Below, one piece after another: positions 1 to 64,000 of a DNA stretch of 64,000 nt. Where the stretch lies: NCBI GenBank assembly GCA_017303795.1, contig JAFLBR010000006.1, forward strand, positions 1 to 64,000, given 5' to 3'. The DNA is from Cytophagales bacterium (GTDB lineage: Bacteria > Bacteroidota > Bacteroidia > Cytophagales > Cyclobacteriaceae). The notes under the pieces are model-generated. The model made no database searches and was not told where the DNA came from. It saw only the letters and a list, made by a program, of their open reading frames with translations. Each line of letters opens with the position of its first letter. Within the stretch, counting starts at the first letter, position 1. The position numbers were made by a program, and so were the translations under genes.

Positions 1-56
1 GACTGTTCGTTGAGTATCCCGATAATCTGGGCCTCCGTAAAGCGCATCTTCTTCAT
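1..56 (-). CDS. IS3-family transposase OrfA, N-terminal fragment cut by window edge
   Basis: Reading the minus strand from the ATG at 54-56 gives MKKMRFTEAQIIGILNEQ, which runs off the left edge. This is the typical start of the small HTH subunit (OrfA) of IS3-family transposases, which binds the element ends and is joined to the OrfB integrase by programmed frameshifting. Only 18 residues are visible, so the subgroup and intactness cannot be judged. The family call rests on the characteristic K-x-R-F-[ST]-E-x-Q-I-I pattern. Confidence 0.75.
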   Translation of the reverse strand, partial: MKKMRFTEAQIIGILNEQ

Positions 57-116
57 TTGCTGTTTTTGTTAGGTTAAAGTTAAAAAACTCTATTTTTAAC
101 CTGTTCAAAAAAAACA
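1..116 (-). mobile_element. Probable terminal part of an IS3-type insertion sequence
   Basis: The transposase start lies about 60 bases from a point where sequence character changes. On the minus strand the bases just outside the reading frame read TGTTTTTTTTGAACAGG, beginning at 116, which could be the TG-starting terminal inverted repeat. The other end lies outside the window, so the repeat and the target duplication cannot be confirmed and the boundary is a guess. Confidence 0.4.
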
Positions 117-118
117 GC

Positions 119-483
119 CTAGTACCGTAGCTCAATAAAGCGGGAAGTATAACTACTTTCTATTTTATCTTCTTGATCAATAAGGGGATCGTCAGGATCA
201 ATCGGTGAAAGCAAAGTCAAATCAGCTACTCCCTTATAACGTTTTACAGTATAATTTACGTTACTCTTAAGCGATAATTTGGAGTTTAGTTTGTATTGAA
301 GCGCGAAGCCAGCCCTGTAACCATGCTACCTTTGTAATCAACAATACCCAGATTATCGATTCCTGTGTATGAATTGTAATCAATAGCTCCACCCACTCCA
401 AGGTAGACGGTTTGCGCATACAGGGTTGGAGTTGTAGCACTTACAAGCATCAAGATGAATAAGCTTATTGATTTTTTATTCAT
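119..483 (-). pseudogene. Frameshifted outer-membrane beta-barrel (PorT-like) protein
   Basis: The first segment starts at the ATG at 481-483 and has a clear signal peptide (MNKKSISLFILMLVSATT... ending TLYAQ) followed by glycine-rich strand-like sequence. That frame ends at about 286. A second frame picks up near 325 and continues as YRAGFALQYKLNSKLSL, then alternating strand residues to SRFIELRY and a stop at 119-121. The two halves join into one small barrel protein of the Bacteroidota porin (PorT/OMP_b-brl) type if one base is lost or two gained near 310-335. At about 120 residues it is shorter than the usual 180-220, so the adjoining insertion element may also have removed the end. An aromatic last residue is typical of barrels, so a natural end is also possible. 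Confidence 0.65.
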
Positions 484-508
484 ATAACTCAACGGATAAA
501 TTTACTTC

Positions 509-925
509 TTAAACTGTAAACCCTACTGGGGCTTTCAATTCGCCATAATCATACATGTTGATATAAATTGATACCGTATTTTTAGAACCTTCCCAAGTTA
601 CTTTGTAGTCATCAAGAATGGCAACGCCCATCAAGCCATTTTTACTTTTTATACCGCGACAGCTTCTTGCTCTGTAGTAGCTCACCTTTTCTCCATTTGG
701 TCCGGCCAATGCGTTTAAGTACCTGCGCTCATTTAGTGGTCCTTCACGTTTTTCAACTCCGCCAACTTCAACTGGCTTTTTCTCAGAAAGTCCATAGGAT
801 GGATCAGTTGAGATTTCTGTTAACAAAAATTGACCACCTTCGATAGTATAAGTTTTCGTTATGTGTTTTGTGCTTGTACATGTCATTAATAAAACAGCAC
901 TTGTTAATAGCGTTAAATTTCTCAT
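509..925 (-). CDS. Small lipoprotein of unknown function
   Basis: The 138-residue product begins MRNLTLLTSAVLLMTCTS, a signal peptide with a lipobox whose cysteine is residue 16, so it should be a lipid-anchored envelope protein. The mature part contains the segments NERRYLNALAGPNGEKV and YYRARSC, a pattern I associate with small conserved Bacteroidota lipoproteins of unknown role. Two cysteines (C16 lipidated, one in ARSC) are present and no enzymatic motif is visible. Homologues are sometimes labelled as an aldolase in databases, but nothing here supports an aldolase fold. It stands alone between the broken barrel gene and two small membrane proteins. Confidence 0.7.
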   Translation of the reverse strand: MRNLTLLTSAVLLMTCTSTKHITKTYTIEGGQFLLTEISTDPSYGLSEKKPVEVGGVEKREGPLNERRYLNALAGPNGEKVSYYRARSCRGIKSKNGLMGVAILDDYKVTWEGSKNTVSIYINMYDYGELKAPVGFTV

Positions 926-1050
926 ATTCTGTTTCTTAATTTATAAGAATGCGCTCACTTCGAATTCAATAAAGATATTAAAATTGCTGATTAAAATCGC
1001 GGAGTCAGAAGCGAGACTCCGCGAGGAATAACTTAGCGGTTGCGTATTAC

Positions 1051-1419
1051 CTATTCCAAATTTCGGGTAAAAAATTCTATTGTTGCGTATGCACTTTGAG
1101 CTTCTCTTATGTAGTTCTTGGAATTTTCAATCTGTTGCCTTTCCTGAAAATACGTAACAAACGCGGATGCAAACATAGCCAGGATGGCCGAGAAAAATCC
1201 TCTTGCTACCAGCTCACTATCAGATTCATCAAGAATTTTTGGAATTTGTTTTACGCGTTCAAGTAATTCAGGTTCCTTGAGGTTAATAAGTAAATACTGT
1301 TTGAGTTCTTCATTGGATTGATCAAACTCCTCAATGTCGCCAAGGGTGGGGCTTCCGTTTATCAAACGATCGGCTCTTACTTGAATGTCTCTAAGTTGTC
1401 TTCTGGTGTTTGGATTCAT
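1051..1419 (-). CDS. Small single-pass membrane protein, unknown
   Basis: The 122-residue product starts MNPNTRRQLRDIQVRADRL. Residues 1-70 are charged and predicted helical, one hydrophobic segment lies at about 73-92 (GFFSAILAMFASAFVTYF), and a short helical tail follows. There is no signal peptide, so most of the protein is probably cytoplasmic and tail-anchored. I do not recognise the family. The next gene upstream on the same strand also starts MNPN and also ends in a membrane segment plus tail, which may mean a functional pair, but the 209-base gap argues against tight coupling. Confidence 0.55.
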   Translation of the reverse strand: MNPNTRRQLRDIQVRADRLINGSPTLGDIEEFDQSNEELKQYLLINLKEPELLERVKQIPKILDESDSELVARGFFSAILAMFASAFVTYFQERQQIENSKNYIREAQSAYATIEFFTRNLE

Positions 1420-1545
1420 AGCGCTCTTGGCGTAGTGAAAGCTTTGCTCTACAACTTGATAAAGATATTAAAATTCTCTCCTCAAAATGGGGGTTCAGTT
1501 GGTAAGTGGGCACTGGCACCAGTTCATGTTCTGACTGTTCAAGTT

Positions 1546-1566
1546 TGCCGGTAAAGAATACCGGCA
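1546..1566. other. Perfect 8-bp hairpin between two small membrane-protein genes
   Basis: TGCCGGTA (1546-1553) and TACCGGCA (1559-1566) are exact inverted repeats with a 5-base loop. It lies 63 bases beyond the stop of the minus-strand gene at 1629-2162. No T-run follows on either strand, so it is not a standard intrinsic terminator. It could be a Rho-assisted terminator, an mRNA end-stabilising hairpin or a protein-binding dyad. Confidence 0.4.
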
Positions 1567-1628
1567 GGGCGTGTGGATTCTCGAAAGGTGGGGTGGCATG
1601 CCATCATTCTTTCCTCGGGAAGCTTAAA

Positions 1629-2162
1629 TTAATGAACTTGTGCTTTTGTTCCACTGACATTTTGCTCAATAGCCTCTCTAGTCAGGTGATTAGCTTCCTT
1701 TGTTAAATATACCTGCCATAATCCTAATGCTAGTGATACGACCATTGCCACAAGACTAATTCCGATCGCCCAATTTGAGGAACGTCTTGCTAATCGGGCA
1801 TTTTCCCTAGCTTCCACTACTTCAATATGATCTATATAGCTAAAATACGCAGATGATAATAGCATATATGTTGTACGTTCATAATCATATAAGTCATCCA
1901 CAAAGTCTATTCCCCGATTTTGATCCTTTTTGGATTCCGAATCCCTGACTTTGAATGTAAGAGCTCCAATTATGTGATTTGGAGATGCTTGCTCAGTACG
2001 ACTTTTTAATGTTAAATGACGAGCAAGAAATTTATACTCATCTGAGTTAAGTTGCAGGTGATCTCTTATTTCAATAAGAGTAAATTTTTTGTGATAAAAT
2101 CCAAAATCAGTAACTCGAAGAATCAAACTGTTACTATTAGCTGGTTTATGATTGGGATTCAT
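1629..2162 (-). CDS. Tail-anchored membrane protein, unknown
   Basis: The 177-residue product has a soluble N-terminal part (about 1-125) that reads like a small winged-helix-type or mixed alpha/beta domain (FTLIEIRDHLQLNSDEYKFLARHL), followed by charged helix, then one membrane segment at about 132-152 (WAIGISLVAMVVSLALGLW) and a short helical tail. There is no signal peptide, so the N-terminal part should be cytoplasmic. I do not recognise the family. Its soluble part carries a conserved-looking DLYDYERTTY segment. Context is accessory: an insertion element, a broken gene and another small membrane protein lie downstream. Confidence 0.55.
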   Translation of the reverse strand: MNPNHKPANSNSLILRVTDFGFYHKKFTLIEIRDHLQLNSDEYKFLARHLTLKSRTEQASPNHIIGALTFKVRDSESKKDQNRGIDFVDDLYDYERTTYMLLSSAYFSYIDHIEVVEARENARLARRSSNWAIGISLVAMVVSLALGLWQVYLTKEANHLTREAIEQNVSGTKAQVH

Positions 2163-2366
2163 AGCATGAGTTGTTTAATTTAATTTTCTTTCCTCGCATA
2201 GATACCCACCTCTGGAACTCTGCGAATTCATAGTTCAATCTACTTCGTTAGACCAATATCTGCAAGTTCATATTAGCTTGTAAAACTTCTTGTGCTTCTT
2301 GCTCGCTCGGTACTCTGGCGGCTTATTTCCCTTACCTTAGTTCGCCTTTAGTCATTATCTTTACCT

Positions 2367-3248
2367 ATGCGTTTTATCTGCTTTATTGTTGTGTTGTTGG
2401 CAGCGTGTGCAACCAAAAGCCAATGGGGTGGGGAGTCAACACCTGATTTAACCCAAGCGGTATTGATTGGCTCCGCCCACTACCGCGATAGCCTGCAGGT
2501 GTTACCTAATTATGAATTTGAATCAAATAGGAGAGGTCTGGACATTTTTTCCCGTAGTATTGATAAAAACGATAGCAGTCGTTGTGATAAGGCGCTGAAA
2601 GATTTCCTGAGCTTTCAGAAAAAATTAATCGATGAGTTAAATCAACAACTCTATGCCCGCGCGGACTTTGATACAATAAATACCCTGATCTGGGCCGATA
2701 CCACCCTGTATGCCCAGTCAGCCCTTACATTTCAAAATGAATTACGGCAACAAGGATTACTCATTCGCTCTACCGAAGGCGGGGTTTACATCGATGCAGA
2801 TATGGAACCGATACGGGAAATTTTTTATAAGTACTTAACGAGCTCCACAAAATTATTTTTTGACCAATTCGCGCTTGAAAGCAATCAGGGTATTGCTGAA
2901 GATGGGGGTATGTATATTTCGGAACGAGAACTGGCTGACAGACTCGGCTTCTGGGAGGAATTTATAATGAACAACCCAGGGCATATCTTCAAGGATTTTG
3001 CGGAAGATAACGTAAAGTATTACCGATACTACCTGATGGTAGGTATGGACAATACTCCGGCATTTGATTTTGAATCGCGGAAACTTCTCACAGCTTATAA
3101 ACAAGCGTTAATTTATTATCAACAACGATTTGGTAAAACACCGGGTGCAACAATCTTCAAAAAGTACCTAACGCTAGTGGAAACCAATAACGACATGTTG
3201 GTTGGCGAAGCTGCTCAATTCGCTGATAGCTATACACCGTGGGAGTAG
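2367..3248 (+). CDS. Lipoprotein of unknown function
   Basis: The 293-residue product starts MRFICFIVVLLAACATK, with a lipobox whose lipidated cysteine would be C14. The rest is largely helical and rich in aromatic and acidic residues, with no motif I recognise. A near-consensus -7 element TATCTTTA at 2356-2363 ends four bases before the ATG, which supports this start and a very short leader. It is probably monocistronic, because 146 bases separate it from the next gene. Alternating helical blocks could mean a helical-repeat or imelysin-like scaffold, but this is only an impression. Confidence 0.65.
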   Translation: MRFICFIVVLLAACATKSQWGGESTPDLTQAVLIGSAHYRDSLQVLPNYEFESNRRGLDIFSRSIDKNDSSRCDKALKDFLSFQKKLIDELNQQLYARADFDTINTLIWADTTLYAQSALTFQNELRQQGLLIRSTEGGVYIDADMEPIREIFYKYLTSSTKLFFDQFALESNQGIAEDGGMYISERELADRLGFWEEFIMNNPGHIFKDFAEDNVKYYRYYLMVGMDNTPAFDFESRKLLTAYKQALIYYQQRFGKTPGATIFKKYLTLVETNNDMLVGEAAQFADSYTPWE

Positions 3249-3394
3249 ATGGTGCTAGCCTCGCCCAAAGCTAGGAAACCCACGACTCACAACTATAAGA
3301 TTATAGAGGGATAAACAGTAAACAAAAATCACCTTTTAAGGGGATACATAAATTCTTGCGTAAGCAGCATATTTACATCAATTAACTTCTGGTT

Positions 3395-4564
3395 ATGAGA
3401 TTAATCTTTTTTGTGTCCTACTTTCTATCAGCTCTTATTTCCTCTGCTCAAAACAAACAAGCCTTTGACATTACCACCTACACAACACCCAAAGGCTGGA
3501 GCAAAACTGAAAAGCCAGAAACGCTTACATTCTCAAAAGAAGAAGGCGCAAATTTTTGCATGATTACCATTTACAAAAGTATAGAGGCGTCTGTCAATGC
3601 CGATACAAACTTTGAAATGGCATGGCAAAGTCTGGTGCAGGAAAACCTGAGTGTAGCCAGTAAAGCCATCATGCAGCCAGGCAGCACGGATAAGGGTTGG
3701 GAAAACAGAATTGGCTCTGCCGCCTTTGATAAGGAGGGGACAAAGGGTGTGGCTGTACTCATCAGCAGTAGCAAAAACAAAATACTTGTTAATATTTTAA
3801 TGCTTACCAACACCAATGCATTTCAAACGGAGGTGGAAGCCTATTTAGAGTCGATTGCATTTACAGAAAATAGTACTGCTAAAGTTACTGCGCCTGCCCC
3901 TGCGAAATCAGCCACCGGATTAAAACCCCAACCAGAGTTGTGGGTGGGCAGACGGCTCAGCGTTTCAATTTATTCGACTCCAGATTTAATTACCGATCGC
4001 TATGTGATCTACCCGAATGGAGATTACAATCCTAATGTGCCGTACGAGGGGTTAGATGATTTCGACCAATCGAAGCAACCGGAATCCTGGGGCAAGTTTA
4101 CTATGCAAGGTGTAAAAGGAAAATTTAAGAGTAAGTATGACGAGATAGCCGTTACGAGAAAGTCAGACGTACAGCTTGAAAAGGATGGTTATAGTTTTAG
4201 TTTTTACAAATGCATGGATGTAGATGGCTTGCGAATAGAAGGCGCATACACGCATGTATCTCCGGATTGGGGTAAAGACCCAAAACTTAATTACTTAGAT
4301 GGGGCTGGATGTCAATTTGTAATCCATTTTAAAAAAGATGGAACATTTGATGATAAAGGTAATTTTTTCAACGGTGGAGATCCGAACACAAATAATTGTC
4401 CGGGGGGTAAAGGAACGTATAGCATTGAAAACTTTACAATAACCTTTACATATAACGATGGCCGAGTTGTTCATAGATTATTTTCTGCCCCGCCCACCAG
4501 AAATCCTTTTACTTATAATGAAACGTATTATATTGGTCATGCTGCACATTATAGAAAGAAGTAG
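3395..4564 (+). CDS. Secreted protein of unknown function
   Basis: The 389-residue product has an N-terminal signal peptide (MRLIFFVSYFLSALISSAQ) and should be exported. Residues about 20-150 resemble the small mixed alpha/beta fold seen in secreted proteins that begin with a TTPKGWSK-type segment, and a proline/alanine linker (about 164-174) separates this from a C-terminal beta-rich domain. The C-terminal part contains HFKKDGTFDDKGNF and a GKGTYSIENFTITF segment, typical of lipocalin-like or repeat beta domains of Bacteroidota. No catalytic motif is visible. Confidence 0.65.
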   Translation: MRLIFFVSYFLSALISSAQNKQAFDITTYTTPKGWSKTEKPETLTFSKEEGANFCMITIYKSIEASVNADTNFEMAWQSLVQENLSVASKAIMQPGSTDKGWENRIGSAAFDKEGTKGVAVLISSSKNKILVNILMLTNTNAFQTEVEAYLESIAFTENSTAKVTAPAPAKSATGLKPQPELWVGRRLSVSIYSTPDLITDRYVIYPNGDYNPNVPYEGLDDFDQSKQPESWGKFTMQGVKGKFKSKYDEIAVTRKSDVQLEKDGYSFSFYKCMDVDGLRIEGAYTHVSPDWGKDPKLNYLDGAGCQFVIHFKKDGTFDDKGNFFNGGDPNTNNCPGGKGTYSIENFTITFTYNDGRVVHRLFSAPPTRNPFTYNETYYIGHAAHYRKK

Positions 4565-4672
4565 TCAGCATTGAATACTATTTGCGATCTACATGGAGAG
4601 CATGAATGCCTTATAAACTTCTCTTAAAATGTGTTTCAGATAACAGTAAAGTTTTAAGATTGGTCAGAACGA

Positions 4673-5878
4673 TTATAAAACTGATTTTATATCCCCACTT
4701 GGTTTACCCACAACCAACACAGCCCAGGCACACACCGCGGCTACGGCAAGCAGTACGGCAACAGGTACGCTGCTTGTTGTATTGAACAATCCTACACTGG
4801 CCGAAAACAATCCGCCAATACCAATCTGCAAACAACCCATAAGCGATGAAGCACTGCCCATGTTTTGTGTAAACGGAGCAAGTGCTAATGCCGAACCATT
4901 CGGGAAAGTCATGCCGAGGCACGTGAGCAACACAAAGAAAAATGCCACAGTAGTATAGACATCGTACCAACCCAGCACACTACCCAACACAAAAAGCAAT
5001 ACACTCAGCATTTGTATGGTAAGCGCATAGCGATAAAGATTTTGTGCACCCTGGCTCTTTAGCAACATAATATTTAGCTGATTACCCAGAATTAACCCGA
5101 TGGATTGCAACGCAAACAGAATGGCGTAAAAAGCCGGAGAGACCTTAAACTGATCGAGGAGAATGATGGTAGAACCCGCGAGGTAAACAAATAATCCGCC
5201 CAGTGAAAAGGATGTGGCCAGTGTATAAACACTAAACTGTCGGTTGGAAAGGATTTCACGATAAGTAGCCAGCATGGGTTTTATGCGTAGCGATACTGTG
5301 GGGTCGGGCTTGTAAACTTCGGGTAAAAAGAAATAGGTGAGGAGCAAGATTAACACAACTACTATAATCAACATATAAAACACCCAACTCCAATGTAAGT
5401 GGCTGGTAATAGCACTACCCAATGAGGGCGCGAGCAGGGGCGATACTGAGAGAATCAACATCAGCATGGAAAAGATTTTCGGACTTTCTTCTAATGTAAA
5501 ATAATCGCGCACCATAGCCCGAACACCTACAGCCGAAACGCAGCACCCTAACGCCTGCACTAACCGGAATGCAATAAACATTTCCACCGAAGTGGCCCAC
5601 GCACAACCCAAACACGAAATGATATACAACGCCATGCCATAGTACAAGGGCTTATGCCGACCATAGCGATCGAGTAAAGGGCCATAAAAAATCTGGCCTA
5701 TACCCAACCCGATAAAATAACTGGTTAGAGAAAGCGAAACGCGGGCTGTGGTAGTTCCAAACTCTTCCGCTATCTGCGAGAAGGCCGGAAGATACATATC
5801 GATGGTGAGTGGAGTAATGGTATCAAACGCACCGAGAATAAAAATTACGAATGCACGCGAGGGTTTTGTGGGCGACAT
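4673..5878 (-). CDS. Bcr/CflA-family multidrug efflux transporter (MFS)
   Basis: This is a 401-residue inner-membrane protein with 12 hydrophobic segments. The first loop shows the DHA1 signature of Bcr/CflA exporters: the motif around helix 1 (TIDMYLPAF) and the loop 2-3 motif A variant GPLLDRYGRHKPLYYG. The family uses the proton gradient to export drugs such as bicyclomycin, chloramphenicol or sulphonamides; the substrate here cannot be told. Length matches the family (about 400). It is followed on the minus strand by nothing close and is probably transcribed alone. Confidence 0.9.
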   Translation of the reverse strand: MSPTKPSRAFVIFILGAFDTITPLTIDMYLPAFSQIAEEFGTTTARVSLSLTSYFIGLGIGQIFYGPLLDRYGRHKPLYYGMALYIISCLGCAWATSVEMFIAFRLVQALGCCVSAVGVRAMVRDYFTLEESPKIFSMLMLILSVSPLLAPSLGSAITSHLHWSWVFYMLIIVVVLILLLTYFFLPEVYKPDPTVSLRIKPMLATYREILSNRQFSVYTLATSFSLGGLFVYLAGSTIILLDQFKVSPAFYAILFALQSIGLILGNQLNIMLLKSQGAQNLYRYALTIQMLSVLLFVLGSVLGWYDVYTTVAFFFVLLTCLGMTFPNGSALALAPFTQNMGSASSLMGCLQIGIGGLFSASVGLFNTTSSVPVAVLLAVAAVCAWAVLVVGKPSGDIKSVL

Positions 5879-5995
5879 ACTAAAAAGCCGAAAAGATAAT
5901 GAAGTACGAACAAACCTTAAGGAAGATGCAAGCGTAATTATTGAAAGGTTTTAATTGGCGATTTGAAGTCTGATTCTTACTGGTATTTCGCTCAA

Positions 5996-6388
5996 TCACT
6001 TCACTACCGGAAATAATTCTCTTAACTTAAAATTTCTGAGCCAAAGGCCGCCCCACATCATAATACTGAGGTAACCTGTAAACAGAATATGCGTAAACAA
6101 TGGATTGTCTAATCGTACATGTGTAGCCATTGCGCCACCAAAATATCCGGTAAGCAATACCGAACCTAAAATGGCCGTGCGCGGATAGATATAGAGAAGG
6201 GTAGAGATAAGGCCGAGGCTACCCATTGTGGCGAGATGGCTCTCCTTAAACCCGAGGGCCAGCGTGGCTTCAATTACTTCGGTTGGTTTAATAAATTTCA
6301 TAATGCTGTCCATTAGCATAAACAAAATAACAATTCCGCTAATAATGTATGATGTCCAGCGGGCAGCTTTTGAGGGTTGAGTTTCCAT
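5996..6388 (-). CDS. DoxX-family membrane protein
   Basis: The 130-residue product has four hydrophobic segments and the DoxX-like pattern, including FMLMDSIMKFIKP near helix 1 and ESHLATMGSLGLISTLLYI in the centre. DoxX-like proteins are small inner-membrane proteins with poorly defined roles, often linked to oxidative or thiol stress. The start is fixed by the ATG at 6386-6388. Just upstream lie a perfect -7 element and a 19-base palindrome overlapping the predicted transcription start, so the gene is probably repressed by a dimeric regulator encoded elsewhere. Confidence 0.85.
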   Translation of the reverse strand: METQPSKAARWTSYIISGIVILFMLMDSIMKFIKPTEVIEATLALGFKESHLATMGSLGLISTLLYIYPRTAILGSVLLTGYFGGAMATHVRLDNPLFTHILFTGYLSIMMWGGLWLRNFKLRELFPVVK

Positions 6389-6406
6389 GGGTGTATTAGG
6401 TAAAGT

Positions 6407-6425
6407 GTATTATAAATTATAATAC
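6407..6425 (-). promoter_or_regulatory. Palindromic operator at the doxX-like promoter
   Basis: GTATTATAA (6407-6415) and TTATAATAC (6417-6425) form a perfect 9-bp dyad around a single central base. It directly abuts the -7 element TACGTTTG (complement of 6425-6432) and should cover the transcription start near 6421. A dyad of this length at this place is typical of MarR- or HxlR-type repressors. No such regulator is encoded in this window. Confidence 0.6.
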
Positions 6426-6460
6426 AAACGTAAGGTATTGGATTTACAGCAAGGCCTTGC
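6425..6460 (-). promoter_or_regulatory. Promoter -7 element plus upstream palindrome for the doxX-like gene
   Basis: On the minus strand TACGTTTG (6425-6432) matches the Bacteroidota -7 consensus TAnnTTTG exactly. No TTTG is found at the usual -33 distance. Instead a perfect 12-bp palindrome, GCAAGGCCTTGC (6449-6460), occupies that region, which suggests an activator or second operator site. Confidence 0.5.
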
Positions 6461-6577
6461 AATTGCGTCATTCTTTGGGGTTGATTATGCCAAAAAATTT
6501 TGTTTTGTGAGCCATTATAAAGAAATTTATACCATAGGCATTGGATATCCCTAATTATGAGGTAGACTTACTATTAT

Positions 6578-8464
6578 GTGCTTGGTGGATTCTTATTTAT
6601 AGTATCTACACTGCAAGCTCAAAAAAATACAAACATTACACTTTCAGAAAGTTTAAAAACCTACCCGGAGAATAGGAAGGCGAAAGTTGTGTCTAATCGA
6701 TTTATTTCTCACTATAAATTTCAGGTAGCTGGTAGTCAACTTCAGGTAACCAGGGAAGATGAAAAGGATTTTGTTTCTCTTGAGAGCAATTACCAGCACA
6801 TTGAACGAATTTTTTATAATGATAATCTGAAAATTGAAGAGTTTAGTGCAACATTCACTACAGGAAAATCTCTTTGGCCAGAGAAAGTTTGTGGCAACTA
6901 TGAGGTAGATAATATTTTCTACTCGGACTCTAAGCTTTGTGCCTACAGGTTGAATTTTCAATTCGAGGGAACTACCATCTCCATCAAAAATCGTGTTAAA
7001 TATGACGATCCTAAATACTTAACTACAGTATTCTTTCACGATGAGGAGCCGGTGGAAACACGTGAGGTAAGTTTTGAAATTCCGCAACAAGTAGAAGTTG
7101 AATTAATCGAGAAAAATTTCGAAAAATTTAACATTCAAAAAACTATTCAGAAAATTGGCGATAGAAATGTGTACAAATATTCTATAAGTAGATTGGCCGC
7201 TGCCCGTCAGGAAGAAAACTCCTTAGGCTGGTTACACTTTTATCCGCATATTATTGTGGTCACTAAATCGTATGCCACCGCTTCTGGTAAAAAGAAAGTG
7301 TTGTCCTCAGTAAACGATTTGTATGAGTGGTATAATGGATTGGTACTTCAGGTAAAAAATGATCCATCTCAACTTAAGGCCGAAGTAGAAAGATTAACCA
7401 ATGGCGCTAAGAATGATCTGGATAAGATAAAAGCAATCTATTACTGGATTCAGGACAACATTAAATATATCGCCTTTGAGGATGGTATTGCTGGTTTTAA
7501 ACCGGAAGCAGCACATCAGGTTTACCTGAACAGATATGGTGATTGTAAAGGGATGGCTAATCTGACCAAGGAAATGTTAAAGTTAGCTGGGTTTGATGCG
7601 CGGTTAACCTGGATTGGCACTAACCGAATTCCATACAATTACGATATTCCCTCGCTTAGTGTCGATAATCACATGGTATGTACAGTACTGCTGAACGATC
7701 AACGATATGTACTTGATGCAACTGAAAAATATATAGCATTAGGAAAAAATGCTGAACGTATTCAGGGTAAAGAAATGTTAATTGAAGATGGCGTGAATTT
7801 TATACGGAATACTGTACCTGTATCCAATGAAAGTAATAACCTGGTTGACAGAACCGAAGTGTTGATGTTGGACAACAAGACGCTGAAGGGCGAGGGTGAG
7901 CTTATGATGAATGGTGAAAGTAAGAAGAGTGTACTTTATTTTTCCACCAACGTAAGAAACGAAGATCAAAAAAGGTTGTTTCACTACCTCGCGGTGGCAG
8001 AGTTTAATAACACAGATAAGGTTGAGGTAACTAAAATTCCGGATATTGACCGTGATGTGCCCTTACAAATGAAATATCATTTTGAATTGGGAAATAAGAT
8101 TTCTGCGTTCGATAATGATATTTATGTGGATATTGACTGGAATAAGACCTATCAGAACCTTACCATCGAGGACGATCGACTTACAGATTATTATTTTAGT
8201 CGAAAGGTCAAAACAAAAACGACAAAGCGATTCAAAATTCCTGCCGATTATACAGTTTCACATTTGCCTGCAAGCATGAATAAAACTTTTGAAGATTTTT
8301 CTTTCCAAATAACCTTTAAGTTAATTAATAACGAAGTTCATTATTCAAATGAAATAATCGTGCACGATGGTATTGTGAAAAAGAACCGGTTTGAAGCCTG
8401 GAATGAGTGTATTAAACAACTGAAAGAAATTTATAGCGATCAGGTTGTTATTACAAAAAAATAA
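6578..8464 (+). CDS. Secreted DUF3857/transglutaminase-like protein
   Basis: The 628-residue product reads from a GTG at 6578 and carries an intact transglutaminase-core triad: Cys323 in YGDCKGMA, His365 in DNHMV and Asp380 in LDATEK. Such proteins in Bacteroidota have a DUF3857 beta domain at the N-terminus, a central cysteine-protease-like fold and a C-terminal DUF2569/beta domain, and act in the periplasm; substrates are not known. Six codons upstream in the same frame lies ATG AGG TAG: an amber codon separates a better signal peptide (Met-Arg-stop-TYYYVLGG...) from the body. The true start is therefore uncertain. The next gene encodes a paralogue. Confidence 0.8.
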   Translation: MLGGFLFIVSTLQAQKNTNITLSESLKTYPENRKAKVVSNRFISHYKFQVAGSQLQVTREDEKDFVSLESNYQHIERIFYNDNLKIEEFSATFTTGKSLWPEKVCGNYEVDNIFYSDSKLCAYRLNFQFEGTTISIKNRVKYDDPKYLTTVFFHDEEPVETREVSFEIPQQVEVELIEKNFEKFNIQKTIQKIGDRNVYKYSISRLAAARQEENSLGWLHFYPHIIVVTKSYATASGKKKVLSSVNDLYEWYNGLVLQVKNDPSQLKAEVERLTNGAKNDLDKIKAIYYWIQDNIKYIAFEDGIAGFKPEAAHQVYLNRYGDCKGMANLTKEMLKLAGFDARLTWIGTNRIPYNYDIPSLSVDNHMVCTVLLNDQRYVLDATEKYIALGKNAERIQGKEMLIEDGVNFIRNTVPVSNESNNLVDRTEVLMLDNKTLKGEGELMMNGESKKSVLYFSTNVRNEDQKRLFHYLAVAEFNNTDKVEVTKIPDIDRDVPLQMKYHFELGNKISAFDNDIYVDIDWNKTYQNLTIEDDRLTDYYFSRKVKTKTTKRFKIPADYTVSHLPASMNKTFEDFSFQITFKLINNEVHYSNEIIVHDGIVKKNRFEAWNECIKQLKEIYSDQVVITKK

Positions 8465-8503
8465 CCGATACATAAGCATACCCATACTATACCCCAAGTA
8501 TTC

Positions 8504-10636
8504 ATGAAAAAGACAGTTGCATTAACTTTTTTCTTTTTAATCTTTTTTGCCTCAAGCTATGCGGTTGATCGTGCGCTTGAAATAAAGAATGAGATGTGGA
8601 ACTCAGTCGATAAGGCCTTCGTGGTTAAAGACATTCCCCAGAAATGGGCAGGTAAATCGGCAGTAATTATTGCGCAGATGAATCGGTTTGAATATCGAAA
8701 AGCGTTGGTTGGAAATTTACTTCGTAAAAATCAATACCATCATTACCGCATTAAGTTAATCGATAAGAATGCGGTTGATAATTATGCTGAAATGAGTTTT
8801 GAAGTTTCAGAACCCAGCCTCGAAATTTATGTCGGTTATAAAGTCATTAAGCCATCGGGAAGCGAGGTTATAGTTGATCTTTCTCGAGCAATAAAGATGG
8901 AACGTAGCGAAGGTAACAGAAAGATTGCCTACAACAAGATTGCGATTCCGGGTTTGGAGCCGGGCGATATTTTAGACTATTACATCTGCGAGGAAGCATC
9001 AGAACCAATATCTTCATCCTTGCATTTTTACGATCCGGTAATTTATAGCCTACCCCAAGGTTACCCTATGATGTATTACAAGGTGCAATTTCGCGCAGAT
9101 AGAAAATGTTACATCAATTTAAAGTCGGTTAATGGTGCTCCTGATTTCAAACTTCTTACGGATGAAAAAAATGATGAACAATACTATACTATCGAAGGTG
9201 AGGAGTTGGAGGATGCAGATGATCAGCGGTGGTTATATAAGTACAGAGATTTACCATCTATTAAGTTCAGAGCAGCGTATGCCAGAAATGAGGCAGTAGT
9301 AACAGGATCAGATGTGTTGCTTGGCGAAAAAAAGGTTGCTAAAAAAAATGTGACTGTTAAAGAATTAGAAGAACTAACCGCCAATTTGATAAAAGGGTTT
9401 ACACTGGAGTCCACGCTGGCGTTTGGTTACCTAAAAAAACACGCTAAAGCAAATTTTAAAGGAGTTACAGACCCATTTGAACTTTCTGCAAAAGCATATT
9501 ATTATTTGCGCAATCATACTTTAATTGAAAATGCAGAGAACAAACTTTGGTTGGGAGAATCGCCCAGTGTGTCAAGATTAACTTTTTTAAAAGCGATGCA
9601 TACCTTTTTAAAAGAAAGAAAGATAGCCCATGATGTTATCGTTACAGCTGACCGCAATATTTCTGGCATTGACGATGTAATTATGGAGAATGAGCTAGAT
9701 TGGTTGATCCGGGTAAGGAAGGGTTCAGATTATTTATACCTGGGTCCATTCAGTACACATACGGTAGCAGGAAGTTTTAGTCCCATGTTAGAAGGTGTGA
9801 AAGCCTATGCTATGGATGGGTTGACTGCACCTAATTGGAAGAGTAAACAATTTAGTATGCCCATACTTAAATCTAATGACCATCTGTCGGATGTTACTCA
9901 AAACGTAATGTTTGCTGATGATATGGTTACTTCAACGATACAAGTAGCTAAAGTATTGAAGGGAAGTAATAAACTATACGAACAATATTACTTGCTCGAC
10001 TATTACGATTACCAGGCAGAAGAAGAAAAGTTGTTTAAGAAAGAGGCAGCCAAACCTCTTAAAAAAGATCAGGAAGCGTTGAAAAAAACCTACATGAGTA
10101 AACGAATGCCATCCAGATACGAATGGCTTAAGGAATATGTGAAAGAAAATTATGAGTTTGAGACAAAAGAACCTAAAGACCTGGTTGTTGAACAAACTGG
10201 TCGATTTCATGATAAACCATCTTTTAATTATTCTTTTGTGTTTGAAACAAATGAACTGATCAAAAAAGCCGGGCCTAATTATATTGTGGACATTGGAAGG
10301 TTAATTGAAGCGCAAACCAAGGTTGATAAAGAGGAATTAGACAGAAATACCAATGTTTATTGGGATCATCCACGGGCTTTTAAGCACAAAATAGTAGTAC
10401 AAATTCCAGCGGGCTACTCTGTGGAAGGTATTGAAAGATTTAATTCGAGTACTGAAAATAAGTATGGAGGTTTTAAATCAAACGCAAAAATAGAAGGTAA
10501 TACGGTTGTGATAGAAACGTTGAAACACTATGAAGTTAATTATGTGCCTAAAAGCGATTGGTCAACAGTTGTTGAATTTCTAAACGCAGCCTACAGCTTT
10601 AATGAGCTAAAACTATTGTTAAAGAAAAGTAATTAA
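8504..10636 (+). CDS. Secreted DUF3857 protein with degenerate transglutaminase domain
   Basis: The 710-residue product has a good signal peptide (MKKTVALTFFFLIFFASSYA) and an N-terminal DUF3857-type region (about 60-260), with the typical segment GLEPGDILDYYI. The central part aligns with the transglutaminase core of the preceding protein but lacks the triad: the region expected to hold GDCK reads SPSVSRLTFLKAM, the DNH position reads MENELDW, and the LDAT position reads LGPFSTH. It is therefore probably a non-catalytic paralogue. It lies 39 bases after the active paralogue, so the two are likely co-transcribed and may work as a pair in the periplasm. Confidence 0.8.
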   Translation: MKKTVALTFFFLIFFASSYAVDRALEIKNEMWNSVDKAFVVKDIPQKWAGKSAVIIAQMNRFEYRKALVGNLLRKNQYHHYRIKLIDKNAVDNYAEMSFEVSEPSLEIYVGYKVIKPSGSEVIVDLSRAIKMERSEGNRKIAYNKIAIPGLEPGDILDYYICEEASEPISSSLHFYDPVIYSLPQGYPMMYYKVQFRADRKCYINLKSVNGAPDFKLLTDEKNDEQYYTIEGEELEDADDQRWLYKYRDLPSIKFRAAYARNEAVVTGSDVLLGEKKVAKKNVTVKELEELTANLIKGFTLESTLAFGYLKKHAKANFKGVTDPFELSAKAYYYLRNHTLIENAENKLWLGESPSVSRLTFLKAMHTFLKERKIAHDVIVTADRNISGIDDVIMENELDWLIRVRKGSDYLYLGPFSTHTVAGSFSPMLEGVKAYAMDGLTAPNWKSKQFSMPILKSNDHLSDVTQNVMFADDMVTSTIQVAKVLKGSNKLYEQYYLLDYYDYQAEEEKLFKKEAAKPLKKDQEALKKTYMSKRMPSRYEWLKEYVKENYEFETKEPKDLVVEQTGRFHDKPSFNYSFVFETNELIKKAGPNYIVDIGRLIEAQTKVDKEELDRNTNVYWDHPRAFKHKIVVQIPAGYSVEGIERFNSSTENKYGGFKSNAKIEGNTVVIETLKHYEVNYVPKSDWSTVVEFLNAAYSFNELKLLLKKSN

Positions 10637-11286
10637 ATGAGGTTTGGGTTAACCTTAATATCCAGTACTTCTTCTGTTGCCGGATGCTCAAGCACCAACC
10701 GCCATGCTTGCAAAGCAATAGCATCTGGTCTATAAGCAGTTTCTGAACCATAAAGTATATCGCCCACTATCGGGCAACCGGTGCTGGCTAATTGTGCGCG
10801 GATCTGATGGTACTTGCCGGTGTGTAGTTCAATATCCCACAGAAATTTGTTGTCAGTCAATACAGTTACTGTATAATCCAGAATAGCTTTTTGGGCATAC
10901 TCAATTTCGGTAGTGTATAAAACTGCCTTCTTCTTTTCTTTACGATGCCAGTGTTCCAATCGCCATTGTAATAGGGAAGGTGCTGTTGTAGTTAACGCTT
11001 TATAAAATTTCTTAACCCTGCGTTCGGCAAATTGTTCGCTAAGATTTTTTAACACCTCACGTTTTTTCGCGAACAGCACAATGCCGCTTACTGCGCGATC
11101 GAGCCGGTGAATGTGTTGCGCATACGGTGTTGTTTGCCCGGTTGTAGATTGAAGGTATTTTTTTACCTCGTTTAGTAAACTTGGATTTTGATTCCTGTCG
11201 GGTTCAACCATTAAGCCTGCAGGTTTATTGATCACCAGCAAATACTCATCTTCAAATAATATATGATCGGGGATGTGAATGTGCAT
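10633..11286 (-). CDS. RluA-family pseudouridine synthase
   Basis: The 217-residue product shows the RluA-family signature HRLDRAVSGIVLFAK, with the catalytic aspartate D63, and the downstream KYHQIRAQLA segment. These enzymes isomerise specific uridines in rRNA or tRNA in the cytoplasm. It has no S4 domain and, at 217 residues, it corresponds to the short stand-alone form often found in Bacteroidota; which RNA site it modifies cannot be told from sequence. Its end overlaps the end of the convergent DUF3857 gene by four bases. Confidence 0.9.
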   Translation of the reverse strand: MHIHIPDHILFEDEYLLVINKPAGLMVEPDRNQNPSLLNEVKKYLQSTTGQTTPYAQHIHRLDRAVSGIVLFAKKREVLKNLSEQFAERRVKKFYKALTTTAPSLLQWRLEHWHRKEKKKAVLYTTEIEYAQKAILDYTVTVLTDNKFLWDIELHTGKYHQIRAQLASTGCPIVGDILYGSETAYRPDAIALQAWRLVLEHPATEEVLDIKVNPNLI

Positions 11287-11415
11287 CGTACCTGCAAGAT
11301 AATGAACCTGTAACTCTAAACTGCATTTAACGGATGTTGGTAAAACTTACCGGAGTTATTGGCAATAGGTCTGCGTGCTGTTGGTTCTTACCTTACTTTT
11401 TACCTGTTTTGCAAC

Positions 11416-12075
11416 ATGATAAAGAAACTAGTAGTGTTGATTTTAAGTGCCTGGTCAGTAGGCGTAGCTGCACAAGAGATTACCGTAAAGGGTGATGTAG
11501 TGGATGCAGTGCGCGGAAAAAAACTAAAGTCGAAAGTTGTTTATAAGAGTTACCCCACGGGTGGTATTTCAGGCACGATGAACGATAGCACGTTTTCGTT
11601 TTCTATTTTCGGATCGAGTAAGTATCAGGTAACAGCTGAGGCCGAAGGGTATATTCCACGCACGGTAATTGTCGATCCGAAAGAAGCGAATTCAAATATC
11701 ATTATCCGGAATATTGAACTTACCTCTACCGGTGGAACCATTGTATTAAGTCATTTGATTTTTGCGCAAGGTAAAGCAGTAATTGATCCCAAGTCTTTTC
11801 CGGAATTGGATGAAGTAGTTGCCATGCTCAAGGAAAACACTAAAATGGAAATTCAATTGGAAGGCCATACCGATAATCGTGGTAATGCAGAAGCCAATCT
11901 GAAACTTTCGCAATCGCGCGTAGATGCGGTAAAAAAATACATGGTATCGAAAGGAGTAGGGAAGGACAGGGTTAAGACCAAAGCTTTTGGAGGAACTAAA
12001 GCAATTGCAACCGAAGATACCGAAGAAGCCCGCGCTAAAAATAGAAGGGTAGAGATGCGAGTGTTGAAGGATTAG
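11416..12075 (+). CDS. OmpA-family outer-membrane/periplasmic protein
   Basis: From the ATG at 11416 the 219-residue product starts MIKKLVVLILSAWSVGVAA, a clear signal peptide; a longer frame from 11359 would put 19 extra residues in front and is rejected. Residues about 25-110 form a CNA-B/carboxypeptidase-regulatory-like beta domain. The C-terminal half is a standard OmpA peptidoglycan-binding domain, with LEGHTDNRGNAEANLKLSQSR and a final KNRRVEMRV. It should tether the outer membrane or a surface system to peptidoglycan. Confidence 0.9.
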   Translation: MIKKLVVLILSAWSVGVAAQEITVKGDVVDAVRGKKLKSKVVYKSYPTGGISGTMNDSTFSFSIFGSSKYQVTAEAEGYIPRTVIVDPKEANSNIIIRNIELTSTGGTIVLSHLIFAQGKAVIDPKSFPELDEVVAMLKENTKMEIQLEGHTDNRGNAEANLKLSQSRVDAVKKYMVSKGVGKDRVKTKAFGGTKAIATEDTEEARAKNRRVEMRVLKD

Positions 12076-12200
12076 TTTTGATTTCGGATTTCAGATTTAG
12101 AATTTCGGATTTCGCATCTCGTGCCCGTGACTATTAACCAGAGACCAGCAACCAATGACTTTAATCCGCAATCTCAAATTCTGAATCCGTAATCTCAATC
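12076..12200. repeat. Inverted GATTTCGGATT-type intergenic repeat
   Basis: The plus strand at 12080-12114 carries units like GATTTCGGATTTCAGATTT and GAATTTCGGATTTCGC. The complement of 12161-12200 reads GATTACGGATTCAGAATTTG and GAGATTGCGGATT, so the two arms are imperfect inverted copies around a roughly 45-base spacer. It sits between two convergent genes and could act as a bidirectional terminator-like hairpin. The right arm overlaps the 3' end of the GH1 gene. Confidence 0.55.
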
Positions 12201-13366
12201 ATTTTATGATGCGCTAACCTTCTAAAGCTTTCGGCACTGGGGCGTTTAGTGCGGTCTTTGGTTTCAGGATCGCACGCATATAAACCAAACTTCATGGCTG
12301 GGCCCAGGTTCCATTCAAAATTATCCCACGTACTCCACCAGAAATATCCTCGTATGTCAATGCCGGCTTGTAATTCTTCATGCAGAATGCGGGCATAATC
12401 ACCAATTGCTTTTTGTCTTAATTCATCGGCTGAATCAGCTACACCACTTTCAGTAATGATGATGGGCTTTTTATATTTTTCCCAATAACGTTTAATACAA
12501 GTCCGTAATCCTTCCGGATGATATTCCCACATATCATCATGCGGCTTGCCAAGTTTTTTTATTTTATCCGGACTATTGATATACGTAATCGGCATGGGAT
12601 CGTGCGATACCCTCGCATAATAACTCATGCCAAAAAAATCTACTTGTTCAAAGTGGCTGGGTACCCAATCCATAAACCACCAATCGCTTAAGCGTTCCGG
12701 AAACCAGCCCAGAATATTTTCGGATGTAAACAAAATCGCGTTATGCGAAATGCCTACCGGGTGTGTTGGAAATTTTTGTTTGATGTAGGCATACATCAGA
12801 TCATGCGCAAGCCCCATGTTCTTTACCACCATGGCCGCCTTAGCTGGATTATTTTTGAAAGGCGGGAAGTAGCCGGTTATCCAACCATTGCTGGCATACA
12901 CATTGGGTTCGTTAAAAGTATTCCAAAGCGTTACATCTTCGCCAAAATGATCCACTACTTTTTTTGCGAAGTCAATCCACAGCGCAATGTTTTCACTTTG
13001 TTCCCAGCCACCTTTTTCAGCAAACCATTTGGGGTTAGTGAAGTGGTGGAGCACCATCATAATTTTTACCCCGCGGTTGCGCAGGTCGGCAATAAATTGT
13101 TTGTATTCAAAAAGTGTTTGGGAATCAAACGCTGCTAACGGTGCACGTTGCAGTTTGCTCCACAGCAAACCCATACGGTAATAAGGTGCAAGGGAAGCAA
13201 TCAGTTCGGCATCTGCTGCAAACCGAAGTTCATGATCGGTGGTACGATCAAACACGTGTCCATCTTTAGCAACAACTCCTTGCCAGTCGTGTTCAAATGC
13301 GGTTTCAATTTGTGCAGCGGCTGTGCTGGTTCCGAAAATAAAGTCTTTGGGAAAGACGTATTGCAT
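12161..13366 (-). CDS. GH1 family beta-glycosidase
   Basis: The 401-residue product begins with the GH1 segment FPKDFIFGTSTAAAQIE and has both catalytic glutamates: E153 in WNTFNEP (acid/base) and E306 in IITESG (nucleophile). The family hydrolyses beta-glucosides or beta-galactosides with retention. There is no signal peptide, so it acts in the cytoplasm. It is somewhat shorter than usual (about 440-480). The last 11 residues (EITDSEFEIAD) are encoded inside an intergenic repeat arm, so the original stop was probably lost or displaced. Its ATG overlaps the stop of the upstream M15 peptidase gene (TGATG). Confidence 0.9.
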   Translation of the reverse strand: MQYVFPKDFIFGTSTAAAQIETAFEHDWQGVVAKDGHVFDRTTDHELRFAADAELIASLAPYYRMGLLWSKLQRAPLAAFDSQTLFEYKQFIADLRNRGVKIMMVLHHFTNPKWFAEKGGWEQSENIALWIDFAKKVVDHFGEDVTLWNTFNEPNVYASNGWITGYFPPFKNNPAKAAMVVKNMGLAHDLMYAYIKQKFPTHPVGISHNAILFTSENILGWFPERLSDWWFMDWVPSHFEQVDFFGMSYYARVSHDPMPITYINSPDKIKKLGKPHDDMWEYHPEGLRTCIKRYWEKYKKPIIITESGVADSADELRQKAIGDYARILHEELQAGIDIRGYFWWSTWDNFEWNLGPAMKFGLYACDPETKDRTKRPSAESFRRLAHHKMIEITDSEFEIAD

Positions 13367-14121
13367 CAGTTTGTTTTTGCAGATGCAAGTGGTTTGCGCG
13401 CTATGGTAGCTTGTTCAACTTCCCATGACTGCCAGCCTTCATTCAAAGTTGCAAGTTCTTCTTCTAAGCATGGATTGTTGTATGATTTAGGTAAGTAGGG
13501 CAACAATCCGTTTGATAAATGATAACTGCTCAGGCCACCCGTCCACTCAAAGTGACCGGGATCATACGGGTTGCGCCAGCGTCCGCCCCAGCGTAAACCA
13601 AGTTGTTCGCCAACGGCCCCAACTTTTTTCCAGAGTTTAGTATCATCCCACTGTGCAACTGAATCAACAATAGGAACAACATCTACTGCTAAACCATATT
13701 GATGCTTGGAATGGCCACCACCCGAACGCGTATATTTTTTACCCATTGATTTATACTCGTTCTGTTTGGCATGGGTGCGATAGGTTTCTACCAAAGCCAA
13801 CTCAATACCTTTTGCTTTACAGATAGCGATGAGTTGTGAAATCTTATCGCGGAAGAATGGATGCAGCGCTTCAAGATCGGCAATCATGGGCAAGCTGCCG
13901 CGATCTTTACCGAATGTGTAGTTTTCTACCGTGTTCCAGTTTTCCCAACCATCGGGGAGTATGACAGCCGGAGTCTCAACTTTTGGGGTAAGACTTTGTA
14001 TAAGAGCTGTTACCAGTTGCTGGTGTTCTTGGGTATAAGGTGCCGATTCCTGAAGAACCGTTTGTGCCTGACCTAATATACTAAAAGCCAAAAGACTAAA
14101 AAATGGTGCTTTTTTAAGCAT
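13366..14121 (-). CDS. M15-family peptidoglycan peptidase (CwlK/VanY-like)
   Basis: The 251-residue product has a signal peptide (MLKKAPFFSLLAFSILGQAQ). The M15 zinc site is visible: His and Asp in HSKHQYGLAVDVV and the second His in DPGHFEW, with the RTHAKQNEY segment typical of the L-alanyl-D-glutamate/D-Ala-D-Ala endopeptidase group. It should cleave peptide stems of peptidoglycan in the periplasm. It is translationally coupled to the GH1 gene downstream by a one-base overlap, an unusual pairing of a cell-wall peptidase and a cytoplasmic glycosidase. Confidence 0.88.
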   Translation of the reverse strand: MLKKAPFFSLLAFSILGQAQTVLQESAPYTQEHQQLVTALIQSLTPKVETPAVILPDGWENWNTVENYTFGKDRGSLPMIADLEALHPFFRDKISQLIAICKAKGIELALVETYRTHAKQNEYKSMGKKYTRSGGGHSKHQYGLAVDVVPIVDSVAQWDDTKLWKKVGAVGEQLGLRWGGRWRNPYDPGHFEWTGGLSSYHLSNGLLPYLPKSYNNPCLEEELATLNEGWQSWEVEQATIARKPLASAKTN

Positions 14122-14344
14122 TTGCTAAAGGTTAAACCACAAATGTATAAAATGTTGTTGACCTGCTCTTTATCAGAATGTTATATAATCTTACATGCGA
14201 ACACCTGATAGGCAGTGCCACCGTGTTTAGCGTTCCTGTTTTGTTTGAGTGGCTTTGTAAATAGGCTCCAACAAAATCAGCGGTAAGCGATCAATAATTT
14301 CAAGGTTTAGTTATTCACCGCACAGGAAAATCGCCAGATGATTC

Positions 14345-15196
14345 TTAGGATTTTATTACTTCATTCTCCTTCTCCCGGTTTGTTCTTCTCCAGGCGTAGA
14401 TCATAAACCCTAATCCCATCAGGATGTACGGAAGACTGAGCAGTTGTCCCATATCAAGGACCAAATGTTCTTCAAAGGCAACCTGCCGCTCTTTTACAAA
14501 TTCAATAAAGAACCGCGCAATAAAAATCAATGAAACCGATAGCCCAAAAAAGAATCCATTTTTGAGATGCGGTCGGTTTGTTTTGTAGAGATAGAAAGTA
14601 AGGCCGAAGATTAACAGGTAAGCAATCGATTCATACAACTGGGCCGGATGACGCGGTAAATTATCTTCCTGAACAAAAATAAAAGCCCACGGCACATCTG
14701 TAGGGAAACCAATTATCTCAGAGTTCATCAGATTACCCAGCCGGATAAAGCAACCACCCAATGGAGCAACCACTGCAACCAGATCAACCGTGTTTAATAT
14801 CGACTCTTTTGTTTTTCTGGAGTAAAGGATAAGTGCAATAATTAAACCCACACCACCACCATGACTGGCCAACCCCTGAAACCCGATAAACTCATACGCA
14901 CCTGCAGCGTTTTGTTGAATGGGTAATAAAATCTCCAAAGGATGATTGAGGTAATAGGCGGGATCATAAAACAAACAATGGCCTAACCTTGCGCCTACAA
15001 AAAGTCCAATCATTCCGTAAATAGTGAGTGTATCTAACTTTGTAGCTGCGATACCTTCCTTCTTAAAAATCCATCGCAACAACGAAACACAAAGCATTAA
15101 TCCGGTGGCAAACAAAAGGCCATAGTACCGTAATGAAAAACCAAAGAGGTTAACAATCTCGGGGTTAATGTTCCAGTAGATGTAGGTGAGAGGCAT
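14345..15196 (-). CDS. lgt: Prolipoprotein diacylglyceryl transferase
   Basis: The 283-residue polytopic membrane protein shows the Lgt signature GGCFIRLGNLMNSEIIG and the conserved HPAQLYE and GLASHGGGVG segments. It moves diacylglycerol from phosphatidylglycerol to the lipobox cysteine, the first step of lipoprotein maturation, which fits the many lipoproteins in this window. Length and ATG start match the family. It lies 99 bases beyond the transketolase subunit on the same strand and may be read through from it. Confidence 0.97.
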   Translation of the reverse strand: MPLTYIYWNINPEIVNLFGFSLRYYGLLFATGLMLCVSLLRWIFKKEGIAATKLDTLTIYGMIGLFVGARLGHCLFYDPAYYLNHPLEILLPIQQNAAGAYEFIGFQGLASHGGGVGLIIALILYSRKTKESILNTVDLVAVVAPLGGCFIRLGNLMNSEIIGFPTDVPWAFIFVQEDNLPRHPAQLYESIAYLLIFGLTFYLYKTNRPHLKNGFFFGLSVSLIFIARFFIEFVKERQVAFEEHLVLDMGQLLSLPYILMGLGFMIYAWRRTNREKENEVIKS

Positions 15197-15295
15197 CAGG
15201 TGTTTATCTCATCAAAATTCGGATTAGAGGATATCTCTATGACTTTAAACTATCGTAAAGACAACCCACCATTACCGATAATTTGATAAGTGCGA

Positions 15296-16144
15296 TCAAT
15301 AATCTCCCAACGTCTCGGGCAACTGTGCCAATGCTTTGGCCAACTCGTCATCGTTTGGTGCTACGCCATGCCACTTGTGCGAGCCCATCATATAATCAAC
15401 GCCAAAACCCATTTCGGTTTTCATCAGGTTAAGTACAGGCTTACCTTTCCCCGCAAGGGCTTTAGCTTTTTCAAGTCCCGCAACTACATCTTCAATCTTG
15501 TTGCCGTTAAACTCTTGCACAATCCAACCAAAGGCTTCCCACTTGGCTTTAAGATCTAATAGCGAAAGGATTTTATCTACCGGCCCATCAATTTGTTGGC
15601 CGTTATAATCAATGGTAGCAATAAGGTTATCTACTTTGTTGTGGGGTGCGTACATGGCTGCTTCCCAAATCTGACCTTCCTGTTGTTCGCCATCGCCCAT
15701 CAGTACATATACAAAACGATCATCGCCATTTAGTTTTTTTGTTAGCGCAGCACCTATGGCTACCGACAATCCCTGACCCAACGAACCTGAAGCAATGCGT
15801 ACACCAGGTAAATGCTCATGTGTAGCGGGGTGGCCCTGCAACCGCGACTCTAACTTTCTGAAGGTGGCTAATTCTTTTATTTCAAAGTAACCAGAACGTG
15901 CTAAGGCTGAATAGAATACCGGTGAGATGTGCCCATTTGATAAGAAGCTTAAGTCTTCACCTTTGCCATCCATATTAAAAGCCGGGTTGTGCTTCATAAT
16001 ATGAAAGTAGAGTGCAACAAAGTACTCGGTACAACCAAGCGAGCCACCAGGGTGGCCGCTCTGGCAGGCATGCACCATGCGTACAATGTCTCTACGAACC
16101 TGACTGGCGGTATTCTTAAGTTGAGTGTAATCGGGTTGGGCCAT
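15296..16144 (-). CDS. Transketolase N-terminal subunit (split enzyme)
   Basis: The 282-residue product corresponds only to the thiamine-diphosphate-binding half of transketolase: SGHPGGSLGCTEY, then the GDGEQQEGQIWEA motif with the distal asparagine in TIDYNGQQIDG. Split transketolases pair this with a C-terminal subunit of about 310 residues. Here the partner gene is not adjacent: lgt follows and a peroxiredoxin gene precedes. The enzyme moves two-carbon units in the pentose phosphate pathway in the cytoplasm. Confidence 0.93.
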   Translation of the reverse strand: MAQPDYTQLKNTASQVRRDIVRMVHACQSGHPGGSLGCTEYFVALYFHIMKHNPAFNMDGKGEDLSFLSNGHISPVFYSALARSGYFEIKELATFRKLESRLQGHPATHEHLPGVRIASGSLGQGLSVAIGAALTKKLNGDDRFVYVLMGDGEQQEGQIWEAAMYAPHNKVDNLIATIDYNGQQIDGPVDKILSLLDLKAKWEAFGWIVQEFNGNKIEDVVAGLEKAKALAGKGKPVLNLMKTEMGFGVDYMMGSHKWHGVAPNDDELAKALAQLPETLGDY

Positions 16145-16219
16145 GTAATAAAATTTTTGCCCGAATATAAGTCAGTTGATAGGATTATGAAACCCGATTG
16201 GGGTTCAATTGCGCTAAAA

Positions 16220-16765
16220 TTACTTCTTCTTTTTAACGGCCTTCTTTACAGGCTTACGACTGGTTGTGGCTGTTGTCTTTTTTATTGCCTTAGCAGCAGG
16301 TTTGGTTGTTGGTTTTGTTCCCAGAATCTGATCTGCGTGGTTCTTGGTGTCAACCTTTTCAATTACCTCAGTAATAACACCCTTCTCATCAATCACGAAA
16401 GTAATGCGGGCCGTGCCCATATACTTGCGGCCATACATGCTTTTCTCTACCCATGTACCAAACTGGTGATGCACCGATTTGTCCGTATCGGCAAGTAAGC
16501 GGAAGGGGAGTTTTTCCTTTTCGATAAACTTACGATGTGATTTCTCATCGTCAGAACTAATGCCTAGTATTTCATAGCCAGCTTTTTGCAGGGCTTTGTA
16601 GTTATCGCGCAGGTTGCAGGCTTCTACCGTACAGCCAGGTGTTTGATCTTTTGGATAGAAGTATAACACCACTTTCTTTCCTTTAAAGTCTGAAAGCTTT
16701 ACTACGTTTCCATCCTGATCGGTGGTTTTAAAATCGGGAGCTTTAGTACCAACTGTTAGTGCCAT
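16220..16765 (-). CDS. bcp: Bcp-type peroxiredoxin with lysine-rich tail
   Basis: The 181-residue product is an atypical two-cysteine peroxiredoxin: C45 in TPGCTVEAC is the peroxidatic cysteine and C50 the resolving cysteine, as in Bcp/PrxQ. It reduces hydrogen and organic peroxides using thioredoxin. The core ends near residue 148. Beyond it is an extra tail of about 32 residues that is almost only K, T, A, P and R (ending VKKAVKKKK), like histone H1-type tails in bacteria. This tail is not part of the normal 150-residue family and may bind nucleic acid or the membrane surface. Confidence 0.93.
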   Translation of the reverse strand: MALTVGTKAPDFKTTDQDGNVVKLSDFKGKKVVLYFYPKDQTPGCTVEACNLRDNYKALQKAGYEILGISSDDEKSHRKFIEKEKLPFRLLADTDKSVHHQFGTWVEKSMYGRKYMGTARITFVIDEKGVITEVIEKVDTKNHADQILGTKPTTKPAAKAIKKTTATTSRKPVKKAVKKKK

Positions 16766-16840
16766 ACGGTTTAGTTGTTTGAATTTTGTTAGGCGTCATT
16801 GCGGCTGCTTGATTAGCTATAGAGCCGCCTGACATCTGAC

Positions 16841-18754
16841 TTATAATTTTTCTTTGAATAACGCTTCATTACCGGCCTGATCCACAACTTTCAACTCAAA
16901 GTCACCTTTCAGAGTTAACCCTTTTGATAATTCCGATTTCAAGATTCCGGTTTTATAATCATAGACCATTAACAACCACTGGCCGTTAATGTTTGCTTCA
17001 AAGTAGGCAATACCCGAAAGATTATCTCTGATTCGGAAACGCGCTGCCGCAGAACTGGTTGAGATTTTAGTGATGGTGGGTGGAACACTGTCGCGCAACA
17101 GCGTAAACTGCCCGAAGTCGCGTGTGTTAAATTTAATACGGTTGTTTTTCCACTCACTGCTTACATACACAAACCCACGGCCTTCTTTACGATATAAACC
17201 CAGATCGCGCGATTGAAAATAATTGAGTTTAGGTTTAAGCGTTACCGCGATGCTTTTGAAAAGTGGAGTAGTACGGTTGCCTATGGTAAAAATTTCCTGA
17301 TTATTGAGCGTATCGTACGCAAGTTCAAGGTAAGCCGTATCGTATAGCGATTGTTTTGGGAACTCAACATCCATCAAGTCACCGTAATATTTGTACTCTG
17401 TTTCGGATGGAATACGATCTTTAAAATTAAACCGAATAGTGCCCTGACAAGTTGTGATAGAATCGGGTAAGGTAGTTTTTAGATTGAGTAGATATACATG
17501 TTGGTTGCTGCCATAGTAAGCCGGTGTAAGTGAAGTGGATTTGTTATTGCTCCATAGAGTTGGTTCGGTCTTATCGCTTGCGCATTGTTTAACAGTAACC
17601 TTAAGTGTATTTTCAATAAGTTCTGATTCGTGCGGTTTACCACTGGCCGAGAGCAGGGGAGTTTCTGCAACCACTGGGTTATGTTTTAAGGTAAAATTTA
17701 CTTTGCTGATGTTCTGATTAAAATCTTTTAATTGAATTTCAACCGAACGATCTGCATTTACGGCTACACCTTGTTTACGATTAACACCTGAATAATACTC
17801 AAGGCGGTTGCCATCATCAATATATAATTTATTGAACCGGTTGCCGCGTAGCTCCAAGGTCTTATAGTCCATCAACGCTAAAATCTGCCGCGTATTGGTG
17901 AAGTCCACTTTTTCAATAGTCTGTCGGAAAGCGTTCTGATTATCAACCAACAGATCAATATAATTGATACCATACCGGAATCGGCTGTTCTCCATTTTAT
18001 CGTGGGCCAACACTTCTATACCAATATGGCCATTAGCCAGAATGGGTGGTAATACATAAGTATCACCTTTCTTAATCACCGAAAATTCGAAGCGACCAAA
18101 CTGATCGTTGATCCGCGATTGGGCATCGAGTGTTTTTAAAGCAACTTTAAAAACAAGCGGAGCCATGTTGTCTTTCACTTCCGCAAACTGATTGGTAAGC
18201 GGATTGATTGCCTGATTGTTTGCATTGCGTACTTCAAAGTGCAAGTGCGGCCCACCCGAACCACCCGTATTCCCCGAAAGGGCAAGTAACTCGCCTTTGG
18301 TTATTGGAAATTGATTGGGTGCAAACTCAAGATCAATTTCTGATACTTTGCGCTTGTAGCGTTCTTTCTGAATGTATTCTGCAACAGCGCCCTTAAATTC
18401 TTCCAGGTGAGCGTACACGGTTGTATTACCATCGGGATGCGCTACGTACAAAACATTACCATAGCCCCCGGTTGTAGCTGTAGCGCGAGCAATGTAACCC
18501 GACTCCGCTGCTAAAACCGGAACTCCAATGCCGGGTGTATCAATATCTAAACCAGCATGAAAGTGTGTGTTCCGCAGTTCGCCCATGGTACCGGTTATAA
18601 TAGCCGTGCTTCCGGGTTTAATAGGAAAGAGATAACTGTTTACCTTGGCGGGCAATGTTTTATCGGGACTAAACTGGGCGTAGCCTTGCGATAGCCCGAT
18701 GCAGGTGATTAAAGCGGCAGCACTACTTAACTTCGAATTCCAAAAGTTTCTCAT
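16841..18754 (-). CDS. M23-family metallopeptidase, secreted
   Basis: Taking the ATG at 18752-18754 gives 637 residues starting MRNFWNSKLSSAAALITCIGLSQGYAQ, a signal peptide; a longer frame from 18802 lacks one. The LytM/M23 zinc site is near the N-terminus: HFHAGLDID and GPHLHFEVR. The following roughly 400 residues are beta-rich with a C-terminal VVDQAGNEALF segment typical of immunoglobulin-like domains. It should cut peptidoglycan cross-links or a periplasmic protein. It begins 32 bases inside the end of the preceding gene, implying translational coupling. Confidence 0.9.
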   Translation of the reverse strand: MRNFWNSKLSSAAALITCIGLSQGYAQFSPDKTLPAKVNSYLFPIKPGSTAIITGTMGELRNTHFHAGLDIDTPGIGVPVLAAESGYIARATATTGGYGNVLYVAHPDGNTTVYAHLEEFKGAVAEYIQKERYKRKVSEIDLEFAPNQFPITKGELLALSGNTGGSGGPHLHFEVRNANNQAINPLTNQFAEVKDNMAPLVFKVALKTLDAQSRINDQFGRFEFSVIKKGDTYVLPPILANGHIGIEVLAHDKMENSRFRYGINYIDLLVDNQNAFRQTIEKVDFTNTRQILALMDYKTLELRGNRFNKLYIDDGNRLEYYSGVNRKQGVAVNADRSVEIQLKDFNQNISKVNFTLKHNPVVAETPLLSASGKPHESELIENTLKVTVKQCASDKTEPTLWSNNKSTSLTPAYYGSNQHVYLLNLKTTLPDSITTCQGTIRFNFKDRIPSETEYKYYGDLMDVEFPKQSLYDTAYLELAYDTLNNQEIFTIGNRTTPLFKSIAVTLKPKLNYFQSRDLGLYRKEGRGFVYVSSEWKNNRIKFNTRDFGQFTLLRDSVPPTITKISTSSAAARFRIRDNLSGIAYFEANINGQWLLMVYDYKTGILKSELSKGLTLKGDFELKVVDQAGNEALFKEKL

Positions 18755-19337
18755 CTTCAATGTATGCACAAAGGTTATTTCCAATGGCAACAGGCCCGAC
18801 ACCCTTCGGTGTACCGGTAAAAATTAAATCGCCTGTGCGTAACGTAAAAAATTTCGATAGGTATGAGATTATGTAAGAGAACGGAAAAAGTAGCAAGCTG
18901 GTATTACCCTGTTGTTTAAGTTTTCCATCTACTTCTAATTTAAAATTAATGTTGGCCAGATCTTTAAACTCGCTAACCGGAATAAACTTGTCGGAAATAG
19001 GAGCTGAGCCATTAAAACCTTTGGCGATATCCCACGGCAAGCCTTTCTCTTTTAGTTTCTGTTGAATGTCGCGTGCGGTAAAATCAATCCCCACACCAAT
19101 GGCATCGTAATATTTGTGTGCGAATTGTTCTTCAATGTTTTTTCCTTCTTTGCAGATGCGCAAAACCAATTCAACTTCATGGTGAATGTCTTTCGAAAAA
19201 TCAGGAAGATAAAACGGGCCGTTATTTCGGATGATGGCCGTATCAGGTTTTGTAAAAATTACGGGCTCGGTAGGACGTTCGTTATTCAACTCCTGAATGT
19301 GTTCGGCATAGTTTCTACCAATAGCAAAAATTCTCAT
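18723..19337 (-). CDS. Fumarylacetoacetate hydrolase family protein
   Basis: The 204-residue product has the FAH-fold pattern: the early IGRNYAEHIQE segment, metal-binding glutamates in HHEVELVLRI, the middle AKGFNGSAPIS and the late TGDLIFTGTPKGVGPV segment. Family members are Mg/Mn-dependent hydrolases, decarboxylases or isomerases acting on diketo acids (acylpyruvases, oxaloacetate decarboxylase). Substrate cannot be assigned. Length is typical of the short acylpyruvase type. Its 3' end overlaps the start of the M23 gene. Confidence 0.92.
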   Translation of the reverse strand: MRIFAIGRNYAEHIQELNNERPTEPVIFTKPDTAIIRNNGPFYLPDFSKDIHHEVELVLRICKEGKNIEEQFAHKYYDAIGVGIDFTARDIQQKLKEKGLPWDIAKGFNGSAPISDKFIPVSEFKDLANINFKLEVDGKLKQQGNTSLLLFPFSYIISYLSKFFTLRTGDLIFTGTPKGVGPVAIGNNLCAYIEDEKLLEFEVK

Positions 19338-19409
19338 GACCTGCAGTTCGGTTAATCCAACGCAAATTTAGGAACATTAACACTGGAAACGGTCTATTTT
19401 ACATGGAAT

Positions 19410-19442
19410 TTTGATTTATTGACGGAAAGGCAATTACCTTTG
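19410..19442 (+). promoter_or_regulatory. Bacteroidota-type promoter of the M48 peptidase gene
   Basis: TTTG (19410-19413), a 21-base spacer and TACCTTTG (19435-19442) match the -33/-7 consensus exactly. Transcription should begin near 19446, about 15 bases before the ATG at 19461. This excludes the longer reading frame starting at 19419, which would lie inside the promoter. Confidence 0.75.
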
Positions 19443-19460
19443 CCTAAATACAATTGTGCT

Positions 19461-20258
19461 ATGTTTAAAAAAGTAATCTCACTCGCCCTGCTGTTAACTA
19501 TTCTATATGCCTGTGCTACCGTTCCGGTTACGGGGCGTAAACAGTTAAGTCTTGTTTCGAGTGCCGAGATAAATCAGATGGCTGCTCAGCAATATGCTGA
19601 AGTGATTAAGACCGGCCCGCTATCCACCGATCAGCAACAAACACAATTGATTAAGCGCGTTGGAGCAAAAATTCAGAAGGCAGTAGAACAATACATGGCT
19701 GAAAAGGGAATGAGCGATCAACTTTCTGGTTTCGCATGGGAGTTTAACCTGATAAAAGATGATCAGACTGTAAACGCGTGGTGCATGCCGGGTGGTAAGG
19801 TTGCTTTTTATACGGCCATACTTCCAATCTGTAAAGATGAAGAAGGCATTGCCGTAGTAATGGGACATGAAGTAGCTCATGCTATTGCGAATCATGGTCG
19901 CGAGCGCATGAGCCAGGGTTTGCTGGCCGAGTTTGGTTTAAGTACGATTGGTGCTGCAATGGGGCAGAACCCAACTGCTACACAACAAATTTTTATGCAA
20001 GCTGTTGGTATGGGTACCAATGTGGGTATGCTTAAGTTTTCGCGCAGCCACGAGTCGGAAGCTGATAACATGGGTTTAATTTTTATGGCGATGGCCGGAT
20101 ACGATCCATCATCGGCACCGAAGTTCTGGGAGCGAATGGCAACATTAAGTGGTGGCCAGCAGCCCCCTGAGTTTTTATCTACACACCCTTCGCACGAAAC
20201 CCGCATCAAAGACCTTGAAGGCTGGATTCCCGAAGCGATGAAGTATTACAAGAAATAA
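19461..20258 (+). CDS. M48-family metallopeptidase lipoprotein
   Basis: From the ATG at 19461 the 265-residue product starts MFKKVISLALLLTILYACATVP, with lipidated C18. The zinc site HEVAH is at 136-140, and the third ligand lies in the SESEADNMG segment. It resembles the LoiP/BepA-type periplasmic M48 peptidases, which degrade or assist misfolded envelope proteins. Length fits that group (about 250-270). A consensus promoter lies just upstream, so it is probably transcribed on its own or with the next gene. Confidence 0.93.
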   Translation: MFKKVISLALLLTILYACATVPVTGRKQLSLVSSAEINQMAAQQYAEVIKTGPLSTDQQQTQLIKRVGAKIQKAVEQYMAEKGMSDQLSGFAWEFNLIKDDQTVNAWCMPGGKVAFYTAILPICKDEEGIAVVMGHEVAHAIANHGRERMSQGLLAEFGLSTIGAAMGQNPTATQQIFMQAVGMGTNVGMLKFSRSHESEADNMGLIFMAMAGYDPSSAPKFWERMATLSGGQQPPEFLSTHPSHETRIKDLEGWIPEAMKYYKK

Positions 20259-20313
20259 GCAGATCACATTCTGAACTGATCTTCCGCGAAAGCGTTATTA
20301 CTGCTTTCATATT

Positions 20314-21102
20314 ATGGTTGATGCGTATAACTTTTTAGCCTCATGGCAACTCTTTCCTGAAAAAGGAACTTACGAATTTGGTTCAAGGCCAAAATCTGGA
20401 ATCTATAAAATAGAATTGAGTGGTACGGGTAAAGAACTAACCATTAGCATGAACTGGGTGAGCCTGGAAGATCAGGCTTTTTCTTCTCAGTTTACCATTA
20501 CTCCCGATGGTGCGTGGAACGAGTTTCAGGACATTGCATTAGGTGATACCGTGCGCGCAACGTTTAGTAGTCAACTTGGTTTTGAAGTTGAATTTACAAA
20601 AGATGCACAGCCTACGTTGCTGGTAACGCACGAGATTACACCTAAAGGTTATTTAAAGGTAGTACACCAGCACCTGAATGCCGCTGGAGAAAAATTTACC
20701 AACGAAGAAATTTATCACAAGCAATTAAGTGTGCTGCCTTACTCGGCATCGGTTACAGGCGCAGTTATCAAACCGAATGAAGCTGGTGTTATTCGCCACC
20801 AGGCGCTATCCGCTATGGAAGAGCAAACCAACATGCAGCTTACGCAGATTCGCCAGCAGATTGAACTGCTCGCCATACAGGCAAGAGAAATTCAGAAGCG
20901 CAAAGAACTCTCCATGATTATTTACGATGCGCAGATTGGTTTTGCTCCCGTAATCGGACAAGCGTATTATCTCTATGAGAAAGAAGATAGCACACACTTA
21001 GTCTCGTTGGTTGGCCCGAAAGAGTGGGGACGAAGCAAACCGTATAAAAATTTTGTGGCCGCAGTTAAACTACTGGCCGACCATACCTGGCAAGAGATTT
21101 AA
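20314..21102 (+). CDS. DUF2452-type protein, unknown function
   Basis: The 262-residue product has no signal peptide and no membrane segment. The N-terminal half is beta-rich (FGSRPKSGIYKIELSGTG) and looks like a lipocalin-like or wall-associated beta domain. The C-terminal half contains a glutamine-rich helix (about 165-190) and the FAPVIGQAYYLYE segment with LVGPKEWG that I associate with DUF2452. No catalytic residues are evident. It follows the M48 gene by 55 bases on the same strand. Confidence 0.7.
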   Translation: MVDAYNFLASWQLFPEKGTYEFGSRPKSGIYKIELSGTGKELTISMNWVSLEDQAFSSQFTITPDGAWNEFQDIALGDTVRATFSSQLGFEVEFTKDAQPTLLVTHEITPKGYLKVVHQHLNAAGEKFTNEEIYHKQLSVLPYSASVTGAVIKPNEAGVIRHQALSAMEEQTNMQLTQIRQQIELLAIQAREIQKRKELSMIIYDAQIGFAPVIGQAYYLYEKEDSTHLVSLVGPKEWGRSKPYKNFVAAVKLLADHTWQEI

Positions 21103-21124
21103 AAAAAATTGTCAGTTGACAATT
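21101..21124 (-). terminator. Intrinsic terminator of the Gfo/Idh/MocA gene
   Basis: AATTGTCA (21107-21114) and TGACAATT (21117-21124) are perfect inverted repeats. On the minus strand the hairpin is followed by a run of eight T (complement of 21101-21108), which is the arrangement of a Rho-independent terminator for the leftward gene ending at 21151. The loop is only two bases, so the upper stem probably opens. Confidence 0.6.
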
Positions 21125-21150
21125 AAGCCAATTTACAAAACAACTAATGA

Positions 21151-22512
21151 CTAAATTTTATCAGGGTGTGGATGAGTCCAGCCTTGCCGATAAGTTCGGG
21201 TTAGTAATGCCGTTGCTTCAGCATCATTCAACACGGTTTTTGTTTTCGGATCGTAACGCAATGTGCGACCGGTTTTCATAGCCAGATTTGCCAGAATGCA
21301 ACTTGCGGTAGAGACGTGTGCTTCTTCAATATCGGCAACGGGTTTATTACCATTTTCAATCGCAGCTAAAAAGTTTAACATCTGCCCGCGTGTAGCTGCG
21401 GCAGTGTGTAACTCAATATCTTTTTCTTTTAAGTCTTCCGGATATTTTTCTCGTTCATACACGGCATCGGCATGAATCTTTTTTCCATCACCCATAGGAA
21501 CAAAATCGTAACTCATCGGGCTACCACTTAGTACACCCTTCTCGCCATAAATTTTAAAACCCCAGGGATAAGCGGCATCCACTGGTGGGCCCCATGTGCG
21601 GTGTTGCCAGGTAGCAGTCAGGTTTTCAAATTCAAAAATGGCTGATTGAGTATCGCTGATGTTCGACTTGCCTTGAGTCTGAACATAAATTCCACCTGAT
21701 GAAGAAATTTTTACTGGCCATCCGAGATCAAGCATCCAGCGCACACAATCCAGCATGTGCACACACATATCGCCTACAATGCCGTTGCTATATTCCATGA
21801 ACGCGCGCCACCATCCGCGGTGTGGCAGATTATCATACGGCCGTAAAGGTGCCGGGCCAGTCCATTGCTCGTAATCTAAAAACTCAGGCACTTGTTGCAG
21901 CGGAGGATTGCTGTTGTTGCGCATGTGGTAATAGCAGAACATTTCTACATGCGAGATTTTACCAAGCAGACCGGCTTCAATAATATTTTTCTTTGCTTCC
22001 ATTAAGTGCGGTGTGCTTCTGCGTTGCAAGCCAACTTGCACCGTGCGTTTATACTTTCGCGCAGCAGCTACCATGGCTTCGCCTTCCATTACATCTACAC
22101 TAATTGGCTTTTGAACATAGACATGCGCACCGGCTTTCATGGCATCAATAGCTTGTAAGGCATGCCAATGATCGGGTGAACCAATTAAAACAACATCGGG
22201 TTTTTGGGCACTTAATAGTTTTGTGTAATCGTTAAACAACTCTGGCACCTTGCCCGACTTCTGCCGTTGACTTACCAACTGACCAGCTTCAGTAAGCAAA
22301 CGTTTATCTACATCGCATAAGCCCACTACCTCAACCGGAGCAACCTGTATCAGTTTGAATAAATCGCTCTTTCCATACCAACCTGTACCAATCAAGGCTA
22401 CCCGCAGATTTTTTTGTGTTTCGAAAAAGCTGAAGGCTTGAGATGCAAAGGCACTGAAAGCAAGTGTGGCTGATGCATTCTTGATGAACTGCCTGCGACT
22501 AAGTTGATTCAT
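21151..22512 (-). CDS. Gfo/Idh/MocA-family oxidoreductase with Tat signal
   Basis: The 453-residue product starts MNQLSRRQFIKNASATLAF, a twin-arginine signal, so it is folded with NAD(P) and exported. The Rossmann fold begins at VALIGTGWYGKSDLFKL, and the conserved EKP-type segment appears as VYVQKPISVDVMEGE. Exported members in Bacteroidota act on sugars or glycosides in the periplasm (for example 3-keto-glycoside chemistry). The substrate is unknown. It is followed by a strong hairpin terminator. Confidence 0.9.
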   Translation of the reverse strand: MNQLSRRQFIKNASATLAFSAFASQAFSFFETQKNLRVALIGTGWYGKSDLFKLIQVAPVEVVGLCDVDKRLLTEAGQLVSQRQKSGKVPELFNDYTKLLSAQKPDVVLIGSPDHWHALQAIDAMKAGAHVYVQKPISVDVMEGEAMVAAARKYKRTVQVGLQRRSTPHLMEAKKNIIEAGLLGKISHVEMFCYYHMRNNSNPPLQQVPEFLDYEQWTGPAPLRPYDNLPHRGWWRAFMEYSNGIVGDMCVHMLDCVRWMLDLGWPVKISSSGGIYVQTQGKSNISDTQSAIFEFENLTATWQHRTWGPPVDAAYPWGFKIYGEKGVLSGSPMSYDFVPMGDGKKIHADAVYEREKYPEDLKEKDIELHTAAATRGQMLNFLAAIENGNKPVADIEEAHVSTASCILANLAMKTGRTLRYDPKTKTVLNDAEATALLTRTYRQGWTHPHPDKI

Positions 22513-22514
22513 AA

Positions 22515-24389
22515 TTATAATTTTGATTTATCTATTTTGTAGTAATGCCTGCCACCCAGCAACCAGTAAATATAATGTTGATCCTGATATGCAGTTGAAG
22601 CCATTGTATAAATCGACTCAAGATTTGGAAGATAATAACCCGTCCATTTCCTCTCCATTTCTAAAAAACGAACGCCTTCCGATTGCCCGGTTTGTTTGTT
22701 AATCTTTAATACATATGGAAGTTGATAATAATCTAATGTTAACCCTTTATGAAAAACAGATGCGCCTCTTCCCAATAAATAAATATTCATCGAATCGGCC
22801 AGTAATTCATCGTTATAAGAAAAATCAGCCGGAAGGGTAAGGATTGTACTCCATTCTGATTTTTTTTGAACCGTGTTAATTTTTGTCATACTTATTGCAA
22901 AGCTAGAATCAGTCATAATCTGAAAAGCAGCAATTGAAATGGAATCGTTCAGGTTCGTTAGCCTACTTCTATGCAAAAAACCATTGTAAAAATTTATAGT
23001 TGGGCTAAATTCATTTTTGTACAGGCTAATTTCACTTGTTTGTTTAAATCCCTCGTTGGTAATTTTACCGTGTATCCATCTAACTTCTCTAAGTTTCCCT
23101 TTATCATCATGAGACATTAATGCTTGCAACTCTGTTGATCGATTGGTAGAAAGATTATCTATGAAAAAGTTCTGCATTCCGTTAAAAGTGTACACGTTTT
23201 CAGCAGTGTTTGACGATAAGTTCATTCTACCCACAATCGGTTCTTTGGTGCTGCGAAACATGCCGGAAAAAATATATGAGCTATCTATTTTAACGATGTT
23301 GGATAATACATTTAGATGATCTGTGAAGATAGCGGGCTTTGAATTTATGCCCGACTGATCGATAATAATTATCTTAAGTGTATCACTGTAAACGGCCATT
23401 AAATTGTTCTGGAGAACAAAAAATAGGTTTGAGGTGTCGGGTTGGCTTATTGAGAAAAATTGTGTCTGATTAAAGCTCGCTGAGTGAAGTGCCACGTTTC
23501 TTGTTACACCCTCAGAGTTTAAACTCAAACTATATGTATAGGTCATTAAGTTGCGATCGTACTCCCCAAGCACAGACGCGTTGGTATTCTGGGTTAATGA
23601 ATGGACAAGATCGGCAGCAAAGAAATTCTTCTCGGGAGTTTCGCGCACCAACGAATCAATAATGGTGTATGAGCTTAGCAAAGCTTCATCGGGTACTGGC
23701 GAGAATTGATTGTACTTACGGAAGAATAGTTTTCTATGTATAAGCTCATGAAACGGTTCATTTAAAAAGAAGGAGATTGACAAGTAGCAAATAGCTAAAA
23801 CAGTACAAAGTGGTTTGGCGAACGAGAAAAATTTCTTGCGCCCAAAGATTTTCAGATACACCCAGGAATAGTAGAGTATGGGAGTTATTATAACCGATAG
23901 ATAAGCAATGATGTTGATTAAGCCGCCATCCAAGGAAGTGGAACTCAATACGAATAAAATTAAGAACCATGGAAGTGCGTAGATTAAAAGAAACCCTGCG
24001 ATATAAATATTAAGCGTAATGTGGTTAAGCCACGACAATTCTCGTTTCCGGAATAACAACCAGTTGATAACAGCAAAGGGAATAAAAAATTCAGTGAGGC
24101 CTGCAAACGGTGCAATTAAGAAAGCAAAATCCTGTTCGGATTGGAGATAATTAATCAACCGTTCAGGTAATACAAAATCTTCGCTAAAAAAGTCAAAGTA
24201 CTTGTTACCCAATTGAAAAAAGATAATCCACGCGGAAGTAGCCAAGGTGTAAAATTTAAATGCACCTAAATAAATTTTGTCTTTGTTGATAATTGAGTTA
24301 GCTACTTTCTTGGGTTGTACAACCAGATCTTTGATAAGCAAGAGCAACTTTCTTTCAAAGTCAAGAATAAGATCAAGTAGTTCTCCCAT
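22515..24389 (-). CDS. Membrane protein: DUF3667-like membrane part plus extracytoplasmic beta domain
   Basis: The 624-residue product has five or six membrane segments in its first 230 residues, followed by about 380 residues rich in beta-strand and Ser/Asn that look like a propeller-type outer domain. Its first 55 residues (FERKLLLLIKDLVVQP...) match in pattern the FDRGLWRTIKDLTIKP segment of the DUF3667 protein encoded just upstream, so the two membrane parts look paralogous. This one lacks the zinc ribbon. The start codon shares one base with the stop of the upstream gene (TAATG), so they are translationally coupled and probably form a complex. Confidence 0.65.
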   Translation of the reverse strand: MGELLDLILDFERKLLLLIKDLVVQPKKVANSIINKDKIYLGAFKFYTLATSAWIIFFQLGNKYFDFFSEDFVLPERLINYLQSEQDFAFLIAPFAGLTEFFIPFAVINWLLFRKRELSWLNHITLNIYIAGFLLIYALPWFLILFVLSSTSLDGGLINIIAYLSVIITPILYYSWVYLKIFGRKKFFSFAKPLCTVLAICYLSISFFLNEPFHELIHRKLFFRKYNQFSPVPDEALLSSYTIIDSLVRETPEKNFFAADLVHSLTQNTNASVLGEYDRNLMTYTYSLSLNSEGVTRNVALHSASFNQTQFFSISQPDTSNLFFVLQNNLMAVYSDTLKIIIIDQSGINSKPAIFTDHLNVLSNIVKIDSSYIFSGMFRSTKEPIVGRMNLSSNTAENVYTFNGMQNFFIDNLSTNRSTELQALMSHDDKGKLREVRWIHGKITNEGFKQTSEISLYKNEFSPTINFYNGFLHRSRLTNLNDSISIAAFQIMTDSSFAISMTKINTVQKKSEWSTILTLPADFSYNDELLADSMNIYLLGRGASVFHKGLTLDYYQLPYVLKINKQTGQSEGVRFLEMERKWTGYYLPNLESIYTMASTAYQDQHYIYWLLGGRHYYKIDKSKL

Positions 24390-25171
24390 TAGTTCACAAA
24401 AATTAGTTTAAATAGAATTAATGCAAGTAGGGCTGTTCCGAAAAACAAAAAGATACCTCCATAAAAAGTAATAAGCACCTTCAGAAGACTTTTAATCCAT
24501 GATTGTCCTGTAAGTTGTTTAAAGGTCACAGTGAAGTAGAAAATCATAGTAACTAAGACAACAAATAGGAGGGGCGTAATCAATACTTCTAAGTACTCAT
24601 AAAGTGGGGTTAAAATAATATTAAAAACAATAACCTGGCCCCATAAGAATGCCCATGTAATTAGATATTCGGTATAAGTTTGATTCTTGTTAGTTACTTT
24701 GGTAACTAATGCTACAAACGGAAGGAGAAGCAGAAAATATAGACTTAAGTTTTGAGATGTTAATACGAGCAATAAACCAAGTAAATCTTGAATGGTTTCC
24801 ATGGAAAATTCACCGCTCGAATTGAAAATGAATTCGTCTTTCCAGTTTGAAGAAGAAATTTCTGTTTCAGCCCCTCCATCAAAAAATGAGTTGATGATGT
24901 AAAAGAAAGCAATAGTAAACAGAAGATATTTTATGGAGCTATAATATGGCTTCGTTCTTCCGTTCAGGTACTCCCGAATCATATGACCTGGCTTAATTGT
25001 AAGGTCTTTTATAGTGCGCCAAAGTCCACGATCAAATTCAAACAAATCCTGATGTAACAACCCCCACACATAGCGCAAGTTGAATTGCTCAATTACAGCC
25101 TGACCGCATTCATTGCAATAATTACCTTCAAATGAGTGGTTGCAGTTTTTGCAGGTTTTAGGGTTGGCCAT
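24389..25171 (-). CDS. DUF3667 membrane protein with N-terminal zinc ribbon
   Basis: The 260-residue product starts with a zinc ribbon (CKNCNHSFEGNYCNECGQ, four cysteines at about 7, 10, 18 and 21), then the DUF3667 signature with LYVWGLLHQDLFEFDRGLWRT-type residues and IREYLNGRTKPYY, then about five membrane segments. The family is common in Bacteroidota and its function is unknown. It is the first gene of a coupled pair with the larger protein downstream, and lies 68 bases from the exonuclease gene. Confidence 0.85.
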   Translation of the reverse strand: MANPKTCKNCNHSFEGNYCNECGQAVIEQFNLRYVWGLLHQDLFEFDRGLWRTIKDLTIKPGHMIREYLNGRTKPYYSSIKYLLFTIAFFYIINSFFDGGAETEISSSNWKDEFIFNSSGEFSMETIQDLLGLLLVLTSQNLSLYFLLLLPFVALVTKVTNKNQTYTEYLITWAFLWGQVIVFNIILTPLYEYLEVLITPLLFVVLVTMIFYFTVTFKQLTGQSWIKSLLKVLITFYGGIFLFFGTALLALILFKLIFVN

Positions 25172-25239
25172 AAAACAAAATCGATCTTCCGGTTTAGGTT
25201 GTACCAGAATCGAATGCTTAAGGTAAAGAATTTTTGGGT

Positions 25240-26046
25240 TTATCTGGCTTTCAACCCGCTCAGCTTAATTTCTGTAAGTCTGCGCTTGGTGTCTAAGGCA
25301 AAATCGCCATTCATCATCCAATCGTAAAAGGAGGGTTCGTCCTTCAGTACTTGTGCTACTACTTTGCCTTTGTGTTTGCCAAAGTTAAAGATGGCTTCGC
25401 CTTTATCATTCTTTAGCATGCGCCCGGCCAGGTCAACCATATCGGTTGCCGTTAGTTGGTGTAGCACTTCCATATCGTTGCGGATCGTGCCAATTGGGTT
25501 TCCCAAGCCATCGGTTACTTGCTGGTTTTCGTAACGCTCCACTTGTGCTATCAATACATCTAAGGTTGCCTGTGTATCGGCAGCAGCCGAGTGTGCATCG
25601 GTAAGTTCTTTATTGCAATAGAATTTTAAAGCGGCCGACAGATTTCTCTTTTCCATCAGGTGATAAATCTTCTGGGCATCAACAATCCGCTTGCGCGAAT
25701 AGTCAAACTCTACATCTGCCCGCAAAAATTCTTCTACCAACATGGGCACATCAAATTTCAACACGTTAAACCCGGCCAGATCGGCACCTTCAAAAAACTT
25801 TGCATAATCTTTAGCCAGTTCTTTAAAAGTAGGTTTGTCTTTTACATCATCATTACTAATGCCGTGTATGGCTGTAGATTCCGGCAGGATAGTAATGGTT
25901 GGGTTAACCAGATTCCGTTTTTCAATCACTTCACCCGAGGGCATTACTTTTATTACTGCGATTTCGATAATACGATCTTGCGAAATATTAACGCCCGTTG
26001 TTTCCAGATCGAAAACACACAAGGGCTTTTTGAGATTCAACTTCAT
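25240..26046 (-). CDS. DnaQ-like 3'-5' exonuclease
   Basis: The 268-residue product carries the DEDDh exonuclease motifs: FDLETTGVN (Exo I), GFNVLKFDVPML (Exo II) and HSAAADTQATLDVL (Exo III). After the nuclease core (about 175 residues) there is a small C-terminal domain with FGKHKGKVVAQVL, which resembles the DUF3820-like tail of exodeoxyribonuclease X-type enzymes. It could be a proofreading subunit or a repair nuclease; separate PolC-type proofreading in this organism cannot be judged here. It lies one base after the Mur-like gene. Confidence 0.92.
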   Translation of the reverse strand: MKLNLKKPLCVFDLETTGVNISQDRIIEIAVIKVMPSGEVIEKRNLVNPTITILPESTAIHGISNDDVKDKPTFKELAKDYAKFFEGADLAGFNVLKFDVPMLVEEFLRADVEFDYSRKRIVDAQKIYHLMEKRNLSAALKFYCNKELTDAHSAAADTQATLDVLIAQVERYENQQVTDGLGNPIGTIRNDMEVLHQLTATDMVDLAGRMLKNDKGEAIFNFGKHKGKVVAQVLKDEPSFYDWMMNGDFALDTKRRLTEIKLSGLKAR

Positions 26047-26047
26047 G

Positions 26048-26605
26048 TTAAGGCTGGAAAGTGCTTACTGCTCTGTAAAATTGTCCGCTGCTAATACCAA
26101 TTTTCTTTAATACTTCGCGGGTAGCGCTAATGCATTTCAGTTCCATTGCTGTTTTTAGCGCGATTGGAAATTTCTCGTTGGTGCTGGTAATTAAAATGGT
26201 AACACCATTTTTTAGTTCATGTTTGTAGGTGTTGTACGGAATGGCCTGTATATCAGTACGCTCGCGTGTGGCTAATGCTTTTAATTCGCGATTATCTTCC
26301 GGATAAACAATAACTCCGCCTTTAGACAATGCGTTGGCAACTTTTTCCAGTTCGGGTAACTGATTGCTGCCTACTTCCGATAAAATTAAAATATGAGGAT
26401 GATAATCAAGAAGTTGATCCTCGGCTTCAATCAGAATTACAGGTGCATCACCAGTTTGGGCCGGTTGGCCGGCCGAGTACCAATCAAACTTCCGGTTATT
26501 GGCAGCAAGTATGTGCCGCGCCAGGCTGGCTATTAAACCACGTTGCGCTCCGGTAATGATTATCCTTTGTTTATCAATGCTTTGCTGGTAGATGCTGTCC
26601 GCCAA
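26048..26605 (-). CDS. Shrunken Mur-ligase-like protein lacking the P-loop
   Basis: The 185-residue product (TTG start at 26605; no ATG is available in frame) has scattered but ordered similarity to Bacteroidota Mpl/MurC-type ligases: IIITGAQRGLIASLARHIL in place of the ITGTHGKTT P-loop, NNRKFDWYSAGQ, the acidic IEAEDQ segment, DYHPHILILSEV, SKGGVIVYPED and KLGISSGQFYRAVSTF-like ending. The lysine and threonines that bind ATP are gone, and most of the central domain is missing. It can hardly be a ligase. It may be a regulatory or binding relic linked to cell-wall recycling. It is coupled to the exonuclease gene. Confidence 0.6.
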   Translation of the reverse strand: MADSIYQQSIDKQRIIITGAQRGLIASLARHILAANNRKFDWYSAGQPAQTGDAPVILIEAEDQLLDYHPHILILSEVGSNQLPELEKVANALSKGGVIVYPEDNRELKALATRERTDIQAIPYNTYKHELKNGVTILITSTNEKFPIALKTAMELKCISATREVLKKIGISSGQFYRAVSTFQP

Positions 26606-26740
26606 GGTATAAGTAGTTAAGCATGTAAAGATATATCAAAATGTCTGTCTGTTAAAATGTTAGTTCGTCCAGTTGAAAATTTATTCCCGACTATGGTCTG
26701 AATTTATTCACAAATTCACATGTTTGAATGTAGATAACTT

Positions 26741-26774
26741 GTTGAGTGTAGGAGTAAGCTAAGCGTTACGTTTG
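26741..26774 (+). promoter_or_regulatory. Probable dnaB promoter
   Basis: TACGTTTG (26767-26774) matches the -7 consensus exactly. A weaker -33 element, GTTG (26741-26744), lies 22 bases upstream. The ATG of dnaB follows 38 bases after the -7 element. Confidence 0.5.
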
Positions 26775-26811
26775 TTGCCCTTAAAGAAACTACGTACAAC
26801 AACCACGAAGT

Positions 26812-28344
26812 ATGGAGCAACGATCAACGCCCGTGAGGTTAAGTTCTGCGATGAGCGGAGCCGGAAAATCTAAACTATTAGTGCGCGATATCGCTGATAG
26901 TTTAGGTAAACTTCCGCCTCAGGCGCTTGATCTGGAAGAAGCTATTCTGGGAGCACTTATGCTCGAAAAGAATGCGCTTACCGCTGTTGTTGAATTTCTA
27001 AGACCCGAGCACTTCTACACCGAGCAGCACAAAGAAATTTATAGTGCAATTATTGAGCTGTTCAAGGCATCGGAGCCGGTAGATATGCGCACCGTAGTGG
27101 CGCAACTACGTAAGTCAGGCAAACTTGAATTGGTAGGTGGCGCGTATTACATAGCTGAGCTCACCAGCAAAGTAAGTTCAGCTGCCAACATCGAGTACCA
27201 TGCGCGTATCATTATCGAGATGGCTATTAAACGCGATCTGATTCAGATTGCTTCGCAGATTCATCACGATGCGTATGAAGACACTACCGATGTTTTCGAA
27301 TTGCTCGATAAAACCGAACAGAATATTTTTCAGATTTCGGATTCTAACCTGCGCAAGAACTACGACTCCATGAAGTCGCTCATGTTTCAGGCTACGAAAG
27401 AACTTCAGGAAAAGCGAAATCATAAAGATGGCCTAACGGGAATACCCAGTGGGTTCTCGCGCCTTGATCGGGTTACTTCTGGTTGGCAGAAGTCTGATCT
27501 GGTTATTATTGCAGCTAGACCTGGTATGGGTAAAACTGCATTTATTGTTTCGGCACTGCGCAATGCCGCGGTTGATTTTAGTATTCCTGTTGCAATCTTC
27601 TCGTTAGAGATGGCTTCGTTGCAATTGGTAAATCGTTTGATTTCTGCGGAAGCGGAACTGGACTCAGAAAAAATCAAAAAGGGAAACCTGGCCGATTTCG
27701 AGTGGCAACAGATGGTGCATAAAACCACACGACTTTCAAGTGCGCCAATTTTTATTGACGACACACCGGCACTTTCTATACTTGAGTTGCGAGCCAAATG
27801 CCGCAGACTTAAAGCCGAACACAACATTCAAATGATTGTGGTGGATTACCTGCAATTGATGAAAGGCGAAGCTGGCAGTGGTAACCGCGAACAGGAGATT
27901 GCTTCTATCTCGCGTGCGCTGAAAGGTATAGCCAAAGAATTATCGGTGCCGGTAATTGCACTTTCGCAGTTGAGTCGTGGCGTGGAAACACGAGGTGGTG
28001 ATAAACGACCACAGCTAAGCGACTTGCGTGAATCGGGTTCTATTGAACAGGATGCTGATATTGTTATGTTCTTGTATCGTCCTGAATATTATAAAATTAC
28101 AGTGGATGAAGAAGGTATGCCAACCCAGGGCATGGCCGAGGTCGTTATTGCCAAACACCGCAATGGTTCGCTCGAAAACGTGAAGCTGAAATTTATTGGC
28201 AAGTACACCAAGTTTGCCGATTACGATTCTCCTGATGGATTAACCCCAATGAGCAGTATTACCCGCGAGAGTCGCTTGAATACCTTCCGCGATAATCCAT
28301 CTCCATCTGGCCCTTCGGGAGGGGATGATGATGCACCGTTCTAA
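26812..28344 (+). CDS. dnaB: Replicative DNA helicase DnaB
   Basis: The 510-residue product has an N-terminal DnaB domain (about 35-140, PPQALDLEEAILGALM), a linker and a RecA-like motor with Walker A RPGMGKTAF (K241) and Walker B IVVDYLQL. The late SDLRESGSIEQDADIV and RPEYY segments are standard. It forms a hexamer that unwinds DNA at replication forks. No intein interrupts the motor, and the length is usual (about 450-520). The tail is acidic (GGDDDAPF). It stands alone. Confidence 0.97.
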   Translation: MEQRSTPVRLSSAMSGAGKSKLLVRDIADSLGKLPPQALDLEEAILGALMLEKNALTAVVEFLRPEHFYTEQHKEIYSAIIELFKASEPVDMRTVVAQLRKSGKLELVGGAYYIAELTSKVSSAANIEYHARIIIEMAIKRDLIQIASQIHHDAYEDTTDVFELLDKTEQNIFQISDSNLRKNYDSMKSLMFQATKELQEKRNHKDGLTGIPSGFSRLDRVTSGWQKSDLVIIAARPGMGKTAFIVSALRNAAVDFSIPVAIFSLEMASLQLVNRLISAEAELDSEKIKKGNLADFEWQQMVHKTTRLSSAPIFIDDTPALSILELRAKCRRLKAEHNIQMIVVDYLQLMKGEAGSGNREQEIASISRALKGIAKELSVPVIALSQLSRGVETRGGDKRPQLSDLRESGSIEQDADIVMFLYRPEYYKITVDEEGMPTQGMAEVVIAKHRNGSLENVKLKFIGKYTKFADYDSPDGLTPMSSITRESRLNTFRDNPSPSGPSGGDDDAPF

Positions 28345-28491
28345 TGTAAGCCACGCATATCACAAAGATCTTATAAAGCAGAGGTCTCGATAGAACTTTC
28401 GCGTCTCGGTGGCAAATAGTTCTATAAAAAATTCCCGCTTAGATTTTGAATGTTGCCTCCATGTTGTAACTTGAAACAAGACTAAACAACT

Positions 28492-29484
28492 ATGAAGGCC
28501 CTGATCTTGCGCGAAGCTGGTAAAATTGAATTGGCAGAAATTCCAAAACCGGTTGCGGCTGCCGGTAAAGCATTGGTTAAAATAAAGGCAGCATCCTTAA
28601 ACAGGCGCGATGATTGGATTCGAGAAGGTAAATATCCCAATATCAAGTTTGGTGTTACTATGGGTTCGGATGGTGCCGGAATTGTAGAAGCTGTAGGCGA
28701 TGAAAAAGATCAGCCTTGGGTGGGGCAGGAGGTAGTTATTAATCCCAATATTGATTGGGGTGCCGATCCGGAAGTTCAATCTGGCAAGTACACCATACTG
28801 GGCATGCCAGTAGATGGTACGTTTGCCGAATACGTTTCGGTTCCGGTCGATCGTCTGCATCACAAACCTTTTCATTTGGATTTTCTGCAGGCAGCGGCCT
28901 TGCCACTCGGAGGCCTTACTGCTTTCCGCGCGTTATTCAGGCGTGGTGAATTGCGGGCCGGACACAATGTGTTGATCTCTGGCTTTGGTGGTGGAGTGGC
29001 GCAGTTTGCATTTCTGTTTGCACAAGCAGCCGGAGCCAACGTATATGTTTCTTCGGGTAGCGATGAAAAGATTGAGAAAGCATTGAAGCTTGGCGCGAAG
29101 GGTGCCTACAATTATAAGAAGCAAGCCACCTTCACCGACTTATGGAAAACCAAAGGTGGCTTCGATCTGGTGATTGATAGTGCAGGAGGCGATCAGGTGA
29201 ATAATTTCATTAAAGTATTAAGACCCAAAGGGCGGATTGTATTTTACGGAGCCACCAACGGGTTGCCCGCCAAACTTGATATGTACCGTATGTTCTGGAA
29301 TCAGTTATCCTTACTCGGTTCCACTATGGGTAACGACAACGAGTTTAGCGAGATGTTAACTTTTGTAAGCAAACATCAAATCCGTCCACTGATTGATTCA
29401 ATCAGACCGTTTGCCCGCATAGTAGAATCCTATCCGGATATTACTTTACCCAATAAGGTTGGTAAGATTGTGTTTCAGGTTTAA
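28492..29484 (+). CDS. Zinc-type alcohol dehydrogenase-like / quinone oxidoreductase family protein
   Basis: The 330-residue product has the MDR superfamily layout: a GroES-like N-terminal domain (about 1-120), then a Rossmann fold with ISGFGGGVAQFAFLFAQAAGA for NAD(P)H. The catalytic-zinc cysteine expected near residue 40 is absent (SLNRRDDW), so it belongs to the zinc-free quinone-reductase/enoyl-reductase-like branch. It reduces or oxidises small carbonyl compounds in the cytoplasm; the substrate is unknown. It is a single gene. Confidence 0.9.
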   Translation: MKALILREAGKIELAEIPKPVAAAGKALVKIKAASLNRRDDWIREGKYPNIKFGVTMGSDGAGIVEAVGDEKDQPWVGQEVVINPNIDWGADPEVQSGKYTILGMPVDGTFAEYVSVPVDRLHHKPFHLDFLQAAALPLGGLTAFRALFRRGELRAGHNVLISGFGGGVAQFAFLFAQAAGANVYVSSGSDEKIEKALKLGAKGAYNYKKQATFTDLWKTKGGFDLVIDSAGGDQVNNFIKVLRPKGRIVFYGATNGLPAKLDMYRMFWNQLSLLGSTMGNDNEFSEMLTFVSKHQIRPLIDSIRPFARIVESYPDITLPNKVGKIVFQV

Positions 29485-29637
29485 CAAACGCATAGTTGCT
29501 GCATGAAGAATTTTTGCTGTTTAAAGTTTCAGTTTCAATATAGTGGGGATAAACTTTTGTGCTAAACATTCGTATTATAATTTTAGCAAAGAGTTTATGC
29601 GTTTTTACAGAGGAATCTAACAGAAAAAGAAAATCGT

Positions 29638-29645
29638 TAACTTTG
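29638..29645 (+). promoter_or_regulatory. -7 promoter element of the toxin-antitoxin pair
   Basis: TAACTTTG matches TAnnTTTG exactly and lies 18 bases before the antitoxin ATG at 29664. No TTTG is found at the usual -33 distance, which fits a promoter under control of a bound regulator. Confidence 0.45.
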
Positions 29646-29663
29646 ATTTAAAATTGAAACGCA

Positions 29664-29885
29664 ATGGGCACAGCGCAGATACGGGAAGAGTTACATGAGT
29701 TTATCAACCAGGCAGACGAGAGGATTCTTTCGCTAATCTATGGAATGATGAAGGCCGACCATGAGAACATTTTAACGGATGATGAACAAAGAGACCTTGA
29801 TAAGCGGATTGCTAACCATAAAAACGGAGAATCAAAATCATACACTTGGCCTGAAGTCAGACTCCACATCGAAAAACGAGAATGA
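29664..29885 (+). CDS. Antitoxin of a RelE/ParE-type module
   Basis: The 73-residue acidic product begins with a short helix-rich region (IREELHEFINQADERILSLIYGMM) and ends SYTWPEVRLHIEKRE, a pattern seen in Bacteroidota addiction-module antitoxins partnered with RelE/ParE toxins. It should bind and neutralise the toxin and repress their shared promoter. Its stop overlaps the toxin start by four bases (ATGA), the usual coupling of such pairs. Confidence 0.8.
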   Translation: MGTAQIREELHEFINQADERILSLIYGMMKADHENILTDDEQRDLDKRIANHKNGESKSYTWPEVRLHIEKRE

Positions 29886-30175
29886 ATTACAAACTCGTTG
29901 TAAAGGCAGAGGCCGTTCAGGACATGTCAGAAGCTTTTGAATGGTATGAAGCTAAATTAGAAGGGTTGGGTTCTGAATTTTTAGATGTGGTTGACGATTA
30001 CTTTAGCAGGATAGTAAAAACTCCCAAACTTTATCAATCGCACGGAAACCAAAGAGTGGCAGTGTTAAATCGGTTCCCTTATAAAATTGTGTACGAAATT
30101 GAAGGAAATGCAATTGTGGTTTATGCAGTATATCATGATAAGCGAAATCTGAAAAAATTAATGGATAGAAGATAA
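29882..30175 (+). CDS. RelE/ParE-family toxin
   Basis: The 97-residue basic product has the ParE/RelE fold pattern: VVKAEAVQDMSEAFEWYEAK, then GLGSEFLDVVDDYF, RFPYKIVYEIEGNAIVVYAVYHDKR. ParE toxins poison DNA gyrase and RelE toxins cut mRNA at the ribosome; sequence alone does not decide which. The arrangement of antitoxin first with a four-base overlap is typical. The pair is flanked by gaps of 179 and 240 bases with no recognisable content and is probably mobile. Confidence 0.88.
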   Translation: MNYKLVVKAEAVQDMSEAFEWYEAKLEGLGSEFLDVVDDYFSRIVKTPKLYQSHGNQRVAVLNRFPYKIVYEIEGNAIVVYAVYHDKRNLKKLMDRR

Positions 30176-30415
30176 AAAATCTTGGGTTACCAATCACGAT
30201 CTTCATAATCGTTTCAGGTTCGTTTCTATCTCGAGATCACCAATCACATCATCTTCTTTATTAAGTCAAAAAAGAGTAAATATTCTGCGTCAACTTTCAG
30301 TTCCCTGAATTCCCATAGCATCCGTTTGCATTCTAAACCTCCAATTAAAAATTAGTTTGGATTATTAAATTTTCGGATCATATTGCGGAAGTGTTCTATT
30401 AATTTGGTCTGAAAA

Positions 30416-31471
30416 ATGAACTACATCATTAGTGGTATTCAACAGGTGGGTATTGGTGTTACCGATGCCGAAAAAGCATGGACCTGGTACCGCAAAAATT
30501 TTGGTATGGATGTGCCGGTATTTAAAGATGCTGCCGAAGCAAAGTTAATGACCCGCTACACTTCCGGAAAGGTTGAAAGTCGTTACGCTATTCTGGCGAT
30601 TAACATGTGCGGTGGCGGTGGTTTCGAAATCTGGCAGTACACCAGTAAAACTCCGGTTAAAGCTGCAATAGATTATACATTAGGTGACACAGGGATTTAT
30701 GCGACCAAACTTAAATCGCATGCTATTGACGAAAAGTATGCAGACTTAAAATCCAAAGGCGCCAACTTGCTAACTGAAGTAAACCACGCACCAGATGGGC
30801 GCAAACATTTTTTTGTTACCGATCCTTATGGAAACATTTTCGAGGTTGTAGAAAGTACCAGTTGGTTTAAACTTGGCAAAGCTAAAAGCGGAGGCGTAGC
30901 TGGTTGTGTTATGGGCGTTTCGGATATGGATAAAACCATTCCCTTGTATCGCGATGTGTTGGGTTACGCTGTGGTGTATGATACAACCGAAGTACACAAC
31001 GATTTTAATGGAGTACCTGGTGGCGCTGACAAATTCAGAAGAGTATTATTGCGCGGAACTCAAAGTGATAAAGGAAATTTTGGTCGATTGCTTGGAACAA
31101 CCGAAATAGAATTAGTACAAGTGCTGGGCCGCACACCTCATAAAATGTTTGCCGATCGTAACTGGGGCGACTTAGGTTTTATTCATGTGTGCTTTGATGT
31201 GAATGGCATGAAAGAACTTTCTCACAAGGCAGCAGCTGCCGGTTTTGCGTTTACAGTAGATAGCAGTACTTCGTTTGATATGGGTAAAGCAGCTGGGCAG
31301 TTTACGTATATTGAAGACCCTGACGGAACCTTGATTGAGTTTGTCGAGACACACAAGATTCCAATCTTCGAAAAGATAGGCTGGTACTTAAGTCTTAAAA
31401 ATCGCAACCCGGAAAAACCATTGCCCAACTGGATGGTGGGCATGCTGGCGTTGAATAGGGTGCGGGATTAG
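30416..31471 (+). CDS. Two-domain VOC-family (4-hydroxyphenylpyruvate dioxygenase-like) protein
   Basis: The 351-residue product holds two vicinal-oxygen-chelate domains (about 1-150 and 165-310). In the second domain two of the three expected metal ligands are visible: His in GFIHVCFDV and Glu in DPDGTLIEFVE. The first-strand histidine is not: the strand reads GGVAGCVMGVSD. In the first domain the corresponding position is Gln (QQVGIGVTD). The layout resembles hydroxyphenylpyruvate dioxygenase, but the missing ligand and lack of the C-terminal helix signature make that function unlikely. Probably a VOC enzyme with other chemistry. Confidence 0.7.
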   Translation: MNYIISGIQQVGIGVTDAEKAWTWYRKNFGMDVPVFKDAAEAKLMTRYTSGKVESRYAILAINMCGGGGFEIWQYTSKTPVKAAIDYTLGDTGIYATKLKSHAIDEKYADLKSKGANLLTEVNHAPDGRKHFFVTDPYGNIFEVVESTSWFKLGKAKSGGVAGCVMGVSDMDKTIPLYRDVLGYAVVYDTTEVHNDFNGVPGGADKFRRVLLRGTQSDKGNFGRLLGTTEIELVQVLGRTPHKMFADRNWGDLGFIHVCFDVNGMKELSHKAAAAGFAFTVDSSTSFDMGKAAGQFTYIEDPDGTLIEFVETHKIPIFEKIGWYLSLKNRNPEKPLPNWMVGMLALNRVRD

Positions 31472-31484
31472 AATTAGATCACTC

Positions 31485-31793
31485 TTATATGTTGTCCAGC
31501 ACCGACTGAAGTTCACGTAATGCTGCCAATTCATTTAGCCTCTTCGCTAACTTCAACCCAAGCTGCAACACTCCGGTAGCTCGTTCAACCTCACCTTGTT
31601 CCAGAAAAAAATTCCCGGCCATGTAGTAAGTCGGCAAGTACTCCGGATGCGTGGTTAATAATTGCTCGAACAACTGCCGTGTTTTACAGGGTTCAGTTAC
31701 CTGATACTCAAGCGCGAGCGCGTAAATGGGGAAGGGATCGGTCGGGTCATCCTTCATAAACTTTTCCAGCATTTCAATTCGCGCAGTGTTCAT
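31485..31793 (-). CDS. Small TPR-repeat protein
   Basis: The 102-residue product consists of three helix-pair repeats of the tetratricopeptide type, for example PFPIYALALEYQVTEPCKTRQLFEQLL and PTYYMAGNFFLEQGEVERATGVLQLGL. There is no signal peptide, so it is a cytoplasmic protein-protein interaction module. Partners are unknown. It is convergent with the VOC gene (13-base gap) and divergent from etfB. Confidence 0.85.
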   Translation of the reverse strand: MNTARIEMLEKFMKDDPTDPFPIYALALEYQVTEPCKTRQLFEQLLTTHPEYLPTYYMAGNFFLEQGEVERATGVLQLGLKLAKRLNELAALRELQSVLDNI

Positions 31794-31903
31794 TCGTTTT
31801 TTGAGTTTTTTTTCAGGCTTTTTTAAGATTTAATCCTTTATCTTGAGCCCAAAATTAGGTGTAAAAGCCTAAAGTTTTGATTCTCATTTTATAACCTGAT
31901 GCT

Positions 31904-32638
31904 ATGAAGATATTGGTTTGCATTTCGCACGTTCCGGATACCACCTCCAAAATCAACTTTACCGATAACAGCACGAAGTTCGATACAGCCGGAGTACAGT
32001 TTATTATCGGCCCTTATGATGACTACGCATTAGCACGGGCCATCGAGTTAAAGGAAGCCAATCCCGGCACAACCGTTACCGTTTTAAACGTTGGCCAGGC
32101 CGATACCGAGCCTACCATTCGCAAAGCATTAGCCATTGGTGCCGATGATGCTATTCGCGTGAATGCAGAACCTACCGATTCATTTTTTGTGGCCAGCCAG
32201 ATTGCAGAACATGCCAAAGGCTATGATCTGGTTTTGATGGGTCGCGAGTCCATCGATTACAACAGTGGTGTGGTGCATGCTATGGTTGGCGATCTGCTCG
32301 GCTTGCCGTCTGTTTCTCCGGTTATGAAATTAGATGTGGATGGCGCGAAAGTAAAAATGACGCGCGAGATTGAAGGCGGTAAAGAACAGGTAGAAGCAAA
32401 CTTACCGTTAGTGGCTGGTTGCCAGGAGCCAATTGCCGAATGGAAAATTCCCAACATGCGTGGGATTATGTCGGCCAAAACAAAACCGTTAAAAGTGGTT
32501 GACGCAGTTTCCGTAACAACCTCAGTCGCGTTAAGCAAGTTTGAACTTCCGGCTCCGAAAGGCGCAGTAAAAATGATTGCTGCCGATGCCGTAGCCGATC
32601 TGGTTGCCAAACTGAAAAACGAAGCTAAAGTTTTATAA
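31904..32638 (+). CDS. etfB: Electron transfer flavoprotein beta subunit
   Basis: The 244-residue product begins MKILVCISHVPDTTSKI and contains the ETF beta patterns GPYDDYALARAIELKE and LLMGRESIDYNSG-type residues (VLMGRESID). The protein binds AMP and, with EtfA, carries electrons from acyl-CoA and related dehydrogenases to the quinone pool through ETF dehydrogenase. The gene is followed by etfA after 19 bases. Length is typical. Confidence 0.96.
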   Translation: MKILVCISHVPDTTSKINFTDNSTKFDTAGVQFIIGPYDDYALARAIELKEANPGTTVTVLNVGQADTEPTIRKALAIGADDAIRVNAEPTDSFFVASQIAEHAKGYDLVLMGRESIDYNSGVVHAMVGDLLGLPSVSPVMKLDVDGAKVKMTREIEGGKEQVEANLPLVAGCQEPIAEWKIPNMRGIMSAKTKPLKVVDAVSVTTSVALSKFELPAPKGAVKMIAADAVADLVAKLKNEAKVL

Positions 32639-32657
32639 ATCTTAAATCCGCAAAGAC

Positions 32658-33611
32658 ATGTCAGCACTTGTATTTATAGAAACATCAGAAGGAAAAGCAA
32701 AAAAATCATCGCTTGAAGCATTGTGTTATGCCAAAGCCTTAGGCGGAAATGTTACTGCCATTGTGTTGGGCCCTGCCGATGCAGCTTCGCTTCAGGATTT
32801 AGGAAAGTATGGCGCATCAAAAGTTTTGCATGCAGCCGATTCTAAGTTAGAGAAAGGTGTGATTCAGGTATATGCTTCGGTAATTACCAAAGCTTTTGCA
32901 GATGAAAACGCAGATGTTTTGGTGTTGGCCAACTCATCGCTTGCTACACCGGTAGCGGCAAAAGTTGCTATCAAAACAGGGGCAAGCTTTGCCTCAAATG
33001 TGGTAGAGTTGCCAGATACAACTTCAGGTTTTAAAGTGAAGCGTAGTATTTACACCGGCAAGGCCTTCTGCTGGCAGGAATTAAAAAACGCTAAGAAAGT
33101 AATCGCCATAAAAAAGAATGCAGCCGAAGTAGTTGAAACCGGAGGCAGCGCAACCGTAACACCATATAATGTTACGTTGGCCGATGCAGACTTCAACACA
33201 ACCATTTTATCATCAGAAAAAGCAACAGGCGATGTGTTGTTACCGGAAGCCGAAATTGTTGTTTCGGGCGGTCGCGGAATGAAAGGGCCGGAGCATTGGA
33301 ACATACTGGAAGAATTGGCAAAAACATTGGGCGCTGCTACAGGTTGTAGCAAACCGGTTTCGGATATGAACTGGCGCCCACATCACGAACACGTAGGTCA
33401 GACCGGAGTAAAAGTTGCGCCTCAACTTTATATCGCAGTGGGTATTTCGGGTGCGATACAACATTTGGCTGGCGTAAATTCATCGAAGTGTATTGTGGTG
33501 ATTAACAAAGATCCGGAAGCTCCGTTTTTCAAAGCGGCTGATTACGGAATTGTGGGCGATGCATTCGATGTAGTTCCAAAATTAACCGCAGCCATAAAAG
33601 CAGCCTTGTAG
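32658..33611 (+). CDS. etfA: Electron transfer flavoprotein alpha subunit
   Basis: The 317-residue product has the FAD-binding C-terminal signature of EtfA: VSGGRGMKGPEHW, then HVGQTGVKVAPQLYIAVGISGAIQHLAG and INKDPEAPFFKAADYGIVGD. It pairs with EtfB to form a soluble FAD-containing electron carrier serving beta-oxidation and amino-acid oxidation. Co-directional with etfB and presumably co-transcribed. Confidence 0.97.
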   Translation: MSALVFIETSEGKAKKSSLEALCYAKALGGNVTAIVLGPADAASLQDLGKYGASKVLHAADSKLEKGVIQVYASVITKAFADENADVLVLANSSLATPVAAKVAIKTGASFASNVVELPDTTSGFKVKRSIYTGKAFCWQELKNAKKVIAIKKNAAEVVETGGSATVTPYNVTLADADFNTTILSSEKATGDVLLPEAEIVVSGGRGMKGPEHWNILEELAKTLGAATGCSKPVSDMNWRPHHEHVGQTGVKVAPQLYIAVGISGAIQHLAGVNSSKCIVVINKDPEAPFFKAADYGIVGDAFDVVPKLTAAIKAAL

Positions 33612-33676
33612 ATTTTTGAGGCGACTTCATTTTATAAGTTAGGGATTAAAGATTTTTTTATAATTTCAATTTTTTA

Positions 33677-34300
33677 GTGGCTACGTTGAAGAAAATAAAA
33701 CTTGAAATCTTAGGACTCTCATCCAGTCAAACACAAGCGGGTTCGTTTGCGTTGGTGCTGGGCGAAACAGAGGGCAATCGCAGGTTGCCTATCATCATTG
33801 GAATGTTTGAAGCGCAGGCTATTGCCATCGAGATAGAGAAGATTGTTCCCAATCGCCCCATGACACACGATTTGTTTAAATCGTTTGCCAATAATTTTCA
33901 CTTTCATATAGACGAAATTATTATCTCCGATCTGAAGGAAGGTGTTTTCTTTGCCAAGATTGTGTGTACCGATGGGCTGAAGAAAATTGAAATTGATGCC
34001 CGCCCATCCGATGCCATTGCCATCGGCTTGCGATTTGATGCACCTATTTTTACGTATGAAAGTATTCTGGCGGAAGCCGGAATTGTACTTACCGATCAGG
34101 AGGATGAAGAGGAGCGTGCCGAGACAAAGCCAGAACCTAAGGCAAAAGTTAAAAAAGAGACTACCAAAAAGACCTCAGGTGGAGAAGACTACAAACATTA
34201 CTCAATAGAAAAACTGAACGACTTGCTGAAAGACGCCATTGAGAAAGAAGACTATGAGCGGGCAGCAAAAATTCGGGATGAATTGGGTAAACGAAATTAA
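33677..34300 (+). CDS. Bifunctional nuclease (DUF151) family protein with UVR motif
   Basis: The 207-residue product starts at a GTG (33677). Residues about 5-135 form a DUF151/bifunctional-nuclease domain (GETEGNRRLPIIIGMFEAQAIAIE, ... DARPSDAIAIGLR). A charged linker then leads to a UvrB/UvrC motif (about 178-204, DAIEKEDYERAAKIRDEL). Plant members have been shown to be nucleases; in bacteria the role is undefined, and the UVR motif suggests contact with a partner such as UvrA- or Clp-type proteins. Confidence 0.9.
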   Translation: MATLKKIKLEILGLSSSQTQAGSFALVLGETEGNRRLPIIIGMFEAQAIAIEIEKIVPNRPMTHDLFKSFANNFHFHIDEIIISDLKEGVFFAKIVCTDGLKKIEIDARPSDAIAIGLRFDAPIFTYESILAEAGIVLTDQEDEEERAETKPEPKAKVKKETTKKTSGGEDYKHYSIEKLNDLLKDAIEKEDYERAAKIRDELGKRN

Positions 34301-34312
34301 CCCCGGATTTTC

Positions 34313-35623
34313 ATGGACTATTTGCGCGCCTTAATTGGCCTTGCTGTTATTGTGGCCCTCGCTTGGTTGCTTTCCGGAAATCGTAAGGCTGTAGATTGGC
34401 GATTGGTGTTGGTAGGTATTACCATCCAACTGGTGTTTGGCCTCATCATTGGCAAAGTTGAATTTGCACAGCAAGCTTTTGTTTTCTTAAGCGAGAAGTT
34501 TGTAACGTTTCTCAGCTTTGCAGCGAAAGGTGCAGAGTTTTTATATGGCGATCTTTCCAAGAACAGCATTGGTAATGTTGAAGTAAAACACAATCTCGGA
34601 TTTCTGTTTGCCTTTCAGGCCCTACCAACGGTTATCTTCTTTTCAGCAGTTACTGCCGGTCTATATTACCTCGGAGTACTCCAAAAAATTGTTTACGGGT
34701 TTGCCTGGTTGATGGCACGCACCATGCGTTTGTCGGGCGCGGAAAGTTTATCGGCCGCAGCCAATATTTTTATGGGCCAAACCGAAGCACCACTTCTGGT
34801 TAAGCCTTTTATCAAAAACATGACCAAGTCAGAACTTAACTGTTTGATGGTAGGCGGAATGGCCACCATTGCCGGCAGTGTACTTGGTGCATATGTTTCG
34901 TTTTTAGGTGGTGGCGATCCTGCCGAGCAAGCCAAGTTTGCCACGTATTTATTAAGTGCCTCCATTATGAATGCACCGGCTGCAATAGTGTTGGCTAAAA
35001 TTTTTATGCCTGAATCAGAGCCCGATAAAATTGATCGCAGCCTAAAAGTTAGCAAAGATCAGATTGGTGTAAACTTAGTAGATGCTATGGCCTCTGGCGC
35101 AGCCGATGGTTTAAAACTAGCATTGAATATTGGTGCTATGCTATTGGCATTTATTGCGATTATCTATGCTTTGAATTGGGTGCTGGTAGATTTTATTGGC
35201 GCACTTACCGGCTTAAATGAATTTGTAGCTAGCAGCACCAATGGTGTGTACACCGGTTTTTCACTACAATACATTTTAGGCCAGGTTTTTAGAGTGCTTG
35301 CCTTCTGCATGGGCGTAAGTTGGGATGAATCGCTTTATGTAGGAAGTTTATTGGGCCAGAAACTGGTGATAAACGAGTTTGTGGCCTATCTCGATCTGGC
35401 TAACCTGAAAGCATCGGGTGTGTTGAGCGAAAAATCAATTCGAATTTCTACCTATGCATTGTGTGGTTTTGCTAACTTCAGTTCTATTGCCATACAGATT
35501 GGTGGTATTGGTGGAATGGCCCCACAACGCCAGGGCGATTTATCCAAACTTGGATTGAAGGCGATGATTGCAGCTTCGCTTGCTACTATGATGACGGCCA
35601 CTATTGCCGGAGCAATTTTCTAA
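34313..35623 (+). CDS. NupC-type concentrative nucleoside transporter
   Basis: The 436-residue inner-membrane protein shows the CNT family segments: the early GLIIGKVEFAQQAF, GQTEAPLLVKPFIKNMTKSEL, and the late ALCGFANFSSIAIQIGGIGGMAP. It imports nucleosides with a sodium or proton gradient. Length is usual (about 400-430). The gene follows the bifunctional nuclease by 12 bases and is probably in the same transcript as the small TMEM220-type protein that follows. Confidence 0.95.
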   Translation: MDYLRALIGLAVIVALAWLLSGNRKAVDWRLVLVGITIQLVFGLIIGKVEFAQQAFVFLSEKFVTFLSFAAKGAEFLYGDLSKNSIGNVEVKHNLGFLFAFQALPTVIFFSAVTAGLYYLGVLQKIVYGFAWLMARTMRLSGAESLSAAANIFMGQTEAPLLVKPFIKNMTKSELNCLMVGGMATIAGSVLGAYVSFLGGGDPAEQAKFATYLLSASIMNAPAAIVLAKIFMPESEPDKIDRSLKVSKDQIGVNLVDAMASGAADGLKLALNIGAMLLAFIAIIYALNWVLVDFIGALTGLNEFVASSTNGVYTGFSLQYILGQVFRVLAFCMGVSWDESLYVGSLLGQKLVINEFVAYLDLANLKASGVLSEKSIRISTYALCGFANFSSIAIQIGGIGGMAPQRQGDLSKLGLKAMIAASLATMMTATIAGAIF

Positions 35624-35635
35624 CGTGTAGTTACA

Positions 35636-36001
35636 ATGCTCACCAAAGTAATTAATATAATTCTTGCCCTGCTGTTTGTATCCTTTGTATCCGTTCAGTT
35701 CGATGATCCGGATCCGTTGCTTTGGGTGCTGATCTACACCAACATGGTGGTGATCTGTGCGTGGTCTGCATTCCGCTTGCCTAACCGATATTGGATCTGG
35801 CTCACCGGTATTGGTTACTTGATCTACGCTATCGTTTTATTTCCGGGTGCCATGGATTGGTTTAAATCGCCTGACCGCTCGCTGTTGTTTGATGACCTGG
35901 CCAAAATGCAGTTTCCTTACATTGAAGAGACAAGAGAATTTTTAGGCTTGGTAATTAGCCTGGTAGTATTGGCGTGGCAGGAGTGGAGAAGAAGGGTTTA
36001 G
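35636..36001 (+). CDS. TMEM220-like small membrane protein
   Basis: The 121-residue product has four hydrophobic segments and the pattern LLFVSFVSVQFDDPDPLLWVLIY near the start, which is the signature of the transmembrane family 220. Function is unknown; the conserved acidic DDPDP loop suggests a bound cation or partner. It follows the nucleoside transporter by 12 bases on the same strand. Confidence 0.8.
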   Translation: MLTKVINIILALLFVSFVSVQFDDPDPLLWVLIYTNMVVICAWSAFRLPNRYWIWLTGIGYLIYAIVLFPGAMDWFKSPDRSLLFDDLAKMQFPYIEETREFLGLVISLVVLAWQEWRRRV

Positions 36002-36004
36002 TGT

Positions 36005-36703
36005 TCAATTCTTAGCTACACGCTGCAAGATATCATTCATCATTTCTATCTGAATACGCTGTACTTCCATTAATTGCTGTTGTTGATGCATAATCAGGTG
36101 ATCAACCTTTTCGTGAAGCGTTCGTATTTCCAGCTCTGATTTGAGGTTAATCATGTAATCCTTTCGGGCGCGATCGCGATCTTTTTCCTCTTGCCTGTTT
36201 TGACTCATCATAATAACCGGAGCTTGTAAAGCAGCTATGCAAGAGAGTATCAGGTTTAGCAGAATAAACGGGTAAGGATCAAACCCTTTGTTGGTGAACC
36301 AGAATACGTTAATGCAGATCCAAACTAACAGAAAAGAAAAGAATGAGATAATAAAAGTCCAACTTCCTCCGAATGAAGCCACCTTATCAGCCACGTGTTG
36401 ACCAACGGTAAGTTTCACGTTATCCTCGTCATCAATTTTATCTGATAATGTCTCCTTGTTGTTTATAGAGTTTAATACGGTTTTTTCAAGGTCGGTTAGT
36501 TCACCAATTTGTTTTATCAGATAATCTGAGACGTATTTTTCGCGAATCAGATTCAATTCACTAAAAGCAAGGCAGTGTTCGTTGGTAAAATTGGGGTATT
36601 CTTTTTGGATAAAACTCAGAAGTGATTTTCTTAAAGTATGGCCCGAAACTTTTTCGGATGCCGGAAAATCCTTGCCGGAAAGATCACTTTTAAAAGCAGT
36701 CAT
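36005..36703 (-). CDS. DUF1003 membrane protein
   Basis: From the ATG at 36701-36703 the product has 232 residues; a longer frame from a GTG at 36754 is less likely. The DUF1003 core is ADKVASFGGSWTFIISFFSF, two membrane segments, and LNLILSCIAALQAPVIMMSQNRQEEKDR, followed by a long coiled-coil tail. The N-terminal part resembles a cysteine-poor cytoplasmic domain. The family is of unknown function. It is divergent from the alpha-glucan operon, with their starts 152 bases apart. Confidence 0.85.
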   Translation of the reverse strand: MTAFKSDLSGKDFPASEKVSGHTLRKSLLSFIQKEYPNFTNEHCLAFSELNLIREKYVSDYLIKQIGELTDLEKTVLNSINNKETLSDKIDDEDNVKLTVGQHVADKVASFGGSWTFIISFFSFLLVWICINVFWFTNKGFDPYPFILLNLILSCIAALQAPVIMMSQNRQEEKDRDRARKDYMINLKSELEIRTLHEKVDHLIMHQQQQLMEVQRIQIEMMNDILQRVAKN

Positions 36704-36815
36704 GGAGGCTAAATCGGCATAATTAACAAATTTTCCTGCGCTTGACACAAGCACAATATTCCCAAGCCACTAAAGGTCTATTTTCTGCTAAAATTCGCAC
36801 TTTTTTATTACCTAA

Positions 36816-36849
36816 ATTGACAGCTTGTAGGCGATTTGAATTACCTTTA
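36816..36849 (+). promoter_or_regulatory. Probable promoter of the alpha-glucan operon
   Basis: ATTG (36816-36819), a 22-base spacer and TACCTTTA (36842-36849) match the -33/-7 pattern with one mismatch in each element. Transcription would start about three bases before the ATG at 36856, giving an almost leaderless mRNA. No clear operator dyad is visible here. Confidence 0.45.
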
Positions 36850-36855
36850 AGCAGT

Positions 36856-38652
36856 ATGAAAAAAGTGTGCATTGTCCTTCTCACGCTAGGTGTTCTGGCC
36901 TGCCAGCCGCCCAAAGAAAAAATACCCGAACCCATGTTAGAAAAACAAGTGACCAAACCGGTTATCTATCAAATGATGACCCGCCTCTTCGGCAATAAAT
37001 CAACGACCAATAAAAGTTATGGAACACTACAGGAAAATGGCGTAGGCAAGTTTGCCGACATTAACGAAACGGCTTTGCTGGCCATTAAAGAATTAGGTGT
37101 TACGCATGTTTGGTACACCGGTGTGATTGAACATGCCTTGCTTACCGATTATTCGCAACATGGAATTGCTTTGGACGATGCCGATGTAGTGAAAGGCCGG
37201 GCCGGTTCGCCTTACGCGATAAAAGATTATTACGACATCAATCCCGACCTGGCAACGGATGTGAAAAACCGGATGGCTGAGTTTGAGGCATTGGTAACGC
37301 GCACGCACGCAGCCGGTATGAAAGTAATTATCGACTTTGTGCCCAACCACGTAGCGCGTGCGTACAAGAGCGATGCTAAACCAGCAGGTGTAAAAGATTT
37401 AGGTGAAGGCGATGATACATCTGTTTCGTTTAAAGCTTCCAACAACTTTTATTATTTACCGGGCCAGACTTTCCAGCCACCCGCACGCTACAACCCATTA
37501 GCACAAGAGAAAGCAACATCAGAAGATAAAAAGTTTCTGGAAAATCCCGCCAAGGTTACGGGCAACGATCAGTTTACGGCAACACCTGGCATAAACGAAT
37601 GGTTTGAAACGATTAAACTCAACTACGGAGTTGATATTCAAAATAATCGTAACAAGCATTTCGATCCGATACCCAACACGTGGGTGCAGATGAAAGATAT
37701 TCTGGTGTATTGGGCACAAAAAGGTGTAGATGGTTTTCGATGCGATATGGCCGAAATGGTACCGGTTGAATTCTGGCAGTGGGCTGTGCCACAAGTAAAG
37801 GCTGCGGCTCCGCATGTAATCTTCATTGCCGAAATCTATAATCCGCAGGAATACCGCAACTACATTCATAACGGTAAGTTTGATTTGCTTTACGACAAAG
37901 TGCAGTTATACGACACGCTGCGTAACCTTACCAACGGACAAGGAAATGCAAATTACATTACAGGCATTCAACAATGGTTGGCTGATATCAATCCACACAT
38001 GTTGCACTTTTTGGAAAACCACGATGAACAACGCATTGCCTCAAAAGATTTTGCAGGCGATCCGTGGAAGGCAGTTCCGGCAATGGTAATCAGTGCTACA
38101 ATTGACAAAGCTCCGGTTATGATTTACTTTGGGCAGGAGGTAGGCGAGCCCGGTTCTGGTGCCGAAGGTTTTGGTGGCGAAGATGGCCGCACTACCATTT
38201 TTGATTATTGGGGTGTGCCCGAACATCAGAAATGGATGAACGATGGAAAGTTTGATGGTGGTAAACTAAGCGACAACCAAAAAGGTTTGCGCCAGTTCTA
38301 TGCTGATATTTTAAAGTTCTCTTCTACTAATCCAGCTATTGTACAAGGTGCCTATTACGACTTAACCGTTTTTAATAAGCAACAAGGCAACATTCCGCAT
38401 CTGGTGCATGTGTTTGCACGTGTGCAAAGCGAAGAGCGATTGGTAATTGTGTCGGGCTTTAACGATAAACCGCTTCGGGTTAAAATAAAGCTAAGCGATG
38501 AGGTGTTGCAGGCTTTTAACTGGAAACAAGAAAACGATTATGTTGGTCGCGACTTGTTGCGCAGCGGAATGGATATTGGTTTAAGTAAAGACGGAACGTT
38601 TGAAGTAGATGTTCCACCTTATGTATCTTATATTTTTAAAATCAAAAACTGA
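36856..38652 (+). CDS. GH13 alpha-amylase-type lipoprotein
   Basis: From the ATG at 36856 the 598-residue product starts MKKVCIVLLTLGVLACQPPKE, a lipobox with lipidated cysteine at residue 16; the longer frame from 36742 would put the promoter inside the gene. The four GH13 motifs are present: IDFVPNHVA, GFRCDMAE (nucleophile D297), IFIAEIY and FLENHDEQR. It should hydrolyse or transfer alpha-1,4-glucans outside the inner membrane. It opens a seven-gene operon, and its stop overlaps the next start (TGATG). Confidence 0.9.
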   Translation: MKKVCIVLLTLGVLACQPPKEKIPEPMLEKQVTKPVIYQMMTRLFGNKSTTNKSYGTLQENGVGKFADINETALLAIKELGVTHVWYTGVIEHALLTDYSQHGIALDDADVVKGRAGSPYAIKDYYDINPDLATDVKNRMAEFEALVTRTHAAGMKVIIDFVPNHVARAYKSDAKPAGVKDLGEGDDTSVSFKASNNFYYLPGQTFQPPARYNPLAQEKATSEDKKFLENPAKVTGNDQFTATPGINEWFETIKLNYGVDIQNNRNKHFDPIPNTWVQMKDILVYWAQKGVDGFRCDMAEMVPVEFWQWAVPQVKAAAPHVIFIAEIYNPQEYRNYIHNGKFDLLYDKVQLYDTLRNLTNGQGNANYITGIQQWLADINPHMLHFLENHDEQRIASKDFAGDPWKAVPAMVISATIDKAPVMIYFGQEVGEPGSGAEGFGGEDGRTTIFDYWGVPEHQKWMNDGKFDGGKLSDNQKGLRQFYADILKFSSTNPAIVQGAYYDLTVFNKQQGNIPHLVHVFARVQSEERLVIVSGFNDKPLRVKIKLSDEVLQAFNWKQENDYVGRDLLRSGMDIGLSKDGTFEVDVPPYVSYIFKIKN

Positions 38653-40199
38653 TGAAAAAGATAATAACGGTTTTATTAGTTGTCCTGATCTGGAGTTGCC
38701 AGCCAACTCCTGAAGTTGTTAGCAAGTGGCCTCATGGTGTTAACTACGAAATCTTTGTTCGCTCGTTTGCCGATAGTAATGGCGATGGCATTGGCGATTT
38801 CAACGGAGTAACCAATAAACTCGATTACCTGAAAGAACTTGGTGTAGGTGGTATCTGGCTTATGCCGATTATGCCTTCGCCTACGTATCACAAATATGAT
38901 GTAGCCGATTACAAAGCGGTTGATCCGGAATACGGAACCGTAGAAGATTTTAAGAAGCTTGTTGCTGAAGCACACAAACGCGGCATTCGCATTCTGGTTG
39001 ATTTAATTTTGAATCACTCCGGCTCTGGCCATCCGTGGTTTCAGGAAGCGATTAAAGGCAAAGACAATCCTTACCGTGATTATTATGTATGGGCCAAGAA
39101 AGATTCCATCCGCAGTCAGCTTTCAAAAAAAACAACGTCACTGGATTCTGATAATATAACACAATGGCATGCGGTGAATGGCGATACGGTAAGCGAACAT
39201 TATTATGGATTTTTCTGGGGTGGTATGCCTGATATGAATTTTGATAATCCGAAAGTAAGACAAGAGTTTGTGGACATTGGAAAGTATTGGCTGGAAGAAA
39301 TGCAGGTAGATGGTTTTAGGTTAGATGCAGCCAAACATATTTACCCAACCGATCGGGCTGAAGATAATCATGCCTTCTGGGTTTGGTTCCGCGATGAAAT
39401 GCAAAAGATTAAACCCGATGTTTATCTGGTAGGCGAGGTGTGGAGTGGAGCCAATGAAGTTGCGCCTTACCTGAAAGGATTACCGGCACTATTCAATTTT
39501 GATATGGGTTACGCCATTACTGCGGCTGTACGGGCGGGACAAGACACCATTCAATTGATTGATAAGTATAAATCAATAAACGACTTCTACCTTAAAACTA
39601 CCAGCGATTACATCGATGCAACTTTTCTGAAGAATCACGATCAGAATAGAATCTTAAGCGAGTTAGGTGGCGATCAGCAAAAAGCGAGAGTGGCCGCAGC
39701 AATCTTGTTCTCTCTTCCAGGAACTCCGTATGTGTATTATGGCGAAGAAATTGGAATGCTTGGTACAAAACCGGATGAATTTATTCGCGAACCGTTTTTA
39801 TGGAGCAATGCGAGTGATCCAATCCAGACTAAGTGGGAAGAGGCACGCTATAGTAATCTGCAAACTGTAAAACCGTTGGCCGAGCAACAAGCCGATCCTA
39901 ATTCGTTGTTTAATTTTTATAAAAAGTTTATTACTTATCGTAATGGAAGTAAAGCGTTGACTTATGGATCGCTGATCAAATCTGAACTAACGGTTAAAGA
40001 AATTGTAGCACTTATCCGCAAGTATGAGAATGAGGAGAGTTATTTAATTCTTCATAATATCTCTGATAAAGAAATCACTTTGAAGCCGGAAGGGCAATTA
40101 GAGGTGTACACCAAAGTTGATTTTGTATCGCAAGGTGAAGTGATTAAGAGTGAAGAAGGTTGGGTAATACCGGCCCATACATCGGTAATATTGAAATAA
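38652..40199 (+). CDS. GH13 alpha-glucosidase/amylase-type lipoprotein
   Basis: The 515-residue product starts MKKIITVLLVVLIWSCQPTPE, a lipoprotein signal with lipidated cysteine at residue 16. GH13 motifs: VDLILNHSG, GFRLDAAKH (nucleophile D225), YLVGEVW and FLKNHDQNR, all intact. The start (HGVNYEIFVRSFADSNGDGIGDFNG) resembles oligosaccharide-acting amylases and trehalose synthases. With the preceding gene it makes two envelope amylases whose maltose-size products would suit the maltokinase encoded downstream, though no sugar transporter is in the operon. Confidence 0.9.
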   Translation: MKKIITVLLVVLIWSCQPTPEVVSKWPHGVNYEIFVRSFADSNGDGIGDFNGVTNKLDYLKELGVGGIWLMPIMPSPTYHKYDVADYKAVDPEYGTVEDFKKLVAEAHKRGIRILVDLILNHSGSGHPWFQEAIKGKDNPYRDYYVWAKKDSIRSQLSKKTTSLDSDNITQWHAVNGDTVSEHYYGFFWGGMPDMNFDNPKVRQEFVDIGKYWLEEMQVDGFRLDAAKHIYPTDRAEDNHAFWVWFRDEMQKIKPDVYLVGEVWSGANEVAPYLKGLPALFNFDMGYAITAAVRAGQDTIQLIDKYKSINDFYLKTTSDYIDATFLKNHDQNRILSELGGDQQKARVAAAILFSLPGTPYVYYGEEIGMLGTKPDEFIREPFLWSNASDPIQTKWEEARYSNLQTVKPLAEQQADPNSLFNFYKKFITYRNGSKALTYGSLIKSELTVKEIVALIRKYENEESYLILHNISDKEITLKPEGQLEVYTKVDFVSQGEVIKSEEGWVIPAHTSVILK

Positions 40200-40222
40200 C
40201 ATTATTAAACTATTTTGCACGA

Positions 40223-42166
40223 ATGTTAAGTGGAAAGAAGCGAGTACTGATTGAGAATGTTCAACCGCAGGTAGATGGTGGTTTATATCCTGCCAAGCGA
40301 ACTGTTGGCGAGCGTGTGGATGTAACGGCCGCTATTTTTGGTGATGGTCACGATCACATACGAGGTGAAGTTTTATTTAAAAAGCAAGGCAGCAAACAGT
40401 GGTCAAGTGTGGAACTGGCGCCAGCTTATAATGACGAGTGGCAAGCATCTTTTTATGTTCCCGAAAAAGGAAATTATGTATTTACAGTTCAGGCCTGGAT
40501 TGATCATTTTGAAACCTGGTACGATGGCTTCAAAAAGAAAGCCCTTGCCCAGGTAGATGTAACGGTCGAGTTAGCAGAAGGTGTAATACTTTTGAAAAGA
40601 TTAGGTGAAACCAAATCTGCACTACTGGCTACAGCCCGCAAATTGGAAGACAAGAATCAGGCAAATGCTATCGCGTTTGTGTTGAGTGATGAATTTGCAA
40701 AGCTCGTACATGAAAATCCTTTGCGCGATAATGAAACTAAATACGAACAGGAGTTTATTGTTCAGGTAGAGCATCGCAAAGCAAACTTCAGTGCATGGTA
40801 CGAGTTCTTTCCAAGATCATCCTCGCTCGAATCCGGTAAAGCCGGAAATTTTAATGATTGTATAAAATTGCTACCGCGCATAGCGGCAATGGGCTTCGAT
40901 GTATTATACTTTCCGCCAATACATCCCATTGGTAAGATCAACCGCAAAGGAAAAAACAATAATGTAAAGTCTCAACCCGGTGAACCCGGTTCTCCCTGGG
41001 CTATTGGCAGCGATGAAGGCGGCCACAAAGCCATCTTGCCGGCTTTGGGTACACTCGAAGATTTTAAAAAGTTAGTTGGCGATGCGCGTAAACTCGGTAT
41101 CGACATTGCCATGGATATTGCGTTTCAATGTGCGCCCGATCATCCCTATGTAAAAGATCATCCGGATTGGTTTAAACAACGGCCCGATGGTTCGATACAA
41201 TACGCAGAGAATCCACCAAAAAAATATCAGGACATTTATCCTTTCAATTTCGAATCGGATGATTGGAAAAATTTATGGGAAGAATTGAAGTCAGTGTTCA
41301 TCTATTGGATTGAGCAAGGCGTAACTATTTTCAGAATTGATAATCCACACACTAAACCTATTCCGTTTTGGCAATGGGTAATAGCAGAGGTGCAGAAAGT
41401 TCATCCGGATATAATCTTCTTATCGGAAGCGTTTACCCGTCCGAAGATAATGGCTTCGTTAGGTAAAGTTGGATTTACACAATCGTACACGTATTTCACC
41501 TGGCGGGTATCTAAACAAGAAATAACCGAGTACATGAATGAATTGGTATTCGGTCAATCCAGAAATTATTTCCGTCCGAACTTCTGGCCCAACACGCCTG
41601 ATATTCTACCGTATCATTTGCAAAATCAAGGCGAGAATATTTTTATTCTCCGATATGCATTGGCCGCAACGCTTTCATCCAACTATGGTGTGTATGGTCC
41701 GCCTTACGAGTTTGGTGAGAACAATCCCATTGAGGGCAAAGAAGAATATTACAATTCAGAAAAATTCGAAATCAAGCATTACGATTGGAAGCGCACCAAC
41801 CGGCTTACGGACATTATGAGTCTGTTGAATAAAGTGCGCAAAGAAAATGCTGCTTTACAATCTACCTGGAATCTGCAATTCTGCCCGATTGAAAACAGTC
41901 AGATCATTGCCTACTTAAAAGCTACGGATGATCTTTCAAACATTATTTTGGTTGTGGTAAACCTCGATCCCAACAACACACAACATGGTTATGTTCAGTT
42001 GCCAAAAGCTAAATTGAAATTATCAGATAAAATTAATGTGAAACTGCACGATCTGATAACCGATGAACAATTCACATGGACACAAGAATGGAACTATGTT
42101 CACCTGAATCCACATAAGATGCCGTTTCATTTATTTAAAGTAGAAATTCACGAGTCAAACATGTAG
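40223..42166 (+). CDS. glgE: GlgE: alpha-1,4-glucan:maltose-1-phosphate maltosyltransferase
   Basis: From the ATG at 40223 the 647-residue product begins MLSGKKRVLIENVQPQVDGG. It has the N-terminal GlgE domains, then the GH13_3 catalytic core: MDIAFQCAPDHP, FRIDNPHTKP (nucleophile D373), IFLSEAFTRP (acid/base E402), SYTYFTWRVSKQE and FRPNFWPNTPDI. It adds maltosyl units from maltose 1-phosphate to the non-reducing ends of alpha-glucan in the cytoplasm. All expected residues are present. It is followed after three bases by the maltokinase fusion that should supply its substrate. Confidence 0.95.
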   Translation: MLSGKKRVLIENVQPQVDGGLYPAKRTVGERVDVTAAIFGDGHDHIRGEVLFKKQGSKQWSSVELAPAYNDEWQASFYVPEKGNYVFTVQAWIDHFETWYDGFKKKALAQVDVTVELAEGVILLKRLGETKSALLATARKLEDKNQANAIAFVLSDEFAKLVHENPLRDNETKYEQEFIVQVEHRKANFSAWYEFFPRSSSLESGKAGNFNDCIKLLPRIAAMGFDVLYFPPIHPIGKINRKGKNNNVKSQPGEPGSPWAIGSDEGGHKAILPALGTLEDFKKLVGDARKLGIDIAMDIAFQCAPDHPYVKDHPDWFKQRPDGSIQYAENPPKKYQDIYPFNFESDDWKNLWEELKSVFIYWIEQGVTIFRIDNPHTKPIPFWQWVIAEVQKVHPDIIFLSEAFTRPKIMASLGKVGFTQSYTYFTWRVSKQEITEYMNELVFGQSRNYFRPNFWPNTPDILPYHLQNQGENIFILRYALAATLSSNYGVYGPPYEFGENNPIEGKEEYYNSEKFEIKHYDWKRTNRLTDIMSLLNKVRKENAALQSTWNLQFCPIENSQIIAYLKATDDLSNIILVVVNLDPNNTQHGYVQLPKAKLKLSDKINVKLHDLITDEQFTWTQEWNYVHLNPHKMPFHLFKVEIHESNM

Positions 42167-42169
42167 AGC

Positions 42170-45100
42170 ATGGCAAGCAAGAACTCCGATGCATTATGGT
42201 TTAAAGATGCCGTTATATATGAGCTAAGCGTTCGGGCATTTAACGATAGCAATGCCGATGGCATAGGCGATTTTCAAGGCTTGGTTCAGCGATTGGATTA
42301 CCTGGAAGATCTGGGTATCAATACAATCTGGCTATTGCCTTTTTTTCCATCACCACTTAAAGATGATGGTTACGATGTTACCGAATACTACGATATACAT
42401 CCGGATTATGGAACGTTATCCGACTTCAAACTTTTTTTGAAAGAGGCTCATCGCAGAAACATAAGGGTGATTACAGAGTTGGTACTGAATCATACTTCCG
42501 ATCAACATCCCTGGTTTCAAAAGTCGCGTAAAGCTCGTTCGGGTTCACGCTACAAAGATTATTATGTGTGGAGCGATAGCGCTGACCGATACCGCGATGC
42601 ACGTATTATGTTTGCCGATGAAGAATCCTCTAACTGGTCGTGGGATAACGAAGCCAAGATGTATTACTGGCATCGGTATTACCGCCATCAACCCGAATTG
42701 AACTTTGAAAATTCAGAAGTGCAGCTTGAAATCATTAAAGTGGTTGACTTCTGGATGAAGATGGGTGTAGATGGATTTCGTTTAGCCAACGTGCCTTTCT
42801 TGTTTGAAGAAGAAGGAACCAGTTGTGAGAACCTGCCACAGACACACGCCTTCTTAAAACGTCTTCGTGCACACATCGATAAACATTACGACAACCGGGT
42901 GTTGCTGGCCGAAGCCAACATGTGGCCCGAAGATGCTGCGCAGTACTTTGGTCAAGGCGATGAGTGCCACATGAATTTCCATTATCCGTTAATGCCTCGG
43001 TTGTACCTCGGTCTTCGCACGGAAGATACCTATCCGATAATTGATATTCTGGAACAAACACCATCTACACCACCCAACACTCAGTGGGCTTTATTTCTTC
43101 GCAACCATGATGAGATTGGTTTGGAAATGGTAACCGAAGAAGAAAAGGATTATTTGTTTAAAGCTTACGCTACCGATCCGAATACCAAACACAACATTGG
43201 GATTCGCAGACGATTGGCGCCTTTGCTGAATAATGATCGTAGAAAAATAGAATTACTTTACGCGATTTTATTTTCACTTCCCGGCACACCGGTGCTGTAT
43301 TATGGCGATGAGATTGGAATGGGCGATAACATCTATCTGGGTGATCGGTTTGGTGTCCGCACGCCTATGCAGTGGAATATGAATATAAATGCCGGATTTT
43401 CTTCAGCTAATCCGCAAAAGTTATTCTTACCGATAATTACTGATCCGATGTATCGTCACGAATCGATTAACGTGGCTACACAAGAAGAGAACCCATCTTC
43501 GTTGTTATGGTGGATTCGCAACCTGTTGTCGATGCGCAAGCGATTGGGAGTTTTTGGAAAAGGAAATCTGAAATTTATAGAAAGCAGCAACTCGAAAGTA
43601 CTTTGCTTTGCACGTTCATACGAGAAAGAGAATATTATTGTTGTGGCTAACCTTTCGCAATTCAGCCAGGCCACTACGCTTGATCTGAAGTCATTCAAAG
43701 ATTGTGACATCACGGAAGTGTTTAGCCAGAATCGGTTTATGAGTGTAGGCGAGGGTGAGTACTCTATCACAGTTGGCCCTTACGGATATTTCTGGTTTCA
43801 GGCCGATCAATCCGAGAAGAAGGAGCAAGGCAACAACTCGAATGAACTGTTCTTATTTAAATCTGAACTTTCATGGGAACGTACGTTTAGTAATTACAAC
43901 GATGTGCGCGTGTTAGAGCGCAAGGTATTGCAACCGTTTATGAAAAAGTGTCGCTGGTTTGGCGGAAAGGCGAGAGCTATTTCCAAAATCAGTGTAAATA
44001 AAATGATTCCGCTTAAAGTGGATGGCGAATCGCATTACCTGGTAATTGTGGAAGTACACTATGTGCAACGCCTACCGGAATTGTATTTCCTCCCAATGTG
44101 CTTTATGCCATCGGATGGTATGTTCGATAAAGTTGAATACACCACCCAAAGTGTAATCTGCCGGGCCGACATACAAGGCAAAGTTGGGTTTGTGGTGGAT
44201 AGTAGTTACCACAAAGGCTTCCGCGATTTTCTATTCGTAAGTATGGATCGCAAAGTTCGTGTAAAGGAAGATGAAGGCACACTTGAATTTAATAGCAGCG
44301 TTTTTACTAAACTAAATTCAGATAAAGTAGAGTCCAAAATTCTGAAGGCAGATTCCAGCAACACTGCCATGATTTACAACGATAGATATTTTTTCAAATT
44401 TTATCGTAAAATAGAAACCGAGATTAATCCCGATCTGGAGATTGTTCGCTTCTTATCAGAGAACACATCTTTCCGCAATGCGCCTAAGTATGCCGGTAGT
44501 ATGGAGTTTCGCGATAATGATGGAAAAATTATTGTGTTCGGATTGCTACAAGAGAAAGTTGACAATCAAGGCGATTCGTGGATAATGACCATTGACTCGG
44601 TAGGTCGTTTCTACGAACGCGTTATGGCAAAAGCCAAGAAGGAGAAGTTACCGCAATTGATAAACAAAGCTGCGATTCAATTTGAAGACGCACCGGAACT
44701 GATCCAGGAATTTATTGGGCGCGGATTTTATGAACGTGTAGTACGCTTAGGGCAGCGCACAGCCGAAATGCATATCGCATTAGCATCTGATAAAGTTAAT
44801 CCTGCCTTTGCACCCGAAACGTTTAATACCAATTACCAACGCTCGCTTTATTCGGCACTTCGCAAATTAACCCGCGATCGGTTTAAACTGTTAGAGCAAT
44901 CGCTCGATAAACTAAATGACGAAACAAAAGTACTTGCTGAGAAAGTATTGGCTTTAGAAGATAAAGTGCTGGAGTGTTTTAGTGAAGTGTATCAAACGAA
45001 GATCAGCGCACTGAAAACCCGCATTCATGGCGATTATCATCTGGGACAAGTGCTGTTTACGGGCAAAGACTTTATTATTATAGACTTTGAAGGCGAACCC

Positions 45101-45496
45101 GGCTTTAGTTTTAGCGAACGCAGGTTAAAGAAAAGTCCACTTAAAGATGTAGCAGGAATGATGCGCTCGTTTCACTACGCAGCTTTTGGTAAAATTTTAT
45201 TGAATGAAAACTATCGCGAAAAAGATATTGAGTTTCTGGAGCAGTGGGCTGAACAATGGCAACATTATGTAAGCCGTTTTTACCTCGGTGCATATCTGGA
45301 GCGCATGGGCTCACGAGCCGAACTGAATGGCGAAGATGAAATCCTGATTCGTACCTACCTGCTTGAGAAGGCAATTTATGAATTAGGTTACGAATTGAAT
45401 GGCCGACCCGACTGGGTAAATATTCCGTTGCGCGGAATTTATTATCTGATGAGTAGGTATTCGCAAGCAAAAGACGATCGCAAAAAGAAAAGCTGA
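42170..45496 (+). CDS. treS: TreS-maltokinase fusion; TreS half lacks the catalytic nucleophile
   Basis: The 1108-residue product joins a trehalose synthase-type GH13 domain (about 1-545) to a maltokinase (about 575-1108). The TreS half follows Mycobacterium-type TreS closely (ARIMFADEESSNWSWD, CENLPQTHAFLKRL, FLRNHDEIGLEMVT). The acid/base E248 (LLAEANMW) and D314 (RNHDE) are present, but the nucleophile position reads GFRLAN instead of GFRLDA, giving Ala206 (codon GCC) where Asp is expected. The kinase half has IHGDYHLGQ and IDFEGEP intact, so it can phosphorylate maltose to maltose 1-phosphate. The TreS half is probably inactive as a standard retaining enzyme and may be structural. It ends overlapping glgB (TGATGA). 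Confidence 0.92.
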   Translation: MASKNSDALWFKDAVIYELSVRAFNDSNADGIGDFQGLVQRLDYLEDLGINTIWLLPFFPSPLKDDGYDVTEYYDIHPDYGTLSDFKLFLKEAHRRNIRVITELVLNHTSDQHPWFQKSRKARSGSRYKDYYVWSDSADRYRDARIMFADEESSNWSWDNEAKMYYWHRYYRHQPELNFENSEVQLEIIKVVDFWMKMGVDGFRLANVPFLFEEEGTSCENLPQTHAFLKRLRAHIDKHYDNRVLLAEANMWPEDAAQYFGQGDECHMNFHYPLMPRLYLGLRTEDTYPIIDILEQTPSTPPNTQWALFLRNHDEIGLEMVTEEEKDYLFKAYATDPNTKHNIGIRRRLAPLLNNDRRKIELLYAILFSLPGTPVLYYGDEIGMGDNIYLGDRFGVRTPMQWNMNINAGFSSANPQKLFLPIITDPMYRHESINVATQEENPSSLLWWIRNLLSMRKRLGVFGKGNLKFIESSNSKVLCFARSYEKENIIVVANLSQFSQATTLDLKSFKDCDITEVFSQNRFMSVGEGEYSITVGPYGYFWFQADQSEKKEQGNNSNELFLFKSELSWERTFSNYNDVRVLERKVLQPFMKKCRWFGGKARAISKISVNKMIPLKVDGESHYLVIVEVHYVQRLPELYFLPMCFMPSDGMFDKVEYTTQSVICRADIQGKVGFVVDSSYHKGFRDFLFVSMDRKVRVKEDEGTLEFNSSVFTKLNSDKVESKILKADSSNTAMIYNDRYFFKFYRKIETEINPDLEIVRFLSENTSFRNAPKYAGSMEFRDNDGKIIVFGLLQEKVDNQGDSWIMTIDSVGRFYERVMAKAKKEKLPQLINKAAIQFEDAPELIQEFIGRGFYERVVRLGQRTAEMHIALASDKVNPAFAPETFNTNYQRSLYSALRKLTRDRFKLLEQSLDKLNDETKVLAEKVLALEDKVLECFSEVYQTKISALKTRIHGDYHLGQVLFTGKDFIIIDFEGEPGFSFSERRLKKSPLKDVAGMMRSFHYAAFGKILLNENYREKDIEFLEQWAEQWQHYVSRFYLGAYLERMGSRAELNGEDEILIRTYLLEKAIYELGYELNGRPDWVNIPLRGIYYLMSRYSQAKDDRKKKS

Positions 45497-47454
45497 TGAC
45501 AAAGAAAACCAAACCTAAGGCGGAAGCACTGGATTCGTTCAGCTTGCTCACCGATTTCGACATTCACTTGTTTAGAAGTGGCAAGCACTTTAAACTTTAT
45601 GAGAAGTTAGGTGCGCACCTGGTAACGTTTAACAAACAGGCGGGTACTTACTTTGCCGTGTGGGCACCGAATGCCCGCAGCGTTTCTGTTATTGGAAACT
45701 TCAATCATTGGAATAATAACGATCATAAACTTTCGCCCCGTTGGGATGAGTCTGGCATCTGGGAAGGTTTCTTTCCGGGCGTAGGAAAAGGTGAAGCGTA
45801 TAAGTATGCCATTAACTCCAACACGGGTGAATATCTGGAGAAGGCCGATCCGTTTGCATTCTATGCAGAGGTGGCACCACGCACGGCTTCTATTGTTTGG
45901 GATCATAATTACACCTGGCGCGATAGTGTTTGGTTAAACGACCGTAAGAAGAACGCCTCCAAACCAAAACCATATTCGGTGTATGAAGTGCATGCCGGTA
46001 GCTGGCGCAGAAAACCTGAAGATGGAAATCGTTCGCTTTCCTATAAAGAATTAGCTGTTGATTTGGTGAACTATGTAAAGGAGAATGGTTTTACGCATGT
46101 AGAGTTTTTGCCCATCATGGAGCATCCGTTCTTTGGTTCATGGGGTTATCAACTTACCGGTTACTTTGCACCCACCAGTCGTTTTGGTGAGCCACAGGAT
46201 TTTATGGAATTGGTAAATGCGTTGCACGATGCCGAGATAGGAGTTATCCTCGATTGGGTTCCTTCGCATTTTCCGGGCGATGCTCACGGGCTTTATAAAT
46301 TTGATGGCACACATCTGTTTGAACATGCCGATCCCCGCAAAGGCTTTCATCCGGACTGGAGTAGCTATATCTATAATTATGGCAGACCTGAAGTGCGATC
46401 ATTCCTAATCAGCAATGCATTATTCTGGATAGATGTTTTTCATGCCGATGGTTTACGCGTTGATGCGGTTGCTTCCATGCTTTACTTAGATTATTCCCGT
46501 AAGGAAGGCGAGTGGATACCAAACGAATATGGCGGAAATGAAAATATAGAAGCGATAAACTTTTTGAAAGAGTTTAACGAAGTAGTGTATGGTAATTTTC
46601 CTGATGCAGTAACTATTGCCGAAGAAAGTACAGCCTGGCCTGGAGTTTCTAAACCTACTTATTTGGGTGGGCTCGGCTTTGGGCAGAAGTGGATGATGGG
46701 TTGGATGCACGACACATTGAGTTATTTTAAATCCGATCCTGTTCATCGTAAGTATCATCAGGATGAAATTACGTTCAGTATTGTGTATGCGTTTACCGAA
46801 AACTTTATGCTGCCGCTTTCGCACGATGAAGTGGTGCATGGTAAAGGTTCGCTTATGGGCCGCATGCCGGGCGATGAGTGGCGGAGGTTTGCCAACCTGC
46901 GTTTAATGTTTACATATATGTTCACCCATCCAGGCACTAAGTTGCTGTTTATGGGTGGCGAGTTTGGGCAAACAGCCGAGTGGAATCATGATAGTAGTTT
47001 AGACTGGCATTTGCTGGGTCATGCACCCCATCAGGGAATGCTCACGCTAATTCGTGAGTTGAATCACTTGTATAAAAACGAACCGGCTTGTTTTCAATTT
47101 CCATTTGATAATCGTGGGTTTGAGTGGGTTGATTACTCCGATCGCGAAAACAGCGTAATTGTTTTTATGCGCAAGTCTGATAACAAACATGAATCTATTT
47201 TGGTGGTGTGTAACTTTACGCCTGAGATTCGTGAACATTACCGGATAGGCGTGCCGCTACGCGGAACGTATAAAGAAATTTTTAATTCGGATAATCTGGC
47301 ATTTGGTGGCAGCGGACAATTAAATCAAGGTTTGCTTTACACCTCGCCTGTTAAATATCATAATCGCGATTATTCAGTGTCCATTACGCTACCTCCCTTG
47401 GGCGCTGCTGTTTTAAAACTTGTTGAAGAAAAAGCTGAGTTTGATTTGGAGTAA
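45496..47454 (+). CDS. glgB: 1,4-alpha-glucan branching enzyme GlgB
   Basis: The 652-residue product has a CBM48 N-terminal domain (about 35-125, TYFAVWAPNARSVSVIGNFNHW), the GH13 core with LDWVPSHFPGD, GLRVDAVASM (nucleophile D323), IAEESTAWP (acid/base E376) and LPLSHDEVVHGKGS, and a C-terminal beta domain. It introduces alpha-1,6 branches into glucan, the last step of the GlgE route. Length is normal for GlgB without the extra N1 domain. Translationally coupled to the TreS-maltokinase gene. Confidence 0.96.
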   Translation: MTKKTKPKAEALDSFSLLTDFDIHLFRSGKHFKLYEKLGAHLVTFNKQAGTYFAVWAPNARSVSVIGNFNHWNNNDHKLSPRWDESGIWEGFFPGVGKGEAYKYAINSNTGEYLEKADPFAFYAEVAPRTASIVWDHNYTWRDSVWLNDRKKNASKPKPYSVYEVHAGSWRRKPEDGNRSLSYKELAVDLVNYVKENGFTHVEFLPIMEHPFFGSWGYQLTGYFAPTSRFGEPQDFMELVNALHDAEIGVILDWVPSHFPGDAHGLYKFDGTHLFEHADPRKGFHPDWSSYIYNYGRPEVRSFLISNALFWIDVFHADGLRVDAVASMLYLDYSRKEGEWIPNEYGGNENIEAINFLKEFNEVVYGNFPDAVTIAEESTAWPGVSKPTYLGGLGFGQKWMMGWMHDTLSYFKSDPVHRKYHQDEITFSIVYAFTENFMLPLSHDEVVHGKGSLMGRMPGDEWRRFANLRLMFTYMFTHPGTKLLFMGGEFGQTAEWNHDSSLDWHLLGHAPHQGMLTLIRELNHLYKNEPACFQFPFDNRGFEWVDYSDRENSVIVFMRKSDNKHESILVVCNFTPEIREHYRIGVPLRGTYKEIFNSDNLAFGGSGQLNQGLLYTSPVKYHNRDYSVSITLPPLGAAVLKLVEEKAEFDLE

Positions 47455-47490
47455 AATTGATTTTTTAATCTGTTCTTAAATTAGTTGACT

Positions 47491-49905
47491 ATGTCGGGTG
47501 TAGCACCACGTAAGTACGTTTGTATTCATGGCCATTTTTATCAACCGCCTCGCGAAAACGCCTGGCTGGAAGTAATCGAGTTGCAGGACTCTGCGCATCC
47601 ATACCACGATTGGAACGAGCGCATAACTGCCGAGTGTTACGAACCCAATGCCACTTCCAGGATTTTAAATGAAAGCAGCGTAATCAAAAACATTGTTAAT
47701 AATTACGCCCGGATCAGTTTCAACTTTGGGCCTACCTTACTTTCGTGGATGGAAGTATATGCACCCGAAACATACGCAGCTGTACTGGAGGCCGATAAAC
47801 TAAGCGCGAAAAATTTTGGTGGACATGGATCGGCAGTAGCGCAGGTGTATAATCACATTATTATGCCGCTGGCTAATCGTGCCGATAAAGAAACTCAGAT
47901 TGTTTGGGGCATCCGCGATTTTGAGCATCGCTTTAAGCGCAAGCCTGAAGGCATGTGGTTAGCCGAAACCGCTGTGGATACTGAAACATTGGAAGTGCTG
48001 GCTGAAAATAATATCCGGTTTACCATACTCGCACCGCGACAGGCAAAAGCAGTTCGCAAAATCGGAACAACCGATTGGACGGAAGTAAATGACCGTACCG
48101 TTAATACTACCAAAGCTTACACCTGCAACCTGCCCAGTGGCAAAAGTATTATTCTCTACTTCTACGAAGGCGACATCTCGCAAGGCATTGCGTTTAATGG
48201 TTTATTAAACGATGGTAAACGCTTTGCTGATCGGTTGTTAAGTGTGATTGATGAGAGCGATCCGGAACCACAGTTGGTACACGTAGCTACTGATGGCGAA
48301 ACGTATGGTCACCATCATAAGCATGGTGAAATGGCTTTGGCTTATTGCCTCGATTACATTGAAAAAGGAAACCATGCGCAGTTAACAAACTATGCCCAGT
48401 TTCTCGAACTCTGTCCACCGCAAGAAGAAGCACAGATAATTGAGAACAGTTCGTGGAGTTGTGTGCATGGTGTAGAGCGCTGGCGGGCAAACTGTGGTTG
48501 TAATTCGGGTAAGCCCGGTTATCACCAACTCTGGCGGCAACCTTTGCGCGAATCGTTAGATTGGTTGCGCGATAGAGCAACAGAAATTTTTGAACGCGAA
48601 GGTTCAAAAGTTTTGCACAACCCCTGGGCCGCCCGCAACGAATACGTTGAAGTTGTACTTAATCGCACAGACGATAATGTGCGAAAATTTTTACAGACAC
48701 ATGCATTACCCGAGGCTTCGGCCAATCGCATTTTACGCATTTTAGAGATACAACGGCACGCCATGCTGATGTACACCAGTTGTGGGTGGTTTTTCGATGA
48801 GATTTCCGGAATAGAAACAACACAGGTTATGCAATATGCTTGTCGCGTAATTCAGTTGGCAAACCAGATTGGTGATGTTGATCTGGAACCAGAGTTTATG
48901 CAACGCCTGGAAAGTGCGCCCAGCAATGTGAGTCAATATGAAAACGGAAGTGGCGTATATAAGAAAGTCGTGCTTCCATCGCGCACCAACTTACAACGCG
49001 TAGGCATTCATTATGCAGTGTCTTCTATTTTTGAAGACGAACCCGAATCACTCACCGTCTTTAATTACAATACTGCCAACGAATCTTTTATCAAGAAAGA
49101 AGCGGGTGAACAAAAACTCGTGTTGGGTATCACGAAAGTAAAATCGGTGGTTACCCGATCGGAAAAGAAATTTGCGTTTGCCGTTATCTACCTGGGTAAG
49201 CACAACATTATCGGAAACATATCGCTTGATATGGAACCCGATAAATTTGCCAGCATGCAATTCAGAATGGTGAAAGCTTTTGAAGAAGGTAGGTTGGGCG
49301 ATGTGATTGGCTTGATGCAAATGTATTTTGGTCCTGATAAGTACACCATCTGGCATTTGTTTCAGGATGAGAAACGTAAAATTCTGGATAAGATTTCGCA
49401 GGAGAGTATGGCTGAGTTGGAGAGTTCGCTCCGCAAGAGCTACAATCGCGACTATGTGCTGATAAACGCATTGGCCAACAACGATATTCCAATTCCGAAT
49501 ACGTATAAAACTACGTTTGAATATATTCTGAATGCCGATCTGATTAAAACGTTTCAATCCGATAAGATCAACATTAAAGAAATGGAACGCATCGTAGCAG
49601 AGCTGGCGCGTTGGAATTTGAAGATTGAAGACCCGCGTAAGCTTTCGCGGTTGGCAGGGGAGAGTGTGTTTAAGGAATTGAATCGCATTAGCAGCGAACG
49701 CGATAATGTAAAGCGTGTACAACGCCTCAATCGCATGTTTCCATTACTGGAAAAATTTCAACTCGATCCTAACTTTCACAAAAGCCAGAACTTGTACTTC
49801 GAAATTTCGATGGAGAACAAACGCGAAAACCAACCGGCTTTAGATGAGACCTGGATTGAACAATTTAATTTACTGGGAAAAAATTTAGGTGTGAAAGTAG
49901 AGTAG
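47491..49905 (+). CDS. GH57/DUF3536 alpha-glucan-active protein
   Basis: The 804-residue product (ATG at 47491; a TTG six bases earlier is not preferred) is a GH57 glycosidase-type protein joined to a DUF3536 C-terminal region. It has the CIHGHFYQPPRENAW start, GMWLAETAVD with the probable nucleophile E159, and TDGETYGHHHKHGE with the probable acid D268. GH57 enzymes act as amylases, 4-alpha-glucanotransferases or branching enzymes on alpha-glucans. There is no signal peptide. It follows glgB by 36 bases, so a role in trimming or rearranging the GlgE product is likely; the exact reaction is unknown. Confidence 0.85.
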   Translation: MSGVAPRKYVCIHGHFYQPPRENAWLEVIELQDSAHPYHDWNERITAECYEPNATSRILNESSVIKNIVNNYARISFNFGPTLLSWMEVYAPETYAAVLEADKLSAKNFGGHGSAVAQVYNHIIMPLANRADKETQIVWGIRDFEHRFKRKPEGMWLAETAVDTETLEVLAENNIRFTILAPRQAKAVRKIGTTDWTEVNDRTVNTTKAYTCNLPSGKSIILYFYEGDISQGIAFNGLLNDGKRFADRLLSVIDESDPEPQLVHVATDGETYGHHHKHGEMALAYCLDYIEKGNHAQLTNYAQFLELCPPQEEAQIIENSSWSCVHGVERWRANCGCNSGKPGYHQLWRQPLRESLDWLRDRATEIFEREGSKVLHNPWAARNEYVEVVLNRTDDNVRKFLQTHALPEASANRILRILEIQRHAMLMYTSCGWFFDEISGIETTQVMQYACRVIQLANQIGDVDLEPEFMQRLESAPSNVSQYENGSGVYKKVVLPSRTNLQRVGIHYAVSSIFEDEPESLTVFNYNTANESFIKKEAGEQKLVLGITKVKSVVTRSEKKFAFAVIYLGKHNIIGNISLDMEPDKFASMQFRMVKAFEEGRLGDVIGLMQMYFGPDKYTIWHLFQDEKRKILDKISQESMAELESSLRKSYNRDYVLINALANNDIPIPNTYKTTFEYILNADLIKTFQSDKINIKEMERIVAELARWNLKIEDPRKLSRLAGESVFKELNRISSERDNVKRVQRLNRMFPLLEKFQLDPNFHKSQNLYFEISMENKRENQPALDETWIEQFNLLGKNLGVKVE

Positions 49906-49923
49906 ATACAATTCATTAACCAC

Positions 49924-50604
49924 ATGCTCAAAAAACTACTTCGGATAGTTTTGTACCTCCATCTGTTTGTGGCGCTGGCATTATTGCTTACGTACTGCTC
50001 TGTTCGTAAGTCGGTTCTTAAATCGTATGACCATGCGAAAAAAACACGCCCTTATGATGTAGTTATTGTTCCCGGCATACCATACGAAAAATCAGAAACC
50101 TCGATGGTGATGAAGATGCGGATACAATGGGCCAAACATTTATATGATAGTGGATTTACGCGCAACATAATTTTTTCAGGTAGCGCAGTTTATAGTCCTT
50201 TTGTGGAAGGAATAGCGATGAAGGTTATTGCCGACTCGCTGGGCATTCCAGTGCAGCATACCTTTTCTGAAACCAGAGCCGAGCACAGTACTGAGAATGT
50301 GTATTACTCCTGGAAAATGGCTAAAGAAATGGGGTTCACCAAAATTGCATTGGCTACCGATCCTTTTCAAGCAGCTATGTTGAAAAGATTTATTAAAAAA
50401 TATTGCCCTGGAGTTACTTCTATTCCGGTTTACATCGAAAAGATTGACATGGATAAACCATTACCCGCTATTGATACCATCTCTTGCTATGTAACCAATT
50501 TTGTATCGATTAAAGAACGAGAGACATTCTGGCAACGCTTACGGGGTACGAGAGGGAAGCGGGTAGTGGATGAAGTAGGTAGGCAGCAGGATAGTTCCGA
50601 TTAA
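49924..50604 (+). CDS. YdcF-like (DUF218) membrane-anchored protein
   Basis: The 226-residue product has an N-terminal membrane segment (about 6-24) and the DUF218 core: VVIVPGIPYEKS, NIIFSGSAVYSPFVEG, SETRAEHSTENVYYSW and ALATDPFQAAML. DUF218 proteins have an alpha/beta fold similar to SAM-binding or nucleotide-binding proteins and are linked to envelope polysaccharide processes. It follows the GH57 gene by 18 bases and closes the operon, so a link to glucan metabolism is possible but not shown. Confidence 0.85.
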   Translation: MLKKLLRIVLYLHLFVALALLLTYCSVRKSVLKSYDHAKKTRPYDVVIVPGIPYEKSETSMVMKMRIQWAKHLYDSGFTRNIIFSGSAVYSPFVEGIAMKVIADSLGIPVQHTFSETRAEHSTENVYYSWKMAKEMGFTKIALATDPFQAAMLKRFIKKYCPGVTSIPVYIEKIDMDKPLPAIDTISCYVTNFVSIKERETFWQRLRGTRGKRVVDEVGRQQDSSD

Positions 50605-50681
50605 CACATATTAGCCGCACAAACCCAACGCGACACCAAAGCTATGGCAAGAGCCAATTCCCAACCCTTAATTGACATGCT

Positions 50682-50698
50682 AACTATAGTATGTGGTT
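50682..50698 (+). promoter_or_regulatory. C-box 1 (distal controller-protein operator)
   Basis: AACTA and TGGTT frame a 17-base imperfect dyad. The 12-mer GCTAACTATAGT (50679-50690) is repeated exactly 47 bases downstream. The box overlaps the expected -33 region of the controller gene promoter, the place where a controller protein would activate transcription. The ACTATAGT-TGTG core resembles known C-boxes. Confidence 0.65.
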
Positions 50699-50716
50699 TA
50701 ACCCAGACCACACTGG

Positions 50717-50724
50717 TAGATTTG
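50717..50724 (+). promoter_or_regulatory. -7 element of the restriction-modification controller promoter
   Basis: TAGATTTG matches TAnnTTTG exactly and lies between the two C-boxes. Transcription should start near 50728, just ahead of the second box, giving a leader of about 19 bases. No TTTG is present at -33, in line with a need for the bound controller. Confidence 0.6.
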
Positions 50725-50728
50725 TGCT

Positions 50729-50745
50729 AACTATAGTCTGTAGTT
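50729..50745 (+). promoter_or_regulatory. C-box 2 (proximal controller-protein operator)
   Basis: AACTA and TAGTT form a perfect-arm 17-base dyad that ends two bases before the controller ATG. It lies over the initially transcribed region, where binding would repress. With C-box 1 it makes the activate-then-repress arrangement known for restriction-modification controller genes. Confidence 0.65.
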
Positions 50746-50746
50746 A

Positions 50747-50977
50747 ATGAATAAGAAATTATCTGCAAAATTTGGTGAAGTGATAAGAGAACTCCGCAAG
50801 GAAAGAAATTTGTCGCAAGAAGCGTTAGCAGACAAAGCTGATGTTCATAGAACGTACATTGGAATGATTGAAAGAGGCGAAAAGAACATCACCTTAGAAA
50901 ATATTCAAAGGCTAGCTAAGGCATTAAATGTTTCTCTGAAATCGATATTTGAAAGGCTAGAAAAAATTTCAAAATGA
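50747..50977 (+). CDS. HTH controller (C) protein of a restriction-modification system
   Basis: The 76-residue product is a compact XRE-type helix-turn-helix protein (FGEVIRELRKERNLSQEALADKADVHRTYIGMIERGEKN), the size and composition of C proteins that time the expression of restriction enzymes. It overlaps the nuclease gene by four bases (ATGA), so both are made from one transcript. Two C-box-like dyads precede it. Its DNA is AT-rich compared with neighbouring housekeeping genes, suggesting acquisition. Confidence 0.88.
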   Translation: MNKKLSAKFGEVIRELRKERNLSQEALADKADVHRTYIGMIERGEKNITLENIQRLAKALNVSLKSIFERLEKISK

Positions 50978-52179
50978 CTATCAACTTTCTAGGGCAAGGA
51001 TTTGAAGCTGAATCTCCAAACTCAACTGGCAATTATTTGATAAGAAACTTCTCTTCGGACAGGTTTAATAGATTTTTTGGAATGTCTGCATTTGCCAGTG
51101 TAGCAGGTGTGAGAGTTTTATCGGAGCATATTTTAAGGGCTAAGGCTAATTTCGAATCGTTAAGTCTAGTAGTCGGTGTAGACCAAGAAGGTACTTCGAG
51201 AGAAGCGCTAAATGAACTACTAAATCTAGATATAGGAACTTACGTATTCTATCAAAAGGAGCCACCAATATTCCACCCAAAGATTTATCTTTTCGAAGGA
51301 TCAAACGATAGAAGTTTAATTGTTGGCTCGTCAAACTTGACAGCAAGAGGCATATTTGAAAATGTTGAAAGCTCTGTTTTGATTGAATTCAATAGAGAGG
51401 ATCAAGCCGGAAATGAATTTCTCAATGAACTTAAGTCATACTATTCAGGGCTTTTTAATTTAAATGATCCCAACCTATTTAGATTAACCTCGGATCTAAT
51501 CTCTAGGTTTGTTAATAAAGGTATTGTTCCAACAGAAAGCTCCAGAAGAGCTAAACATGATAAGAAAGCAAACCCAAGGCAAAACAGTACAGAACAAGAT
51601 GACTTTGTCATTCCAGCTCGAAGTACATCAAGGATACCGCGTGGACTAAGAAGCCGGCCAAGAACAGATTCAGTAGTAGTAAGTGTGATAGAAGAACTAG
51701 AGTTGCAGAATACAGAAGCTACACAGAATGGTATTTTGGTTTGGCAAAGCGGTCCGTTGACCGAAAGAGATTTGAATATTCCGACAGGTTCAAATACAAA
51801 TAATACTGGTTCAATGTTGTTCAAAAAAGGTCTATTAGAAGGAATTGATCAACGACACTATTTCAGAGAAGAGGTATTTTCTTCACTTCCATGGGCATCT
51901 GACCCAGAATCACAATATCCGCACCTTGAAAGAGCTACGGCATTTTTTAGAGTTATAGTAATGGGAACAGACCATGGCGTTTTTTCAATGAGTCTTACTC
52001 ACAATACTAGAACAGATACAAAAACTTACGAACAAAAGAACTCAATGACATCAATAAGTTGGGGTTCAGTAAAAGCTCTAATAGCAAAGGAAGAGTTAAT
52101 TGGTAAGTCAGCATCTCTTTTTAGAGTTACATCAAGTACTAATGAGTTTACACTTGTGATTGAAGCTCTAGCTTCGTGA
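50974..52179 (+). CDS. PLD-fold restriction endonuclease (BfiI/NgoFVII-like)
   Basis: The 401-residue product has one phospholipase D-type active-site half in the N-terminal domain: FHPKIYLFEG (H101, K103), then VGSSNLTARG (N121) and ESSVLIEF (E133). BfiI-type enzymes dimerise to form one metal-independent nuclease site and carry a B3-like DNA-binding domain at the C-terminus. A poorly conserved linker (about 180-235) and a roughly 160-residue C-terminal domain fit that layout. Position between a C protein and a methyltransferase makes restriction the best reading. The recognition site is unknown. Confidence 0.8.
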   Translation: MTINFLGQGFEAESPNSTGNYLIRNFSSDRFNRFFGMSAFASVAGVRVLSEHILRAKANFESLSLVVGVDQEGTSREALNELLNLDIGTYVFYQKEPPIFHPKIYLFEGSNDRSLIVGSSNLTARGIFENVESSVLIEFNREDQAGNEFLNELKSYYSGLFNLNDPNLFRLTSDLISRFVNKGIVPTESSRRAKHDKKANPRQNSTEQDDFVIPARSTSRIPRGLRSRPRTDSVVVSVIEELELQNTEATQNGILVWQSGPLTERDLNIPTGSNTNNTGSMLFKKGLLEGIDQRHYFREEVFSSLPWASDPESQYPHLERATAFFRVIVMGTDHGVFSMSLTHNTRTDTKTYEQKNSMTSISWGSVKALIAKEELIGKSASLFRVTSSTNEFTLVIEALAS

Positions 52180-52228
52180 GCAAAGAAAAAGATCGATAAC
52201 TCCTTTCGGATTTCAATACTTTCTACTA

Positions 52229-52253
52229 TTTTTGGACTACTTCAGTCCAAAAA
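52229..52253 (+). promoter_or_regulatory. Second regulator's operator over its own promoter and start codon
   Basis: TTTTTGGACT (52229-52238) and AGTCCAAAAA (52244-52253) are a perfect 10-bp dyad with a five-base spacer. It overlaps a perfect -7 element TATTTTTG (52227-52234) and its last base is the A of the ATG at 52253. GGACT-N5-AGTCC is a C-box-like core, differing from the dyads at 50682 and 50729. It should mediate tight autorepression. Confidence 0.65.
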
Positions 52254-52576
52254 TGAATTTTCAAAATACTTTCGGGGAAACAGTTAAGAAACTACGAGAG
52301 GATAAAGACCTCACCCTCAATGAGGTTGCCAAGCAATTGAAAATTGGGACTTCAATGCTTGGAAAAATTGAAAAGGATAGTCGAAAGCCCACCAAAGAAC
52401 TCATCACGAAGATTTCCAAGTTTTTTGATGTACCTGAAAAGGACTTAACTATTACTTTCCTTAGTGACGCTGTCGCTACTCATATTCTCTATGAAAACGA
52501 TTTTGCGACTGAGGTTTTAAAAGTAGCCGAGAAAAAAGTTAAATACCTTAAGACTAAAAAGGCATCTTTGAAATGA
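52253..52576 (+). CDS. Second HTH regulator of the restriction-modification island
   Basis: From the ATG at 52253 the 107-residue product has an XRE-type HTH (FGETVKKLREDKDLTLNEVAKQLKIGTSMLGKIEKDSRKPT) followed by a 40-residue helical tail rich in lysine. A TTG-started extension (52232) would run through the operator dyad and is rejected. It overlaps the methyltransferase start by four bases, so it is coupled to it and probably limits methyltransferase expression. Having two controllers with different operators in one island is uncommon. Confidence 0.82.
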   Translation: MNFQNTFGETVKKLREDKDLTLNEVAKQLKIGTSMLGKIEKDSRKPTKELITKISKFFDVPEKDLTITFLSDAVATHILYENDFATEVLKVAEKKVKYLKTKKASLK

Positions 52577-54183
52577 AGCTAATCACGGAAGCATCAGCTG
52601 AAAAATTAAGAGGCGGCTTTTATACCCCTGAAAAGATTGCCGAATTTGTACTCCGTTGGGGAATCAATGGAATCACATCTTCAGACATACTAGAGCCAAG
52701 TTGTGGTGATGGTGTTTTTTTGGAACAGATCTACAAAAATAAGTTTAAATACAACTCGATAACTGCTGTTGAATTGGATGAAATAGAAGCGGAGAAGGCC
52801 AACTTGATTCCACTTAAAAATCGACAAGTAATCAATTCGGATTTTCACACTTACTGCAACAATACAGGGCAGCGTTTTGATTTAGTCGTAGGCAATCCAC
52901 CTTATATACGTTATCAGTTTTTTGACAGAAAGCAACAGGTAGAAGCTGAGGATATTTTTATCAAAGCTGGTTTGACTTATTCAAAACTCACAAATGCTTG
53001 GGTATCATTTGTTGTTGGGGCTTCTCTTTTGCTTAAAGAGGAAGGCGGAAAAATTGGTTTTGTCCTGCCGGCCGAAATATTGCAAGTCTCGTTTGCTCAA
53101 CAGTTGAGACAGTTTATTGCTCATTACTATAACAAAATCAATATTATTTCTTTTGAGAAGTTGGTGTTTCCCAACATTCAACAAGAGGTAGTTTTGTTGT
53201 TGTGTGAAAAAAATAATACAAAAGACCATCTCATTGAACACATTGAATTAAAGGACGCTGAAAGTTTAGCATCTCTTGATGTCGCGAGGTTGAAGAGTCC
53301 GAAAAAGAGGATAGACTTTAAGTCTAATAAATGGACTTTTTATTTTTTAGAGCAAGAAGAGATAGACTTCTTGGAGGAAATAGCAACAAGCAGAAACGTT
53401 CCAATACTTGGTAAGTTTGCTAATGTTGAAGTTGGAATTACAACTGGTTCAAATGACTTTTTCACGGTTCCACTTTCGACAATTGAGGAGTATGACCTTG
53501 AGGACTATGCAAGACCAATGGTTGGAAGGAGTGTTCAGGTCAACAGCGTTATTTTTACAGAAAAAGATTGGGAAAAGAATAGATTATCTGAAGCCAAGGC
53601 TCACTTACTTGTTTTTCCAGAACGTAAAAATTTGAACAAAAGAAATGGAGCTGTAAAATATATTGCTTACGGGGAGAGCAAAGAAATTCACAAGGGTTAC
53701 AAAACAGGAATTCGAGATGATTGGTTTGTGGTTCCTTCATTAAAAATCTCTGACGCTTTGTTTATTAGAAGAAACAATCTCTATCCACGATTAATCATTA
53801 ATCAGGCCAAAGCGTATACGACCGACACAATGCACAGAGTCTTTCTGAAAGCAGGCACTAATATCAAAGCACTTACCGCAAGCTATTATAATTCACTCTC
53901 ACTTGCATTTACTGAAGTCTCCGGAAGAAGTCATGGCGGAGGAGTTCTTGAACTTATGCCGAATGAAGCAGAACGCGTTTTACTTCCGTACCATAAAGAC
54001 AACTCATCTTTACTTCCGACAATTGACAAACTGATAAGGAGTAAAACGGACATTGATGATGTGCTAAAGATGACAAATCAAGTTATCCTTAAGGAGCACT
54101 ATGGCTTTACTCAAAAGGAGATAAAATTGGCTCATAATATTTGGAAGAAATTATCGTACAGACGACTGAATCGAGGAAAGTAA
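52573..54183 (+). CDS. N6-adenine DNA methyltransferase of the restriction-modification island
   Basis: The 536-residue product has FYTPEKIAEFVLRW, the SAM-binding motif I ILEPSCGDGVFLEQI (about 39-53) and the catalytic NPPY at 108-111, in the order of the gamma class of adenine methyltransferases (TaqI-like). The long C-terminal half (about 230-536) should hold the target-recognition domain, with the conserved SGRSHGGGVLELMPNEAERVLLP region. It should protect host DNA from the PLD-type nuclease. A single methyltransferase is present, whereas BfiI systems have two, so the target may be a palindrome or strand protection may be partial. Confidence 0.92.
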   Translation: MKLITEASAEKLRGGFYTPEKIAEFVLRWGINGITSSDILEPSCGDGVFLEQIYKNKFKYNSITAVELDEIEAEKANLIPLKNRQVINSDFHTYCNNTGQRFDLVVGNPPYIRYQFFDRKQQVEAEDIFIKAGLTYSKLTNAWVSFVVGASLLLKEEGGKIGFVLPAEILQVSFAQQLRQFIAHYYNKINIISFEKLVFPNIQQEVVLLLCEKNNTKDHLIEHIELKDAESLASLDVARLKSPKKRIDFKSNKWTFYFLEQEEIDFLEEIATSRNVPILGKFANVEVGITTGSNDFFTVPLSTIEEYDLEDYARPMVGRSVQVNSVIFTEKDWEKNRLSEAKAHLLVFPERKNLNKRNGAVKYIAYGESKEIHKGYKTGIRDDWFVVPSLKISDALFIRRNNLYPRLIINQAKAYTTDTMHRVFLKAGTNIKALTASYYNSLSLAFTEVSGRSHGGGVLELMPNEAERVLLPYHKDNSSLLPTIDKLIRSKTDIDDVLKMTNQVILKEHYGFTQKEIKLAHNIWKKLSYRRLNRGK

Positions 54184-54395
54184 TTATTTAAAACCGCACA
54201 TACAGCCCGCATCCAAAGCCAGTCAATAAGTGTGCTTAGTTTAGTGTAAGCCGACAATGCAGAAAATGAAAAATGCCCCACCGCGCGACTAACTAAAAAA
54301 GATTTATGTTAATTAACGGGGGACAAAAGACAAGGCTACGAATGAAGTGCGGAGAAGAGCCCTACAGCTACCAACAAAAATCTATACACTCCAAC

Positions 54396-55379
54396 CTACG
54401 CCAACTCCGATTTCAACTGTAGCTTATCCAGATAATCCCAAACCAAACTGCTGGCACCCAGAATAGGAGCAGCCTGGTTTTGCATAGCCGAGGGCAACAC
54501 TTTTATTTTACCACGGAACAGCGGCATCAGGTTAGCTTCCATGTGTTTAATGGTGGGGCGGAAGATCAGATCACCAGCCATGGATAGTCCTCCAAATAAA
54601 AAGATTGCTTCAGGATCAGTATGTACAACGGTCTCGGCTAATTTCATTCCGAGAATCCGGCCCGTGTATTCAAATGCTTCAATTGCTACTACATCGCCAC
54701 GATGCGCAGCCTCCGAAATCATTTTGGTATTCAGATCTTCAAAACTAATTCCACGAAGTTCGCTTGGCTCCAGGTGATCGGCCAATAACTTATACACCGT
54801 GCGCTTAATGCCTGTTGCTGAAACATAAGTCTCCAGGCAACCGCGCTTGCCACAATTGCAATAACGACCAGCCGGGTTTACAGAAGTATGTCCCACTTCG
54901 CCTGCAATGCCGTGATGACCGTTTAATAAAACACCACCACACACAAAACCACTACCTAAACCTGTGCCGAGGGTAATCACCACAAAGTCCTTCATGTGTT
55001 TGGCGTTACCATAAATCATTTCACCCACGGCTGCAGCATTCGCATCGTTGGTTAAAATGCAGGGTACATCAAACTCTTCTTTAAACAAACGTGCCAGTGG
55101 TAATACACCTTTCCACTTTAAGTTAGTGGCGCGTTCAATATTTCCGCTATAATAATTTCCGTTTGCAGCACCCACACCAATACCCACTATGCGCGTATCG
55201 CCCGGTAACTCTTGTATTCCTTTTCGCAGCGCATCGGCCATTCCATCAAAGTAATCCTGAAACTCTTCGTATTGAGTTGTAGGAATGTTGCCTTGATGTA
55301 ACACATTGCCGGCACGATCTACAATACCATACTTGGTGTTTGTTCCGCCAATATCAATGCCGATGGTAAGATCCTTCAT
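54396..55379 (-). CDS. ROK-family sugar kinase (probable glucokinase)
   Basis: The 327-residue product has the ATP-binding start TIGIDIGGTNTKYGIVD, the ROK signature GEVGHTSVNPAGRYCNCGKRGCLE with its zinc-binding cysteines, and no DNA-binding domain, so it is a kinase rather than a ROK repressor. Glucose is the likeliest substrate because it lies directly after pfkA (six bases) and pgi on the same strand. The group would take glucose to fructose 1,6-bisphosphate. Confidence 0.9.
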   Translation of the reverse strand: MKDLTIGIDIGGTNTKYGIVDRAGNVLHQGNIPTTQYEEFQDYFDGMADALRKGIQELPGDTRIVGIGVGAANGNYYSGNIERATNLKWKGVLPLARLFKEEFDVPCILTNDANAAAVGEMIYGNAKHMKDFVVITLGTGLGSGFVCGGVLLNGHHGIAGEVGHTSVNPAGRYCNCGKRGCLETYVSATGIKRTVYKLLADHLEPSELRGISFEDLNTKMISEAAHRGDVVAIEAFEYTGRILGMKLAETVVHTDPEAIFLFGGLSMAGDLIFRPTIKHMEANLMPLFRGKIKVLPSAMQNQAAPILGASSLVWDYLDKLQLKSELA

Positions 55380-55385
55380 GACTAT

Positions 55386-56369
55386 TTAGATAGATAGTAT
55401 TTTAGAAATGCGAAGTGACTCGCTGTCGATTTCGTGATGATGTTTCATGATGGTATCAAAATCGTTATAGACGATTTTGTTATTGAGAATTCCAACCATC
55501 ACATCTTTCTCGCCTTTTAACAATCCCTCTACTGCTGCAACGCCCATTTTGCTGGCCAATACCCGATCGAAATAAGTAGGAGTACCCCCGCGTTGCAAAT
55601 GCCCCAGTATGGTTACTTTAATATCGAAGTAGTTGTTACGTTCTGAAAACTTTTTAGCCAACTCCATAGCACCGCCTAGTTTGCTGCCTTCAGCAACAAC
55701 AACTAAGCTCGACTTCTTATTGGTCTTGCCGCCTTCATCTAACTTGGCAAACAATTCGTCCAGTGTCATAGATTCTTCCGGAATGATGGTAGCCACCGCT
55801 CCACCGGCTATACCACAGTTGATAGCGATATAGCCAGAGTTGCGACCCATTACTTCAATAAAAAATAACCGGTTGTGTGAGATAGCGGTGTCGCGGATCT
55901 TATCAATGGCTTCAACAGCAGTGTTGGTAGCGGTATCAAATCCTACTGTAAAATCAGTACCGGCAATGTCGTTATCGATTGTGCCCGGAATACATACAGC
56001 AGGTATTCCGTATTCTTCATGAAGTTTATGTAACCCTGTGAAGGTACCATCGCCACCAATGGCTACAAGGGCTTCAATGCCATGCTTCTTTAGATTGATG
56101 AAAGCTTTTTCACGACCTTCTTTGGTTCTGAATTCCTGGCTGCGGGCTGACTTCAGAATAGTACCACCGCGTTGAATAATGTTACCTACAGAACGTGCTC
56201 CGAGTTTTACAATATCACCATCAATCATGCCTTCATACCCTTGCATGATTCCGTAGATGTCTTTCTTGTAATAAATGGCTGCCCGAACAACAGCTCTTAA
56301 TGCGGCATTCATACCGGGTGCATCGCCACCAGATGTGAACACACCTATTTTAGAAATTTTTGACTCCAT
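55386..56369 (-). CDS. pfkA: ATP-dependent 6-phosphofructokinase
   Basis: The 327-residue product has the bacterial PfkA motifs: GGDAPGMNAALR (ATP loop), ALVAIGGDGTFTG, and the sugar-site TIDNDIAGTDFTVGFDTA with the catalytic aspartate, and the MGRNSGYIA and HLQRGGTPTYFDR segments. It commits fructose 6-phosphate to glycolysis. Length is typical. It lies between pgi (61-base gap) and the ROK kinase. Confidence 0.97.
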   Translation of the reverse strand: MESKISKIGVFTSGGDAPGMNAALRAVVRAAIYYKKDIYGIMQGYEGMIDGDIVKLGARSVGNIIQRGGTILKSARSQEFRTKEGREKAFINLKKHGIEALVAIGGDGTFTGLHKLHEEYGIPAVCIPGTIDNDIAGTDFTVGFDTATNTAVEAIDKIRDTAISHNRLFFIEVMGRNSGYIAINCGIAGGAVATIIPEESMTLDELFAKLDEGGKTNKKSSLVVVAEGSKLGGAMELAKKFSERNNYFDIKVTILGHLQRGGTPTYFDRVLASKMGVAAVEGLLKGEKDVMVGILNNKIVYNDFDTIMKHHHEIDSESLRISKILSI

Positions 56370-56430
56370 TAAAGCTTTAACAAGAGGCCCAAAAATACGC
56401 GTAAAACAGTGTTATCCAAGCGTTAAGGCT

Positions 56431-58083
56431 TTATTCCGATTTCAATCGTTTGAAATAATTAATCAGTCCGTTTGTGGATGAATCGTGTGATTGGATATTA
56501 TCATTTGATGATAATTCGGGCAGGATTTTCTTGGCCAGAACTTTCCCTAATTCAACACCCCATTGATCGAAGCTGAAGATGTTCCAGATAACACCTTGTG
56601 CAAAGATTTTATGCTCGTATAACGCAGTTAATAACCCGAGTGTATAAGGTGTTAACTTCTTAAACATAATTGAGTTGGTAGGGCGGTTGCCCGCAAACAC
56701 GCGGTAGGGAAGATGGAAATTTATTTCTTCCGAACTCATGCCTGTATTACGTAGTTCATCCTCAACTTCTGCTTCAGTTTTGCCCATCATCAGCGCTTCG
56801 GTTTGTGCGAAGTAGTTGGAGAGAAGTTTATCGTGATGATCGCCCACCGGATTTTGTGATTGTGCGGGTGCGATGAAGTCGCACGGAATAAGTTTGGTGC
56901 CTTGATGGATGAGTTGATAAAAAGCATGCTGACCATTTGTTCCGGGTTCGCCCCAAATGATAGGACCAGTTTGATAGTAGAATTGATTTCCATCGCGGTC
57001 AACTGATTTACCATTACTCTCCATATTACCTTGTTGGAAATATGCCGCAAAGCGATGCAGGTATTGATCGTACGGAAGTATAGCTTCTGAATGTGCTTCG
57101 AAGAAGTTGCCATACCACACACCTAACAAAGCCATTAGCACCGGAATGTTTTTTTCAAACGATTCATTCTTGAAGTGATTATCGGCTGCATGGGCACCTT
57201 CTAATAATTGTATGAAATTATCATAACCAATTGTGGCTGATATTGATAACCCAATAGATGACCACAACGAATACCGGCCACCTACCCAATCCCAAAACAC
57301 AAACATGTTTTCGGGTGCAATACCAAAAGCGGTAACTGCTTTTGTGTTGGTTGAAACCGCTACAAAGTGTTTGGCTACATCGCCTTTATTGTTGGTCTGC
57401 TCCAGAAACCACTTCCTAGCACTTTCGGCATTGGTCATGGTTTCTTGTGTAGTGAATGTTTTAGACGCTATTATAAATAATGTGGTCTCGGGATTAAGAT
57501 GCTTAACCGTTTCGGCCAGGTGCGTGCCATCCACATTTGAAACAAAGTGTGGGGTGATAGTAGAGTGGTAGGGTCTGAGTGCTTCCGTTACCATAAGTGG
57601 TCCAAGATCAGAACCACCAATGCCTATATTCACAATATCGGTAATAGCTTTGCCAGTATAACCTTTCCAATTGCCAGATAAGAGTTGATTCGAAAAGTTC
57701 TTGATTTGCTCTAATACTTTATTGATCAATGGCATTACATCTTCGCCATCTACATACACAGGTGTATTACTTCTATTGCGTAACGCGATATGCAAAACTG
57801 ACCGATGTTCGGTTTGATTTATTTTATCGCCTCTGAACATGGCACTGATTGCTTCTTTCAATTCAACTTCGTTTGCCAACTCAAGCAAGTGTTTCAGGGT
57901 TTCATCGGTGATGATGTTTTTAGAGTAATCAAAAAGCAAATCGCCTAACTGAATATTAAATTTTGAAAACCGTGTGGGGTCCTCTTCAAACAGATCGCGC
58001 ATGTGTGTGGCTTGCATCATTAAAAAATGAGTGCCAAGCTTTTGCCAGGCTTGTGTTTCGGTGGGGTTGTGTTTGGGTAGCAT
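56431..58083 (-). CDS. pgi: Glucose-6-phosphate isomerase
   Basis: The 550-residue product shows the PGI signatures [43 protein letters not shown] and the catalytic-histidine region [15 protein letters not shown]. It interconverts glucose 6-phosphate and fructose 6-phosphate. Length matches the longer (about 545-residue) E. coli-type PGI. It is the first gene of the pgi-pfkA-ROK group on the minus strand. Confidence 0.97.
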
Positions 58084-58162
58084 AAAAAGATTTTAAATCC
58101 GGATAACGGAAAACAAAAATAAGATGCGTGGAGTAGTAAAAAAATGGAATTGCTAGATGTGG

Positions 58163-58567
58163 TTAGCCACCCACTACCTTTTTCAGATTTTCAATGAGGC
58201 CTTCCCACAAATCTGCGAGTTCGTCCAGGTCGTCAAAGTCTGCGTAATCGGTTACTTTAAGAAAAGTGGTTTGGGTAAGTTCGTTTAGCTCCAGGCGTAA
58301 TTCAAAATAACTGGGGTCTGCTTCATCAGCCTCCGATTCGGGCAGGTATTCGAACTTTACAAAATGATTGATCCGATGAGAACTCATAATGGCTTTATGC
58401 TCTTCATGATCCCATACGAACTTGAAAACCTTTTCGGGTGTTATCGTTACATCATCGGCAAACCATTCTGAAAGTCCGCTGGCCGTTTGCAGGTAGGGGT
58501 ACAACATTTTAGTAGATGCGTGTACCTCGAAATCGCGGGTAAATAATTTTTTGTCTCCTTCAGCCAT
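58163..58567 (-). CDS. START-like/SRPBCC domain protein
   Basis: The 134-residue product is a single Bet v1/START-type fold: TRDFEVHASTKMLYPYLQTASGLSEWFADDVTI at the start and EGLIENLKKVVGG at the end, as in AHSA1-like proteins of Bacteroidota. Such proteins bind hydrophobic ligands; the ligand is unknown. No signal peptide. It lies divergent from the tRNA gene. Confidence 0.88.
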   Translation of the reverse strand: MAEGDKKLFTRDFEVHASTKMLYPYLQTASGLSEWFADDVTITPEKVFKFVWDHEEHKAIMSSHRINHFVKFEYLPESEADEADPSYFELRLELNELTQTTFLKVTDYADFDDLDELADLWEGLIENLKKVVGG

Positions 58568-58710
58568 AACCTTGTCTGCCTTCGGTGTTTAAGTTAAAAA
58601 GATTTTTTATTCAACAGCAAATTAAACTTTCATTATTCACGTATTTAAAGAGCAAGAACTTTCAGTTGGAATTAAAATTTCTAAACGAAAGATTCCAAAT
58701 TAAGGTTAGA

Positions 58711-58743
58711 ATTGATTGAATTACTCAAAAGTTTGTATGTTTG
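58711..58743 (+). promoter_or_regulatory. Promoter of tRNA-Met
   Basis: ATTG (58711-58714), 21 bases, then TATGTTTG (58736-58743), an exact -7 consensus. The tRNA begins 19 bases after the -7 element. Confidence 0.6.
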
Positions 58744-58761
58744 CGCTCCCAAAATCAATTT

Positions 58762-58835
58762 GGCGCGGTAGCTCAGGTGGTTAGAGCGTTGGATTCATAA
58801 CCCAAAGGTCGGGGGTTCAACTCCCCCCCGCGCTA
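58762..58835 (+). tRNA. tRNA-Met (CAT)
   Basis: A complete cloverleaf of 74 bases: acceptor GGCGCGG with CCGCGCT (one G-U pair), D-stem GCTC/GAGC, anticodon loop TTCATAA giving CAT, and T-arm GGGGG-TTCAACT-CCCCC. The base pair next to the anticodon loop is an A-C mismatch (31-39). The 3' CCA is not encoded. The elongator methionine tRNA is the likeliest identity; a lysidine-modified isoleucine tRNA also has CAT and is less likely here. Confidence 0.95.
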
Positions 58836-58914
58836 CATTTCTTCTCCCCATCACGCTGTTTTTCAATCTTCAAGTTGTAACACATCTGGTTAGGCTGTCA
58901 ATACATTTTCTTCT

Positions 58915-58947
58915 TTTGATCTGGCTTCATTTTTGAAGCTATCTTTG
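58915..58947 (+). promoter_or_regulatory. Promoter of the LptF/LptG-type permease gene
   Basis: TTTG (58915-58918), a 21-base spacer and TATCTTTG (58940-58947) match both elements exactly. Transcription should start about three bases before the ATG at 58954, so the mRNA is nearly leaderless. It also excludes the longer frame starting at 58933. Confidence 0.7.
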
Positions 58948-58953
58948 CCCGGC

Positions 58954-60522
58954 ATGAAAAAAATTGATAAGCTGATTCTCACTTCCTTTCTGGGGCCGTT
59001 TGTGCTCACCTTTCTGGTGGTGGTCTTCATCTTACTCAACATTCACATGCTGAAATATTTCGATGACATCATCGGGAAAGACTTAGGGTGGGATGTAATC
59101 GGACAATTACTTTTTTACTTCGCCATTTTCAATACACCGGTAGCTTTACCATTAGCTGTTTTATTATCATCATTAATTACGTTCGGAAATCTGGGCGAAC
59201 ACTTTGAATTAACGGCCATCAAAAGTTTAGGTATTTCGCTGCTGCGGAGTTTAGTACCCATCTTCGGGTTTGTGGTGTTAATAACCATTGGTGCGTTTAT
59301 GGTAGGTAACTACCTTGTACCCAAAGCCGCCCTTGAAGCCTACAGTTTGCTATGGGATATAAAACAAAAGAAACCAGCACTTGACCTGCGACCGGGTGTA
59401 TTCTATAATTCCATTCCCGGCATCAGTATTAAAGTGAATTATAAAATTCCGGAGACGGGTTTGTTAAAAGGTATCATCATTTATGATCATCGGGGTCGAT
59501 CGGGGAACAAAGCCGTAATCGTAGCAGATTCAGGTCGTATGTATACGATTCTCAACGATACCTATTTGAAATTGGAATTGTTTCATGGCTATGATTATCT
59601 GGAGGGTAACACCGGACCTCAAAGTTATTCAAGCGGAGCCCGCCAGGAAGAGAGTTATCGAAAAACACAATTTGATAAATCCCAAATCGTATTCGACTTA
59701 TCATCATTCGGATTAAATCGTACCGATAAAAAGTGGTTTCAAAGTAACCGCCTTATGCGTAACATGGATCAGCTTGAGGCCGATATGGATTCGGTTGACT
59801 ACACCATCCGCACCGAATTGATTTCGGTATACTCAGCTCCTAAAAACATGTTTACGTATTACACTAATAAAGATAGGGTAACATGGCCTGAAGAAATCAA
59901 GCAGCATAAATTTAAACGCGACTCTACCGCCTTTGCGAAAAATGATGTTGATCCAACTGTAATTAACTCCAGGCCAGTGCTTGCAGAACCTGAAAAGCCA
60001 GTAATTAATATTACCTATACCGAACGTCATCAGCACCTGTCCGATAGCGTTTATCAAAAACCTTATACCGAAAGCGAGCTTGCCAGCGCACTCGCTCAGG
60101 CCCGAACCGTGAAAGCGCAACTACTTACTAATAATGCCAACATTCGGTCTTACGAAAACGAAAAACGCATCTTCTACATTCAATGGCATAAGATTATGGC
60201 TCAGGCCATAGCCTGTATTGCCATGTTTCTGATTGGAGCGCCTTTGGGTGCAATTATTAAAAAGGGCGGGCTGGGGGTGCCTGTATTAATGTCTATCCTG
60301 TTCTTTATTTTATTCTATGTGCTTTCGCTGATGGGTGAGAAGTGGGCCAAACAATCCGTTCTTTCAGTAGAAGTAGGAATGTGGCTGGCAAATGCAACGC
60401 TGTTTACCATCGGATTCATCTTTTTAAGACAGGCACGGGCCGATGCCCGCCTGTTCGACTCAGATTTCTACAGTGTGATCTGGGATCGGCTTTCCCGAAG
60501 ATTTTCTAAAAAGACAGAATAG
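58954..60522 (+). CDS. LptF/LptG-family lipopolysaccharide export permease
   Basis: From the ATG at 58954 the 522-residue product starts MKKIDKLILTSFLGPFVLTFLVV. It has six membrane segments, three at each end, flanking a large periplasmic beta-jellyroll domain that here is about 100 residues longer than usual, as in other Bacteroidota. LptF/LptG pair with the LptB ATPase to lift LPS from the inner membrane. Which of the two it is cannot be settled. The conserved late segment PLGAIIKKGGLGVPVLMS is present. Confidence 0.92.
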   Translation: MKKIDKLILTSFLGPFVLTFLVVVFILLNIHMLKYFDDIIGKDLGWDVIGQLLFYFAIFNTPVALPLAVLLSSLITFGNLGEHFELTAIKSLGISLLRSLVPIFGFVVLITIGAFMVGNYLVPKAALEAYSLLWDIKQKKPALDLRPGVFYNSIPGISIKVNYKIPETGLLKGIIIYDHRGRSGNKAVIVADSGRMYTILNDTYLKLELFHGYDYLEGNTGPQSYSSGARQEESYRKTQFDKSQIVFDLSSFGLNRTDKKWFQSNRLMRNMDQLEADMDSVDYTIRTELISVYSAPKNMFTYYTNKDRVTWPEEIKQHKFKRDSTAFAKNDVDPTVINSRPVLAEPEKPVINITYTERHQHLSDSVYQKPYTESELASALAQARTVKAQLLTNNANIRSYENEKRIFYIQWHKIMAQAIACIAMFLIGAPLGAIIKKGGLGVPVLMSILFFILFYVLSLMGEKWAKQSVLSVEVGMWLANATLFTIGFIFLRQARADARLFDSDFYSVIWDRLSRRFSKKTE

Positions 60523-60528
60523 TCTGGT

Positions 60529-60560
60529 TTTGGTAATTTCAAGGCATTCATATACTTTTG
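60529..60560 (+). promoter_or_regulatory. rpsO promoter
   Basis: TTTG (60529-60532), 20 bases, then TACTTTTG (60553-60560): both elements match the Bacteroidota consensus exactly. The leader to the rpsO ATG would be about 34 bases. Confidence 0.7.
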
Positions 60561-60597
60561 CGCGTTGAAAAAAGTAGCTAAATAAAGATTAATCAAG

Positions 60598-60873
60598 ATG
60601 TACCTCAATTCAGAAAAGAAGCAGGAATTGTTCAGCAAGCACGGATTTGGAAAGAAAAAAGCCGACACAGGCTCTCCGGAATCACAAATTGCCCTTTTTA
60701 CGTATCGTATCAGCCATTTAACTGAGCATTTAAAAGGTCAACGCAAAGATCACTCAACCCAACAGGGTTTGTTAAAGTTAGTAGGAAAGCGCAAGAAGTT
60801 GCTGAATTACCTTCAGCGTACTAACATCGAGCGTTACCGTGCCGTATTAGCCGACCTCGACTTAAGAAAATAA
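60598..60873 (+). CDS. rpsO: 30S ribosomal protein S15
   Basis: The 91-residue product has the S15 pattern: [32 protein letters not shown] and [21 protein letters not shown]. It binds 16S rRNA early in small-subunit assembly. The rpsO-pnp order is conserved in bacteria. A strong terminator separates it from pnp, so pnp needs read-through or its own promoter. Confidence 0.98.
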
Positions 60874-60893
60874 TAACTTTGAACCAAACGAAC

Positions 60894-60925
60894 AGGGAAC
60901 CGCAGGGTTCCCTTTCGCTTTTTTT
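60894..60925 (+). terminator. Intrinsic terminator between rpsO and pnp
   Basis: AGGGAACC (60894-60901) and GGTTCCCT (60906-60913) form a perfect 8-bp stem with loop GCAG, followed by TTCGC and a run of seven T (60919-60925). This is a standard Rho-independent terminator. Confidence 0.85.
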
Positions 60926-60976
60926 ATTAATGCCGGGTATGCTGTGAATTGTAGGCTGCCCGATAAATTCCTACCT

Positions 60977-63124
60977 ATGAAACCAACAGTAATTACAAAA
61001 TCGTGCGCGTTACCAGACGGGCGTCAAATCACAATCGAAACTGGTAAACTTGCCCGTCAGGCCGATGGCTCAGTCGTATTAAGAATGGGCAACACCATGT
61101 TGCTGGCAACAGCAGTTGCTTCGCCAACCGCAAAAGAAGGAACTGACTTCTTACCCTTGTCAGTTGATTATCAGGAAAAATTTGCCGCAACTGGTAAAAT
61201 TCCTGGCGGATTTTTGAAGCGCGAAGGCAAACTTTCTGATTATGAAGTGTTGATCAGTCGCTTGGTTGATCGTGCCATACGTCCTTTATTCCCAGATGAT
61301 TATCATGCGGATACTCAAGTAAACATTCAGTTAATTTCAGGTGATCTTAATGCCTTGCCCGATTCACTTGCTGCATTTGCTGCCTCAGCAGCATTGTCTG
61401 TTTCTGATATCCCTTTTCAAGGCCCCATTTCAGAGGTACGCGTAGTTCGTGTAGATGGTAAGTTCATCATTAACCCAACATTCGAACAGAAAGAAAAATC
61501 TGATCTCGACTTTATTGTAGCCGCATCTATCGAAAACATTCTGATGGTGGAAGGCGAATGCAAAGAAATTTCTGAAAGCGACATGCTGGAGGCGTTGAAG
61601 CTTGCGCATGAAGTTATAAAAACTCAGTGTCAGTTACAGATCGAATTAACTCAGGCAACAGGCAAAACAGAAAAGCGTACTTATTCGCACGAAGTGAAAG
61701 ATGAGAACTTCAAAGAAGAGCTCTTCAAACTTTTGTACGATAAAGTTTATGCTGTAGCACTTCAGCAACTTACCAGCAAACACAAACGCTCAGAGTTGTT
61801 TGGTGCAATTGTAGAGGAGTATATGGCTTCCTTACCGGAAGACACTACAGTAAACAAAGACCTGGTTAAGAAATATTATAAAGACATTCAGAAAAGCGCC
61901 TGCCGCAACCTAGTGTTGAATGAGAAGTTCCGTTTAGATGGTCGCAAAACAAATGAGATTCGCCCGATATGGAGCGAAGTAGATTATTTACCATCTGCAC
62001 ACGGTTCATCCATCTTTACCCGTGGCGAAACGCAATCATTAAGTACCGTAACCCTGGGAACCAAGTTAGATGAACAAATGATTGATGGCGCCATGTTCGA
62101 TGGTACCAACAAGTTTATTCTGCATTATAACTTCCCTGGCTTTTCTACAGGCGAAGTAAAACCTAACCGTGGTCCGGGAAGACGCGAAGTAGGCCATGGT
62201 AACTTAGCCATGCGCGCACTTAAGCAAGTATTGCCCGACATGACTACAAGTCCTTATACCATTCGTTTGGTTTCTGATATTCTCGAATCAAATGGTTCGT
62301 CATCTATGGCAACTGTTTGTGCGGGTTCACTTGCGCTGATGGATGCGGGTATCAAAATCTCAGCTCCGGTATCGGGTATTGCTATGGGTATGATTTCCGA
62401 TAGTGCAACCAAACGCTATGCAATCTTGTCTGATATTCTTGGCGATGAAGATCACCTGGGCGATATGGACTTTAAAGTAACCGGCACCGAAAAAGGTATC
62501 ACGGCTTGCCAGATGGATTTGAAAGTGGACGGGTTGACGTATGAAGTGTTGAGTGAAGCGTTGAATCAAGCCAAAGAAGGTCGTCTTCATATTTTGAATG
62601 AGATGAAGAAAACCATTACTCAGTCTAATGCTGATCTTAAACCACATGCACCACGTGCCGTTACTATCACTATCGATAAAGAAATGATTGGTGCCGTAAT
62701 CGGGCCAGGCGGAAAAGTGGTTCAGGAAATTCAGAAGACAACCGGAGCAACTATTGTAATTGAAGAAGTTGGTAATAAAGGTATAGTGAACATTTTTGCC
62801 ACTAACCAGGAAGTAATGGATGCTGCTGTTAAGCGTGTTAAAGCAATTGTAGCCATACCAGAAGTTGATCAGGTGTATGATGGCGTTGTAAAATCAATTA
62901 TGCCATTCGGAGCATTTGTGGAGTTTATGCCAGGCAAAGATGGTCTGCTGCATATCTCTGAAATTAAGTGGGAGCGTCTTGAAACGATGGATGGGGTGCT
63001 GGAAGTAGGCGAGCAGCTAAAAGTGAAACTTGTGGAAGTGGACAAGAAAACCGGCAAATTCCGTCTATCCCGTAAGGTATTGATTCCCAGACCTCCCCGT
63101 AAGGAAGAAGCGCCTAGTGCGTAA
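60977..63124 (+). CDS. pnp: Polynucleotide phosphorylase
   Basis: From the ATG at 60977 the 715-residue product starts [15 protein letters not shown]; a GTG at 60944 would overlap the post-terminator region and is rejected. It has two RNase PH domains ([37 protein letters not shown] and later active-site residues), a KH domain ([18 protein letters not shown], about 570-625) and an S1 domain ([30 protein letters not shown]). It degrades RNA 3'-5' with phosphate and works with RNase E-type degradosomes or alone. Length is usual. Confidence 0.98.
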
Positions 63125-63199
63125 CCTCTTTGCGAATAACGGTTTTTGGAACTAAATTTTCGTTTTTACGTGTTTGACATATAACGACCACTAAGTTAG

Positions 63200-64000
63200 A
63201 TGAGACAATTAAAGATCAGTAAACAGATTACCAACCGCGAGAGCCAGTCGCTGGATAAGTACTTGCAGGAAATTGGTAAGGTGGATTTGCTTACTCCCGA
63301 TGAGGAAGTAGAGTTAGCCAAGCGTATTAAAGAAGGCGATCAGATTGCGTTGGAAAAACTTACCAAAGCAAACTTGCGCTTTGTAGTATCGGTGGCGAAG
63401 CAATATCAAAACCAGGGCCTTTCGTTAGGCGATTTGATTAACGAAGGTAACTTAGGTTTGATTAAAGCTGCACAGCGTTTTGATGAAACCCGCGGTTTCA
63501 AATTCATTTCATACGCGGTGTGGTGGATACGTCAATCCATTCTACAAGCGTTGGCCGAACAATCGCGTATTGTTCGCTTGCCGCTGAATCGCGTAGGATC
63601 GCTGAACAAGATTTCCAAAACATTCTCTGAACTGGAACAGAAGTTCGAACGTGAACCATCGCCAGAAGAATTAGCTGAAGTGTTGGAAGTAACAACTGCC
63701 GAAGTGGTAGATACCATGAAGATTTCAGGACGCCATGTGTCCATGGATGCGCCCTTTGTTCAAGGTGAAGAAAACAGTTTGTTGGATGTACTGGAAAACG
63801 ATAGTGAAGAGACCCCGGATTCCGGTCTGATGACAGACTCGCTTCGCAGAGAAGTGCAGCGTGCGCTTTCAACGCTTACGCAGCGCGAATCGGATGTAAT
63901 CACACTCTACTTCGGATTGAATGGCGAGCATGCCATGACACTCGAAGAGATTGGCGAAAAGTTTAACCTGACCCGCGAACGCGTTCGTCAGATTAAGGAG
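63200..64000 (+). CDS. rpoD: Primary RNA polymerase sigma factor, cut at window end
   Basis: The reading frame from the ATG at 63200 runs open to the last base (267 codons) and starts [22 protein letters not shown]. It has region 1.2, region 2 ([26 protein letters not shown] and [14 protein letters not shown]), region 3 and region 4 ([15 protein letters not shown], then [16 protein letters not shown]). It lacks the long region 1.1 of E. coli sigma-70, as Bacteroidota primary sigma factors do (about 287 residues), so only about 20 residues are missing. This sigma type reads the -33/-7 promoters seen in the window. Confidence 0.96.

Follow-up and report, generated by a model that had tools for sequence, protein, structure and literature searches.

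GlgE operons are usually read as routes from trehalose to glycogen, with trehalose synthase (TreS) and maltokinase acting ahead of the GlgE maltosyltransferase. Non-enzymes with the GH13 fold are familiar from other subfamilies: rBAT/4F2hc and plant ISA2 have a barrel without catalysis of its own that is paired with an active partner, a transporter in the former and a debranching enzyme in the latter. Fusions of TreS to maltokinase (TreS/Pep2 or TreS-Mak) are described from Pseudomonas aeruginosa PAO1 and Estrella lausannensis, with the same two domains in the same order as in the fusion studied here. In mycobacteria, where the two proteins form a TreS:Pep2 complex, two papers describe a TreS tetramer as the core and the TreS C-terminal domain as the site at which the kinase docks (PMC6509496, PMC11046441), and the second of them names a catalytic Asp and a metal-positioning Asp for maltokinase (PMC11046441). 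Added TreS activates Pep2 of M. tuberculosis, but M. smegmatis Pep2 is largely indifferent to it (PMC6509496), so kinase activation by TreS is not general. M. tuberculosis TreS D238A (PDB 8UQV) is described as catalytically inactive, yet it changes conformation on binding an analogue of trehalose (PMC11019547). In the literature searched (titles and the starts of abstracts, with most subscription journals outside coverage), we found no described inactive TreS half.

Here we analyze a TreS-maltokinase fusion in a 64,000-nucleotide stretch of a Cyclobacteriaceae genome (hereafter, “the window”). The gene (42170..45496, + strand; 1108 aa by ORF and translation) encodes a product that exceeds the cut-offs of both relevant NCBIfam models. 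Its TreS half, a GH13 barrel with a C-terminal beta domain (residues 10-544; 42197..43801, +), matches TIGR02456 (treS_nterm) with 834.9 bits against a cut-off of 678.35, and NCBIfam labels the fusion a maltose alpha-D-glucosyltransferase. The maltokinase half (residues 568-1092; 43871..45445, +) matches TIGR02457 (TreS_Cterm/putative maltokinase) with 442.8 bits against 375.05 and Mak_N_cap (PF18085, residues 590-646) with 24.6 against 22; PF01636, a general model of APH, stays below its cut-off (20.4 bits against 23.2). An AlphaFold2 model (mean pLDDT 82.5, pTM 0.57, with low confidence in several active-site loops) has the TreS structure 5x7u as its best PDB match in Foldseek (TMt 0.87, 57% identity). 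rBAT also came up as a sequence match. The partner of the barrel here is a fused kinase.

The earlier note on this sequence claimed that the TreS half lacks its catalytic nucleophile, and the translation confirms it: the motif reads GFRLANVPFL, residue 206 is Ala (codon GCC, 42785..42787, +), and the catalytic triad of Asp, Glu and Asp is left incomplete as A206, E248 and D314. The site aligns without gaps, among the alignments listed, with five solved TreS sequences, of which 5x7u, 5h2t, 4lxf and 8uzh carry Asp at this column and 8uqv is the engineered D238A mutant. This gapless alignment, together with the lack of any acidic residue between D201 and E213 of the translated protein, rules out an Asp shifted by one residue. 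D238A offers the same Asp-to-Ala change at the same column of a TreS fold; it is, however, a man-made single change in an unfused TreS, whereas the loss described here arose naturally, is old and comes with further changes in the pocket. The kinase half, as the note also stated, retains its HGDYH and IDFEGEP motifs, with Asp955 (45032..45034, +) and Asp972 (45083..45085, +) intact; we take the HGD Asp to be the catalytic residue and the DF Asp to be the metal residue of maltokinase.

The fusion lies within an operon of glucan-active genes. Ahead of it are two alpha-amylase-like lipoprotein genes of GH13, GH13a (36742..38652, +; PF00128), whose true start is probably inside this ORF, and GH13b (38652..40199, +; PF00128 above cut-off and SusG_C just below), followed by the GlgE maltosyltransferase (40160..42166, +; PF11896 GlgE_dom_N_S at 40238-40771, 5.4e-55, over cut-off). 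Behind it are the branching enzyme GlgB (45496..47454, +; PRK05402, PRK12313 and TIGR01515 above cut-off) and a GH57-DUF3536 protein (47485..49905, +; PF03065, PF12055). GH13a, GH13b, GlgE and GlgB all retain the motif Asp (GFRCDM, GFRLDA, FRIDNP and GLRVDA), presumably their nucleophile. The GH57 protein is possibly a 4-alpha-glucanotransferase, by analogy rather than direct comparison with PoGH57 of Pontibacter sp. SGAir0037 (PMC11206854). glgE, maltokinase and glgB occur together in the window and in sister operons, across which the neighborhood with GlgE and amylase-like lipoproteins is conserved; GH13b was found in 7 of the 20 sister operons read, and 18 of 23 GH13a/GH13b homologues of such operons match a simple lipobox pattern. 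The fusion resembles those of the GlgE pathway in passing both NCBIfam cut-offs and adjoining glgE and glgB, but differs from the known ones in its absent TreS nucleophile and changed +1 positions, and its operon differs from known fusion loci in carrying amylase-like lipoprotein genes. A further difference is that no TreY or MalQ match was seen in genomes whose only fusion is of this kind.

We aligned the TreS half with TreS proteins and related fusions, as the note had proposed. The nucleophile column is Ala, Ser, Pro or Gly in all 39 rows from 39 genomes of the family (Cyclobacteriaceae, as judged by their named relatives; the window's included; lowest identity to the window fusion 66% over the fusion), and Asp in 69/69 other, less similar fusions read in the same order. 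The 39 rows form one clade (SH-aLRT 100) that spans eight genus codes, four different replacement residues and open frames throughout, and D955, D972, K743 and K600 of the kinase are conserved in every row. A Saprospirales protein that carries Thr at the nucleophile column is sister to the clade; no further Saprospirales-like relatives were found among the 11 of 395 class genomes matching at E <= 1e-200. Judged from these sequences, the loss of the nucleophile is far from chance, and the Asp-less fusion marks a conserved clade rather than a peculiarity of a single protein. Sixteen of the 39 genomes also hold an Asp-bearing fusion (dual genomes) and 23 have the dead copy only. The reverse case was also met: fusions with a live-looking TreS half that have lost the kinase Asps, mostly in the lack of GlgE.

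Our preferred reading, to which we assign a probability of about 70%, is that the clade fusion is a maltose-fed maltokinase of the GlgE pathway whose fused TreS half is a dead pseudoenzyme kept for assembly or activation, perhaps for sugar sensing. The motif, the known mechanism and the published Asp-to-Ala mutant (PMC11019547) point to loss of activity in the TreS half: no glucosyl-enzyme would form without the Asp nucleophile, so trehalose and maltose would not be interconverted. Maltose released by amylases and glucan-modifying enzymes would instead enter the kinase directly to give maltose 1-phosphate, which GlgE would polymerize and GlgB branch; the dead TreS half would persist because assembly or activation of the kinase depends on it, and it may also use its preserved -1 sugar pocket to sense a glucoside and so tune the kinase. 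The known mechanism does not allow the first step in this clade, and the operon should accordingly be read as a maltose-to-glycogen route. We infer both the maltose feed and the role of the dead half. The note had proposed a maltokinase with an attached pseudoenzyme and a GlgE supplied from maltose; this draws support from the absence of the nucleophile throughout the clade, the kinase motifs still in place, the linkage to GlgE and amylase-like lipoproteins, and the 23 dead-copy-only genomes, which gave no TreY or MalQ match and OtsA in only 4.

A precedent for such feeding exists in PAO1, where MalQ and the TreS/Pep2 fusion convert maltohexaose to maltose 1-phosphate in vitro, and where maltose 1-phosphate persists in treY and treZ mutants (PMC8084333). 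In this MalQ bypass, the kinase half takes maltose not made by TreS, as we propose for the clade, although in PAO1 TreY, TreZ and MalQ are retained and the TreS half is active, if slow (PMC8084333). It counts against the reading that the 23 genomes gave no match to MalQ, which supplies the maltose in the known bypass, so that their own maltose source is putative. The clade is a natural test of what TreS contributes to the kinase beyond catalysis, as the nucleophile is removed and the rest kept; the two mycobacterial species gave differing answers on the effect of TreS on the kinase (PMC6509496). With the reverse cases added, the part that each half plays without catalysis can be put to a direct test.

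More speculatively, and at clearly less than even odds, the dead TreS half may have evolved into an allosteric sensor. A glucoside bound in the old -1 pocket would close it and switch the kinase via the conserved interdomain region, so that glycogen building tracks a sugar signal; more widely, fusions would have split their functions both ways, one half dying with its pathway while still fused. Somewhat less probable again, and on balance unlikely, is that the TreS half is a passive scaffold only, an inert core for folding or oligomerization of the kinase that senses no ligand and whose pocket residues support the barrel. The mycobacterial TreS core and its kinase-docking C-terminal domain (PMC6509496, PMC11046441) favor this alternative. 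So do the similar rates of the C-terminal domain relative to GlgE in clade and Asp-bearing fusions (0.98 and 0.94), and the fusions with lost kinase Asps, which likewise keep their dead half. It is less easily squared with the pocket: D69, H108, R204, H313 and D314, which we assign to the -1 subsite, are invariant in 39/39 clade rows and the acid/base E248 is retained in 38/39, a degree of conservation beyond what a scaffold should require.

Rates of evolution place the TreS half between two extremes. It does not evolve freely, as dN/dS is 0.005-0.030 in 8 of 14 clade pairs (those with estimable dS) and the clade barrel changes more slowly than the four operon parts with which it was compared, namely GlgE, GlgB, the C-terminal domain of the TreS half and the kinase half. 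Nor is it as tightly held as ever: relative to GlgE, the barrel has a slope of 0.62 in the clade versus 0.35 in Asp-bearing fusions, about 1.8 times faster, and has thus lost some of its former constraint. At matched TreS identity, kinase halves are 75% identical between clade members versus 50% between others.

The note had held that the domain otherwise has its usual residues, which is only partly right: E248, D314 and the CENLP loop are kept, but six other pocket positions, each nearly invariant among Asp-bearing fusions, differ in the clade (A207S/N, Y210F, R214E, T317G/A, D394F/Y and R406L/I/V/S). Position 207 is A in 46/46 Asp-bearing rows and S or N in 38/39 clade rows; position 210 is Y in 46/46 and F in 37/39. 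Among the counterparts of the +1 subsite residues of DrTS (Ala210, Tyr213, Glu320 and Glu324; roles from PMC4257617), mapped to clade numbering by hand, positions 207 and 210 are thus altered, and in 12 clade members of one alignment E315 is invariant and E319 nearly so. These changes bear on whether the TreS half still catalyzes by a changed mechanism, with E214 as a substitute nucleophile or through some other transglycosylation or hydrolysis, which we regard as very improbable. The retained acid/base Glu and Asp314 would suit it, as would the replacement of R214 by E in 33/39 clade rows. Several acidic positions are new in the clade, but the one that lies close to the missing Asp along the sequence, E214, is not shared by all rows (Q in 3 rows, R in 2, A in 1), and we rejected a new universal acidic residue on this ground. 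The lost position also accepts A, S, P or G, a set that fits no common chemistry, and Tyr210, by hand mapping the likely counterpart of the DrTS Tyr213 described as essential for TS activity (PMC4257617), is mostly F.

Less probable still is that the dead copy is a regulatory subunit that assembles with and tunes an Asp-bearing copy where both occur. The 16 dual genomes would permit this, but the other 23 of the 39 have no such partner, and in the 6 dual genomes for which both copies were read their gene contexts differ. In favor of the preferred reading, the single GlgE match adjoins the dead copy in all 16, and no GlgE was seen near the Asp-bearing copies in the ~20-kb stretches read for those 6; against it, GlgE gave no match in G415, a genome with the dead copy. 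A sequencing error or a decaying gene, for which we found no supporting point, can be dismissed, given a loss common to 39 genomes of eight genus codes, in which four different residues replace the Asp, the frames are open and dN/dS is low in the estimable pairs; the note had likewise judged that the gene is not decayed.

Genome content differs with the copies held, in tallies that are not phylogenetically independent: TreY over cut-off occurs in 0/23 dead-copy-only genomes versus 28/33 with an Asp-bearing fusion, MalQ in 0/23 versus 31/33, and OtsA in 4/23 versus 33/33. No second TreS match at E <= 1e-100 was found in any of the 23. Standalone TreS-like proteins (open frames of ~510-770 aa, 35-43% identity) were seen elsewhere, with none listed for these genomes at the same threshold. 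GlgA, by PF08323, matched in 55/56 genomes only in open frames of 269-336 aa, and was excluded as evidence. Absence of trehalose from the cell is insufficient as a simple cause for the missing nucleophile, since OtsA is present in 16/16 dual genomes and TreY over cut-off in 14/16. GH65 (PF03632, a model that does not separate maltose from trehalose phosphorylase) is present in 22/23 dead-copy-only genomes and 48/56 overall, and a GH13 protein near GH65 in the window's genome matches the phosphotrehalase subfamily model PRK10933 (553 against a cut-off of 535). This GH65 could be a trehalose phosphorylase, and with both proteins in view trehalose may be present in dead-copy-only cells.

The TreS-maltokinase fusion of the window (42170-45496, + strand) is a 1108-aa open reading frame whose TreS half (residues 10-544, TIGR02456) and putative maltokinase half (residues 568-1092, TIGR02457) each match their model over the curated cut-off. 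The earlier note had proposed that the catalytic Asp of the TreS half is replaced by Ala206 (codon GCC, 42785-42787, + strand, within GFRLANVPFL), and this holds: five solved TreS sequences align gapless over the site, and the sole one of the five without Asp there is 8uqv, an engineered D238A mutant of M. tuberculosis TreS. In a family search of 245 genomes, 39 (the window's included) matched at least at 71% identity over the TreS half, the lowest identity to the window protein being 66% over the full fusion. None of these 39 "dead" copies has Asp at the nucleophile column (P in 12, S in 10, A in 9, G in 8). The 69 other fusions obtained from the order and family searches (TreS-half identity of 58% or more) all carry D there. 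We take the family to be Cyclobacteriaceae from two relatives (loci L122 and L123) that bear that name at 72-78% identity. Two further points of that note, that the gene is not decayed and that the kinase half keeps its motifs, extend to the whole clade: frames are open in all 39 dead-copy rows, and both kinase Asps are present in 39/39. By the features tested, the window protein would be a maltokinase and not a catalytic trehalose synthase. A 2024 review regards the TreS-maltokinase fusion as bifunctional in the portion available (PMC11046441), and a literature search of partial coverage (titles and abstract starts) found no description of a TreS half without its nucleophile.

On the same strand, the genes run GH13a, GH13b (both amylase-like lipoproteins), GlgE, fusion, GlgB and GH57-DUF3536. 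Within the operon the loss is confined to the TreS half, because the other GH13 proteins retain the motif Asp (GFRCDM, GFRLDA, FRIDNP, GLRVDA), which we take to be their nucleophile. An ORF just 3' of the operon (50974-52179) has a phospholipase D-like look, judged from what is presumably a phospholipase D-like motif.

The claim that the rest of the TreS domain keeps its usual residues stood only in part. D69, H108, R204, H313, D314 and R397 are unchanged in 39/39 clade rows and E248 in 38/39 (D in the other); position 68 holds either Y (21 rows) or F (18 rows). Measured against near-invariance among 46 Asp-bearing rows, the pocket has lost D206 and has also changed at A207 (to S/N, 38/39), Y210 (to F, 37/39), R214 (to E, 33/39), T317 (to G/A, 39/39), D394 (to F/Y, 36/39) and R406 (to L/I/V/S, 39/39). 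By our own mapping, positions 207 and 210 are the counterparts of Ala210 and Tyr213 of the trehalose synthase DrTS, which lie in the +1 subsite, Tyr213 being essential for synthase activity according to the text available of PMC4257617. By this residue pattern, the glucose-holding -1 site survives, the nucleophile is gone and the acceptor side has been remodelled. The experimental basis for calling the half both dead and possibly still able to bind sugar is M. tuberculosis TreS D238A, which the excerpted report describes as catalytically inactive and still binding 6-TreAz, with a conformational change that its authors hold necessary for catalysis (PMC11019547). An AlphaFold2 model (40 fusions; mean pLDDT 82.5, pTM 0.57) has TreS structures as its best PDB matches (5x7u, TMt 0.87, rmsd 4.0, 57% identity), and its pLDDT falls below 50 in loops 312-317, 337-348, 378-400, 406-410 and 419-433, some of which hold pocket residues.

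The dead half has remained under selection. Invariant columns (at least 98%) number 227/548 in the TreS half of the clade versus 140/549 in the kinase half, and among 14 clade pairs dS could be estimated for 8, giving a TreS dN/dS of 0.005-0.030, the other six being saturated. Relative to a GlgE clock taken from the same operons (171 clade pairs and 28 Asp-bearing pairs, the latter more divergent and from several families), rates in the clade versus Asp-bearing fusions are 0.62 versus 0.35 for the barrel, 0.86 versus 1.26 for the kinase and 0.98 versus 0.94 for the C-terminal domain. Constraint on the barrel is therefore relaxed about 1.8-fold yet persists, the barrel still evolving more slowly than GlgE and GlgB, and constraint on the kinase has tightened. 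For pairs matched at a TreS identity of 0.75-0.90, kinase-half identity is 0.746 among clade members (589 pairs) versus 0.497 among others (609 pairs), a contrast that arises partly because the barrel is faster in the clade on the GlgE clock. Mean identity over all pairs, unmatched, is 0.60 versus 0.22 for the linker and 0.67 versus 0.38 for the N-cap; conservation of these segments, at the expected interface of the two halves, is consistent with an integrated machine.

The reverse case also occurs. Among 69 Asp-bearing rows, five with unreadable kinase columns, 8/12 readable rows whose genome has no GlgE match lack kinase Asp955 or Asp972, compared with 2/52 where the genome has one; rows scored as "intact" by these two columns may have eroded motifs all the same, examples being L025 and L033-L035 (HGDLKL/HGDLQL, DFGGDP or like). 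The mirror-image fusions, with the TreS nucleophile intact and one or both kinase Asps lost, are at loci L016, L028, L029, L073, L216, L224, L225, L228, L231 and L233, 8/10 of them in genomes without a GlgE match. One genus (g170) has lost both Asps in 4/4 readable rows, and its six genomes (two less than 90% complete) gave no GlgE match. Both halves are dead in none of the readable rows. Loss of either half thus tends to accompany loss of its own pathway, yet the two stay fused, and this is the strongest hint that a half which has died remains useful to its living partner.

In the route we consider most likely, maltose would enter the kinase half and leave as maltose 1-phosphate, to be passed to GlgE, with branching by GlgB; the TreS half would form the quaternary core of the fusion and may signal the presence of a glucoside. 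A serious rival is that the TreS half is a passive scaffold. In the excerpts available, TreS markedly raised Pep2 activity of M. tuberculosis and not of M. smegmatis (PMC6509496), so activation of a kinase by TreS is possible and not general.

Gene neighbourhoods are in keeping with a GlgE route. Beside the window we read 20 dead-copy loci together with their wider surroundings; 11 belong to dead-copy-only genomes, 6 to dual genomes, which carry an Asp-bearing copy as well, and 3 are named. GlgE, fusion, GlgB and GH57 are consecutive in 18/20, the exceptions being L093 (genome G415), without GlgE, and L122, where the contig ends inside GlgE. At L093, GlgE is gone from between GH13a and the fusion, and genome G415 has no GlgE match. 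GH13a is found in 18/20 loci (L101 lacks it, and the L122 contig stops short of it) and GH13b in 7/20, with a simple lipobox pattern in 18/23 of their proteins; GH57-DUF3536 follows GlgB in 20/20 (window copy 47485-49905). In every dual genome (16/16), about 1.4 kb separates the end of the single GlgE N-domain match from the dead copy, and GlgE is absent beside the Asp-bearing copy in the six whose flanks were read. The GlgE-fusion-GlgB order also occurs at five Asp-bearing loci of single-copy genomes (L116-L120), and TreY lies within about 7 kb of the Asp-bearing locus in three genomes checked by coordinates (G205, G219, G237).

We then searched pathway genes in 56 genomes: 23 dead-copy-only, 16 dual and 17 Asp-bearing-only, the last taken from 31 with a match and no dead copy. 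In that order, GlgE was found in 22/23, 16/16 and 13/17, TreY over cut-off in 0/23, 14/16 and 14/17 (in G404 it is in pieces, each under cut-off), OtsA in 4/23, 16/16 and 17/17, MalQ in 0/23, 14/16 and 17/17, and GH65 in 22/23, 16/16 and 10/17; Fisher tests give p < 1e-10 for TreY, OtsA and MalQ and are descriptive, the genomes being related. From the TreY and OtsA tallies, dead-only genomes are therefore mostly without the usual trehalose supply. P. aeruginosa MalQ can provide maltose to the kinase half of a fusion (PMC8084333, seen in part). Here, the candidate sources of maltose are the putative amylase lipoproteins and the GH57 protein, and the latter is possibly a glucanotransferase substituting for the absent MalQ. 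The window's GH57 is 47% identical to the GH57 at a similar locus of Pontibacter mucosus (L138), and the excerpt of PMC11206854 reports 4-alpha-glucanotransferase activity for a GH57 in the GlgE locus of Pontibacter sp. SGAir0037. A cluster of GH65, beta-phosphoglucomutase and a GH13 glucosidase-like gene in the window's genome (L212:8278-14872; G000:C2, about 70-77 kb) suits the handling of maltose or a related disaccharide. Its GH13 scores just above the cut-off of the phosphotrehalase subfamily model PRK10933 (553 vs 535), so a trehalose role is possible, and below that of the TreC equivalog (626 vs 799). Glyco_transf_5 (GlgA-like) matches occur only in open frames of 269-336 aa, at G000:C24:58897-59565 and in 54 other genomes; a whole glycogen synthase is longer.

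The 39 dead rows form one clade (SH-aLRT 100) on a long stem of 0.83 changes per site in a quick tree of 82 fusions from which columns around the nucleophile site were removed. Of the best 80 among 577 confirmed named TreS-kinase loci, which span many phyla, 76 have D at the nucleophile column; the remaining four comprise three sequences from the dead clade and a Saprospirales MAG fusion (L151:5216-8542) with Thr at this column and intact kinase motifs, whose 16.5-kb stretch lacks a GlgE-like ORF. A quick mixture-model tree (44 rows), with a long L151 branch (0.9) and an outgroup that is not clean, places L151 as the sister of the dead clade (support 100), so the dead-TreS lineage probably predates the family. 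Five more class-level fusions all carry Asp.
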